From positions 1 through 41,389 of IMG/VR virus record IMGVR_UViG_3300029787_000111: DNA of 41,389 nucleotides. The stretch is one strand, 5' to 3'. The notes under the pieces are model-generated. The model had not been told where the DNA came from. It saw nothing but the letters and a program-made list of their open reading frames with translations, and did no database searches. The position numbers were made by a program, and so were the translations under genes. The DNA comes from a virus. This document shows, one piece after another, positions 1-41,389 of the stretch. Numbering within the stretch: position 1 is the first letter of the stretch; each line of letters opens with the position of its first letter.

Positions 1-57
1 TCTGCTATCTTTCTCACAATCATAAATGCTGAAATTCAGTTTCTGTACGGAAAATAA
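1..57 (+). CDS. 3' end of an unidentified gene (partial, left edge)
   Basis: Frame 1 is open from the first base and ends at a TAA at 55-57, giving 18 codons of a mostly hydrophobic C-terminus (SAIFLTIINAEIQFLYGK). The other two forward frames hit stops within the first 35 bases. A strong terminator follows four bases later, which fits the end of a transcription unit. The fragment is too short to assign to a family. Confidence 0.45.
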   Translation, partial: SAIFLTIINAEIQFLYGK

Positions 58-60
58 AAC

Positions 61-86
61 GAAGGGGTTGATCCCCTTCTTTTTTT
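61..86 (+). terminator. Rho-independent terminator
   Basis: GAAGGGG (61-67), loop TTGAT, CCCCTTC (73-79) form a perfect 7-bp stem followed by seven T residues (80-86). It separates the partial upstream gene from the thyX transcription unit. Confidence 0.9.
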
Positions 87-87
87 G

Positions 88-101
88 TGCTATGATAAAT
101 A
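88..101 (+). promoter_or_regulatory. Overlapping extended -10 promoter and T4-type late box
   Basis: Directly after the terminator T-tract is TGC-TATGAT (88-96), a TGN extended -10 element. Overlapping it is GATAAATA (94-101), one base off the T4 late consensus TATAAATA. The first ATG is 13 bases further on. The two signals could allow both early and late expression of the operon; which is used is inference. Confidence 0.55.
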
Positions 102-114
102 AAATGAAAATCTC

Positions 115-291
115 ATGAATAAGGAAAATCTCAAAGTACTCATTAATGATTTAGAACGTGCTGTTGCAGAATTAAAAGCAGAAGTTTATTCTGATAAAAG
201 CTCTTATCTAACATATGAAGATTATAAGAAACTTAGAGATGAAAATGATCCATCATTAGATTATAGTCAAATTTTTGAGGATGATGAATGA
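115..291 (+). CDS. Small conserved-type phage protein, unknown function (58 aa)
   Basis: The product is 58 aa: a charged N-terminal helix (MNKENLKVLINDLERAVAEL), a Tyr-rich middle (SYLTYEDYKKLRDEND) and an acidic tail ending FEDDE. There are no Cys residues, membrane segments or catalytic motifs. The start ATG lies 13 bases after the promoter/late box and the stop overlaps the next start (ATGA type, 288-291), so it is translationally coupled to the following small gene and then to thyX. The family is not recognised. A single long helix suggests a small binding or regulatory protein, but that is only inference from composition. Confidence 0.7.
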   Translation: MNKENLKVLINDLERAVAELKAEVYSDKSSYLTYEDYKKLRDENDPSLDYSQIFEDDE

Positions 292-446
292 GATCTAAAG
301 AAATTCTAAAAAATCTCAAAAAAGCTTTAGAACAAGATTTTTTATATAATGAACAAGAATTAAATTATATGAGAGAACAATTATTAATGTTAGAAAGTGA
401 AATAATTACAAAGAGAAAACAAAAACCAAAAGGATTTGGAAAATGA
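288..446 (+). CDS. Small basic coiled-coil protein, unknown function (52 aa)
   Basis: The product is 52 aa and almost entirely predicted helix (KEILKNLKKALEQ... then NYMREQLLMLESEI), ending in a basic tail (KRKQKPKGFGK). Its ATG overlaps the previous stop and its own stop overlaps the thyX ATG (443-446), so three genes are coupled head to tail. No domain is recognised. The heptad-like leucine spacing suggests a short coiled coil, perhaps forming a dimer or pairing with the 58-aa neighbour. The length and overlaps support a real gene. Confidence 0.7.
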   Translation: MRSKEILKNLKKALEQDFLYNEQELNYMREQLLMLESEIITKRKQKPKGFGK

Positions 447-1075
447 CTATTAATTTAGTAAGTGTCACACCAGATGCAGAAAAGACAATGGCACATATTG
501 CCAGAGTCTCGAACCCAGACAATCAAGATAATCCAAACTATGCAGGATTATTAAAGTATTGTATTAAGCACAACCACTGGTCTGTCTTTGAGCAATCTTC
601 AATGACACTAGAAATAGAAACAACAAGAGCTATAGCAGCACAGATATTAAGACATCGTAGTTTTACATTCCAAGAATTTTCCCAAAGATATGCAAAGAGT
701 AATCAATTAGGTGAAATTGAATTGCCAGAACTGCGTAGACAGGACACAAAGAATCGTCAGAATAGTATAGATGATCTAGATGAGAAGGTTGTTGATAAAC
801 TGAATCGTCAGATGATTACTCTATTCAGTTCTGCACAGAGTCTTTACAATCAAATGATTGAAGAGGGTGTGGCAAAGGAATGTGCTAGAATGGTATTACC
901 ACTCTGTACACCGACTAAGATCTATATGACTGGTTCATGTCGTTCATGGATTCATTATATTAATCTAAGGTCTGCACACGGAACACAGAAGGAACATATG
1001 GAGATTGCAGAGGCATGTCGTAAGGTATTTACCGAACAATTCCCTGCAGTATCAGAAGCCCTAGAGTGGGTCTAA
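443..1075 (+). CDS. thyX: Flavin-dependent thymidylate synthase ThyX
   Basis: ThyX methylates dUMP to dTMP with methylenetetrahydrofolate as carbon donor and FAD/NADPH as reductant, supplying thymidine for phage DNA synthesis. The signature RHR-x7-S is present at residues 70-80 (RHRSFTFQEFS), followed by Q81-R82. The C-terminal half holds the expected ECARMVLP helix and a GSCRSWIHYINLR segment. At 210 aa it is full length for the family. The ATG overlaps the preceding stop, so it is expressed with the two tiny upstream genes. Its codons look slightly richer in G+C than those of the structural genes, but this was judged only by eye. ThyX is a common auxiliary metabolic gene in marine T4-like cyanophages. 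Confidence 0.97.
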   Translation: MTINLVSVTPDAEKTMAHIARVSNPDNQDNPNYAGLLKYCIKHNHWSVFEQSSMTLEIETTRAIAAQILRHRSFTFQEFSQRYAKSNQLGEIELPELRRQDTKNRQNSIDDLDEKVVDKLNRQMITLFSSAQSLYNQMIEEGVAKECARMVLPLCTPTKIYMTGSCRSWIHYINLRSAHGTQKEHMEIAEACRKVFTEQFPAVSEALEWV

Positions 1076-1078
1076 ATA
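1071..1078 (+). promoter_or_regulatory. Putative late promoter, CTAAATA variant
   Basis: TCTAAATA overlaps the thyX stop codon and ends 21 bases before the ATG at 1100. It differs from the T4 late box TATAAATA in the first bases. The same CTAAATA core occurs at a similar distance upstream of gp4 on the other strand (7429-7436), which is why it is called. Confidence 0.4.
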
Positions 1079-1099
1079 ATTTTACAAAACTAATCAATT

Positions 1100-1351
1100 A
1101 TGCCTACATATCCAGTAATACATAAAGAGACAAAAGAAAAGAAGGAACTTTCCATGACAATGGCTGCTTATGATCAATGGAGAAAAGATAATCCAGAATG
1201 GGATAAAGATTGGTCTGAAGGTTGTGCGAGTCAGTCAACCGAGTTTAAGTGGACTGGAGAAGCAAAATCTAGTGGTTGGAATGAAGTATTAGATAGAGCA
1301 TCAAAACAACCAGGCGCAAATGTCCGTAAAAACAGAGATTATTCATTCTAA
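1100..1351 (+). CDS. Conserved cyanophage-type hypothetical protein (83 aa)
   Basis: The product is an 83-aa soluble protein beginning MPTYPVIHKETKEKKELSMT, with a Trp-rich centre (DQWRKDNPEWDKDWSEG) and a C-terminal GWNEVLDRASKQPGA segment. The start resembles FmdB-type zinc-ribbon proteins, but only one Cys is present (in EGCAS), so no zinc ribbon can form. I recall proteins of this type next to phoH in marine T4-like phages, without known function. The stop overlaps the phoH start by one base (TAATG), indicating translational coupling. Confidence 0.8.
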   Translation: MPTYPVIHKETKEKKELSMTMAAYDQWRKDNPEWDKDWSEGCASQSTEFKWTGEAKSSGWNEVLDRASKQPGANVRKNRDYSF

Positions 1352-2103
1352 TGCCTAGAAGAAAAAGAGGATCTGCACACCAACCAATTGGAGTTGGGTT
1401 AACTGCCAAGCAGATGAAAAGGAAAAAACCTTTAAATCATGATTATTTGATAGATATTGAACCATTAACTGATAATCAAAAGATTTTATTTAAATCTTAT
1501 AAAGATGGAAAAAATATTGTTGCATATGGATGCGCTGGAACTGGTAAAACATTTATTACTTTATACAATGCGATTCATGATGTTTTAAATGAAAATACAC
1601 CATATGAAAGAATATATCTTGTTCGTTCTTTAGTTTCAACTCGTGAAATAGGGTTTCTACCTGGCGATCATGAAGATAAGGCTGATATCTATCAGATACC
1701 ATATAAGCACATGGTTAAGTATATGTTTCAGATGCCCTCTGATGCTGATTTTGAAATGTTATATGGTAATTTAAGATCTCAAGATACAATTAAATTTTGG
1801 AGCACTTCATTTTTAAGAGGAACTACACTAGATAATTCAATAATTATAGTCGATGAATTTCAGAATCTAAATTTTCATGAATTGGATAGTATAATAACTC
1901 GTGTGGGTGAAAATAGTAAAATTATGTTCTGTGGTGATGCAAGCCAAAGTGATCTAACTAAGTCAAATGAGAGAAATGGAATTCATGATTTTATGAACGT
2001 CTTGCGTAAAATGGAATCATTTGATATAATAGAATTTGAGGTCGGAGATATAGTTCGATCTGGACTTGTAAAAGAGTACATTATAGCAAAACAATCTATT
2101 TAA
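1351..2103 (+). CDS. phoH: PhoH-like P-loop ATPase
   Basis: This is a PhoH family ATPase/RNA-helicase-like protein of 250 aa, common in marine phages and of unsettled role (proposed links to phosphate stress or RNA metabolism). Walker A is GCAGTGKT at residues 60-67. Walker B is SIIIVDEFQN, with D168-E169. The PhoH-type segment CGDASQSDL lies at 194-202. The N-terminus is strongly basic (MPRRKRG). It overlaps the upstream 83-aa gene by one base and is followed after 6 bases by the exonuclease gene. The PhoH family is clear; the function in infection is not. Confidence 0.95.
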   Translation: MPRRKRGSAHQPIGVGLTAKQMKRKKPLNHDYLIDIEPLTDNQKILFKSYKDGKNIVAYGCAGTGKTFITLYNAIHDVLNENTPYERIYLVRSLVSTREIGFLPGDHEDKADIYQIPYKHMVKYMFQMPSDADFEMLYGNLRSQDTIKFWSTSFLRGTTLDNSIIIVDEFQNLNFHELDSIITRVGENSKIMFCGDASQSDLTKSNERNGIHDFMNVLRKMESFDIIEFEVGDIVRSGLVKEYIIAKQSI

Positions 2104-2109
2104 TTAATA

Positions 2110-2793
2110 ATGTTTAATCATGTTGAAATTGATCTCCCTAAACTGTCTAGGGAGACTATAGATGGAGTTCGTTATTATTCTGTTCCAGATAATGATGAAT
2201 TAATTAGATTAGTTTCTATTACCTCTGTTACAAGTCATTTTAACAAACAAATTTTTCTCAATTGGAGAAAAAGGGTAGGTGATGAAAAAGCGGATCGTGT
2301 TACTAAAGCTGCGACTACTCGTGGCACAAACATGCATACCTTAACAGAACACTATCTTAAAAATGACCAAAAACTTCCTGACGTTCCTCCCATTTCTAAG
2401 TTTCTTTTTAATGTAGCAAAAGAAAAACTGGGTAAAATTGATAATATTCATGCTCTGGAGGGATCACTATATAGTAGGCATCTAGGTATTGCAGGGACAG
2501 TAGACTGTATTGCTGAATATGATGGCGAATTATCGATAATTGATTTTAAAACATCAGCAAAACCAAAACCAAGAGACTGGATTGAAAATTATTTTGTCCA
2601 AGCAATGGCATATGGTTGCATGTTTTATGAATTAACAGGAATATCTGTAAAAAAATTAGTTATCATTATGTCCTGTGAAAATGGAGAATGTGTTGTTTAT
2701 GAAGAATACGACAAAACAAAATTTATCAAATTACTCGACAAATATATTAAAAAATTTATTCACGACAAACTGGAGATGTATGGAGTCAAATAA
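2110..2793 (+). CDS. PD-(D/E)XK exonuclease, RecB/MGME1-like
   Basis: The 227-aa protein has the RecB-nuclease motif order: RGTNMH (71-76) with the upstream His, E117 in HALEGSLYS, GTVD with D132, then IIDFKTS (D145-x-K147) and a Q-x2-AY helix (Q164-AMAY). These match the Mg2+-binding core of PD-(D/E)XK exonucleases, including the mitochondrial MGME1 type. It probably degrades host DNA or trims phage recombination and replication intermediates. It lies between phoH and gp33 in the DNA metabolism block, and its 3' end overlaps the gp33 start by 14 bases. Confidence 0.85.
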   Translation: MFNHVEIDLPKLSRETIDGVRYYSVPDNDELIRLVSITSVTSHFNKQIFLNWRKRVGDEKADRVTKAATTRGTNMHTLTEHYLKNDQKLPDVPPISKFLFNVAKEKLGKIDNIHALEGSLYSRHLGIAGTVDCIAEYDGELSIIDFKTSAKPKPRDWIENYFVQAMAYGCMFYELTGISVKKLVIIMSCENGECVVYEEYDKTKFIKLLDKYIKKFIHDKLEMYGVK

Positions 2794-3040
2794 AGAACTT
2801 GAAAAAGTTATCGAAGAAAAGTTTTTGACACCTCAAAAATTTTCCATGGAAATAGAAACAATTGTTTCTAAGGAAAAAATTAATTACATAGAGGCTATAT
2901 GCCAATATTGTGATGATAATGATATTGAAATTCAATCAGTTTCAAAACTTATTTCAAAACCATTAAAAGAAAGGTTGAAATATGATGCAATTCAATTAAA
3001 CTTTATGAAGAAAACTTCTCGTGCTAAACTACCTTTATAA
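2780..3040 (+). CDS. 33: gp33-like late transcription co-activator
   Basis: Translating from the ATG at 2780 gives 86 aa (MESNKELEKVIEEKFLTPQK...). This start is preferred over an in-frame one at 2675, which would overlap the exonuclease gene by more than 100 bases; a GGAG sits at 2772-2775. In T4, gp33 bridges host RNA polymerase and the gp45 sliding clamp to activate late promoters. The protein has the layout of cyanophage gp33: a KFLTPQKFS segment, a central acidic helix (EAICQYCDDNDIE), and a basic end (KPLKERLKYDAIQLNFMKKT). Exact TATAAATA late boxes elsewhere in the window agree with gp33-dependent late transcription. Identification is by resemblance and by synteny with gp59 and gp32. 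Confidence 0.8.
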   Translation: MESNKELEKVIEEKFLTPQKFSMEIETIVSKEKINYIEAICQYCDDNDIEIQSVSKLISKPLKERLKYDAIQLNFMKKTSRAKLPL

Positions 3041-3637
3041 ATGAAAGTGACACCATTTGAGACTTATCAAACATACTTGTCCATGAAAAGTCATTTTACT
3101 AATAAGAAGTATGATTTTATCAAGTATGGTGGTAAATCAAGAGCAACCATGACATCCTTTAACAAAAGGAAGGATAAATATTGGTTTGAAAAAACCTCAA
3201 GAAAATATTCTGATCAGGAAATTACAGATTTTTTACTAGCTAATTTCGTGACTACTAACAATCCTAAAAATTTATGGATTGGAGAAATCATAAACTCTGG
3301 AGAAAGGACTTATGCAGAATGGATGAGACGACAGCAAAGTTTAACTTACTTGTTCAAAGAACAATCAAAGGAATTACTTTACGAAAAAAAATTAGAGAAC
3401 ATATTCAACTGTTCGAAGGGTCATCCACCAATACTCAAAAAGTATCTGGGTGGACAAATAAGCTTAGAAACTTTATCAATTTTCGAAAGAATATTTTCTT
3501 TTAGAAAAGAATTTGATAAAAAACTAGATGATCCTGCATGGGAATTAGTTAGTTTAAAGATTAAAAAATACTTACCATTTCTAAATATTAATGTGGTTCA
3601 ATATAAAAAAATACTTAGAGAGATAGTTAATGACTAA
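3041..3637 (+). CDS. 59: gp59-like DNA helicase loader
   Basis: The 198-aa protein resembles T4 gp59 (217 aa), which loads the gp41 replicative helicase onto gp32-coated forked DNA. Shared features are the early YLSMKSHFTNKKYDFIKYGG segment, the RKDKYWFEK motif (T4 has RRDKYFFQK), the DFLLANFV...WIGEI block and a basic helical C-terminal half. It starts directly after the gp33 stop and overlaps the next gene by 8 bases. Its position just before gp32 fits a joint role at the replication fork. Confidence 0.92.
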   Translation: MKVTPFETYQTYLSMKSHFTNKKYDFIKYGGKSRATMTSFNKRKDKYWFEKTSRKYSDQEITDFLLANFVTTNNPKNLWIGEIINSGERTYAEWMRRQQSLTYLFKEQSKELLYEKKLENIFNCSKGHPPILKKYLGGQISLETLSIFERIFSFRKEFDKKLDDPAWELVSLKIKKYLPFLNINVVQYKKILREIVND

Positions 3638-3965
3638 TTTTTTTGATTCAGATATAGTGAGAGAAGCATTAGAAGAGATTCATGATTTGCAAAGTTCACT
3701 GTACAAAAATGTATTCATGTTTGAACACATGGATATAGAAGAAAGAGAAGAGCATATTGATAAATTATCTGATCTTCTTGAAAAACAAAGGATTATGTAT
3801 GCTCGATTATCCTTATCAGATGATCCCGAAGCAATTAAACTTAAGGGACATTTACAACAGTCTGTGGCTCTAATGGGATTTCCACCAGAGACTGATATGT
3901 TACTTTTGTTTGAAGGTATGCAAAAAACAATTGAAAATTTAAGGGACAAGATAGACCCTAAATAG
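3630..3965 (+). CDS. DUF1825-like protein
   Basis: The 111-aa all-helical acidic protein has the layout of DUF1825, a family of small cyanobacterial proteins of unknown function. It begins with the hallmark FFDSDIV (residues 4-10), followed by a charged helical region, an LLEKQRIMYARLSLSDDPEA segment and a C-terminal GFPPETDMLLLFEGMQKTIENL helix. The ATG overlaps the gp59 stop by 8 bases, so it is coupled to the replication genes and lies just before gp32. The identification comes from remembered family pattern and would need a profile search. If right, it points to a cyanobacterial host. Confidence 0.7.
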   Translation: MTNFFDSDIVREALEEIHDLQSSLYKNVFMFEHMDIEEREEHIDKLSDLLEKQRIMYARLSLSDDPEAIKLKGHLQQSVALMGFPPETDMLLLFEGMQKTIENLRDKIDPK

Positions 3966-3970
3966 TAATG

Positions 3971-3999
3971 TTGACAATATCTTAATTATCTACTATAAT
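3971..3999 (+). promoter_or_regulatory. Consensus sigma70 promoter of gp32
   Basis: TTGACA (3971-3976), a 17-base spacer and TATAAT (3994-3999) match the full bacterial consensus. The gp32 ATG is 40 bases downstream of the -10 element. No other promoter in the window matches consensus this closely. Confidence 0.9.
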
Positions 4000-4039
4000 C
4001 TTAGTATCTTCCAAATCTAAACAATCCGAGGAAATCCAA

Positions 4040-4927
4040 ATGTCTTTTGCAAATTTAAAAAAGCAATCTAAATTAGGCTCTTTAACTGCAAAGTTAGTCA
4101 AAGAAGTCGAAAAAATGAATAATAACGGAACATCAGGTGATGACCGTTTATGGAAACTAGATGTTGATAAATCTGGTAATGGTTATGCAGTAATACGTTT
4201 TCTCCCATCACCCGATGGTGAAGACTTACCATTTGTAAAACTATATTCACACGCATTCCAAAGCTCTGGTGGATGGTATATTGAAAATTCACTCACCACT
4301 CTTGGGCAAAAAGATCCAGTTTCTGAGTACAATACTCAACTCTGGAATAATGGAACAGACGCAGGAAAAGAGGCTGCTCGTAAGCAGAAACGTAAACTCA
4401 CATACATTAGTAATATCTATGTTGTGAAAGACCCTGCTAATCCTGAGAACGAAGGTAAAGTATTCTTATATAAGTATGGTAAGAAAATCTTTGATAAACT
4501 TACTGCTGCAATGCAACCTGAGTTTGAAGACGAAGAGGCAATCGATCCATTCGATTTCTGGCAAGGTGCTAACTTTAAGTTAAAAGCAAAGAACGTTGCA
4601 GGTTACAGAAATTACGATAGTTCTGAGTTTACTGCTCAAACTCCGTTACTTGATGATGATGATGCACTTGAATCACTCTGGAAAAAACAGTTCTCTCTTG
4701 CAGAGTTTGTTAATCCAGATCAGTTTAAAACTTATGATGAGTTAAAGACTCGTCTAGATTATGTTCTTGGAAACAAGAAGTCTGCTGCACCAGTATTTGA
4801 GGAAGAAGATACTGATCGTGGAGAAGCAGAAGAGTTAGTAACTGCATCTGTATCCACAACACCATCATCCGTTAATGAAGATGATGATGATGCCTTATCT
4901 TATTTTCAAAAATTAGCTGAAGAATAA
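4040..4927 (+). CDS. 32: gp32-like single-stranded DNA-binding protein
   Basis: This is the T4-type ssDNA-binding protein (295 aa; T4 301 aa), which coats ssDNA in replication, recombination and repair. A basic N-terminal arm (NLKKQSKLGSLTAKL) for cooperative binding is followed by the OB core with the WKLDVDKSGNGYAVIRFLP and FVKLYSHAFQSSGGWYIENS blocks. An acidic C-terminal tail (EEEDTDRGEAEE...NEDDDDALSYFQKLAEE) would bind partner replication proteins. The T4 zinc site (His plus three Cys) is incomplete: H71 is kept, but the whole protein contains no Cys, and Ser84 sits where the first Cys is expected. A good SD, GAGGAAA, lies at 4028-4034. The gene has its own consensus promoter. Confidence 0.95.
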   Translation: MSFANLKKQSKLGSLTAKLVKEVEKMNNNGTSGDDRLWKLDVDKSGNGYAVIRFLPSPDGEDLPFVKLYSHAFQSSGGWYIENSLTTLGQKDPVSEYNTQLWNNGTDAGKEAARKQKRKLTYISNIYVVKDPANPENEGKVFLYKYGKKIFDKLTAAMQPEFEDEEAIDPFDFWQGANFKLKAKNVAGYRNYDSSEFTAQTPLLDDDDALESLWKKQFSLAEFVNPDQFKTYDELKTRLDYVLGNKKSAAPVFEEEDTDRGEAEELVTASVSTTPSSVNEDDDDALSYFQKLAEE

Positions 4928-5587
4928 TTAAGGAATAGTAATACGAGTATTTTCTGTTCTTATTAATCTTTGAGAAACAAATTGAGATGATTCTTTATAG
5001 ATCATCTCATTTTTCATGTCATCTAAAAATTGACCTAAGTAAGTCGGTTTGAGAATATATATTGTTCTTTTCTTTTCATTCTCTTCAACTTCGTATTCGT
5101 AATTAGTAATACCTGTCACAGTTTCTGCAGCAGAGGTGGTGATTGGTGTGGAATCAAAATAACTTACAGTAAAATTTGAATCTACGACTTTACCTGCAGG
5201 TAGAATTAATTTTCCATCTGAATCTTTAATTTCTTTAGTAATAAAATGATGAGTATCGTTCAATTTTTCAATACCGTATTTTTTTAATGCATAATCATAT
5301 AATTCTTTATTTGTAACTGGCCATTGATTTCTAACATTTATAATATTTGCGGTTAAAAGAACAACATAATCATAATCAGGATTACCATATAATTCATCTG
5401 CCACTGTATCGGGTCTTGACCCATCAACAATTTGATACTTGTCAAAAATTGTGAATATGTTTTGCAAGTCATCACGAATTTTCATTCGACGGAATATATT
5501 TTTTGCAAACACATACGATGAATCTGACAATCTATCCGAAAATGGTGATTGATATTCTAAGTTTGGTAACTCTCTAAAATAACCCAT
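4928..5587 (-). CDS. 53: gp53-like baseplate wedge protein
   Basis: The 219-aa protein resembles T4 gp53 (196 aa), a wedge component that joins neighbouring baseplate wedges. Recognisable parts are the N-terminal FRELPNLEYQSPFSDRL segment, a LysM-like centre (DGSRPDTVADELYGNPDYDYVVLLTANI) and the NQWPVTNKELYDYALKKYG segment, matching the T4 layout PEELANAIYGNP...YWVLLM. The C-terminal half has the usual Tyr-rich region and a closing MKNEMIYKES helix. Its stop (complement of 4928-4930) abuts the gp32 stop directly. The gp48 stop overlaps its start by one base. Confidence 0.9.
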   Translation of the reverse strand: MGYFRELPNLEYQSPFSDRLSDSSYVFAKNIFRRMKIRDDLQNIFTIFDKYQIVDGSRPDTVADELYGNPDYDYVVLLTANIINVRNQWPVTNKELYDYALKKYGIEKLNDTHHFITKEIKDSDGKLILPAGKVVDSNFTVSYFDSTPITTSAAETVTGITNYEYEVEENEKKRTIYILKPTYLGQFLDDMKNEMIYKESSQFVSQRLIRTENTRITIP

Positions 5588-6585
5588 TAGTAACCTACTC
5601 CGATCAATCCGTCTTCTTCATCATAATCACCTTCATATATTGGACTTATTTCACTAAAATCTAATGTTAAACTAAGTTTTACCGGAGATGTGTCCTCATA
5701 AGTTGCATATTGTCCTCCATCTGGATTGTAACTCACACCCACCTTTGTTAAAGCTGTGGGAAAAAATGAATTCAAATATGCATGTTTTTGACGACCAGTC
5801 TTATAACATAATTGAAAAATATTTGGACTGTTTAAAAATACACCACTTTTCTTTTTTGGACTCATATTTTTTTTAAATGTTCTTATGATATTTTTTACGG
5901 TCTCACTTTCTTTTCTTCTTCTTGGTGCGAAGTCAAATGAAAATGAAAATGTCCTTAATTGAACACTACTAAATAATAATTCTGCGTTTTGATTCAGTAT
6001 TTGTCCTGTAGTTCTGGCTAAGATTTCATCGGCACTTACTTGAGCACCAAAGGCATTGACTGCTTGTGTTGCAAAAAAAGCTTGAATAGCATTTTTTTGT
6101 GCAGGATTTGTTCCTTCATTGTACAATCTTTGTGCAAAATCTGACCCTCCCTGAGCTAAAGCTGTTAAAAAATTATCATCACTTTTTATTACACCCATAC
6201 CAGCACCAATTCCTGCGGCTGCGAATGGATTTAAATTTTGAGAATTCCAAGTAACACCTTGGCTATCGGCAACAGTTTTAGGCATGGGAAGAAAAATATA
6301 TCCTAAACTCTCTTCTTTACTTTTATATTGATCTTTTCCTCTTTGAAGACCTATTCCACCACCCCCATATCTGTTTTTATCTATAGTTTTTAATGTTTCA
6401 TTCGCAGTATTAAGTGCAGAAGGTGATGAAACAAATTTATTTTGTATAGTTTCTCTTGCAGTTCTCTCTGCTCTAATTTCTCTATCGAATTGAATATTAG
6501 GCGCTTTATACTGTAAGACTTTTATTTCTAAATAATCTGTCCTATTATCTATTTGTGCATCTGGATATCTATAACTAAAGGTCAT
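5587..6585 (-). CDS. 48: gp48-like baseplate tail-tube cap protein
   Basis: The 332-aa protein fits T4 gp48 (364 aa), which caps the baseplate hub and nucleates the tail tube. The N-terminus (MTFSYRYPDAQIDNRTDYLEI) and the tube-fold C-terminal region (LRTFSFSFDFAPRRRKESETVKNIIRTFKKNM, then PTALTKVGVSYNPDGGQYATY and PVKLSLTLDFSEISPIYEGDYD) are typical of gp48/gp54. The middle is Ala/Gly-rich and low in complexity. The ATG is preceded by AAAAAAAGGAT. It lies between gp53 and a small conserved protein on the minus strand. gp48 is preferred over gp54 because of the length and gp53 neighbour. Confidence 0.85.
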   Translation of the reverse strand: MTFSYRYPDAQIDNRTDYLEIKVLQYKAPNIQFDREIRAERTARETIQNKFVSSPSALNTANETLKTIDKNRYGGGGIGLQRGKDQYKSKEESLGYIFLPMPKTVADSQGVTWNSQNLNPFAAAGIGAGMGVIKSDDNFLTALAQGGSDFAQRLYNEGTNPAQKNAIQAFFATQAVNAFGAQVSADEILARTTGQILNQNAELLFSSVQLRTFSFSFDFAPRRRKESETVKNIIRTFKKNMSPKKKSGVFLNSPNIFQLCYKTGRQKHAYLNSFFPTALTKVGVSYNPDGGQYATYEDTSPVKLSLTLDFSEISPIYEGDYDEEDGLIGVGY

Positions 6586-6595
6586 ATCCTTTTTT

Positions 6596-6973
6596 TTAAC
6601 TATTTAGTAGGAATTTTCCAAAAGGTATCTCTCTTACGTCTGCAAGTTCATCTGGATAGATTTCATAAAGGTTTCCTGCAACCTCTGTCCATGTATATTG
6701 ACGATATCCACCCATGTGTAAATTGATACCACGAAATCCCCATTGGAAAATATCAGTCACTGCAACAAGAGGATTTTGATCATATCTTAGATTTGGTGTT
6801 TTTGGATTATAAACAAATACATAATATTTACCAACGTCTGGTACGGGAGTGCTAGAGTCAGTAACAGCTTCCATTAAACTGATCATGAGATCATCTGCAT
6901 CTTCTGTGCCGATGATATTACCAACAACACCTCTTACACGATTACTATTATCATCAGTGGGGTAACTATTCAT
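6596..6973 (-). CDS. Conserved virion-module protein, unknown function (125 aa)
   Basis: The 125-aa soluble protein has an aromatic core (KYYVFVYNPKTPNLRYDQNP, then LVAVTDIFQWGFRGINLHMG and GYRQYTWTEVAGNLYEIYPDEL). The pattern 'F-x-Y-x-PKT...YD-x-PLV...GF-x-G-x-NLH' recurs in small uncharacterised proteins of T4-like phages, as far as I recall. It lies between gp48 and gp4, overlaps the gp4 stop by 4 bases and probably belongs to the structural or assembly set. No enzymatic motif is visible. I do not assign a T4 gene name. Confidence 0.75.
   Translation of the reverse strand: MNSYPTDDNSNRVRGVVGNIIGTEDADDLMISLMEAVTDSSTPVPDVGKYYVFVYNPKTPNLRYDQNPLVAVTDIFQWGFRGINLHMGGYRQYTWTEVAGNLYEIYPDELADVREIPFGKFLLNS
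6600..6607 (-). promoter_or_regulatory. CTAAATAG motif upstream of gp48 (candidate late box)
   Basis: On the minus strand CTAAATAG lies 14 bases before the gp48 ATG, inside the last codons of the upstream 125-aa gene. It matches the motif before gp4 (7429-7436) and at 1072-1078. The spacing is short for a T4-type late promoter, so support is weak. Confidence 0.25.
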
Positions 6974-7407
6974 TTGATACCTAGTTCATTCTCTGTGATA
7001 ATTTTGAATTCCCATAATCTATCTTTACAAAATTCTTTTGCAGCTTCCCATTTTGCCTGATTTCGAACATATTCACGCACTTCGTAAATGTAACCCTTTG
7101 TTTTTCTTTTTTGAACTTTTGGTTCAATAGTTTGTTTTTGAGGTTTTACTTCAATAATGTATTTTTTAATCAAACCATTTGATTCTTTCACCTTAACATA
7201 AAAATCAGGATAATAACGATGTACTTTATTATCGAGTGGTGATCTGTATGGTAGTGCTATTTCTTCACTTCCCCATTCCAAAATGTTTGTATTTGAGTCA
7301 CAATATACCATAAATTTTCTTTCCCACAATGATCTATAAATGATTTTTGTGGGATCACCCTTATACTTTTTTGGATATGAAGGTCGATATTTACCCTTAT
7401 AAGACAT
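6970..7407 (-). CDS. 4: gp4-like head completion protein with nuclease-like core
   Basis: The 145-aa protein resembles T4 gp4 (gp50/65), which completes the DNA-filled head before tail joining. The N-terminal YRPSYPKKYKGDPTKIIYRS and SLWERKFMVYCDSN segments are characteristic. The rest looks like a PD-(D/E)XK nuclease fold of the TnsA type: E29, WGSEE (45-49), YYPDFY with D68, then IIEVKP with E86 and K88. All acidic/Lys positions appear intact, so an actual nuclease role in trimming packaged DNA is possible but unproven. It is the first gene of the minus-strand block and shares a 34-base divergent promoter region with the tube-initiator-like gene. Confidence 0.9.
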   Translation of the reverse strand: MSYKGKYRPSYPKKYKGDPTKIIYRSLWERKFMVYCDSNTNILEWGSEEIALPYRSPLDNKVHRYYPDFYVKVKESNGLIKKYIIEVKPQKQTIEPKVQKRKTKGYIYEVREYVRNQAKWEAAKEFCKDRLWEFKIITENELGIK

Positions 7408-7408
7408 A

Positions 7409-7422
7409 TATAAATATAAATA
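7409..7422 (+). promoter_or_regulatory. Two overlapping exact T4 late promoter boxes
   Basis: TATAAATA occurs at 7409-7416 and again at 7415-7422, sharing two bases. The ATG at 7442 is 19 bases after the second box. Both match the T4 late consensus perfectly and drive the rightward tail block. Confidence 0.85.
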
Positions 7423-7428
7423 TACTAA

Positions 7429-7436
7429 CTATTTAG
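7429..7436 (-). promoter_or_regulatory. Putative late promoter of the gp4-gp53 block (CTAAATAG)
   Basis: On the minus strand CTAAATAG ends 21 bases before the gp4 ATG, the same spacing as the CTAAATA at 1072-1078 before the 83-aa gene. It is the only late-like box available to the leftward genes in the short divergent region. Confidence 0.45.
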
Positions 7437-7441
7437 TTTTA

Positions 7442-8110
7442 ATGGTATCAAAGAGAAAAATAACTGATTTTATAGGTTTAGTAGCCGACACAGCACAAAC
7501 ATCTCATTATGAGTTATCTTTTGATGGTTTGTCTGGTGGTCTTTCTAGATTTTTAACTTCAAAGGGAGTGGACAAAGATTTTATTCTAAGAAACGCTGGA
7601 TTACTTTGTAGCAATGCAGTGCTACCAGGTACTCAATTACAAACTCATGATGCAGATCATAATTTTACAGGTGTAACTGAAAAATTTGCAAATAGGAGAT
7701 TATTTGTAGATACTAATTTACAATTTTATGTTGATAAAGAATATAAAATGTTAAAATTTATTGAACATTGGATTGATTATATTACAAATGGGTCTGAGAT
7801 AACTGGTATAAACAAAGATCAAGAAGGGTATTTTTATAGAATGAGATATCCTAGAGAGAGGACAGATGGGTATAAATGTGATAGAATAAAGTTAGTTAAG
7901 TTTGATAGGGATTATAAAAATCAAATTGAATATACTTTCTTCGGAATGTTTCCTAGGAGTTTAGACTCAACTCCTGTCCAATATGGGGACTCCCAAACTT
8001 TAAAAATAAGTGTTAACTTCTCATATGAGAGGTACATATGTGGTAAAGTGACAAGTTTAAGTCGTAATATCGGTTCAAATGAAAACTTTTTAAGATCACT
8101 TTTACCCTAA
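7442..8110 (+). CDS. Tail tube-fold protein, probable gp54-like tube initiator
   Basis: The 222-aa protein has the layout of the T4 tail-tube family (gp19/gp54): an N-terminal HYELSFDGLSGGLSRFL segment, a mid-region SNAVLPGTQLQTHDAD (the tube proteins' characteristic 'PG' loop), a FVDTNLQFYVDKEYKMLKF strand-helix and a C-terminal FFGMFPRSLDSTPVQYGDSQ / LKISVNFSYERY strand pair. It is first in the rightward hub block behind a doubled late promoter and just before the gp26-like gene. The likely role is initiator of tube polymerisation on the baseplate (gp54). The major tube protein gp19 would normally be longer-conserved and placed with the sheath gene, which is not here. Exact T4 gene equivalence is uncertain. 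Confidence 0.65.
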   Translation: MVSKRKITDFIGLVADTAQTSHYELSFDGLSGGLSRFLTSKGVDKDFILRNAGLLCSNAVLPGTQLQTHDADHNFTGVTEKFANRRLFVDTNLQFYVDKEYKMLKFIEHWIDYITNGSEITGINKDQEGYFYRMRYPRERTDGYKCDRIKLVKFDRDYKNQIEYTFFGMFPRSLDSTPVQYGDSQTLKISVNFSYERYICGKVTSLSRNIGSNENFLRSLLP

Positions 8111-8116
8111 TAAATA
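8109..8116 (+). promoter_or_regulatory. Late promoter box AATAAATA
   Basis: AATAAATA starts in the stop region of the tube-initiator-like gene and ends 19 bases before the gp26-like ATG at 8136. The spacing equals that of the doubled box at 7409-7422. Confidence 0.65.
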
Positions 8117-8135
8117 AATTACATTATAAAATATT

Positions 8136-8852
8136 ATGCCATTACCAAAAATTAATACTCCAATTTATGAGTTGACGCTCCCTTCTACTGGGAAAAAAAT
8201 AAGATATAGACCATTTCTTGTTAAAGAAGAGAAAGTGTTGATTATTGCACTTGAATCGGAAGATACAAAACAAATTACAAACGCTATAAAAAGTGTTATT
8301 AGTAATTGTATTTTATCAAGAACTGTTAAGGTTGAAAATTTATCAACCTTTGATATAGAATATTTGTTTTTAAATATTCGTGGTAAATCTGTAGGTGAGG
8401 AGGTTGAAGTCATGGTGACATGCCCAGATGATAACGAAACCAAAGTTCCTGTAACTATTCCTTTAGATGAAATAAAAATATTAGAGGATCCAGATCATAA
8501 TCGTGATATTGAGTTGGATAAAAATTTAAAAATGAGAATGAAATATCCTTCTTTATCTGAATTTGTAAAAACTAATTTTGATGTGAATGATATGGGAATG
8601 AAAGAATCATTTGAATTAATTGCATCATGTATTGAACAAGTTTTTAATGAGGAAGAGTCTTGGAGTGCATCTGATTGCACAAAAAAAGAGTTAAATGATT
8701 TTATTGAACAATTAAATTCTCAACAATTTAAAAAAGTAGAGAATTTTTTTGAGACTATGCCTAAATTATCTTATACTGTTAAGGTCAAAAATCCTAAGAC
8801 AAAAGTAGAAAATGAAATAATTTTGGAGGGTCTGTCCGATTTTTTCGAGTAA
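8136..8852 (+). CDS. 26: gp26-like baseplate hub assembly chaperone
   Basis: The zero-frame product is 238 aa and looks like the T4 baseplate protein family (gp26 type): PLPKINTPIYELTLPSTGKK, then RYRPFLVKEEKVLIIALESE, VKVENLSTFDIEYLFLNIRG and a C-terminal region rich in Glu/Lys. In T4 this class helps build the baseplate hub. In other phages, proteins with the same 'RPFLVKEEK' opening serve as the short tail assembly chaperone. The coding sequence ends GAT-TTT-TTC-GAG-TAA and carries a complete -1 frameshift signal at that point (8825-8883), so it probably has a longer second product (see the 8136-9037 entry). Confidence 0.85.
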   Translation: MPLPKINTPIYELTLPSTGKKIRYRPFLVKEEKVLIIALESEDTKQITNAIKSVISNCILSRTVKVENLSTFDIEYLFLNIRGKSVGEEVEVMVTCPDDNETKVPVTIPLDEIKILEDPDHNRDIELDKNLKMRMKYPSLSEFVKTNFDVNDMGMKESFELIASCIEQVFNEEESWSASDCTKKELNDFIEQLNSQQFKKVENFFETMPKLSYTVKVKNPKTKVENEIILEGLSDFFE

Positions 8853-9037
8853 GTATGACTCATACAAGTCTTGAGTCATACTTTAAATTGAATTTTGCCT
8901 TGATGCAGCACCATAAATATTCATTAACTGAGCTTGAAAATATGATTCCTTGGGAAAAGGAAATTTACATATCATTACTACAACAGTACATTGAAGAAGA
9001 AAATTTAAAACAACAGCAACAAGGAAGTGGAATCTAG
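8136..9037 (+). CDS. Predicted -1 frameshift product: 300-aa chaperone fusion
   Basis: Reading 237 codons of the gp26-like gene through TTC (8844-8846), slipping back one base and continuing CGA-GTA-AGT-ATG from 8846 gives 63 further codons to the stop at 9035-9037, without an intervening stop. The fusion resembles lambda gpG/gpGT, in which the T extension recruits the tape measure and tail tube. The C-terminal addition has the tail-chaperone look MQHHKYSLTELENMIPWEKE followed by an acidic LLQQYIEEE helix. This is inference from sequence; the fusion protein has not been observed here. Confidence 0.75.
8825..8883 (+). promoter_or_regulatory. Programmed -1 ribosomal frameshift signal
   Basis: Three elements are in the expected order. 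An internal SD-like GGAGGG (8825-8830) lies 9 bases before a slippery heptamer T-TTT-TTC (8840-8846) in the correct zero-frame phase. After a 4-base spacer (GAGT) comes a perfect 12-bp hairpin: AAGTATGACTCA (8851-8862), a 9-base loop, and TGAGTCATACTT (8872-8883). The zero-frame stop (8850-8852) straddles the base of the hairpin. The dnaX gene of E. coli uses the same three components. Confidence 0.85.
8855..9037 (+). CDS. Small tail-chaperone extension ORF (T-like, 60 aa)
   Basis: The 60-codon ORF encodes a helical protein with the motif MQHHKYSLTELENMIPWEKE and a C-terminal LLQQYIEEENLKQQQQGSGI. It lies at the place of T4 gene 51, but is far shorter than T4 gp51 (249 aa). Its ATG follows the gp26-like stop by two bases with no proper SD and lies inside the stem of a hairpin. 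It is therefore probably made mainly as the C-terminal part of the frameshift fusion, although reinitiation at the ATG is possible. Its 3' end overlaps the next gene by 11 bases. Confidence 0.75.
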   Translation: MTHTSLESYFKLNFALMQHHKYSLTELENMIPWEKEIYISLLQQYIEEENLKQQQQGSGI

Positions 9038-10523
9038 TATCTCAAGAAAACCTAATTTAAGTCCTGCTGTAACTGGTATAAATCCTGTTACGGGAGAATA
9101 CTTATCCACTAAAGAAAGGATTACAATTTTTAGAAAAAGAAGAATAGATGTAGGTAAAGTATTTGGAAGAAGAACTGATTTATCAAAATATGGTGCGATT
9201 GTAAAGGCTCCAAAACCTATGAGTCTTGAAAATAGAGTTGCAGATATAGAAAGTATGGTAATGACGATAGGTGATAAGTTTAAAAAACTTCAAGATTTTG
9301 TAATTAATAATGAACTCTTAAATCGTAAGTTTGCAATAAAAGATGAACAATTAAAACTCAAACAAGATGAACGTCTTGCATTTGAAAAACAAGAAGAGGA
9401 GAATGAAAACGAAAAAAAATTAAATAAAACTCTTAGTGTGCCGATGACTAGAGTTGCAAAAAAAGCTCAAGGATTTTTAAGTAGTCTCATGAAAGCCTTT
9501 GGTTTTTTATTTGGTGGTTGGTTAACTGATAAGGCATTTAAATTTTTAGACGATGAAAAAAGTGGAGATAAAGATAAGATAAGTGAGATAAAAGAAAAAG
9601 TTATTTCAAGCACAGCACAAGTTTTGGGAGTATTTTTGTTTATGAATGCTTTCATAGCAAAATTACCAGCGATAATAGCAGGTGTTGCAACTTCGGTTGC
9701 TTCACTTGGAGTCTTAATTGGTAAATTTTTACTTAATCCTGCAGGATTAAAAGCACTGGCAGCTTTAGGATTGGGATACTTAGGTGCCAAATATGTTATT
9801 GAACCTGGTGTAAAATCAATTGCAAATAAACTTGCTGGTGGAGTAAATGCTGATGAAGACACGCAAGCAGCTTTTAGACAGGCATTTGCAAATGAAGAAC
9901 AAAAACTAATTGCAGCAGGTGTTCAACCTCCATCTAATGTGAATTCTCGAAATGCGATGCTTATAGATGTAGCAGGTCAAGAAAGCAACATGGGTATAGA
10001 CCAAAATACAGGACAATTTGGAGAACTATATCTTAAATCTATAAACCCAGAAACAAATAAACCATATGCAACTCCTGAACAAGAAGCAGCATTTGAAGAG
10101 TATAAAAAAAATGTAAAAAATATTAGAAAAATTGAAGCAGATATGAGACCCACATTAAAGTCGAGAGATTCAACTGAACTTGATAAAAGAGATGCTCAAG
10201 TTGAAGCTATGGATCAACTTGGTTCTCAAGGATTTTTAGAAGAAAAACAAATTAATAATGAAAATATAGAAAAAATGAATATAAAGGATGATACATCAGC
10301 ATTTACTACTTTAGATGAATTTGTTAATTATTCTTATGATAAATTATCAACTCCACCGAAGGGAACAACAAATATAATTAATATTGATGGTGGACAAAAT
10401 AGTGGTGGTAATACATCTTATAATCAAGAATCATCGACAACTGGAATTGCAAATGTAAATCCCGTAAATACCGATGATATTGCACGTACTGAGACAGGGT
10501 TAGCACTTAACACAGGCTCATGA
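9027..10523 (+). CDS. Coiled-coil/hydrophobic structural protein at the tape-measure position (498 aa)
   Basis: This is probably a virion protein. The N-terminus is NPVTGEYLSTKERITIFRKR, followed by a coiled coil (about 65-135, MSLENRVADIESMV... to EEENENEKK), a helix with FGFLFGGWL (158-166) and a long Ala/Gly/Leu-rich hydrophobic stretch (199-256). The second half is hydrophilic and Gln/Asn-rich. The usable start is a GTG at 9027 that overlaps the previous gene. An AGGA sits almost directly against it, which is unusually close, and a rare ATC start at 9039 is an alternative. The position after the chaperone pair and before the hub gene, plus the coiled coil and buried-type helices, suggests a tape-measure or hub-core protein. 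No T4 homologue is recognised. Confidence 0.7.
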   Translation: MESSISRKPNLSPAVTGINPVTGEYLSTKERITIFRKRRIDVGKVFGRRTDLSKYGAIVKAPKPMSLENRVADIESMVMTIGDKFKKLQDFVINNELLNRKFAIKDEQLKLKQDERLAFEKQEEENENEKKLNKTLSVPMTRVAKKAQGFLSSLMKAFGFLFGGWLTDKAFKFLDDEKSGDKDKISEIKEKVISSTAQVLGVFLFMNAFIAKLPAIIAGVATSVASLGVLIGKFLLNPAGLKALAALGLGYLGAKYVIEPGVKSIANKLAGGVNADEDTQAAFRQAFANEEQKLIAAGVQPPSNVNSRNAMLIDVAGQESNMGIDQNTGQFGELYLKSINPETNKPYATPEQEAAFEEYKKNVKNIRKIEADMRPTLKSRDSTELDKRDAQVEAMDQLGSQGFLEEKQINNENIEKMNIKDDTSAFTTLDEFVNYSYDKLSTPPKGTTNIINIDGGQNSGGNTSYNQESSTTGIANVNPVNTDDIARTETGLALNTGS

Positions 10524-11755
10524 ATTTAAATCTTTCCTCTAGAAATATAAAAAACTCCCTGAGTGAAAAGGTTCAGGGTATATTTTCTGGTGTCGGAAAA
10601 ACAATTAAAAAAACAAATAAAATTAAAAGAAATACTAGAGCATTAATTTTAAAAAATTATAGAAAAAGATTGAGAAGAAAAAAATTTGAAGCAGAAGAAA
10701 GAAGATTAGAAAATGCAAAAAAATTAAATAAAAAATCTTCTTCTATTAGTACAAAAAATATAGGATCTAATTTAATTAAAGCTGTATCACTTTTATTTGC
10801 TGGATGGTTGATAAAAAATTTACCAAAAATAATAGAGTCTATTAAGGATGTTATTAAAAAGATAAACAACTTTGTTGATGGTACGAAAAAATTTGTGGAT
10901 TTTCTAAGTCAAAATATGACTGAGATAGTTTCAAAATTAATTATTTTTAGTAAATCACTATCTGATATAAATTTTAAACAATCATCATCCAAACTAACAC
11001 GAAGTATGCAAAAACTTAGTGGTGAATTTAAAAATATAAAAACACTTACAGACGGTAAACAAAAATTATTAAAAAGTAAATATAATTCATTCAAACAAAA
11101 CCCAAATCCAAAGGGGAAAAACAATTTAAAGGGGAAAAATAGATCTAAATCTAAACCTAAAAATGTAAGAGGTGGTGGTACTAAACTTAGTAATAAATTA
11201 TTTAAAGCACCCCAAATTCCTAAACCTAAAAAAGTTCCGTTTAATTTAACTCAAAGATTAAAGAATATGTTCACTCTTAAAAATGTTAAATCTTTTGCTA
11301 AAGGAAGTCTTAAATCAGGTGTTTATTTTGGAATAGACTACACTTTAAACTTAGGAGCTGATTATGTAATGGATCAAACAGTTGGTAAGGCAGTTGATTC
11401 TAGTATAAAAAATAAAGTAGATCAAAGAATAGCAAGTGAAGGACGTGAAAATGTAATCAAAGATCTTGAAAATCAATTAGCTCTGGAAGTTAAGAAAAAA
11501 CCATTACCATGGTGGAAAAATGTATTGTCTCTTGGATATGGGGAAATATTTACTGGACCTAATAAAAGGACAATGGATGTATTAAATCGAAAACTTGATA
11601 TTGCTAAAGATAAAGATATAATTATAATTAATAATTCATCTAATAATAATGGTAATAGTTCTACCATAAACAATAAATCATCATCAACTGTTATTATTGG
11701 TGAAAAGAAAGGAACAAAAATTGAAGATTGGCAGCATATTAAATTAGGAGAGTAG
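10520..11755 (+). CDS. Basic coiled-coil structural protein related in layout to its neighbour (411 aa)
   Basis: The 411-aa protein starts at an ATG overlapping the previous stop (ATGA). It opens with a very basic region (RNTRALILKNYRKRLRRKKF), a short coiled coil (EAEERRLENAKKLNKK), then LLFAGWLIKNLPKII (91-105), which parallels FLFGGWLTDKAFKFL in the preceding protein. A Lys/Ser/Asn-rich linker (about 180-235) precedes a second hydrophobic patch (SGVYFGIDYTLNLGADYVMD). The last 60 residues are Asn/Ser-rich with poly-Ile. The two proteins look like diverged copies in the place where T4 carries gp28/gp29. Function is inferred only from position and composition. Confidence 0.7.
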   Translation: MNLNLSSRNIKNSLSEKVQGIFSGVGKTIKKTNKIKRNTRALILKNYRKRLRRKKFEAEERRLENAKKLNKKSSSISTKNIGSNLIKAVSLLFAGWLIKNLPKIIESIKDVIKKINNFVDGTKKFVDFLSQNMTEIVSKLIIFSKSLSDINFKQSSSKLTRSMQKLSGEFKNIKTLTDGKQKLLKSKYNSFKQNPNPKGKNNLKGKNRSKSKPKNVRGGGTKLSNKLFKAPQIPKPKKVPFNLTQRLKNMFTLKNVKSFAKGSLKSGVYFGIDYTLNLGADYVMDQTVGKAVDSSIKNKVDQRIASEGRENVIKDLENQLALEVKKKPLPWWKNVLSLGYGEIFTGPNKRTMDVLNRKLDIAKDKDIIIINNSSNNNGNSSTINNKSSSTVIIGEKKGTKIEDWQHIKLGE

Positions 11756-11756
11756 G

Positions 11757-13034
11757 ATGTCATTAAAACCATCAAAATATCAAAAATTAACACTCTATAA
11801 TAATAAAAATTCAAAAAGTGTAGACATAAGAGGTGGAACAGTATCTATTAATTATTATGAAAGTATTTTATCTCCAGCTATTACTGCAAAAATAAGAGTA
11901 ATAAACACAGGTAATACAATGAGAGATGATGCTAAAAAACAGTATCTATCAATTTATAATGGATTACCATTAAGAGGTGGAGAATTATTGGAGATGGATG
12001 TTCTTGATCTTGGCATAAACAAATCAGGAATTAAATTAGACTTAACAGTTTCAAGTATCACTGAAATGATAAATGAGGATGAAAAAGAATCTTTCTTACT
12101 CAATCTGACATCTGGTGCAGCAATTTCAAATGAGTTAAATCGAGTTTATAAAAAATACAATGGAACGATTGATAATTCTGTTGACAATATTCTAACAAAT
12201 GTTTTAGGAGTAAATCGAAGTAAATCAAATATTGAAGCAACACAAAACAAATATACTTTTATAGGCAATTTAAAAAAACCATTTCGTGTCTTGACATGGT
12301 TAGCTTCTAAAGCTGTTCCAACTGGTGCAAATAGTGCCACTGCAGGATTTTTCTTTTTTGAAACACAAGATGGATTTAATTTTGTGTCAGTTGATTCATT
12401 ATTAAAACAAGATCCTGTGCAAAAATATGTTTTTACTCAAATTACTGAGAGTTCTGAAACTTTTAAACCAACTCCTGATTTACCATCATTAGATTATAAA
12501 ATCATTAAATATACGGTTGATAGAAATCAAGATTTAGTTAAAAAATTAAGATTTGGTACTTATTCAAGTGATAGATACTTTTTTGATCCTACAAACTTTC
12601 AAGTTTCATACAAAAAATTTACCTCTGAAGATAAAACTAATTTGGGTAGTGAGAATATAATAGATAATCTACCTGAAGGTATAATCGATCAACCAAGTCG
12701 AATTTTTTCACAAGTTCTTGACAAAGGAACTCTTGAAGCAAATGTTTCAAAAGATCCAAATGCAGATCCACAACTATATGCATCACAGACAGTTAGTAGA
12801 TATAATACTCTTTTTACTCAATCAATAAATATAATGATACCTTGTAATACAAATTTAAGAGCTGGGGATATAATCGAATGTATTTTCCCCAAAACTTCTA
12901 TTGATAGTAATGAAACTGATGATAAAATTAGTGGAAAATATTTGATTAAAGATTTATGCCACAGTTTTAATCCAAACAATTCAACAACATCCTTAAATTT
13001 AGTTAGGGACACTTATGGTAAATATGGAACATGA
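11757..13034 (+). CDS. gp27-like baseplate hub protein
   Basis: The 425-aa protein has the size and composition of T4 gp27 (391 aa), the trimeric hub torus that holds gp5. The N-terminal domain contains VSINYYESILSPAITAKIRV and INTGNTMRDDAKKQ, typical of hub proteins of the gp27/VgrG/gpD group. The C-terminal domain has IMIPCNTNLRAGDIIECIFP and a GKYLIKDLCHSFNPNNSTTS ending with SLNLVRDTYG, the usual closing segment of phage hub proteins. It is preceded by a good AGGAGA SD, and its stop overlaps the start of the OB-fold gp5-like gene, its expected partner. Confidence 0.8.
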   Translation: MSLKPSKYQKLTLYNNKNSKSVDIRGGTVSINYYESILSPAITAKIRVINTGNTMRDDAKKQYLSIYNGLPLRGGELLEMDVLDLGINKSGIKLDLTVSSITEMINEDEKESFLLNLTSGAAISNELNRVYKKYNGTIDNSVDNILTNVLGVNRSKSNIEATQNKYTFIGNLKKPFRVLTWLASKAVPTGANSATAGFFFFETQDGFNFVSVDSLLKQDPVQKYVFTQITESSETFKPTPDLPSLDYKIIKYTVDRNQDLVKKLRFGTYSSDRYFFDPTNFQVSYKKFTSEDKTNLGSENIIDNLPEGIIDQPSRIFSQVLDKGTLEANVSKDPNADPQLYASQTVSRYNTLFTQSINIMIPCNTNLRAGDIIECIFPKTSIDSNETDDKISGKYLIKDLCHSFNPNNSTTSLNLVRDTYGKYGT

Positions 13035-15286
13035 TTGAAGATTCACTTTTTAAAACAAATTTTATAGGTAGAGATGGATTTAACTGGTGGATAGGTCAGA
13101 TAGCTCCAATCGAAGCTCAAGAGGAGCAAGTTAATGGAGAAGGTTGGGGAAATAGATTTCGTGTTCGAATTTTAGGTTATCATCCAGTATCTAAAAGTCA
13201 ACTTCCTGATAAGGATTTACCATGGGCAATTGCCATGCTTTCAAACTCTGATGGTACAGGAGGAGCAGGGAGAGGAAGAACTGTAAGGTTGAGTCCAAGT
13301 GACGTAGTGATTGGATTTTTTATAGATGGTGATAATTCACAAGTTCCTGTCATCATTGGTGCCTTGGGTCGCACAAGTGATGTTGCTATCGGAGCTGCTG
13401 GTGAAGGATTTGAACCTTTTTCTGCATACACGAACAGGGTTCCTGAAGCAGATGGTGTCACAGCATATAAAATTGAAGATAATGAGAACAATAAAAATTC
13501 AGGAAAGACTGGTTTTGTAAGGCAAGAACGTGATGGAACAGGTGAGAAAATCAAACAAGAAGGAGAAGTTATACTCTCAAAAGCATTTAAAGAAAAAATT
13601 ACAGATGATATGGCAAATACCTGTGATGATGGATTTCTTAATGGTGTGAATACTACAATCAACACCTTATTTGGTGGATTATCAAGTGGATTGGATTTAT
13701 TTTCCGAGGTTGCATCTGCAACAAAAAAATTGGAAAATTTATCAACTGGTGTTGTTAATAATTCAATGAATAAATTATATAAAAATATGCTTCCAAAATT
13801 GTCTACTGGTTTGGATGCAAAGTATAATGAAGCTTACAATATAGTTTTAGCAGCAACAAGAAGCACATCAGCAGCAGATCTTGCTGGAATAGCTGCTCAA
13901 AAAGCTTTTGTAGGTCCAATCAAAAATTTACAAGGTGATTTGGATTGTTTACCAGGTAAAATTCAAGCAGGATTAGGTAAAACAATTAGAGGATTACTTG
14001 AAAAAACTATTTCTGAAGTTGCAACCATTGGACCTTGTATATCTGAACAAATAACAGGAGGTCTTTTAAATACCATCAATGATCAAATAGCATCAAATTT
14101 GTCAGGTGCATTAGGTGGTGTTTCTGCTTTACTACCAGGAGCTTTCAAAGTAGGGGATTTTTTAACGAGTTCAGCCAGTGCATTTACATCAATTGGTGGA
14201 TTTTTTGATTGTAATCAAGATAAATCAAAATGTAGTCCAAAAGTAAATTTATATAGTTTTGGAAGTGGTGCCAGTCCAAGTCCTGATCTGTTACAAACTT
14301 ATAATAAGGCAATTCAAGCAGTGAATGAAATATCTGGTGGTGCAGATGCACTTCAGAATCCACAGTGTGGAGTTCCTGATTTTTGTTCAGGTCCGAAGGT
14401 TACATTTTTTGGAGGAGATGGATTTGGAGCATTTGGTACTGCGATTCTTGGTGAGTTTGTTCAAAATACGGATGGTTTATCAGAAGTTACAGCAGATGTG
14501 TCTAGAACAGCTAGTATTATAGGTGTAGAAATAACTGATCCTGGCGATGGTTACTTTAACAGTCCACCCTTGATAGGTATTCAAGATTCTTGTGGCAGAG
14601 GTTATGGTGCTGTGGCAAGAGCAAATATTGATTACGATCCAGATTCACCAACTTATGGTAAAGTGCAAAATGTTGATGTAATTTCTATTGGTGAAAATTA
14701 TCCTGTTGGTCAGGAAATAGATTCAGAAATAGATGTGGTTGGTGTTGTTGATGCAGTGGTGGTTATTGGTGGATCAGGATATGAGGATGCACAGGTTGTA
14801 GACAGTAATGGTATTGAATATAATGTTACTATTGGTAATGGTCAAATTATCTCTGCTCAACCGATAAATAATATTGCAATAACTAATTTACCAACTATAA
14901 AAATAACCTCATCGACTGGTGTCGGAGCTTTTATAAAACCAATAATTAAAAAATTAGATCTAGATTTACAAGGTGAAATTATTCAAATTATTGATTGTGT
15001 CGGACCTGAAACTAATTTAATTGTGGGTTATGTAAATGGAAAACCATACTCAGGACCTTTCCACATACACAGAGGTGTTAAAATGGTTGGTGCAACACAC
15101 ACTAAAACACCTCATGATATAATATATGATACACCTGCTCAAAGTTTAACATCACAGACAATTGCAGGATTGACTACTACCACTACAAATCAAAATATGA
15201 ATGTAACACAACCAACAGTGACACCAACAACTGACATGTCTCCACCAAGCACACCCTCTGATGGTGGTGGTTATGGAGGTTACTAA
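13031..15286 (+). CDS. gp5-like hub protein with OB domain, no lysozyme domain
   Basis: The 751-aa protein begins with an OB-fold domain (residues about 17-115: WGNRFRVRILGYHP, LPWAIAML, then SDVVIGFFIDGDNSQVPVII), as in T4 gp5 and VgrG. T4 gp5 then carries a lysozyme domain; here I see none of the lysozyme active-site pattern. Instead there is a helical region (200-400) with paired Cys residues (TCDDGF, GPCISE, CNQDKSKC, CGVPDFC), Gly-Tyr repeats of the type 'GDGYFNSPP' and 'GGSGYEDA', and a C-terminal GPFHIHRGVKMVGATHTKTP motif, plus a low-complexity Thr/Pro/Gly tail. It overlaps the hub gene before it by 4 bases and the needle gene after it by 1 base, so the three probably form one complex. 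Confidence 0.8.
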   Translation: MIEDSLFKTNFIGRDGFNWWIGQIAPIEAQEEQVNGEGWGNRFRVRILGYHPVSKSQLPDKDLPWAIAMLSNSDGTGGAGRGRTVRLSPSDVVIGFFIDGDNSQVPVIIGALGRTSDVAIGAAGEGFEPFSAYTNRVPEADGVTAYKIEDNENNKNSGKTGFVRQERDGTGEKIKQEGEVILSKAFKEKITDDMANTCDDGFLNGVNTTINTLFGGLSSGLDLFSEVASATKKLENLSTGVVNNSMNKLYKNMLPKLSTGLDAKYNEAYNIVLAATRSTSAADLAGIAAQKAFVGPIKNLQGDLDCLPGKIQAGLGKTIRGLLEKTISEVATIGPCISEQITGGLLNTINDQIASNLSGALGGVSALLPGAFKVGDFLTSSASAFTSIGGFFDCNQDKSKCSPKVNLYSFGSGASPSPDLLQTYNKAIQAVNEISGGADALQNPQCGVPDFCSGPKVTFFGGDGFGAFGTAILGEFVQNTDGLSEVTADVSRTASIIGVEITDPGDGYFNSPPLIGIQDSCGRGYGAVARANIDYDPDSPTYGKVQNVDVISIGENYPVGQEIDSEIDVVGVVDAVVVIGGSGYEDAQVVDSNGIEYNVTIGNGQIISAQPINNIAITNLPTIKITSSTGVGAFIKPIIKKLDLDLQGEIIQIIDCVGPETNLIVGYVNGKPYSGPFHIHRGVKMVGATHTKTPHDIIYDTPAQSLTSQTIAGLTTTTTNQNMNVTQPTVTPTTDMSPPSTPSDGGGYGGY

Positions 15287-16032
15287 TGACTAGACCAAAT
15301 GAAAATTGGGAAGCAAGAGAACAGATTGCTTGCGGTTCAAAGTTTAAGATAGATGTTAACAATCCACAAATGGGTGCTGATGGTTCTTCTGTTTATATTT
15401 TAACTGCAGTAACAGATAATAAAGAGCAACATTTATGTCAGTTAAGTGAATCTGGTAAATTTAGAGTTCACAATGACGGTCCTGTAGAAGTAAAGGCAGG
15501 ATTAAATAAAAAAGGTAAAGGTTCGGTAGATATAATTTTAAGTACCACAGAGGGTGACGTTTGTATTACTGCAAATCAAAATGGTAAAATAAGAATAAAG
15601 GGAAGCAATATTGAATTAGTATCTGATGTTGATATAGATTTTAGAGCTAATCGTAATATTAATTTAAACGCAGGTGCAAGAATTCTTCTTAATGGGAATA
15701 AAGTTGATGCAGAAGGATTACTTGGAAATGTTATTGAAGCAACTGTAGGTAGTTTTTTACAACGTGCGTTTGCTGGAGCTGGTGATAAAGTTGGAAATGA
15801 TTTTCTAAAATCAGCAGGTGCAGTTTCAAAACTTGGACTTGATGTATCAAATATTGTAGCTAATTCACCCTTAGGTGATTTAGATGTTGATGGTCTTGCA
15901 TCTGGTCTACAAACAGCTGTTGGATCAATCGATACTGATGCGATAACTGGACAATTAGGATCTATTTCTCAATCATTACCTAAGAATTTTTCATCATTAC
16001 CATCACTTAATTCTCTTAATTTACCAATCTAA
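15286..16032 (+). CDS. Beta-helical central spike/needle-like protein
   Basis: The 248-aa protein has a triangular beta-helix-like repeat (about 60-145) with alternating hydrophobic strands: GKFRVHNDGPVEV, GSVDIILSTTEGDVCI, NGKIRIKGSNIELVSDV, DIDFRANRNINLNAGARILL. This matches the spike part of T4 gp5 C-domain and VgrG. The C-terminal 100 residues are small-residue-rich (GLASGLQTAVGS). In T4 the needle is fused to gp5; here it appears to be a separate protein right after the OB-domain gene. It probably forms the membrane-piercing tip, with the first 30 residues as attachment. Confidence 0.65.
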   Translation: MTRPNENWEAREQIACGSKFKIDVNNPQMGADGSSVYILTAVTDNKEQHLCQLSESGKFRVHNDGPVEVKAGLNKKGKGSVDIILSTTEGDVCITANQNGKIRIKGSNIELVSDVDIDFRANRNINLNAGARILLNGNKVDAEGLLGNVIEATVGSFLQRAFAGAGDKVGNDFLKSAGAVSKLGLDVSNIVANSPLGDLDVDGLASGLQTAVGSIDTDAITGQLGSISQSLPKNFSSLPSLNSLNLPI

Positions 16033-19000
16033 TGTCAGAAGATATCACAGTTACAGGTAATAAAGCTCAATTTAATGAGGACGTAACCTTTTTAAAGAAC
16101 GTTGACATTGGTGGTGATATTAATTTAAACAGTAGTAGTAAACTAACAGGAATTGATGAACTTCAAATAGATGGTAGTGTTGATATTGTAGAAGATTTAA
16201 GGGTGAGAGGTAATCTAACAGTTGAAAAACAAAGTATTTTAGCTGGTCTTACCACCGTTGGAACTGAATTACATATTATTGATAATGCACTTACAACGCC
16301 TAGTACTTTAAAACCTGCAAAATTTAATCCAACACAAAAAAGTGAAGCAGCTTATCGTTCACAAGTGTTTAGTTTAAACATGCCTTTCTTCTTAGCAGAG
16401 GATGGAACTCAGGAAGATGGTCCACAAATAATTGAAAATGTAACAACAACATTAGATACAACAAGCACACAGATAACTTTAAACAATACCGAGGGCATTT
16501 CACCAGAATTTAATGTCACTGTTGTAGGTGGAGTCGGTGCTCTTGCACCAGGCACTAAAGTTGCTGCCGTTGATAGCAATACTATACTTACATTATCTGC
16601 ACCTCCAACATCTAATGGTGAGACTATTCTTACTTTTACTGGAGTGGATTTTGATCCTGATGAGGATACTCGCTTTACTGGTCTTGGACTTCTGAGAACA
16701 ACCTTAGGACTAAATCAACCAGACCCTAAGTCATTGCTGGATGTAAATGGTATAGCTCTTATTAAAAAGATAGGGATTAATAGAGAAAATCTAAATCAAA
16801 TTGAACCACAAGCAAATTATGTTCTTGACATTAATGGTTCAGTCTTGGTTAGTGCTGGTAATTCAATTGGAATAGGAACTACTAGTGTAACACAAAGTTT
16901 TCATACAGCTGACAGTGTTCGTATTGGAAAAGAAATATTTGATTCAAGAAATCAATCAGGAGCATTAAACGCATTTCTAAGTAAAGATGGAAATGGAATC
17001 ACATGGGTCACTCAAACTCCTTCATTTACTGAGGGTATATTCCTCATGGATGAGAGTGTATTTGTACCAACACCCGCACAAGGTGGTCAAGTTGGTGCTG
17101 GACAATCATTTCAAACAATAAATTTTGTTAATAAAAATTCTTTGGGTGTAGGAACCGATGCTTTCGTAGTCACTGCTGCAAGTGTAACTGAGAATGGTGG
17201 TAAAGGAACAGGTGTTGCAACTGCTTTTGTTGGAGATCTTTGGGGTTTTGAGAGTGCTGGTGGTGGTACTGCATCAATTTATAGAATGACGAAAGTTGGA
17301 ATTCAAAATGCTCAACCAAATGTTGAATTAGATGTAACTGGAGAAGTTCACGTAACTGGTAACGTAGATTTTGATACTAACTTAAATGTTGATGGTAGAA
17401 CTGATATTGGTGGAATTTTAGATGTGGATGGTGCCACGACACTTAACAGTACACTTTCAGTAGCTCAAAATACAGACTTACAACAACAATTGACAGTTGT
17501 AGGAAACTCCATATTAGAGGGAACTTTAAATGTGCAACAGGCAGTTGACTTTGATACTACTTTAAATGTTGATGCAGCAACAACTCTACAAGGTTCTTTA
17601 GATGTAGCAGGAATATCAAATTTTAATAATACTACTGATTCTACTAATATTCTAAATGGAGCAGTAATTATTGATGGTGGTGTTGGAATAGCAAACACAA
17701 TTAATATTGGTGGTAATGCAAATGTAGGAAGTGCAGTTTCAATTGGTAGTACTTTAGGTGTAACTGGAGGTTCGACCTTCAATGATATAATAGTAGCTGG
17801 TATATCTACTTTAGAAAACATCACACAATCTACTTCAACTACAACAGGAGCATTGCAAATTGTTGGTGGTGTCGGTATTGGTAAATCTTTGAATATAGGT
17901 GGTGCAACAAAAATAGAGGGTAATTTAGAACTAGATTCAGCACTAATTGATATTAATGACACGGTTGCAGATCCTGGTGCTGGTAAGACAGATTACAGAC
18001 TATCTTCTGTTGGAACTGGAGTATCGTGGAGACCATCAGGTGTTCAAACAAAAAGAACGATTTGGGTGTCTAAAAATGGATTAGATTCAAATAGTGGATT
18101 ACTTGAGGGTGATGCAAAAGCCACGATAGGTGGTGCAGCTGCAATCGCAGTTGAAAATGACACCATTGTAGTAAGACCAGGTGTATATTTGGAAAATAAT
18201 CCGATTGGTTTGAGAACTGATGTGTCAATTACAGGACAGGATATAAGACTTGTAATTGTTCAACCACAAAATCCATTGAAAGATGTATTTCATGTTAGAA
18301 GAGGATGTTTAGTTGAAAATTTAAACTTTGGTGGATCTAATGTTGGAGTTGATCATTCTGGAGCAGCATGTGTGGCATTCCCTCCTCCAGCTGGATCTGA
18401 TAGTGCGGTAACAGGATACACTGAACCTGGACCTGCGACTGAAGGACCAAGTGGTAGATGGAGATCACCTTATATTCGAAATTGCACAAACTTCATGACT
18501 GGAAGTATTGGTATGAAAGTTGATGGTGATAATGCGACAGCTTCAACAATTGGTGCAGATCTTAAATCAATGGTCTGTGATTCATTTACCCAGTACAATG
18601 AAAATGGTATTGGAGTTTCACTTACAAATGATGCATATGCACAGTTAGTTTCGATATTTACAATCAACACAGACATTGGAATTTATGCTGCTAGTGGTGC
18701 TCAATGTGATTTAACAAACTCTAACTCATCATTTGGTAATTTTGGTTTAGTTGCAGTGGGATTAGGATCAACACAATTCACGGGTATTGTTACTGGTTTA
18801 AGTCCGTCTGGATTGCCAATAGGAAGCACACCACCAGATACAGATACCATCGTATGTGCAGAGGTAAGAGACGATTCAAGCGGATCACCAACACCACCAT
18901 TTACTGGTGCGGTTCGAAGACCATTTGATGGTCAGGCATTATTTTTCCAAATAAACCTTGACAATTATCCGGATGTTGTGGGATCTGGTAGAATAACAAA

Positions 19001-19676
19001 ACCACTTGAGAGAGTTGCCGAAGTCACAGTTTTACCAGGAGTAGATGTCAGTGGTTATAGTGCGATTGATCCACCAAATATATTGATAAGAGATGCAGAT
19101 GGATCAAGTTCTCCAAAAGGACCTCAAGGAATTATCGCAGAGGCAACTGCAAACGTAAGTGCTGCGGGAACTATAGGTAGTATTAATGTGATTGCTCAAG
19201 GTAGAAATTATTTGTCTACTCAAAATCTTATTGTTGATATAGAAGGTAACACAGGTCTTGCCACTGTTAAAACAGAACCTATTTTCTTTACTGTAAGTGA
19301 GGCATCTGAGACAACGAGTGTAGGTATTACATCAATTACCTTTAACGAATTTATTCCTTATGAGTTATTTCCGAATGATCCATTTTCACTTCAAAGGATA
19401 AGTCGTATACTTACAAGTTCTCATTCATTTGAATATGTCGGTACGGGTACAGATATAAATATAGCAACACCCTTACAAGGTGCAATACCTATAAAGGCAA
19501 ATGAAGTTGTAAGTTCTGATGGAGCACAAATTCCATTTACTTCAACTGATCAAAAAGGAAACTTTGACATAGGAGAAGGAATTCAAATTGATCAAACAAC
19601 TTCAACAATAAGAGGAAGAGACTTTGCAAGAGCGATCCAAGCAGAGGTCACACCATTAATATTAGCATTGAGATAA
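16032..19676 (+). CDS. Giant fibre/baseplate protein with beta-helix domain (1214 aa)
   Basis: This is a structural protein. The N-terminal half is fibre-like, with short repeats such as VDIGGDINLNSSSKL and LNVDGRTDIGGILDVDGAT, and the modules GAVIIDGGVGIANTINIGG (about 17656-17712) and GALQIVGGVGIGKSLNIGG (17851-17904). From about residue 672 it switches to a pectate-lyase-like right-handed beta-helix (TKRTIWVSKNGLDSNSGLLE, then NDTIVVRPGVYLENNPIGL, VSITGQDIRLVIVQPQNPL). It ends in a SHSFEYVGTGTDIN and STDQKGNFDIGEGIQID region. The beta-helix half is related to the N-terminal half of the 1969-aa protein at 28522-34431. It has no chaperone domain. Its position after the hub genes suggests a baseplate-proximal fibre or carbohydrate-binding spike. 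Confidence 0.85.
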   Translation: MSEDITVTGNKAQFNEDVTFLKNVDIGGDINLNSSSKLTGIDELQIDGSVDIVEDLRVRGNLTVEKQSILAGLTTVGTELHIIDNALTTPSTLKPAKFNPTQKSEAAYRSQVFSLNMPFFLAEDGTQEDGPQIIENVTTTLDTTSTQITLNNTEGISPEFNVTVVGGVGALAPGTKVAAVDSNTILTLSAPPTSNGETILTFTGVDFDPDEDTRFTGLGLLRTTLGLNQPDPKSLLDVNGIALIKKIGINRENLNQIEPQANYVLDINGSVLVSAGNSIGIGTTSVTQSFHTADSVRIGKEIFDSRNQSGALNAFLSKDGNGITWVTQTPSFTEGIFLMDESVFVPTPAQGGQVGAGQSFQTINFVNKNSLGVGTDAFVVTAASVTENGGKGTGVATAFVGDLWGFESAGGGTASIYRMTKVGIQNAQPNVELDVTGEVHVTGNVDFDTNLNVDGRTDIGGILDVDGATTLNSTLSVAQNTDLQQQLTVVGNSILEGTLNVQQAVDFDTTLNVDAATTLQGSLDVAGISNFNNTTDSTNILNGAVIIDGGVGIANTINIGGNANVGSAVSIGSTLGVTGGSTFNDIIVAGISTLENITQSTSTTTGALQIVGGVGIGKSLNIGGATKIEGNLELDSALIDINDTVADPGAGKTDYRLSSVGTGVSWRPSGVQTKRTIWVSKNGLDSNSGLLEGDAKATIGGAAAIAVENDTIVVRPGVYLENNPIGLRTDVSITGQDIRLVIVQPQNPLKDVFHVRRGCLVENLNFGGSNVGVDHSGAACVAFPPPAGSDSAVTGYTEPGPATEGPSGRWRSPYIRNCTNFMTGSIGMKVDGDNATASTIGADLKSMVCDSFTQYNENGIGVSLTNDAYAQLVSIFTINTDIGIYAASGAQCDLTNSNSSFGNFGLVAVGLGSTQFTGIVTGLSPSGLPIGSTPPDTDTIVCAEVRDDSSGSPTPPFTGAVRRPFDGQALFFQINLDNYPDVVGSGRITKPLERVAEVTVLPGVDVSGYSAIDPPNILIRDADGSSSPKGPQGIIAEATANVSAAGTIGSINVIAQGRNYLSTQNLIVDIEGNTGLATVKTEPIFFTVSEASETTSVGITSITFNEFIPYELFPNDPFSLQRISRILTSSHSFEYVGTGTDINIATPLQGAIPIKANEVVSSDGAQIPFTSTDQKGNFDIGEGIQIDQTTSTIRGRDFARAIQAEVTPLILALR

Positions 19677-20675
19677 ATGGCAATAGCACCACTTAATAAA
19701 TTTATAACAATCGCAGTACCGGTTGCACCAGGTGAACAAACACTTTTTGAAGCAAACGTTGGAACTTCTGCTATTGTTTTGTACGCTCAAGTATCAAATG
19801 TAAGCACTGGTGTTACATTCCCAACAATAACATTCTCTCATCGTAGAAAAAGTGTTGCAACCAGTACAGCAGGTAATTTAAGAAATAATAGAATTGTTAG
19901 AGATGTTGATATACCTCCTAGTGATGCGGTTATTTTAATTGATGGTAGATTAGTTTTAGAAAGAACTGCAATTGTAGCTGATTCAATTGTGATTTCCGGA
20001 ACTCAAACAGGTATTGCTACGATAAATGATGTAAAATATGATCACACCACAGGAATAACTACAGTTACAACATATGAACCTCATGGATTGAGTGTGGATC
20101 AAGAGATCACCATGGCTGGCATAGCTTTTACTTGTCCATCAACCGCTGGTATTACTAGTTCGTTGTTTCCTGCACCTCAAAGATCATTTTTTGTTGAAAG
20201 AGTTGTTGGAATTACAACTTTTGAAACTAACACAGGAGTTGTTAATAATTTACCACACACCTTTAGACCATCTGAGCACAGATTTATTCGATCATTACCT
20301 GACGCAATTACTGTAAAATCAGGAACTCAAATAAACAATAAAATTACACCAAAAAAAGGAACTACATATGATGCAGTAACTGGTATTTTATCTGTAACAA
20401 CAGCTTCAGCTCATAACCTTACAACTGGAAATACTATTGAATTTAATAATAATTCCCTCATATTTAAATGTTCTCAAGATAACTATTTTGAAGAAAAATC
20501 ATACCCTAGGTCAACAGATCCGGCTAGAAATGGTGTCAATGTAGCAATTTCAACTTTTGTTGGTATTGCAAATACTTTTACTGTAAATGTTGGTGTCACA
20601 ACAACCGGAGGATTAGTCGGACCACTTCAGATGGAATTTATCTGTAGTATTTTAGAGAATAGCACAGCAACATAA
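19677..20675 (+). CDS. Virion structural protein, unknown role (332 aa)
   Basis: The 332-aa beta-rich protein starts MAIAPLNKFITIAVPVAPGE and contains TITFSHRRKSVATS, VILIDGRLVLERTAIVADSI and a 'HGLS...ITMAGIAFTCPS' segment that recurs as ASAHNLTTGNTIEFNNNSLI later in the chain, an internal repeat about 110 residues apart. The same PHGLSVG-type loop occurs in the 1969-aa protein. Start and stop abut its neighbours with no gap, so it is expressed with the two giant fibre genes and could connect one to the baseplate. No T4 homologue is recognised. Confidence 0.8.
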   Translation: MAIAPLNKFITIAVPVAPGEQTLFEANVGTSAIVLYAQVSNVSTGVTFPTITFSHRRKSVATSTAGNLRNNRIVRDVDIPPSDAVILIDGRLVLERTAIVADSIVISGTQTGIATINDVKYDHTTGITTVTTYEPHGLSVDQEITMAGIAFTCPSTAGITSSLFPAPQRSFFVERVVGITTFETNTGVVNNLPHTFRPSEHRFIRSLPDAITVKSGTQINNKITPKKGTTYDAVTGILSVTTASAHNLTTGNTIEFNNNSLIFKCSQDNYFEEKSYPRSTDPARNGVNVAISTFVGIANTFTVNVGVTTTGGLVGPLQMEFICSILENSTAT

Positions 20676-20676
20676 T

Positions 20677-23600
20677 ATGCCAAAGTATTTAAGTGGAAGA
20701 GTTAAAAGAACGGATCAAGCTTATCTAAGCACTGACAGATATCAATATCTTGGATTAGAACAAGCTGAACCAAATCTAGGAGATCCACCTAGTGCATCAG
20801 GTTCACCAGGAATTCCTGTTGGTCAGAGATTACAGATTATATCAGTCGTTAATAGACCTGGTGAGAGATTCTGGATTCCTGTAGAGGGAGGATTAATACC
20901 AGGATCTATTAGTGTATTTGAAGAAGGCACCTTAGTTGGAGGTCCAAGTAGCACCACACAATTAGATTTTAGAGGAAATATTGTAACCGCAGAGGGAACA
21001 AGAACGGGGATGGATAATCCCGGTATTGCGGTAACAGTTACTATAGCACCACCAGGAACCGACGGACAAATACTTTTTAATGATAACGGTGATTTTAATT
21101 CTGCCACATTTTTTAACTATGACAATTCGACTGTTGGTGTTGCCTCAGTTGGAATTGGCACATCCTCCCCAACTCAAAGTCTACACATAAACGGAAATTT
21201 AAGATTAGAAGGTACAATATTTGATTTTAATAATGATGGAGGATCATCCGGACAAATACTTACAAAAAATAATGAAGGAGGATTAGAATATACAAATCCG
21301 GGATCAATTCAAGCTGGTGCTGGTGGAACAATATCAAACATGCAGTTTCATGACGACACAGGTCTAATTGATGGTGCATCTAATTTTGTTTATATTGAAA
21401 CAAGTAAAAGAGTAGGAATAGGAAGTACACAACCTAAAGGTTTGCTTGATGTTTTAGGAGATACAAATTTTTCTGGAATAAACACTTTCTCAAATTTAAT
21501 AATTACAGGAGTATTAACTGCATCACAGGCACAGGGTGGTCTTGACTTTGAAACTGATGTTAGATTTAAAGGAGCAAATTATAATGCTGAATGGGATATA
21601 TCTACAAGTTCATTTGATTTTAATGATAATGCAAAATTAAAATTTGGTAATGATTTAGATTTTGAAATATTCTTTGATGGATCTTCAAAGATTATGAATG
21701 ATACGGGGACATTATTTGTTCAAAGTGATGGAGGAAATAAGACAGAAGCAAAATTTATAGCTGGTAATGCTGTTGAATTGAATTTTAATAACGTTAAACG
21801 ATTCGAAACGGTTTCCACGGGAGCTATCGTGACTGGTATTTTTACAGCCACGGAAGAAATAAGATCTGCAAAAATTACTACAATACAAAATAATTTTGTT
21901 GATGTAGATGTATCTGGAGTCGCAACTATCACAGAGGCAGATATAAACGTATCTGATATTGAACAAGCAAGAATAGGAGTTGCAACTGTAAGCACTAAAT
22001 TAAATGTTACAGGATTTACAACAACAAAAGATTTATTCGCAGCAGGTGTTGGAACATTTTTTAAAGTAAATGTTGACAATATTGTTATAGATGGAAACAA
22101 AATAGAAACAACAAGTGGTAATTTAATTTTTGAATCTGCCTCAAATACAATAACTTTAAATGATGCGATATTTGTCAATAATTTAGACGATTCAAATGAT
22201 ACAGACACTGGATCGATCATATCACAAGGTGGTATGGGTATTGATAAAAATTTAAATGTTGGTGGAGGATTATCAGTTACCGGACCTCCGGTAGGAGTTG
22301 CAATTACTCTAGCAGCGGCAGGTGGTATCACGACTACAGGTGGTGATTTATATGTTGGTGGAAATATTTTTACACAAAACGATATAATTTTAGATGACGT
22401 ACAGGCAAATAGTTTAATAGTAAGCGGTTTATCTAGTTTTATAGGATTGAGCACTTTTGGAAATGGAATTATAGTTCAATCTGGTTTTTCAACATTTAAA
22501 GATCAAGTTATAGTATCGGCTGCGGTAAGTGTTTCTGATGATGTAAGCATCACTGGAGTTGCGACTGTTAGTATTGCAAGTTCAATTTATGTGAGAGATA
22601 CTGCTGGTGTTATATTCGGTGATGATAATGATCTTAAGATATATCATAAATCTGGTGGTGGTAGTTATATTGAAGAAACTGGTTTAGGTTCTTTAGTAAT
22701 TAATAGTAATATCATAGAATTAAAAAATGCAGACGATGATGAAAATCTTGCAAAGTTTGTTGAAGGTGCACAAGCAGAATTATATTACAATAACATAAAA
22801 CGACTCTCTACTTCAGGAATGGGAATCACTGTTACTGGAATTACATCAACTGTGGATTTATGTGTGACTGGTGTTGTTACATCAAATTTAACAGCAGGTA
22901 TCAGTAATGCTTTTGATTTAGGATCAGATGCATCTACATGGAGAAAATTATATATTAAAGAAATAATTGGAACTGAAAAAGTAACTGTTGATGAACAAAC
23001 AGTTAATAGATTAACAGTCACAGGAGTAAGTACGTTTGATGGTGATGTTGACATTAATGCAAATGTTGATCATGATGGAAATTATGACTTATCAGGTGGT
23101 TTAAAAGTAGGAGGAATATCTACATTTCTTGGTAATCTTGATATTAATGCAAATGTTGATCATGATGGAAATGTTGATCATGATGGAAATTATGACTTAT
23201 CAGGTGGTTTAAAAGTAGGAGGAATATCTACATTTTCTAGTGGAGTTGGTATAGCTGATTCAATATTTCATATTGGGGATAATAATACTGCAATAAGATT
23301 TCCTGCTAATGATACGTTTACAGTAGAAACTAATGGTGATGAAAGACTTCGCATCACATCTGATGGTAAAGTTGGTATCGGAACTGATCCCTTTGGAATC
23401 TTTGAAGTTCAAAAGGATGGTGTTCCAGCAATCATATCAAATTATAATAATTCAAAACACATTCAAATGGATGCTGGTGGTAGTGGGGCAGGATTTCAAT
23501 TAACTACTGGACATCATTTTGCAGTAAACCATCAACCATTTGTAGATAGAGGAACAAATAATAATTTAACAGAAAAATTTCGCATCACACCAACAGGTGA

Positions 23601-26600
23601 CGTTGGTATCGGAACTAATAATCCTACTGGCATAGATGCTCTTGTGAATAATAATGCAACGTTAGCAGTTGGTGTCTTAACCGCAACTAACATTTTTGGT
23701 CAAGTTCTTGTTGAACAAATTGATCAAATTATTCAAAATTTAACTGCAAACAGATTAAGAGTTACCGGTATATCCACATTTGAAGGAAACGTTTTTGTAG
23801 GAACTGGTGCGACTGTTGGATTTGGAACAACAGCATTCTTCCCAGACGGTGCAAAAATTATTTTTGGTGATGATGATGATTTTAGTATCGTTCATGATTA
23901 TAGAGATACCAAGTTTGTTAATGATTCAGGTCAATTTTTAATTACTTCAGATGATTTAGAAATTAGAAGTACAACAGGTGATAAACCATATTTGACAGCA
24001 ACAGTTGGATCAGCAACAACAATATATCACAATGCAAATAAAAGAATTGAAACTACTGATTATGGTGCATTAATAACTGGTGTTACATCAACAACTGATC
24101 TCTACGTATCTACTAATTTAAGATCGAATTTAATTCCTAAGTATAATCAAAATTTAGATCTTGGAAGTAATAGTTATAGATTTAGAGAAGTTTATGCTCA
24201 AAAATTTGTTGGTCAACTTGATACAACTCAGGAAGAAACGGTTACTGGTAATTTACTTGTTACTGGTATTTCAACGTTTTTAGGTATAGCAACCTTTACA
24301 CAACTTGGAATTAATACTGATGGCACTGAGTTATCATCAGATGTTCCATTTAATATGGTTGGTATCGCATCAGTAACAGGTGATATTGTAGCAAAAGCAT
24401 TTAATACTAATGATTACACAGTTCTACATGGTGGAACGATTGAATTAAATCGGGCAGCTAATGATGCATTCATAGATTTTAAAACAACATTTGCAGAAGA
24501 TTTTGATTGTCGTATTGGAGCTGAAAATAATGGATTAGTAATCAGTGTTGATGGAAGTAACACTACAAAATTTACTTTTGCTTCAAATGGCAATCTTGAA
24601 TTAGTGAATGATTTAGCATCAACTGGAGGATCTGATGGAATTTTTGGAATCTATAACTCTAGTAATAGTGGTCAAACTTCAATTGTAGTTAAAAAAAGTG
24701 ATGGCACTGAATTTACAATTGCAAATTTTGATGGAGATCCTCAATCAATAAATTTTGATGCTACAGTATTACCTAAGGATTCTTTAACTTATAACTTAGG
24801 GTCAAGTACCAAACGTTGGGATACTGTTTTTGCAAGAGAATTCAATGTTTCCACAGTAGTTGATACAAATGTTCTAGAGACAGGATCACTAAATGTAACA
24901 GGTCTTAGTACTTTTGGTGGATTGCTCCGTGCAAACGGTGGTGCAGATATAAGAAATATACAGGTTGGGGTGACTGATGATAATGAAATCGATACAGTCA
25001 CCGGAGATCTAACAATTGATTCTGCTGGTGGAACAACAATTATTGATGATAATTTCAATGTCACAGGAGGAAATGTTGATTTCAATCAAGGGTTGAATTT
25101 AAGTGGTGGAGTTGGATACAATTTAACTTTAGGTAATAAAGTTAATATTAGTGGTGATGGTGACGCATCATTTGTAGGTGTTGTTACATCAAAAGGATTA
25201 TTTGTAACTGGATTCTCAACAATAACAAATGATCTACTCCCTCAACATGGTGAGACTGTTAACATTGGAGCTGCTACTAGAAGATTTGATGTTATCTTTG
25301 CAAATTCTTTTGATGGTGTCACTTCAATAGATTCTAGCATCATTCAAGCCACTTCATTATTTGTAAGTGGTTTAAGTACATTCCAAGGGGCTGTTGATAT
25401 AGATGGCACCATCACTCATGATAACACTGCATTTTTTAATAGTGATGTTTATCTTGGTAATAATGATGCTGATACAATTACAGCAAATGCAAAATTCGTT
25501 ACAAATCTAATACCATCTGGTACAAGAAATCTTGGATCTAATGCAAATCAATGGAATAATCTTTATATAGATGGAACAGGAAATATTGATGCACTCGATT
25601 CTGATACTGCAAAAGTAAGAGATCTCGCAAATAATGAAGTCGTCTTTATCTCTGGTAATGATGGAAAATTAGAGGGTTCTTCAAACTTAACTTGGAATGG
25701 ATCGGAATTTTATATCAATGGAAATTTAAGTATCACTGGAAATTTAGTTTATGATGATGTTACAAACGTAGATGCTGTTGGTATCATCACAGCTGGTAAA
25801 GGTTTTAGAGCAACCACTGGTGGATTAATAATAAATTCAGGTATTTCTACATTCAAGGATAAGATCGAAGCAGAAAATGTCATTCAACCGATGTTTGGAA
25901 ATAGTGACTCTGTGGGTATCCAATGGAAATCTGATCCTGGTGGTGGATCGGGTGATAAGGCTTACATGCGTTACTACTCTCAGAGTGGTGAAAATATGAG
26001 ATTTGAAATTGGAATTGAAAATGATTCTAATGATGATTTGTATTTAAAGGCACCTCTTGTAACAGCATCAGGAGATTTGACTATCACTGATGATTTGTCG
26101 GTAAATGGTAACACTATTCTGGGTAATGCAGCAAATGATACCGTGACATTAAATGCTGATGTTGATAGTCACATATTACCATCTCATAATGCTTCAAATG
26201 ACACTGATGCCTCTGGTAAAGATCTTGGATCTTCAGGTGCTCAGTGGAGGAAAGTATACGCACGAGAATTTTCTGGTGCGGTAACTGGAAATGCAGACAC
26301 TGCAACACAACTGGCAAATGCAAGAACTATTGCAATCACTGGTGATTTAGCATGGAGTGTAAATTTTGACGGAAGCACCAATGTAACTGGTAATGGAACA
26401 CTGGCAAATATAATAAGTCCAGGAACTTTTGGAAGCGGAACACAAATCCCAGTTATTACAGTAGACGCAAAGGGTAGAATTACTACTGCATCAAATACTG
26501 GCCTTGATTTATCTGGTGCCACAGCAGCAGTTGCAAATAAAATAAAAATTAATAATACCAACACAAGTGGTGTTCATTATCTTGCCTTTATCAGTCAAGC

Positions 26601-28233
26601 TGGAGATATGAATGAGAAAGATGTATATATTGATGGTGAATTGACATATAATCCAAACACAAATATTTTAACAACAAGAGATATATATCCAGAATCAACT
26701 AACACTTATGATTTGGGGCAAAATGATACTAATCGATGGGAAAATGTATGGGCACAAAATTTTAGAGGTGGAACTTTCTTCGGAACAATTGATGACTCTG
26801 TTTCAGCATTTAATGTAAGCAGTAACATTGATGAAATATTCTCACGATCAGCTAATACTTTAACTGCAATCGATCCTGGTAGTGCTGATAGGTTAATATT
26901 TTGGGATGATGGTTCCGATGGTGGACAATTAAGATATTTGTCACTCGGAACAAGTTTATCAATTACTGATACGACACTCAATGTTGATTCTGCTGATGGA
27001 GGTTTCCTAAATGATGGAACATATGGTGATATTCAAGTAAGTAGTAATGGAACTGATTGGCAAATAAGAAATGGTGTTGTTGGATCTAATGAACTTGCAT
27101 CGAGTGGTGTGACACCAGGCACTTACAATTTTGCATCAGTTACTGTTGATGTGGATGGCAGAATTACAAATGCTTCAACTGGTTCTGCAGCAGGTGGGTT
27201 ATCGATAGATGGAACTGCTGGTAATATTCTGGAACTTGTTGGATCTGTATTGAGGGGTAAAAGTGCTGGTGCTGACAAAATTGTATTCTGGGATAATGAT
27301 GGTTATTTACAATATTTGACTGTAGGAGGTGGTCTTCAAATAAATGGTACAACACTTTCTGTAAACAGTAGTGAAGTTACCACAAGTGCAGCTGGAAGTA
27401 ACACTGAAGTTCAATTTAACAGTAATGGTAATTTTGGTGCAAGTTCATCACTTACTTTCGGAAGTGGTGCGTTGCAAGTTGGTCAAGCTAAATCTGCGAA
27501 TGGAAAAGGAGTAGCAATGACAACTGATGGTGGGATAGAAATTTATAGAAATTCGAGTGATGGTGCATATATTGATTTTACACAAGGAACAGATGATTCT
27601 GATTATCGAATTCAATTAAGAAATGGTAGTTCTCTTGCATTTGTAAATGGTAGTGGTACTGAAAGGTTTAGAATTAACGCTAATGGTGCATGGACATTTA
27701 ATAGCACCAGTAATTATGGATCTGTAGGTCAGGTATTGACATCAAATGCGAATGGTATGCCATCATGGGAAAATGAAGGTTCTGGAACTAGTGTAAATTC
27801 TTCTGACACTGGTAATGATGCTAATATTTGTCTGATAACAACTGGTGGAAGTTTAGATGACATATATCATGCTAATAGTAATAGAGCAGTGATCAGGGCA
27901 AGTGATGGTCGTTTAAGAGTGAAGGGTGATATCATCGCATTCCGTACTTCAGATATAAGATATAAAGATAATGTCTCTCCAATAAAAAATGCATTGGAAA
28001 AGGTAGATAATATTAGTGGAAACACTTTTGTCTGGAATTCAAATCATGCTGATGAAGGAGTTGAGGAGGTTGGAGTCATAGCTCAAGAAGTTGAAAAATT
28101 AAATTTACCTGGTTTAACAGAGACAAGAGAGGACGGAAGAAAAGCAGTAAGGTACGAACTGTTAATTCCATTATTAGTTGAAGCTATAAAAGAATTAAAA
28201 CAAGAGGTTGATGATCTAAAATCATCTAAATAG
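20677..28233 (+). CDS. Giant tail fibre with S74 auto-processing chaperone (2518 aa)
   Basis: This is the largest gene here, encoding a trimeric-fibre-type protein. An N-terminal attachment region (MPKYLSGRVKRTDQAYLSTD, about 120 residues) is followed by more than 2200 residues of short repeats built around VTGxSTF/VSGLSTF, GIGTxxPxxxLHV, NLGSSTKRWDTVFAREF and the DLKIYH module (three copies). The end is an intramolecular chaperone (Peptidase S74): TSDIRYKDNVSPIKNALEKV with Ser2425 as predicted cleavage residue and the Lys five residues on, then EVGVIAQEVEKLNLPGL and VRYELLIPLLVEAIKELKQE. Self-cleavage would release about 94 residues after folding. A near-identical DNA duplication lies at 23053-23235. 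Confidence 0.95.
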   Translation: MPKYLSGRVKRTDQAYLSTDRYQYLGLEQAEPNLGDPPSASGSPGIPVGQRLQIISVVNRPGERFWIPVEGGLIPGSISVFEEGTLVGGPSSTTQLDFRGNIVTAEGTRTGMDNPGIAVTVTIAPPGTDGQILFNDNGDFNSATFFNYDNSTVGVASVGIGTSSPTQSLHINGNLRLEGTIFDFNNDGGSSGQILTKNNEGGLEYTNPGSIQAGAGGTISNMQFHDDTGLIDGASNFVYIETSKRVGIGSTQPKGLLDVLGDTNFSGINTFSNLIITGVLTASQAQGGLDFETDVRFKGANYNAEWDISTSSFDFNDNAKLKFGNDLDFEIFFDGSSKIMNDTGTLFVQSDGGNKTEAKFIAGNAVELNFNNVKRFETVSTGAIVTGIFTATEEIRSAKITTIQNNFVDVDVSGVATITEADINVSDIEQARIGVATVSTKLNVTGFTTTKDLFAAGVGTFFKVNVDNIVIDGNKIETTSGNLIFESASNTITLNDAIFVNNLDDSNDTDTGSIISQGGMGIDKNLNVGGGLSVTGPPVGVAITLAAAGGITTTGGDLYVGGNIFTQNDIILDDVQANSLIVSGLSSFIGLSTFGNGIIVQSGFSTFKDQVIVSAAVSVSDDVSITGVATVSIASSIYVRDTAGVIFGDDNDLKIYHKSGGGSYIEETGLGSLVINSNIIELKNADDDENLAKFVEGAQAELYYNNIKRLSTSGMGITVTGITSTVDLCVTGVVTSNLTAGISNAFDLGSDASTWRKLYIKEIIGTEKVTVDEQTVNRLTVTGVSTFDGDVDINANVDHDGNYDLSGGLKVGGISTFLGNLDINANVDHDGNVDHDGNYDLSGGLKVGGISTFSSGVGIADSIFHIGDNNTAIRFPANDTFTVETNGDERLRITSDGKVGIGTDPFGIFEVQKDGVPAIISNYNNSKHIQMDAGGSGAGFQLTTGHHFAVNHQPFVDRGTNNNLTEKFRITPTGDVGIGTNNPTGIDALVNNNATLAVGVLTATNIFGQVLVEQIDQIIQNLTANRLRVTGISTFEGNVFVGTGATVGFGTTAFFPDGAKIIFGDDDDFSIVHDYRDTKFVNDSGQFLITSDDLEIRSTTGDKPYLTATVGSATTIYHNANKRIETTDYGALITGVTSTTDLYVSTNLRSNLIPKYNQNLDLGSNSYRFREVYAQKFVGQLDTTQEETVTGNLLVTGISTFLGIATFTQLGINTDGTELSSDVPFNMVGIASVTGDIVAKAFNTNDYTVLHGGTIELNRAANDAFIDFKTTFAEDFDCRIGAENNGLVISVDGSNTTKFTFASNGNLELVNDLASTGGSDGIFGIYNSSNSGQTSIVVKKSDGTEFTIANFDGDPQSINFDATVLPKDSLTYNLGSSTKRWDTVFAREFNVSTVVDTNVLETGSLNVTGLSTFGGLLRANGGADIRNIQVGVTDDNEIDTVTGDLTIDSAGGTTIIDDNFNVTGGNVDFNQGLNLSGGVGYNLTLGNKVNISGDGDASFVGVVTSKGLFVTGFSTITNDLLPQHGETVNIGAATRRFDVIFANSFDGVTSIDSSIIQATSLFVSGLSTFQGAVDIDGTITHDNTAFFNSDVYLGNNDADTITANAKFVTNLIPSGTRNLGSNANQWNNLYIDGTGNIDALDSDTAKVRDLANNEVVFISGNDGKLEGSSNLTWNGSEFYINGNLSITGNLVYDDVTNVDAVGIITAGKGFRATTGGLIINSGISTFKDKIEAENVIQPMFGNSDSVGIQWKSDPGGGSGDKAYMRYYSQSGENMRFEIGIENDSNDDLYLKAPLVTASGDLTITDDLSVNGNTILGNAANDTVTLNADVDSHILPSHNASNDTDASGKDLGSSGAQWRKVYAREFSGAVTGNADTATQLANARTIAITGDLAWSVNFDGSTNVTGNGTLANIISPGTFGSGTQIPVITVDAKGRITTASNTGLDLSGATAAVANKIKINNTNTSGVHYLAFISQAGDMNEKDVYIDGELTYNPNTNILTTRDIYPESTNTYDLGQNDTNRWENVWAQNFRGGTFFGTIDDSVSAFNVSSNIDEIFSRSANTLTAIDPGSADRLIFWDDGSDGGQLRYLSLGTSLSITDTTLNVDSADGGFLNDGTYGDIQVSSNGTDWQIRNGVVGSNELASSGVTPGTYNFASVTVDVDGRITNASTGSAAGGLSIDGTAGNILELVGSVLRGKSAGADKIVFWDNDGYLQYLTVGGGLQINGTTLSVNSSEVTTSAAGSNTEVQFNSNGNFGASSSLTFGSGALQVGQAKSANGKGVAMTTDGGIEIYRNSSDGAYIDFTQGTDDSDYRIQLRNGSSLAFVNGSGTERFRINANGAWTFNSTSNYGSVGQVLTSNANGMPSWENEGSGTSVNSSDTGNDANICLITTGGSLDDIYHANSNRAVIRASDGRLRVKGDIIAFRTSDIRYKDNVSPIKNALEKVDNISGNTFVWNSNHADEGVEEVGVIAQEVEKLNLPGLTETREDGRKAVRYELLIPLLVEAIKELKQEVDDLKSSK
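21631..21840 (+). repeat. DLxIYH fibre module copy 1 (divergent)
   Basis: Encodes LKFGNDLDFEIFFDGSSKIM...VKRFETVSTGAIVTG. It shares the order FG-DLxI-x-DG-x(10)-GxLxxxS-...-NxxKRFE-xxGxxVTG with five other copies in three proteins. Confidence 0.7.
22606..22842 (+). repeat. DLxIYH fibre module copy 2
   Basis: Encodes VIFGDDNDLKIYHKSGGGSY, then IEETGLGSLVINSN, ending YYNNIKRLSTSGMGITVTG. This is the most complete copy of the module. Confidence 0.8.
23053..23235 (+). repeat. Recent direct duplication, 75 bp and 93 bp copies
   Basis: The 75 bases at 23053-23127 recur at 23143-23235 with no substitutions that I can see. The second copy contains one extra 18-base unit (AATGTTGATCATGATGGA, tandem at 23152-23169 and 23170-23187). 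Both changes keep the frame, encoding INANVDHDGNYDLSGGLKVG twice. Identity at third codon positions means the duplication is recent. Confidence 0.9.
23845..24084 (+). repeat. DLxIYH fibre module copy 3
   Basis: Encodes PDGAKIIFGDDDDFSIVHDY, then FVNDSGQFLITSDDLEIRS, ending NANKRIETTDYGALITG. It is preceded by a GATVGFGTTAFFPDG segment nearly repeated before the copy at 35431 in the 711-aa protein. Confidence 0.8.
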
Positions 28234-28239
28234 ATAAAA

Positions 28240-28267
28240 TTGACATTTTTTTATATTATGTTAAAAT
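28240..28267 (+). promoter_or_regulatory. Sigma70-type promoter with extended -10 before the 62-aa gene
   Basis: TTGACA (28240-28245), a 16-base spacer and TAAAAT (28262-28267), with TG at 28259-28260 forming an extended -10. The ATG at 28283 follows 15 bases later. It sits between two giant late genes. Confidence 0.75.
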
Positions 28268-28282
28268 AGAAAAAAAGTATAT

Positions 28283-28471
28283 ATGAAAGAAGATTTTTTA
28301 TCAAAGGTGGTTGTGGACATGTGTTCTAGATCTTTTCTTTTAGTTAGTGAAAATGGCACACAAAGACTTGTTGAGTGTGATACACCTGATGAATTTCTTC
28401 GTGTTCTTCAAGTGTGTAATGAGTTAGAAGGAGAAAAAATTGAATATGCACAACTATCTGAGAAAAAGTAG
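28283..28471 (+). CDS. Small early-type protein, unknown function (62 aa)
   Basis: The 62-aa acidic protein starts MKEDFLSKVVVDMCSRSFLL and continues VSENGTQRLVECDTPDEFLRVLQVCNELEG. It looks like a compact alpha/beta fold with three Cys residues, none in a zinc-binding spacing. It has a good sigma70-type promoter (28240-28267) and is followed by a late promoter for the next fibre gene, so it probably is a separately controlled early or middle gene inserted into the fibre block. The family is not recognised. Confidence 0.8.
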   Translation: MKEDFLSKVVVDMCSRSFLLVSENGTQRLVECDTPDEFLRVLQVCNELEGEKIEYAQLSEKK

Positions 28472-28484
28472 TCCATTTATCATA

Positions 28485-28492
28485 CATAAATA
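28485..28492 (+). promoter_or_regulatory. Late promoter box CATAAATA
   Basis: CATAAATA at 28485-28492, one base from the T4 consensus, is 29 bases upstream of the 1969-aa fibre gene ATG and is placed in the 50-base gap after the 62-aa gene. Confidence 0.75.
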
Positions 28493-28521
28493 AAATATAG
28501 TATTAAGTAGTCAGGATACCC

Positions 28522-31500
28522 ATGCCCCTGAATAAATTAGAGAATTTTATCAAGAATGTAGAAGGAAGGATACTTTATGTTAGTCCAAGTGATCTTGATT
28601 CAACAGACAGTATAACTAATGAAGGTAATTCGCTTACCAAACCATTCAAGACGATTCAGAGAGCTTTGTTGGAAGCAGCTAGATTCTCTTATGTAAAAGG
28701 TAATAATAACGATTTAATTGAAAGAACAACAATATTATTGATGCCTGGCGAGCATGTAGTAGATAATAGACCAGGTTTTGGTATTAAAAGAGAAAGCAAT
28801 ATCGCAAAAGCAATTTTGCCAGGACCTACAGGTGCCGTCCAGGCAAATGCTTCAATTTTTAATATTACAAAAAATTCAACTTTTGATTTAGAGCAAGAGG
28901 ATAATATTCTTTACAAATTTAATAGTGTATATGGTGGTGTGATTGTTCCTCGTGGAACATCAATAGTTGGTCTTGATCTTAGAAAGACAAAGATAAGACC
29001 AAAATATGTTCCTAACCCAACAACATCATATGAATCAGATCCAAAAAGTGCAATATTTAGAATAACAGGAACTTGTTACTTTTGGCAATTTAGTGTATTT
29101 GATGGTGATGAAAATGGAAAGGTATATACTGATTATGGTGATTTCTCTGCATCAAACAGAGTTAAACCAACGTTTTCTCATCATAAGTTAACCATATTTG
29201 AATACGCTGATGGTGTTAATAATTATGATAGATCTGGGTTGACAGATTTGGATATGTATTATGCAAAAGTATCAAATGCATATAATACTGCTTCAACTAG
29301 AGATATAGATCAAAAGTTTCCTGCAACTCCAGATGGATTTGCAAAACAAAGACCTGAGTGGGAGATTGTAGGTGCATTTGCTGATGATCCGATTAGTATC
29401 ACATCAATTGTTTCTGGAGATTTGCCAGGTGTTCCATCAAATAAGATCACCGTCACAACTCAATCTCCTCATGGATTATCTGTAGGAACTCCTATCAAAA
29501 TTAAAAATGTAAGTCCCGAAGCTTATAATGTATCAACAAAAGTTGCATTTGTTGATCCTGATAATGAAAGAGTATTTACATATACACTTGATGATTTTGA
29601 TCAAGATTTAAATCCAATTGGTAATGCATCTGGAAATCCTGGTGGGCAAGTAATAATTGAAACTGACACAGTATCAGGAGCCTCACCTTACATCTTTAAT
29701 ATTTCGATGAGATCTGTATATGGTATGAATGGACTTCATGCAGATGGAAGTAAAGCTGATGGATTTAGATCTATGGTGGTTGCACAGTTCACTGGTGTAT
29801 CACTACAAAAAGATGATCGTGCGTTCGTCAAATACATTGACACAAATAGAAATTACGAGGGTAATTTAGCATCAGATTTCTTTGGTGATCAATTAGCAGA
29901 AAAATCATCATCTACAAATCCCTCAACAGTCTATCATTTAGATTCGGGAGCAATTTATAGAAGTGGTTGGGAATCATGCCATATTAAAATGTCTAATGAT
30001 TCAATACTTCAAATTGTATCTGTTTTTGCGATAGGTTATAATAAACATTTTGAAGCATTGTCAGGTGGTGATGCCTCAATTACTAACTCAAACTCAAACT
30101 TTGGACAACTTGCTTTAATAGCTGATGGATTTAAAAAGAATGCTTTTGATAAAGATGATACATCATTCATCACTCATTATATTCCACCAAAGTCTATAGA
30201 GGAAAATATTAGTAGTATAGATTGGTTGTCTGTTGATGTTGGAGTTACTACAACATTGTCTACTGGTGGAGGAAATAATTCAGGTAAAGATAGAATATAC
30301 ATTTTTGGTTTTACTGATGCAGATAATGAACCTCCATCATTAACACAAGGATATAAGGTTGGTGCAAAAGATCAAGATCAGTTACTAGTAAAAATTAATG
30401 ATGTTAATTATTCATCCAATATTTTAATGTCGGATGGAGTGACGAGTTCTATAAAAGAATACAGTGTTGCTGCACCAATATCAAATATATTTCAAGTTGT
30501 GAGTGGACATGCTCTTCTCACAGGAGAAAAAGTCATTTTACAGAGTAAAGTTGGTGATTTACCAGAGAACGCATTAGAAAATAAAGTTTACTTTGCAATT
30601 AGATTATCAACAACCACATTTAGTTTAGCTTCTTCACTTCAAGATGCAAACAACGGAGAAGCAGTTTCAATGAATGGTGGTGAAAATTTAGTTATAAAAA
30701 GTAGAGTAGTTGATAAAAACTCAGGTGAGGCAGGATCTCCAATACAATTTGACTCAGATAACAGTCAATGGTATATTAACACCAATGCAAATAGTGAACT
30801 ATTTCAAGAATTAAATTCTCTTGGAACAGTTGGCATAGGTGGTCGAAAAATATCATTTATAAACAGAATTGCCGATAATAGAAGTATTGATGAAAAACTC
30901 TATAAATTAAGAGTTACGATTCCAAAAGAAATTACAAATGCTAAAAATCCTGAAAGTGGATTTTGTATCCAAGAATCTTCAACAACAGGATTAAGAACTG
31001 ATGCAGACTTTACATCAAAATCAAGAGATATTGCACTTACAAGACAAGATTTTGATTTTGATAGAAACTCAAGATTCATAAGCACATGTTCTTTTGATAC
31101 AGGCACCAAAGATGTCACAATTATTTCATCTAAACCTCATAATTTAAATGTTGGTGATTTAATAACAATTAAAAATGTAACAGACTCAGTTAATACAGTT
31201 GGAGCTGCTAATAGTGGATTTAACGGATCATTCACGGTTGATTCAGTCACTGATGGTTTAACATTCAAATATAAACCAGGTAAAACTATTCAAACCTCTC
31301 CTACAAATAATTTTAATGATAGAGTTGTTAACCTACCAAGATTTGAAAGAACAGATTTACAATCTAATATTTACACCTATAGAAATATTAAAATATCAGA
31401 TCACATTGGTCTTCAACAAGATGGTATATATCATCTTATTCCACTTAATGCAAGTTATTCAGTTCCTGAGGAGTTTACTGATCTTAAATTCAGTCAAAAT

Positions 31501-34431
31501 GTTGTTGACTTATATCCTCAACTTGATAGAGACAATAAAGATGATAACCCTCGTCCATCTACATCATTTGCACTTAGAAATCCAGTCGGTCAAGTATCTA
31601 CAAATGATTTAAAGAAAAGTATAACAAGAGAGACATCAGATTTACTTACAAAAAAACTTGGTATTGGATTAACCGTAACGAGTGTATCAGCTACTAGTGC
31701 AGGTTTATCTACAATTACTTTAGGAAATGATCATAGTCTTTCTGGAATTACAACTGCGAAATTAAATTCAGTTTCAAGTGGATTTAATAATGGTACATTT
31801 TATAATGTCAAAATTTTAACTGATGTAAACTCTGCATCTAATTCCAACTGGAAGGGAACTCTAGCAACAATTAATGTTACTGGTGGTAGTTTTGATTATA
31901 TTGATATTACAAACTCAGGTGGTGGTTATTCTGCTGGTGATATAGGATATATTGATAAAGCAATTGTCGGAACTGGTGGTGGTGATAATCAACGAAGAGT
32001 TAAAGACAAATTTGATCAAAATGCTGTTGGTTTAGGTGCAAGTGTTCTTGGATCAAGTAGTAATTTAACAATTCAAGTAACTGGATCTGGAATCACAACT
32101 GATTCTTACTATAGACTAACATCAGTTCCTTCAAAGAATAGTGTTGCTGTAGCTAAAACTACTGGTGATAGTGAAATTACAACGGATCAGTATGTAATTG
32201 TTGTTGGTCAGTCTGTTCAAATGACTGCGGTTACTTCAAATACTTTAACAACATTTACTTCATCAACAAATCCACATGGTTTAACAGTAGGTAATAGATT
32301 CCAGTTCAATGATAGTGCTAATAATAATCTTGGAACATTTATTGTTAAATCAAAAACAAGCACCACAGTATTTACTGCAACAACACATTTAAGTAATGGT
32401 ACAGTCAGTAATGGACATGTTCTTAAACATGCTTTTTCTGCTAACAACGCTACATCTGATATTGATGGTGAAAATCTATCTAAGAGAGGAGTTCCAATAT
32501 ATGGAAATGATAATGCAAAATTAGGTGCAAGTGTTGCGATATCAGATACTACGATACAAATATCACTTTTAAATGATCAAACTGCTATATTAAATCGTTT
32601 TCCATATGGATCTTACATTCAAATTGAAGATGAAATATTAAGAGTCTCAAAGAATAGTTTAACTGGATCTGGAAATAATAAAATAACTGTTATAAGAGGT
32701 GTATTAGGAACTTCACCATTAATTCATGCTAATGGATCTTACATTCAAAAAATTAAACCAATACCTATAGAGTTCCATAGACCATCTATCTTACGTGCCT
32801 CTGGACATACATTTGAATATCTTGGTTATGGTCCTGGTAACTATTCCACAGCACTACCTCAGGTACAAATTAAAACATTAACTGAGAGAGAAGAATTTTT
32901 ATCTCAATCACAAGAAAGAAGTGGTGGTGCAGTTGTTTATACAGGTATGAACGATAAAGGTGATTTTTATATAGGAAATAATAGAAAATCAGCTTTAACT
33001 GGTGAAGAGATTAGTTTTGATGTGCCCATACCAACTGTAACTGGTGCTGATCCATCAAGATTAAGTGTTATATTTGATGAAGTCACAGTAAAAGAAAGAC
33101 TTGTTGTGGAGGGTGGTAAATCTAATGCACAACTTTCACAATTTGACGGACCTGTCTCATTTAATGAAGATGTTAACATATACAATAATGTTAAAATAAG
33201 TCCAACAAATAATGAAGATAAAGAAAGTTTTGACTCAAGCACTGGAGCGTTGGTTGTAGATGGTGGTGTTGGTATTGCCGGAACAGTTAACATTGGTGCT
33301 GGATCATCAATTAATCTTCCAGATAATTCAAAATTACAATTAGGTGATGGTAATGATCTTCAGATTTACCATACTTCCAATACTAACTCAGTCATAAGAG
33401 ACTTTGGAACTGAATTATTCATTGATGCAGCTACTACTCATATTAGACATAATGTTGCACTTGCTCCGTCCATTGCCAAATTTAATGGAGGAGGATCTGT
33501 ACAATTATGGTATGATTATGCCAATTACAATGATCCTAAATTTGAGACTACTGCATCGGGAGTCATAGTAACTGGAATCTTAACTGCAACAAATGTATCT
33601 GTGAGTAGTTCAGTAACTGCTGCTGAATTCTTTGGAGATGGTGCTGGACTTACCAACACCGGTTCAACTTTAGCTGCTGGATCAGGTACCCAAAGGTTAG
33701 TCTTGACTTCACTGACTTCTGGTCAAATGACAAGTGCTGCCACAGACTCTGCACTAACATATAATTCTAGTGAAGATGTTCTTAATACAGGTAAATTAAA
33801 TGTAAGTGGTATTTCTACATTTAATAATCAGGTATTTTTACCTGATGGAGTAAAACTTGAGTTTGGAGGAGCTTCTTCTAACTCTGATTTAGAAATACTT
33901 CATGATGGTGGAAACTCTGTTATGAGAGAAACTGGAACTGGAAATCTATTCTTACAAAGTGATCAGATAGTTTATATCAGTAAAACTAATGGAACTTCCA
34001 TGATGGGAGAGTTTAGTGGTGCTGGTGGAGTGAAATTACATTGGAATGGTAGTAGTGCTGGACAGAGATTTGAAACAACTCAAACTGGTGTGAATATAAA
34101 TGGAGTATTAAGTGCTACTGATGATATTATTGCATATTCTACTTCTGATAAGAGATTTAAGAATAATATTTCACCAATTAAGCAAGCACTAGATAAAGTC
34201 AAATCAATTAGTGGTAACACATTTGATTGGAATGAGTTATCTAGTAAAAATGGTAGTGAAGTTGGTGTCATAGCTCAAGAGATTGAAGCACTTGGTCTTC
34301 CGGGTATTATAAGTGTACGTGAAGATGGCACTCTTGCTGTAAGATATGAAAAGTTAGTTCCTGTTTTAGTCGAAGCAATAAAGGAACTTTCATCTAAAGT
34401 CACTGCACTTGAAAACAAAATAAATAACTAA
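28522..34431 (+). CDS. Giant fibre/spike with N-terminal beta-helix and S74 chaperone (1969 aa)
   Basis: The N-terminal part (about 15-520) is a right-handed beta-helix-like domain: GRILYVSPSDLDSTDSITNE, KPFKTIQRALLEAARFSYVK, TTILLMPGEHVVDNRPG, later DASITNSNSNFGQLALIADG. It is related to the C-terminal half of the 1214-aa protein. The middle has beta-rich modules with PHGLSVGTPIKIKNV loops. After HTFEYLGYGPGNYS and NDKGDFYIGNNRKS it becomes a fibre with GALVVDGGVGIAGTVNIGA and two DLxIYH modules. The C-terminus is an S74 chaperone: STSDKRFKNNISPIKQAL with Ser1875 as predicted cleavage residue, EVGVIAQEIEALGLPGI and VRYEKLVPVLVEAIKEL. It is driven by its own late promoter. Confidence 0.93.
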   Translation: MPLNKLENFIKNVEGRILYVSPSDLDSTDSITNEGNSLTKPFKTIQRALLEAARFSYVKGNNNDLIERTTILLMPGEHVVDNRPGFGIKRESNIAKAILPGPTGAVQANASIFNITKNSTFDLEQEDNILYKFNSVYGGVIVPRGTSIVGLDLRKTKIRPKYVPNPTTSYESDPKSAIFRITGTCYFWQFSVFDGDENGKVYTDYGDFSASNRVKPTFSHHKLTIFEYADGVNNYDRSGLTDLDMYYAKVSNAYNTASTRDIDQKFPATPDGFAKQRPEWEIVGAFADDPISITSIVSGDLPGVPSNKITVTTQSPHGLSVGTPIKIKNVSPEAYNVSTKVAFVDPDNERVFTYTLDDFDQDLNPIGNASGNPGGQVIIETDTVSGASPYIFNISMRSVYGMNGLHADGSKADGFRSMVVAQFTGVSLQKDDRAFVKYIDTNRNYEGNLASDFFGDQLAEKSSSTNPSTVYHLDSGAIYRSGWESCHIKMSNDSILQIVSVFAIGYNKHFEALSGGDASITNSNSNFGQLALIADGFKKNAFDKDDTSFITHYIPPKSIEENISSIDWLSVDVGVTTTLSTGGGNNSGKDRIYIFGFTDADNEPPSLTQGYKVGAKDQDQLLVKINDVNYSSNILMSDGVTSSIKEYSVAAPISNIFQVVSGHALLTGEKVILQSKVGDLPENALENKVYFAIRLSTTTFSLASSLQDANNGEAVSMNGGENLVIKSRVVDKNSGEAGSPIQFDSDNSQWYINTNANSELFQELNSLGTVGIGGRKISFINRIADNRSIDEKLYKLRVTIPKEITNAKNPESGFCIQESSTTGLRTDADFTSKSRDIALTRQDFDFDRNSRFISTCSFDTGTKDVTIISSKPHNLNVGDLITIKNVTDSVNTVGAANSGFNGSFTVDSVTDGLTFKYKPGKTIQTSPTNNFNDRVVNLPRFERTDLQSNIYTYRNIKISDHIGLQQDGIYHLIPLNASYSVPEEFTDLKFSQNVVDLYPQLDRDNKDDNPRPSTSFALRNPVGQVSTNDLKKSITRETSDLLTKKLGIGLTVTSVSATSAGLSTITLGNDHSLSGITTAKLNSVSSGFNNGTFYNVKILTDVNSASNSNWKGTLATINVTGGSFDYIDITNSGGGYSAGDIGYIDKAIVGTGGGDNQRRVKDKFDQNAVGLGASVLGSSSNLTIQVTGSGITTDSYYRLTSVPSKNSVAVAKTTGDSEITTDQYVIVVGQSVQMTAVTSNTLTTFTSSTNPHGLTVGNRFQFNDSANNNLGTFIVKSKTSTTVFTATTHLSNGTVSNGHVLKHAFSANNATSDIDGENLSKRGVPIYGNDNAKLGASVAISDTTIQISLLNDQTAILNRFPYGSYIQIEDEILRVSKNSLTGSGNNKITVIRGVLGTSPLIHANGSYIQKIKPIPIEFHRPSILRASGHTFEYLGYGPGNYSTALPQVQIKTLTEREEFLSQSQERSGGAVVYTGMNDKGDFYIGNNRKSALTGEEISFDVPIPTVTGADPSRLSVIFDEVTVKERLVVEGGKSNAQLSQFDGPVSFNEDVNIYNNVKISPTNNEDKESFDSSTGALVVDGGVGIAGTVNIGAGSSINLPDNSKLQLGDGNDLQIYHTSNTNSVIRDFGTELFIDAATTHIRHNVALAPSIAKFNGGGSVQLWYDYANYNDPKFETTASGVIVTGILTATNVSVSSSVTAAEFFGDGAGLTNTGSTLAAGSGTQRLVLTSLTSGQMTSAATDSALTYNSSEDVLNTGKLNVSGISTFNNQVFLPDGVKLEFGGASSNSDLEILHDGGNSVMRETGTGNLFLQSDQIVYISKTNGTSMMGEFSGAGGVKLHWNGSSAGQRFETTQTGVNINGVLSATDDIIAYSTSDKRFKNNISPIKQALDKVKSISGNTFDWNELSSKNGSEVGVIAQEIEALGLPGIISVREDGTLAVRYEKLVPVLVEAIKELSSKVTALENKINN
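33319..33579 (+). repeat. DLxIYH fibre module copy 4
   Basis: Encodes DNSKLQLGDGNDLQIYHTSN, with an IAKFNGGGSVQLWYD strand and FETTASGVIVTG at the end. Together with the copy at 33841 it forms a tandem pair near the chaperone domain. Confidence 0.75.
33841..34110 (+). repeat. DLxIYH fibre module copy 5
   Basis: Encodes PDGVKLEFGGASSNSDLEIL followed by HDGGNSVMRETGTGNLFLQS and ending RFETTQTGVNING, immediately before the S74 chaperone. Confidence 0.75.
34419..34426 (+). promoter_or_regulatory. Candidate late promoter box AATAAATA
   Basis: AATAAATA lies in the last codons of the 1969-aa gene and ends 16 bases before the ATG at 34443. The same sequence precedes the gp26-like gene at 8109. It could give the 711-aa fibre gene its own late start. 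Confidence 0.5.
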
Positions 34432-34442
34432 AAAGAATCACA

Positions 34443-36578
34443 ATGTCGAATTATAATAAATCTTTTAATTATCAGAATGGACTGCAAGTTGATGATGATC
34501 ATTTTGTTGTAAATCCAAATGGTCTGGTTGGTATTGGCACATCAGTTCCTGAAAAATTACTTGATGTGAGAGGTAGTGCAAGTATATCTGGTATTCTCAC
34601 AAGTTTTGGAGTAAATGTTGGAGCTGCAATTAGTGTAGGTCCAAATATCATTATAGATGCTGCAAGTGGAATAATAACTGCAACTAAATTTGTTGGTGCT
34701 GCTGGTGATTTATCAGGTATAGTTGCGATTGCAACCGATGGGTTCGTAGCTCAGGCAGGTTCTTTATCAACAACTGCAAAACTTGGTATATCCACTGACA
34801 ATCCTGTATTTGAATTACAAGTTGGTGGTGATCCAAATACACAAATTGGATTTGGTGTCACACAGGGTAATGTTTTAATAAGTGGAATTACTACAACTCA
34901 AGATTTAGTAGTTACTGGTATTTTAACAACTAAAGATTTAGTAACTACAGGTCTCTCAACATTCCCAACTGTTAGTGTTACTGGATTTACAACAACAAAT
35001 CATTTCTTTGTCTCAGGTGTCTCTACATTCACTAGTAATATAGATGCTAATGGTAATTTAGATGTAGATGGAACAACTGAACTTGATGGATTAAATGTTG
35101 ATGGTGCTTCAACATTAGATGCTGTTACGACTGATGGATTACTTGATATTAATGATGGAGGTCAAGCAAATACATTTAAGATAGAGGATTTAACTTCTGG
35201 ACGTGTTGTCTTAGCTGGAACTGGTGGTGAGATAGAGGACAGTGCTAATTTAACATTTAATGGAAGTACACTCACTGTTACTGGTGGTGTCACAGTATCT
35301 ACAAATATTGATGTAGATGGACAAACTCAAGTAGATGAGTTAAATGTTGCAGGTGTCTCAACATTTAATAGTCCTATTATAGTCGGTAATGGTGCCACTG
35401 TTGGATTCGGTACAAACGCATTTTTCCCTGATGCTGTAAAGGCAAACTTTGGATCTGCAGATGATCTACAAATATATCATATAGATGATGGTGGTGGACA
35501 AAGTATTATATCAGAAACTGGTAGTGGAGATCTTCAGTTAAGAGGTAGTGATATTCAATTAAGAGATGCCACTGGAAGTGAAATTTATCTAGAAGCAACA
35601 CTTAATTCAGGTGTTGATATAAAACATGATAATATTACCAAATTTATTACTGTCGGTTCAGGTGTCTCTGTCTTTAATGAATTGCAGATTGCGAGTTTGA
35701 ATGGTGGAACATCGGCTTTATCAACTTCTTTTGCAAGTATAAGGTACGGAGATGAAAGTGGTGGAGCAACAAATTCAACAAGAAGATCATTAGATTTTAT
35801 CAATTATGATAGTGGCAATATTAATTACTATCTAAACGCTGGTGGATTTAATGGTAGTGGTAATTATAATTGGCACAAAGGATTTGGTAATGAATTAATG
35901 ACTCTTACAGGAATTGGTTCATTAGGCATTGGTATCAATGATCCTATTTCACTTTTTCATGTAGAAGGAACTTCACGATTTACTGGATCTGCTGTTTTTA
36001 CTAATAGTGTTGAAGTTGAATCATTAACAGGAAATGTTACACCCACACAAGTAAATGTAAGTGGTTTGTCAACATTTGTTGGAGTTGTGACTGCAAAAAA
36101 TGTTTTTACAGATAATCTGTTTTCAGAAAATCATGATGTAAGTGGTATTGCAACAGCAGGTACAGGACACATTACTGGCACTTTATCTGTCGGTGGTGCA
36201 CCAAAAAATGGTCAAAATTTAGATGTAAATGATGGATCTGTCTATGGTGGTGCTGTTAATAGATTTTTTGTTAATTCCACTGGTGAAGTTGGAATTAAGA
36301 CAACAGTAATACCTACAGGTATTTCAGTAAACGCTAGTGATGCGAGCATTGCTGCCTTGGCAGTGGGTGTTGGTACACAGACATTAAGATCATCAGTTGA
36401 TTTAGCTGATGCTGGTACCATTACAACTAGATTTATGTTACCACCAAAAGTTACTACATCTCAAAGAGGTAATTTATCTGGTGTTGTTGCAGGTGCGATG
36501 ATATATAATATAACTGATAATAGACTAGAATATTATAATGGATCTGCGTGGAGACAAATTACGGACGCTGCAATTTAA
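34443..36578 (+). CDS. Tail fibre protein, repeat type, no chaperone (711 aa)
   Basis: This fibre protein starts MSNYNKSFNYQNGLQVDDDH and continues with GLVGIGTSVPEKLLDVRG repeats, many VTGxxTT and VSGVSTF units, and one DLQIYH module (35431-35672). A GFGNELMTLTGIGSLGIG region follows, and it ends with VAGAMIYNITDNRLEYYNGS and AWRQI, a C-terminal segment common in phage fibre tips. It has no S74 domain. It is followed after 3 bases by the Gly-rich protein, which may cap it. Confidence 0.88.
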   Translation: MSNYNKSFNYQNGLQVDDDHFVVNPNGLVGIGTSVPEKLLDVRGSASISGILTSFGVNVGAAISVGPNIIIDAASGIITATKFVGAAGDLSGIVAIATDGFVAQAGSLSTTAKLGISTDNPVFELQVGGDPNTQIGFGVTQGNVLISGITTTQDLVVTGILTTKDLVTTGLSTFPTVSVTGFTTTNHFFVSGVSTFTSNIDANGNLDVDGTTELDGLNVDGASTLDAVTTDGLLDINDGGQANTFKIEDLTSGRVVLAGTGGEIEDSANLTFNGSTLTVTGGVTVSTNIDVDGQTQVDELNVAGVSTFNSPIIVGNGATVGFGTNAFFPDAVKANFGSADDLQIYHIDDGGGQSIISETGSGDLQLRGSDIQLRDATGSEIYLEATLNSGVDIKHDNITKFITVGSGVSVFNELQIASLNGGTSALSTSFASIRYGDESGGATNSTRRSLDFINYDSGNINYYLNAGGFNGSGNYNWHKGFGNELMTLTGIGSLGIGINDPISLFHVEGTSRFTGSAVFTNSVEVESLTGNVTPTQVNVSGLSTFVGVVTAKNVFTDNLFSENHDVSGIATAGTGHITGTLSVGGAPKNGQNLDVNDGSVYGGAVNRFFVNSTGEVGIKTTVIPTGISVNASDASIAALAVGVGTQTLRSSVDLADAGTITTRFMLPPKVTTSQRGNLSGVVAGAMIYNITDNRLEYYNGSAWRQITDAAI
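35431..35672 (+). repeat. DLxIYH fibre module copy 6
   Basis: Encodes FPDAVKANFGSADDLQIYHI, then IISETGSGDLQLRGSDIQL, ending ITVGSGVSV. The upstream VGNGATVGFGTNAFFPD matches the segment before copy 3 at 23845. Confidence 0.7.
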
Positions 36579-36581
36579 CCT

Positions 36582-37610
36582 ATGACTATACCTGGTTCAC
36601 AAACGAATATGTCGTTTAAAAATACGATTGAGACTGAGTTTGGAGCTAATCCAGCAAGATCACTGGGAACATATCGTATTTCTCAAACTGTTCATAAGTT
36701 ATCTAATAGACCATTAGATACTGGAATACCACAAACTGGTCAAATTGCATTTAGTCATTTTCGTGGAAAAAGTTTAAATGTTGTTGTTAATTTATGGTCG
36801 GTAGGTGGAACACAATATCATATTAATGCAAAGACTAATAAATGGAATAATAATTCCGTCACAGTGATTGGTAACTTTAGAGGTAAAAAAGAATCTGGGT
36901 CTAAAATAATTATACACATTGATAACCAATTCAGATCACAGCAAGGTCAAGAAAGAAGAGGTAATCCAGATAGATGTGCGGTTAGAACTGGGTCATGGAG
37001 TGGAATCGTAGGAAATCTTACAATTGATATTGCAAATACAGGATCATTATATGGTTCTGGTGGTAGAGGTGGTAATGGTGGAAGAGGATATCAATTTGAG
37101 GGTGGACAACCAGGAGGGAGTGGTAGTAGTGCATTAGGAGTTGAGCATCCAGCTCAGGTTAATATTAATGGTGGACTTCTTCGTGCCGGATATGGTGGTG
37201 GTGGTGGAGGTGGATATGGAAGACAACGAGATAAACGTAAAGATAGAAAAGCCTCAGGTGGTGGAGGCGGTGGTGGAGCAGGAGCTCCTTTTGGAGCAGG
37301 AGGTGGTGTGTCACAATCACCAGGTCCCGGTGGTTCATATGTACCAGCACTTGGTGGATCATCTAGTAATGCAACCACTTCTGGTGATGGTGGTAGAGGT
37401 GCAGTTAATGACAACCAAGCATATGGTGGTGCAGGTGGAGAAGGTGGACAGAATGGTAATCCTGCAGATGGTGGCGGTAGTTCTAGTGCCGGTGGTGGAG
37501 CAGGAGGTGGAAATGGATCTGCTATAAGGGCAACCAATGGTGGGATAAATATATCTGTCGCCAATAGTGGTACATATATTGGAGGTAGATCAAACGGAGC
37601 TATCAATTAG
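36582..37610 (+). CDS. Glycine-rich tail-fibre tip/adhesin-like protein (342 aa)
   Basis: The N-terminal domain (about 1-65) has the pattern SLGTYRISQT...IPQTGQIAFSHFRGKS seen in many phage fibre-tip proteins. A beta-rich middle (NVVVNLWSVGGTQYHINAKT, GNFRGKKESGSKIIIHIDN) is followed by a long Gly-rich region (about 157-325) with poly-Gly runs (YGGGGGGGYG, GGGGGGGAG) separated by variable loops. The poly-Gly layout resembles the T2-type gp38 adhesin that tips the long tail fibre and determines receptor choice. It follows the 711-aa fibre gene by 3 bases, as gp38 follows gp37. The homology is by analogy, not proven. Confidence 0.8.
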   Translation: MTIPGSQTNMSFKNTIETEFGANPARSLGTYRISQTVHKLSNRPLDTGIPQTGQIAFSHFRGKSLNVVVNLWSVGGTQYHINAKTNKWNNNSVTVIGNFRGKKESGSKIIIHIDNQFRSQQGQERRGNPDRCAVRTGSWSGIVGNLTIDIANTGSLYGSGGRGGNGGRGYQFEGGQPGGSGSSALGVEHPAQVNINGGLLRAGYGGGGGGGYGRQRDKRKDRKASGGGGGGGAGAPFGAGGGVSQSPGPGGSYVPALGGSSSNATTSGDGGRGAVNDNQAYGGAGGEGGQNGNPADGGGSSSAGGGAGGGNGSAIRATNGGINISVANSGTYIGGRSNGAIN

Positions 37611-37638
37611 TTTACATATATATTTTTTATGATATAAT
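37611..37638 (+). promoter_or_regulatory. Sigma70-type promoter with extended -10 for the oxygenase cluster
   Basis: TTTACA (37611-37616), a 16-base spacer and a perfect TATAAT (37633-37638) preceded by TGA (37630-37632), giving an extended -10. It lies directly after the Gly-rich gene stop and 22 bases before the first oxygenase ATG. No late box is present in the gap. Confidence 0.75.
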
Positions 37639-37660
37639 ATTATTATGCAAGATTTGTTAC

Positions 37661-38239
37661 ATGACACAAGAGAAGGATTTAATTCAACGTTATAATGACA
37701 TTTTAACCCCTTACAATTGTGAGGAGGTTATAAAAAATATTGAATATTTAAAACATAATAATTTGATGTATTATGATAAGGAATATTTACATAAGCAAAA
37801 TCATATGTCAATAAATTTGATAGATGATTGGGAGGTTGATTTATTAGCTACGAGTAAAATATCAGATTTAATATTACCAAATATTAAAAATTGTGTTGAT
37901 AATTATATAGAAACTTTTAGTGTATTGAAAGAATCTAAGTTTATATTATATGATTTAAAAATAAAAAAAATACCAATGGGTGGAGGATTTCATGCTTGGC
38001 ATTATGAAAATGGTGGAGTTCTCAATGCACAACGTGCATTTGTGGTGCAAGTCTATTTAAATGATTCTTTTGACGGTGGTGAAACAGAATTTTTATATCA
38101 AAATCGTAGAGAACAGGCTCGTGCAGGTGACGTGCTTATTTTTCCCGCTGGATTTACACATACACACCGAGGAAATCCACCGATAAATGGATCAAAATAC
38201 ATTGCTACAAGTTGGGGTATGATGCAAGATTATGACTAA
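37661..38239 (+). CDS. 2-oxoglutarate/Fe(II)-dependent oxygenase-like protein
   Basis: The 192-aa protein looks like a prolyl-hydroxylase-type beta-helix enzyme, which couples 2-oxoglutarate decarboxylation to substrate hydroxylation. Visible are GGGFHAWHYENGG with an H114-x-E116 iron motif (H111 nearby), VYLNDSFDGGETEFLYQNRR, GDVLIFPAGFTHTHRGNPP with the distal His (H167 or H169), and K179 in SKYIATSW as 2-oxoglutarate anchor. The Asp of the usual HxD is Glu here. The substrate is unknown. It is first in a tightly overlapping cluster (8 bases into the next gene) behind an early-type promoter. Confidence 0.85.
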   Translation: MTQEKDLIQRYNDILTPYNCEEVIKNIEYLKHNNLMYYDKEYLHKQNHMSINLIDDWEVDLLATSKISDLILPNIKNCVDNYIETFSVLKESKFILYDLKIKKIPMGGGFHAWHYENGGVLNAQRAFVVQVYLNDSFDGGETEFLYQNRREQARAGDVLIFPAGFTHTHRGNPPINGSKYIATSWGMMQDYD

Positions 38240-38951
38240 CATTGAAATTTTTGATATTTTTCCGACAACAATTTATTCAAATAAAGTTTTACATCATGAG
38301 AAATACAAAAAAGCATTTTATGATGTATATTCAAAGTATGATTATGAACAACAAACTATTTGTGAAAATGGAGAAGAGTGGTATAATACTACAAGTGAAA
38401 ACACTGGAAATCCTTACATACATCTTGACGAGAATCTTACAGAAATATTCGATGAGGTTATTGAAAATGTAAAAACATATGTTCACGATGTTCTTGAATA
38501 TGAGGATATATTTGATTTTATTATTACAAAAAGTTGGTTGTCAAGAGCGAGAGCTCCATATGAAAATATTCAATGGCATAATCATGCTAATAGTGATATA
38601 TCATTTACATACTATCTAAATACACCACCTAATTCACATCGTTTACGTTTTTCTAATGAGGAAAATATTAATGGATTATTAGCTGGATTAAATAAAAGTG
38701 ATATAAAAGATGCAGTTCGTAACACTAACAAGCATAATGCCTCAACATTTCATATGAATCCACAAGAAGGATCTATAGTTTTATTTCCAAGTTCCTTGGC
38801 GCATTCAACTGATAATGCACGAGATTTTGTTGGAGAGAGATTGGCAATAGTAGGGGATGTTATTCTAGTGTTTAAAAAAGATGGTGATAATGATTATTCA
38901 ATGGGATATCTTCATCCAAAATATTGGAAACTTTATGAGGGTAAAAAATGA
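38232..38951 (+). CDS. Putative 2OG-Fe(II) oxygenase, HxH type
   Basis: The 239-aa protein starts MTNIEIFDIFPTTIYSNKVL, typical of the phage family of putative 2OG-Fe(II) oxygenases whose members begin with 'F.T.I'. The metal motif is W115-H116-N-H118, followed by SDISFTYYLNTPPNSHRLRF, a late His in FPSSLAHS (H191) and R203 in GERLAIVGDV. The HxH in place of HxD is the usual form in this family. It overlaps the previous gene by 8 bases and the next by 4, so expression is coupled. The substrate is unknown. Confidence 0.85.
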   Translation: MTNIEIFDIFPTTIYSNKVLHHEKYKKAFYDVYSKYDYEQQTICENGEEWYNTTSENTGNPYIHLDENLTEIFDEVIENVKTYVHDVLEYEDIFDFIITKSWLSRARAPYENIQWHNHANSDISFTYYLNTPPNSHRLRFSNEENINGLLAGLNKSDIKDAVRNTNKHNASTFHMNPQEGSIVLFPSSLAHSTDNARDFVGERLAIVGDVILVFKKDGDNDYSMGYLHPKYWKLYEGKK

Positions 38952-39313
38952 AAGTTATTTTTAAAATAGAGGAATATCTACCTGAACGAAATAGTATTGT
39001 GATTAAAGCATGTAGATTACATTCACATAAATCAATTGATGATTATTTTTCTATGATTGTTGATATGGATAGATTTAATTTAAATGATGATGATGACATA
39101 GAAGATTTCATTGATACTATGGTTAATGATGTTTTAATTAATAAAATTAATAGTCAAGATCAAAGAGAACCTATTTTAGAATCAAATATACCAGATGAAG
39201 TTGATGTTGATGAACTTTTGAACTATAAATCTTTGATTGGAAAGACTCTCATGGGTAAAACTACTAGATTTGGAAGACTTAAAAAGTTAAAAATGAGGAG
39301 AGTTCACCTATGA
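38948..39313 (+). CDS. Unknown acidic protein in the oxygenase cluster (121 aa)
   Basis: The 121-aa protein starts MKVIFKIEEYLPERNSIVIK, a beta-hairpin-like opening, followed by an acidic region (NLNDDDDIEDFIDTMVNDVL) and ends basic (TTRFGRLKKLKMRRVHL). There is no catalytic motif. It overlaps both neighbours by 4 bases. Its small size and place between two oxygenases suggest an accessory protein for the cluster, but this is only context. Confidence 0.75.
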   Translation: MKVIFKIEEYLPERNSIVIKACRLHSHKSIDDYFSMIVDMDRFNLNDDDDIEDFIDTMVNDVLINKINSQDQREPILESNIPDEVDVDELLNYKSLIGKTLMGKTTRFGRLKKLKMRRVHL

Positions 39314-39786
39314 TTATTTCACGATATATGAAAAGGTTTGATTCATGGATGTCTTGTGCATATAAAGCTGATGAAGGCACCGCTGGATATGAATTTCCAG
39401 ATGAAAGAGGTGTCATTTATCAATATGTTTATTATGGATCAGCAAAAATTGCAAAACCATTTTCAGATGATGTCACTATCATCAAAGCAAATGGTAAATT
39501 AATTGATGTAAAAAAGTTTTATAGACAACATAATGTTTTCCATTTTTTAGAAAATACATCAATGTGGGGATTTAATACATTAAATGATGATGATGATTGG
39601 GATGGTAAACTCGTGGTTGAAGATAAAATAAAAGTGGATTCAGAGTCTGTTTTGATTTGTCTTGATGGTCATCCAATCGTGAATGATATTGAATTAAAAA
39701 AATATGATTATGATGAATTGTTAATTGGAAAAGAATATGATATACTGTTAAATAGTGGTGTATTAGCTTTGTTCACAAAATTATGA
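39310..39786 (+). CDS. Unknown protein in the oxygenase cluster (158 aa)
   Basis: The 158-aa protein starts MIISRYMKRFDSWMSCAYKA and is beta-rich and aromatic: GVIYQYVYYGSAKIAKPFSD, then VTIIKANGKLIDVKKFYRQH, NVFHFLENTSMWGFNTL, and a C-terminal VLICLDGHPIVNDIELKKYD and YDILLNSGVLALF. The strand pattern suggests a cupin-like or jelly-roll fold without a complete metal motif, which is speculative. It has a clear GAGGAG SD at 39295-39300, and overlaps the next gene by 4 bases. Confidence 0.75.
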   Translation: MIISRYMKRFDSWMSCAYKADEGTAGYEFPDERGVIYQYVYYGSAKIAKPFSDDVTIIKANGKLIDVKKFYRQHNVFHFLENTSMWGFNTLNDDDDWDGKLVVEDKIKVDSESVLICLDGHPIVNDIELKKYDYDELLIGKEYDILLNSGVLALFTKL

Positions 39787-40274
39787 TAACTAAACAAGAT
39801 ATCAAAGATTTATATGAGTGGGCTAAAGTAACTAAGTTTCCACTTTATAAATTACATAATCCAAGACCATATTCCAACAATCTTATTGATTACAGTTGGA
39901 ATAAATTAGTAAATCGTAAGAATAGGACTCTTATTCGTAAAAAATTTATGAACGAGAAAATTATAAAGATTCATGAGAATCACGAGATTTTGTGGTCTGC
40001 GATTGGTGTTTTCTATGCAGGAACAAAAGTAGAAAAACACAGAGACCCTGATATTTTTAGTGAACCATATAAAAGAATACAGATACCCATAAAAATACCT
40101 GATAAAGAAAAATGTTATATGGTATGGGAAAATGGTAGGAAAACACACTGGGAGGAGGGAGAACCGCAACTACATTATGTAATGGATTTAGAACATGAAG
40201 GACACAACTATTCTGATGAGGAAATGATATTTTTAATGTTAGATATAAAGAAAACCACAGAAGTTATTTTATGA
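39783..40274 (+). CDS. Aspartyl/asparaginyl beta-hydroxylase-like protein
   Basis: The 163-aa protein has the core pattern of the Asp/Asn beta-hydroxylase group of beta-helix oxygenases: GVFYAGTKVEKHRDPD with H86-x-D88, then KRIQIPIKIPDKEKCYMVWE, HWEEGEPQLHYVMDLEHEGH with a second His (H138 or H141), and YSDEEMIFLMLDI. R98 may anchor the co-substrate carboxylate. The N-terminal 70 residues are helical and basic. It overlaps the previous gene by 4 bases and its stop is 7 bases from the next ATG. Enzyme class is likely; substrate is unknown. Confidence 0.7.
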   Translation: MITKQDIKDLYEWAKVTKFPLYKLHNPRPYSNNLIDYSWNKLVNRKNRTLIRKKFMNEKIIKIHENHEILWSAIGVFYAGTKVEKHRDPDIFSEPYKRIQIPIKIPDKEKCYMVWENGRKTHWEEGEPQLHYVMDLEHEGHNYSDEEMIFLMLDIKKTTEVIL

Positions 40275-40281
40275 ATTGATT

Positions 40282-40926
40282 ATGGAAAATTTACACGCAG
40301 ACGCATATACTGAACCATTCCCACATCTCATAATAAAAGATTTTTATAATGATGATGAACTTAAATTGATATGGGAAGAATTAGATTTTTTGACAAAACC
40401 AAATAAATTAATGGGTACGAGAGAATATGGTGGTGTTGTCAATTATACAAATGCAAAAGCTTTAATGTTAGATGATGTTTACTCAACAAAATATAGACCC
40501 ATATCAAATATATTAACAGTTACGAGAAAAATGTTTGATTCTGAAATATTAAATGCTTTCTCAAATGTACATGACTGTCTGTCCATAGCTAAGTCTTGTA
40601 ATTGGGATACTACTAAGGTGAGATATTATCATGATGGTGACGATTATAGACCACACGTAGATATGCAGATGCAGTATCTTGCATTTTCATATTTCCACAA
40701 GGAACCTAAGAAGTTTGATGGTGGTGAGTTATATTTTCCTGATTATGATTATCAATACTCATGTGATAATAACTCTATTATAATGTTACCAGGTTGGGTT
40801 AAACATGGAGTTAAAAAAGTTACTGTTAAAGATTCAGATTATTTTGATGGTTATGGTAGATACTCTATTACTACATTTTTTAGTAACAAAGAACGATTAC
40901 AAAATAAAGATCGAATTAATTTTTAA
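40282..40926 (+). CDS. Prolyl 4-hydroxylase-like 2OG-Fe(II) oxygenase
   Basis: The ATG at 40282 is preferred to an in-frame TTG two codons earlier; it gives 214 aa starting MENLHADAYTEPFPHLIIKD. The sequence contains TTKVRYYHDGDDYRPHVDMQ with H125-x-D127, FHKEPKKFDGGELYFPDYDY, SIIMLPGWVKHGVKKV with the distal His H175, and R193 in YGRYSITTFF for 2-oxoglutarate. All iron and co-substrate residues are present, the clearest of the four oxygenase-like genes. It ends the cluster, followed by a terminator. The opening 'EPFPHLIIKDF' is typical of P4H-type phage and bacterial enzymes. Confidence 0.88.
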   Translation: MENLHADAYTEPFPHLIIKDFYNDDELKLIWEELDFLTKPNKLMGTREYGGVVNYTNAKALMLDDVYSTKYRPISNILTVTRKMFDSEILNAFSNVHDCLSIAKSCNWDTTKVRYYHDGDDYRPHVDMQMQYLAFSYFHKEPKKFDGGELYFPDYDYQYSCDNNSIIMLPGWVKHGVKKVTVKDSDYFDGYGRYSITTFFSNKERLQNKDRINF

Positions 40927-40953
40927 TTAAGAGATCAGTTAAAAAAGTGTCAC

Positions 40954-40978
40954 AAGCCCCCTGCATGGGGGTTTTTTT
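40954..40978 (+). terminator. Rho-independent terminator of the oxygenase cluster
   Basis: CCCCC (40957-40961), loop TGCAT, GGGGG (40967-40971), extended by a G-T and two A-T pairs, followed by seven T residues (40972-40978). It lies 31 bases after the last oxygenase stop. Confidence 0.9.
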
Positions 40979-40979
40979 A

Positions 40980-40988
40980 TGCTATAAT
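40980..40988 (+). promoter_or_regulatory. Extended -10 promoter directly after the terminator
   Basis: TGC-TATAAT (40980-40988) is a perfect -10 with TGN extension. No -35 is possible, since that place is the terminator stem. The arrangement matches 80-96 at the other end of the window. The ATG of the helicase is 21 bases further. Confidence 0.65.
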
Positions 40989-41009
40989 AAGTATATCAAC
41001 AGGAAACCT

Positions 41010-41389
41010 ATGCAACTAAGACCACACCAAGAGCAAGCAATACAGGCAATGATTGACAATGACAAAGGTCAGGTTATTGTTCCTACAGGTGGTGGTAAGA
41101 CTATCTGTATGATACAGGATGCCAAGAGAGAGTTCTCAAAGTTCCCTCAACATACCATAGTGGTTGTTGCTCCTCGTATTCTATTGGCAAACCAGTTGTC
41201 AGCAGAGTTTCTTGAGTTCATTACTGATGTCAAAGTGATGCACGTTCACAGTGGAGAGACTCATCACTTCAGTACAACTAAGGTTGATGCTATCAGAGAG
41301 TTCAACTTTCATAATGCTAACGATGGTCACAACCAGTTGATCTTCACAACATATCATTCACTACACAGAATTGCTGAGAGTAATATTGT
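41010..41389 (+). CDS. Superfamily II DEAD/DEAH helicase, 5' part (right edge)
   Basis: The first 126 codons are present and open to the end of the window. The sequence opens with a Q-motif-like LRPHQEQAIQAM, followed by Walker A VPTGGGKT (24-31), motif Ia-like VVVAPRILLANQL and the FTTYHSL segment, the start of a UvsW/type III restriction Res-like helicase. Cyanophages carry both UvsW and other SF2 helicases; the missing C-terminal part would be needed to decide. An AGGAAA SD is present at 41001-41006. The codons look richer in G+C than the fibre genes. Confidence 0.85.
   Translation, partial: MQLRPHQEQAIQAMIDNDKGQVIVPTGGGKTICMIQDAKREFSKFPQHTIVVVAPRILLANQLSAEFLEFITDVKVMHVHSGETHHFSTTKVDAIREFNFHNANDGHNQLIFTTYHSLHRIAESNI

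Follow-up and report, generated by a model that had tools for sequence, protein, structure and literature searches.

Gene organization at the gp26-like locus

The window analyzed here is the whole stretch of viral DNA, 41,389 nucleotides in length, and derives from a T4-like marine phage of the Kyanoviridae type, presumably with a marine cyanobacterium as host. The locus under study has the following features.

7442–8110, plus strand: tail tube protein (gp19-like), the gene immediately upstream of the putative chaperone pair; phrog_45 (5.5e-32), PF23849 (3.8e-15)
8136–8852, plus strand: predicted short form of the tail-assembly chaperone, TAC-N (gp26-like), 238 aa, stop TAA 8850–8852; PF12322 T4_baseplate (2.6e-75), phrog_150 (5.6e-83)
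8825–8830, plus strand: SD-like GGAGGG, presumed upstream frameshift stimulator, 9 nt 5' of the heptamer
8840–8846, plus strand: slippery heptamer T_TTT_TTC, phased X_XXY_YYZ, in phase in 164 of 169 distinct relatives
8846–9037, plus strand: -1 frame extension, predicted TAC-C (gp51-like), 63 codons from CGA 8846 plus stop; phrog_634 (5e-28)
8136–8846 joined to 8846–9037, plus strand: TAC-NC fusion, 300 aa, conceptual
8851–8883, plus strand: hairpin, presumed downstream frameshift stimulator, containing ATG 8855
8855–9037, plus strand: 60-aa ORF, the extension read separately from ATG 8855, as annotated in many cyanophages

In the frame of ATG 8136, the gp26-like gene ends with GAT TTT TTC GAG TAA from position 8838, and the -1 frame is free of stops from CGA 8846 up to TAG 9035–9037. 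Conceptual translation gives a shifted product of 237 + 63 = 300 aa, compared with 238 aa for the short form, and the predicted residues at the fusion junction are ...LSDFF-RVSMTHTSLESYFK.... The original prediction, made from the sequence alone, had placed GGAGGG 9 bases upstream of an in-phase T-TTT-TTC, followed by a 4-base spacer and a -1 frame open into the next ORF with a fusion of 300 aa. The first of these elements was found at 8825–8830, the heptamer and the spacer were confirmed to the base, and the open frame extends to 9037. The small ORF matches phrog_634, a family named "baseplate hub assembly catalyst" (gp51). A second match is to phrog_150, the gp26 family, at the very end of its profile (positions 240–278 of 282), implying that some phrog_150 members carry the extension in frame.

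Two ORFs of 498 aa (9027–10523) and 411 aa (10520–11755) lie between this gene pair and the next recognizable tail gene of the window. They have no clear family and are not recognizable as tape-measure proteins, and a BLASTP comparison of the downstream ORFs of the window with the tape measure of the Pelagibacter phage HTVC008M returned nothing significant. By position, one or both may encode the tape-measure protein, perhaps in split form. Further along the window, two very large ORFs are located on the same strand (20677–28233, 2518 aa; 28522–34431, 1969 aa).

Conservation of the slippery heptamer and the SD-like element

The gp26 ORFs compared were collected from 80 close relatives, named phages of many genera, and further viral contigs. 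A total of 196 ORFs were located, of which 169 are distinct. These 169 loci were chosen by gp26 homology without regard to the heptamer, whereas the codon figures from 110 non-redundant loci given below are conditional on its presence. Because the loci share ancestry and the counts are not independent events, p-values overstate independence.

In 164 of the 169 distinct relatives, an in-phase T_TTT_TT(C/T/G) lies no more than 6 nt from the gp26 stop and is accompanied by the same -1 extension, compared with a background of 16 in-phase T_TTT_TTN among 24,825 codon positions in related gene bodies. The heptamer, its phase, and the open -1 frame are common to cyanophages, a Pelagibacter phage, an Ochrobactrum phage, Aeromonas Angelvirus, large Vibrio phages, and Rhizobium/Sinorhizobium phages. 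The -1 frame runs across the gp26 stop in every intact heptamer-bearing relative and is open for about 54–68 codons in nearly all relatives, with a few contigs ending ahead of the -1 stop. The five exceptions are T2 gp26 (T4 type), Vibrio K483 and Klebsiella K751, which have only a U_UUC tetramer and keep the in-phase -1 extension, and two loci in which the gp26 frame is broken (L178 and L183). Relatives without the slippery site or with the small ORF off the -1 phase, which the original prediction had named as evidence against frameshifting, were looked for, and the set did not follow that pattern. Some groups have variant junctions. Three Ackermannviridae loci (L096, L208, and L209) have a -1 extension without an XXXYYYZ heptamer, the sequence ATT TTC ATT TAA providing an in-phase tetramer only, and two Vibrio loci (L092 and L210; K483 and K469) combine a -1 extension with the tetramer CTT TTC or CTT TTT and a TAATG-type overlap.

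Codon usage at the heptamer is strongly constrained. Across the 110 loci, the codon preceding TTT may specify Ser, Ala, Asp, or Asn, yet its third base is always T. For the second Phe codon, 103 loci use TTC, compared with 28% TTC in gene bodies. When the 237 columns of an 84-locus codon alignment were ranked by synonymous constraint, both Phe codons of the heptamer came out on top (ranks 1 and 2), and SSFF was the four-codon window with the strongest constraint in the gene. The SD-like element is under similar restriction: 88 of 100 non-redundant loci use GAG for the Glu codon that forms part of it, against a 31% share of GAG among the Glu codons of gene bodies, and the spacing of the element to the heptamer is invariably 9 nt. 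Judged from these alignments, the conservation of the putative frameshift signal is beyond chance.

A covarying hairpin in one cyanophage clade

The heptamer is followed by a 4-nt spacer (GAGT, 8847–8850) and an inverted repeat with arms AAGTATGACTCA (8851–8862) and TGAGTCATACTT (8872–8883) around a 9-nt loop. The predicted folding energy is -15.7 kcal/mol (z = -4.1), none of 200 shuffled sequences was as stable, and no other perfect inverted repeat of at least 12 bp with a hairpin-size loop was found in the 41-kb window. In 71 distinct loci, the covariation score was 0.174, compared with 0.096 +/- 0.006 after shuffling, and 0 of 500 shuffles reached it. The stem as drawn has 83.6% of cells paired in these loci, compared with 28–43% when it is slid. 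The pair 8860/8874 is an example, being U-A in 36, G-C in 24, and A-U in 6 loci; here the third base of an Ala codon tracks a second-position change in the -1 frame at the partner (Glu/Ala/Val). The perfect 12-bp hairpin of the original prediction is thus present in the window, but covariation backs a core of only about 10–11 bp, and the outermost pair, 8851–8883, is not conserved. Run without constraints on the mixed set, RNAalifold returned no more than three of the pairs, owing to the inclusion of loci that lack the hairpin.

In the gp26 tree, the hairpin occurs in one well supported group only (79 rows; 100/98), where a few losses are apparent, whereas the heptamer and the extension are present in all other groups. 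From this distribution, the hairpin looks like a later addition specific to one clade, and the heptamer like the shared element. The check across relatives proposed with the original prediction was borne out for heptamer, phase, and -1 frame, and for the hairpin in a single cyanophage clade only. A general requirement for the hairpin was rejected, given that lineages such as P-SSM3, P-SSM7, S-RIM2, ACG-2014a, and ACG-2014d have no hairpin and still retain the heptamer. A role as a terminator was also rejected, as the stem is AT-rich and no T run follows. Just downstream of gp26, two loci (L157 and L159) have kept the 3' arm (TGAGTCATAC) and lost the 5' arm with its ATG, and their -1 frame is open, which makes them natural variants with half a stem.

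Slippage of the RNA polymerase on the T run, rather than of the ribosome, could also yield mRNAs that join the two frames. The homopolymer that such a mechanism would use is present and reaches eight T at one locus (L033), but nearly all loci have exactly six T, and polymerase slippage usually needs more than six. In addition to the short run, the strict ribosomal phasing, the SD spacing, and the covarying hairpin all point to the ribosome, and transcriptional slippage was judged exceedingly unlikely.

Frameshift extension or separate initiation

ATG 8855 is located in the 5' arm of the hairpin, 2 nt from the gp26 stop. As the original prediction had held, the small ORF lacks a convincing SD: none was found at initiation spacing for this ATG, and GGAGGG ends 24 nt upstream. 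The locus could nonetheless encode two separate proteins, with the small ORF translated from ATG 8855 by termination-reinitiation, the hairpin regulating access to the ATG, and the heptamer being incidental. Such a model accommodates the presence of the ATG in the 5' arm wherever the hairpin is complete or partial (70 of 70 loci), the adjoining stop, the two CDSs in database annotation, and the TAATG/TGATG overlaps in some distant relatives; within the hairpin clade, an ATG in the stem could permit initiation of its own. However, in 29 of 110 loci the -1 frame has no ATG before the conserved domain that could start the whole extension, and in 25 of 110 it has no ATG, GTG, or TTG there. At such loci, annotators use an ATG inside the conserved domain or nothing. 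Moreover, the extension is conserved at the protein level from the shift point onward, including residues upstream of any ATG, the heptamer and its synonymous codons are fixed, and T4 has its long form, gp51, as one covalent chain. Of the 29 loci without an ATG, 23 retain the SD-like element at its usual position, so that the element tracks the heptamer, not a start codon. Based on the loci without an ATG and on this element, separate initiation was rejected as the main route, and two independent proteins are considered very improbable.

The annotation of gp51 reflects the same difficulty. In ACG-2014a and P-SSM7, the annotated start lies some 90 nt further downstream and within the conserved domain, because no ATG precedes that domain, and ACG-2014d has no annotated gp51. 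Misannotation of the extension is frequent (L086, L088, L097, L098, and L213), the gene model either beginning at an internal ATG that cuts the domain or being absent.

In the hairpin clade, the hairpin might serve twice, stimulating the -1 shift to TAC-NC and also controlling reinitiation at ATG 8855 to give free TAC-C. The strict co-occurrence of hairpin and ATG would fit this idea, as would the position of the ATG in the stem two bases past the stop, a place at which ribosomes in the course of termination would open the stem. If this were true, one locus would give rise to three chaperone forms, namely N, NC, and free C. The ATG may, however, simply be part of a sequence-constrained stem, it has no SD, and lambda T is not known to have a separate start. 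We regard this dual role as rather unlikely. It is compatible with the frameshift explanation, which it extends.

Relationship to T4 gp26 and gp51

PF12322 was found in both T2 genes, 26 and 51 (8.8e-64 and 4.3e-55). In profile comparisons by hhalign, the cyanophage gp26 aligns with T4-type gp51 at 3e-9 (columns 7–200), and the -1 extension aligns with the same protein at about 5e-7 (5.4e-7; columns 205–244), such that T4-type gp51 consists of a gp26-like domain plus the extension within one reading frame. Furthermore, a tblastn search with the small ORF matched the end of gp51 of Aeromonas phage Aes508 (E 7e-3). In both T2 and T4, genes 26 and 51 are neighbors with divergent orientation. By homology, gp26 and gp51 of T4 are paralogues, and the profile alignments suggest that gp51 is best read as the unshifted long form and gp26 as the short form. 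T4 is thus best read as making the short and long forms from two genes, and its marine relatives as making both by frameshifting. The proposal that the T4 gp26/gp51 pair is the equivalent of lambda G/GT is accordingly supported at the level of protein homology. A PDB fold search with a model of T4-type gp51 gave nothing usable.

Predicted function and mechanism

Several features make tail-assembly chaperones the most likely reading of these products: the tail tube gene upstream, the tape-measure gene of HTVC008M, which lies two genes downstream of gp51 (phrog_58, 8e-12), the ranking of a known chaperone in the structural search, and the similarity to lambda gpG/gpGT (reviewed in PMC5009743). 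In that search, an AlphaFold model of TAC-N (pLDDT 86.7, from a 51-sequence input) was compared with a PDB library, and both chains of 2ob9, the HK97 tail assembly chaperone, appeared at ranks 1 and 3. The matches have prob 0.69 and 0.57 with E 1.4 and 1.7, the one at E 1.4 covering 62 columns and not being significant alone.

Taken together, positions 8136–9037 are highly likely to encode a frameshift-made tail-assembly chaperone pair of the lambda G/GT type in a T4-like marine phage. Most ribosomes would terminate at 8850–8852 and produce TAC-N. A minority would slip by -1 on T_TTT_TTC, aided by the internal SD-like GGAGGG upstream and the hairpin downstream, and would continue to the end of TAC-NC. 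By analogy with lambda gpG/gpGT, TAC-N may coat the tape-measure protein, and the TAC-C extension may recruit tail-tube subunits to it. What the sequences show directly is the signal, how well it is conserved, and that the fusion is collinear with T4 gp51. We infer the occurrence of the shift and, with it, its rate, the product ratio, the partners, and the chaperone activity.

These findings bear on a widespread annotation. What is listed in cyanophages as gp26 and as the gp51 "baseplate hub assembly catalyst" is most likely a single gene with two products, and these are most likely chaperones of tail assembly and not subunits of the hub. Several genomes have no entry for the second product or let it begin at a false internal start. 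One function appears to have two encodings: the marine relatives rely on a frameshift, and T4 on a duplicated gene. In addition, a compact -1 signal supported by covariation offers a test case for ribosomal recoding in marine cyanobacteria.

Comparison with known systems

Frameshifting is reportedly described as conserved in several T4-like groups, with T4 using genes 26 and 51, in the abstract of a 2022 study. That study (Vladimirov, Gautam and Davidson 2022, Virology 566:9–15), as cited in PMC10885494 and PMC12846349, has T4-like tail-assembly chaperones as its subject. The PRFect paper (PMC10885494) refers to it for the statement that some T4-like phages have a short and a long TAC gene, one of each, instead of frameshifting. 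In the Adele paper (PMC12846349), it is the source given for -1 signals of the poly-T type in T4-like TAC-N genes. The central claim for T4-like phages is therefore very probably already in print, and the original suggestion that such frameshifting was undescribed in this group does not stand. As far as these citations show, the genes are the same as those considered here, namely the gp26/gp51 family. No paper was found on an SD-like element plus covarying hairpin in cyanophages, which is weak evidence of novelty as most subscription journals were outside the search. Within the sequences compared, what is added here is the full three-part putative signal (SD-like element, heptamer, and covarying hairpin) in one cyanophage clade.

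The T4 genes 26 and 51 resemble the present locus in being homologous short and long forms, with gp51 collinear with the conceptual fusion, and differ in being separate, divergently transcribed genes without a frameshift. Lambda G/GT (Xu, Hendrix and Duda) shares the short and the -1 extended form, with the shift at the 3' end of the first ORF. The tail tube gene is likewise located just upstream, as lambda V precedes G/T. The protein family here is distinct and, at 238 aa, longer than the lambda short protein of about 140 aa. The heptamer here is T-rich, in contrast to GGGAAAG in lambda, and is accompanied by an SD-like element and a hairpin. Signals of the dnaX and IS911 type share the SD-like element, an X_XXY_YYZ heptamer, and a downstream hairpin at compatible spacings. 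The ranges applied to E. coli signals place the SD 6–17 nt before the second base of the motif and the hairpin 4–10 nt after (PMC4066793), and both spacings in the window fall within these ranges. Unlike the A-rich heptamers of dnaX and IS911, the heptamer here is U-rich, and the presumed host is a marine cyanobacterium.
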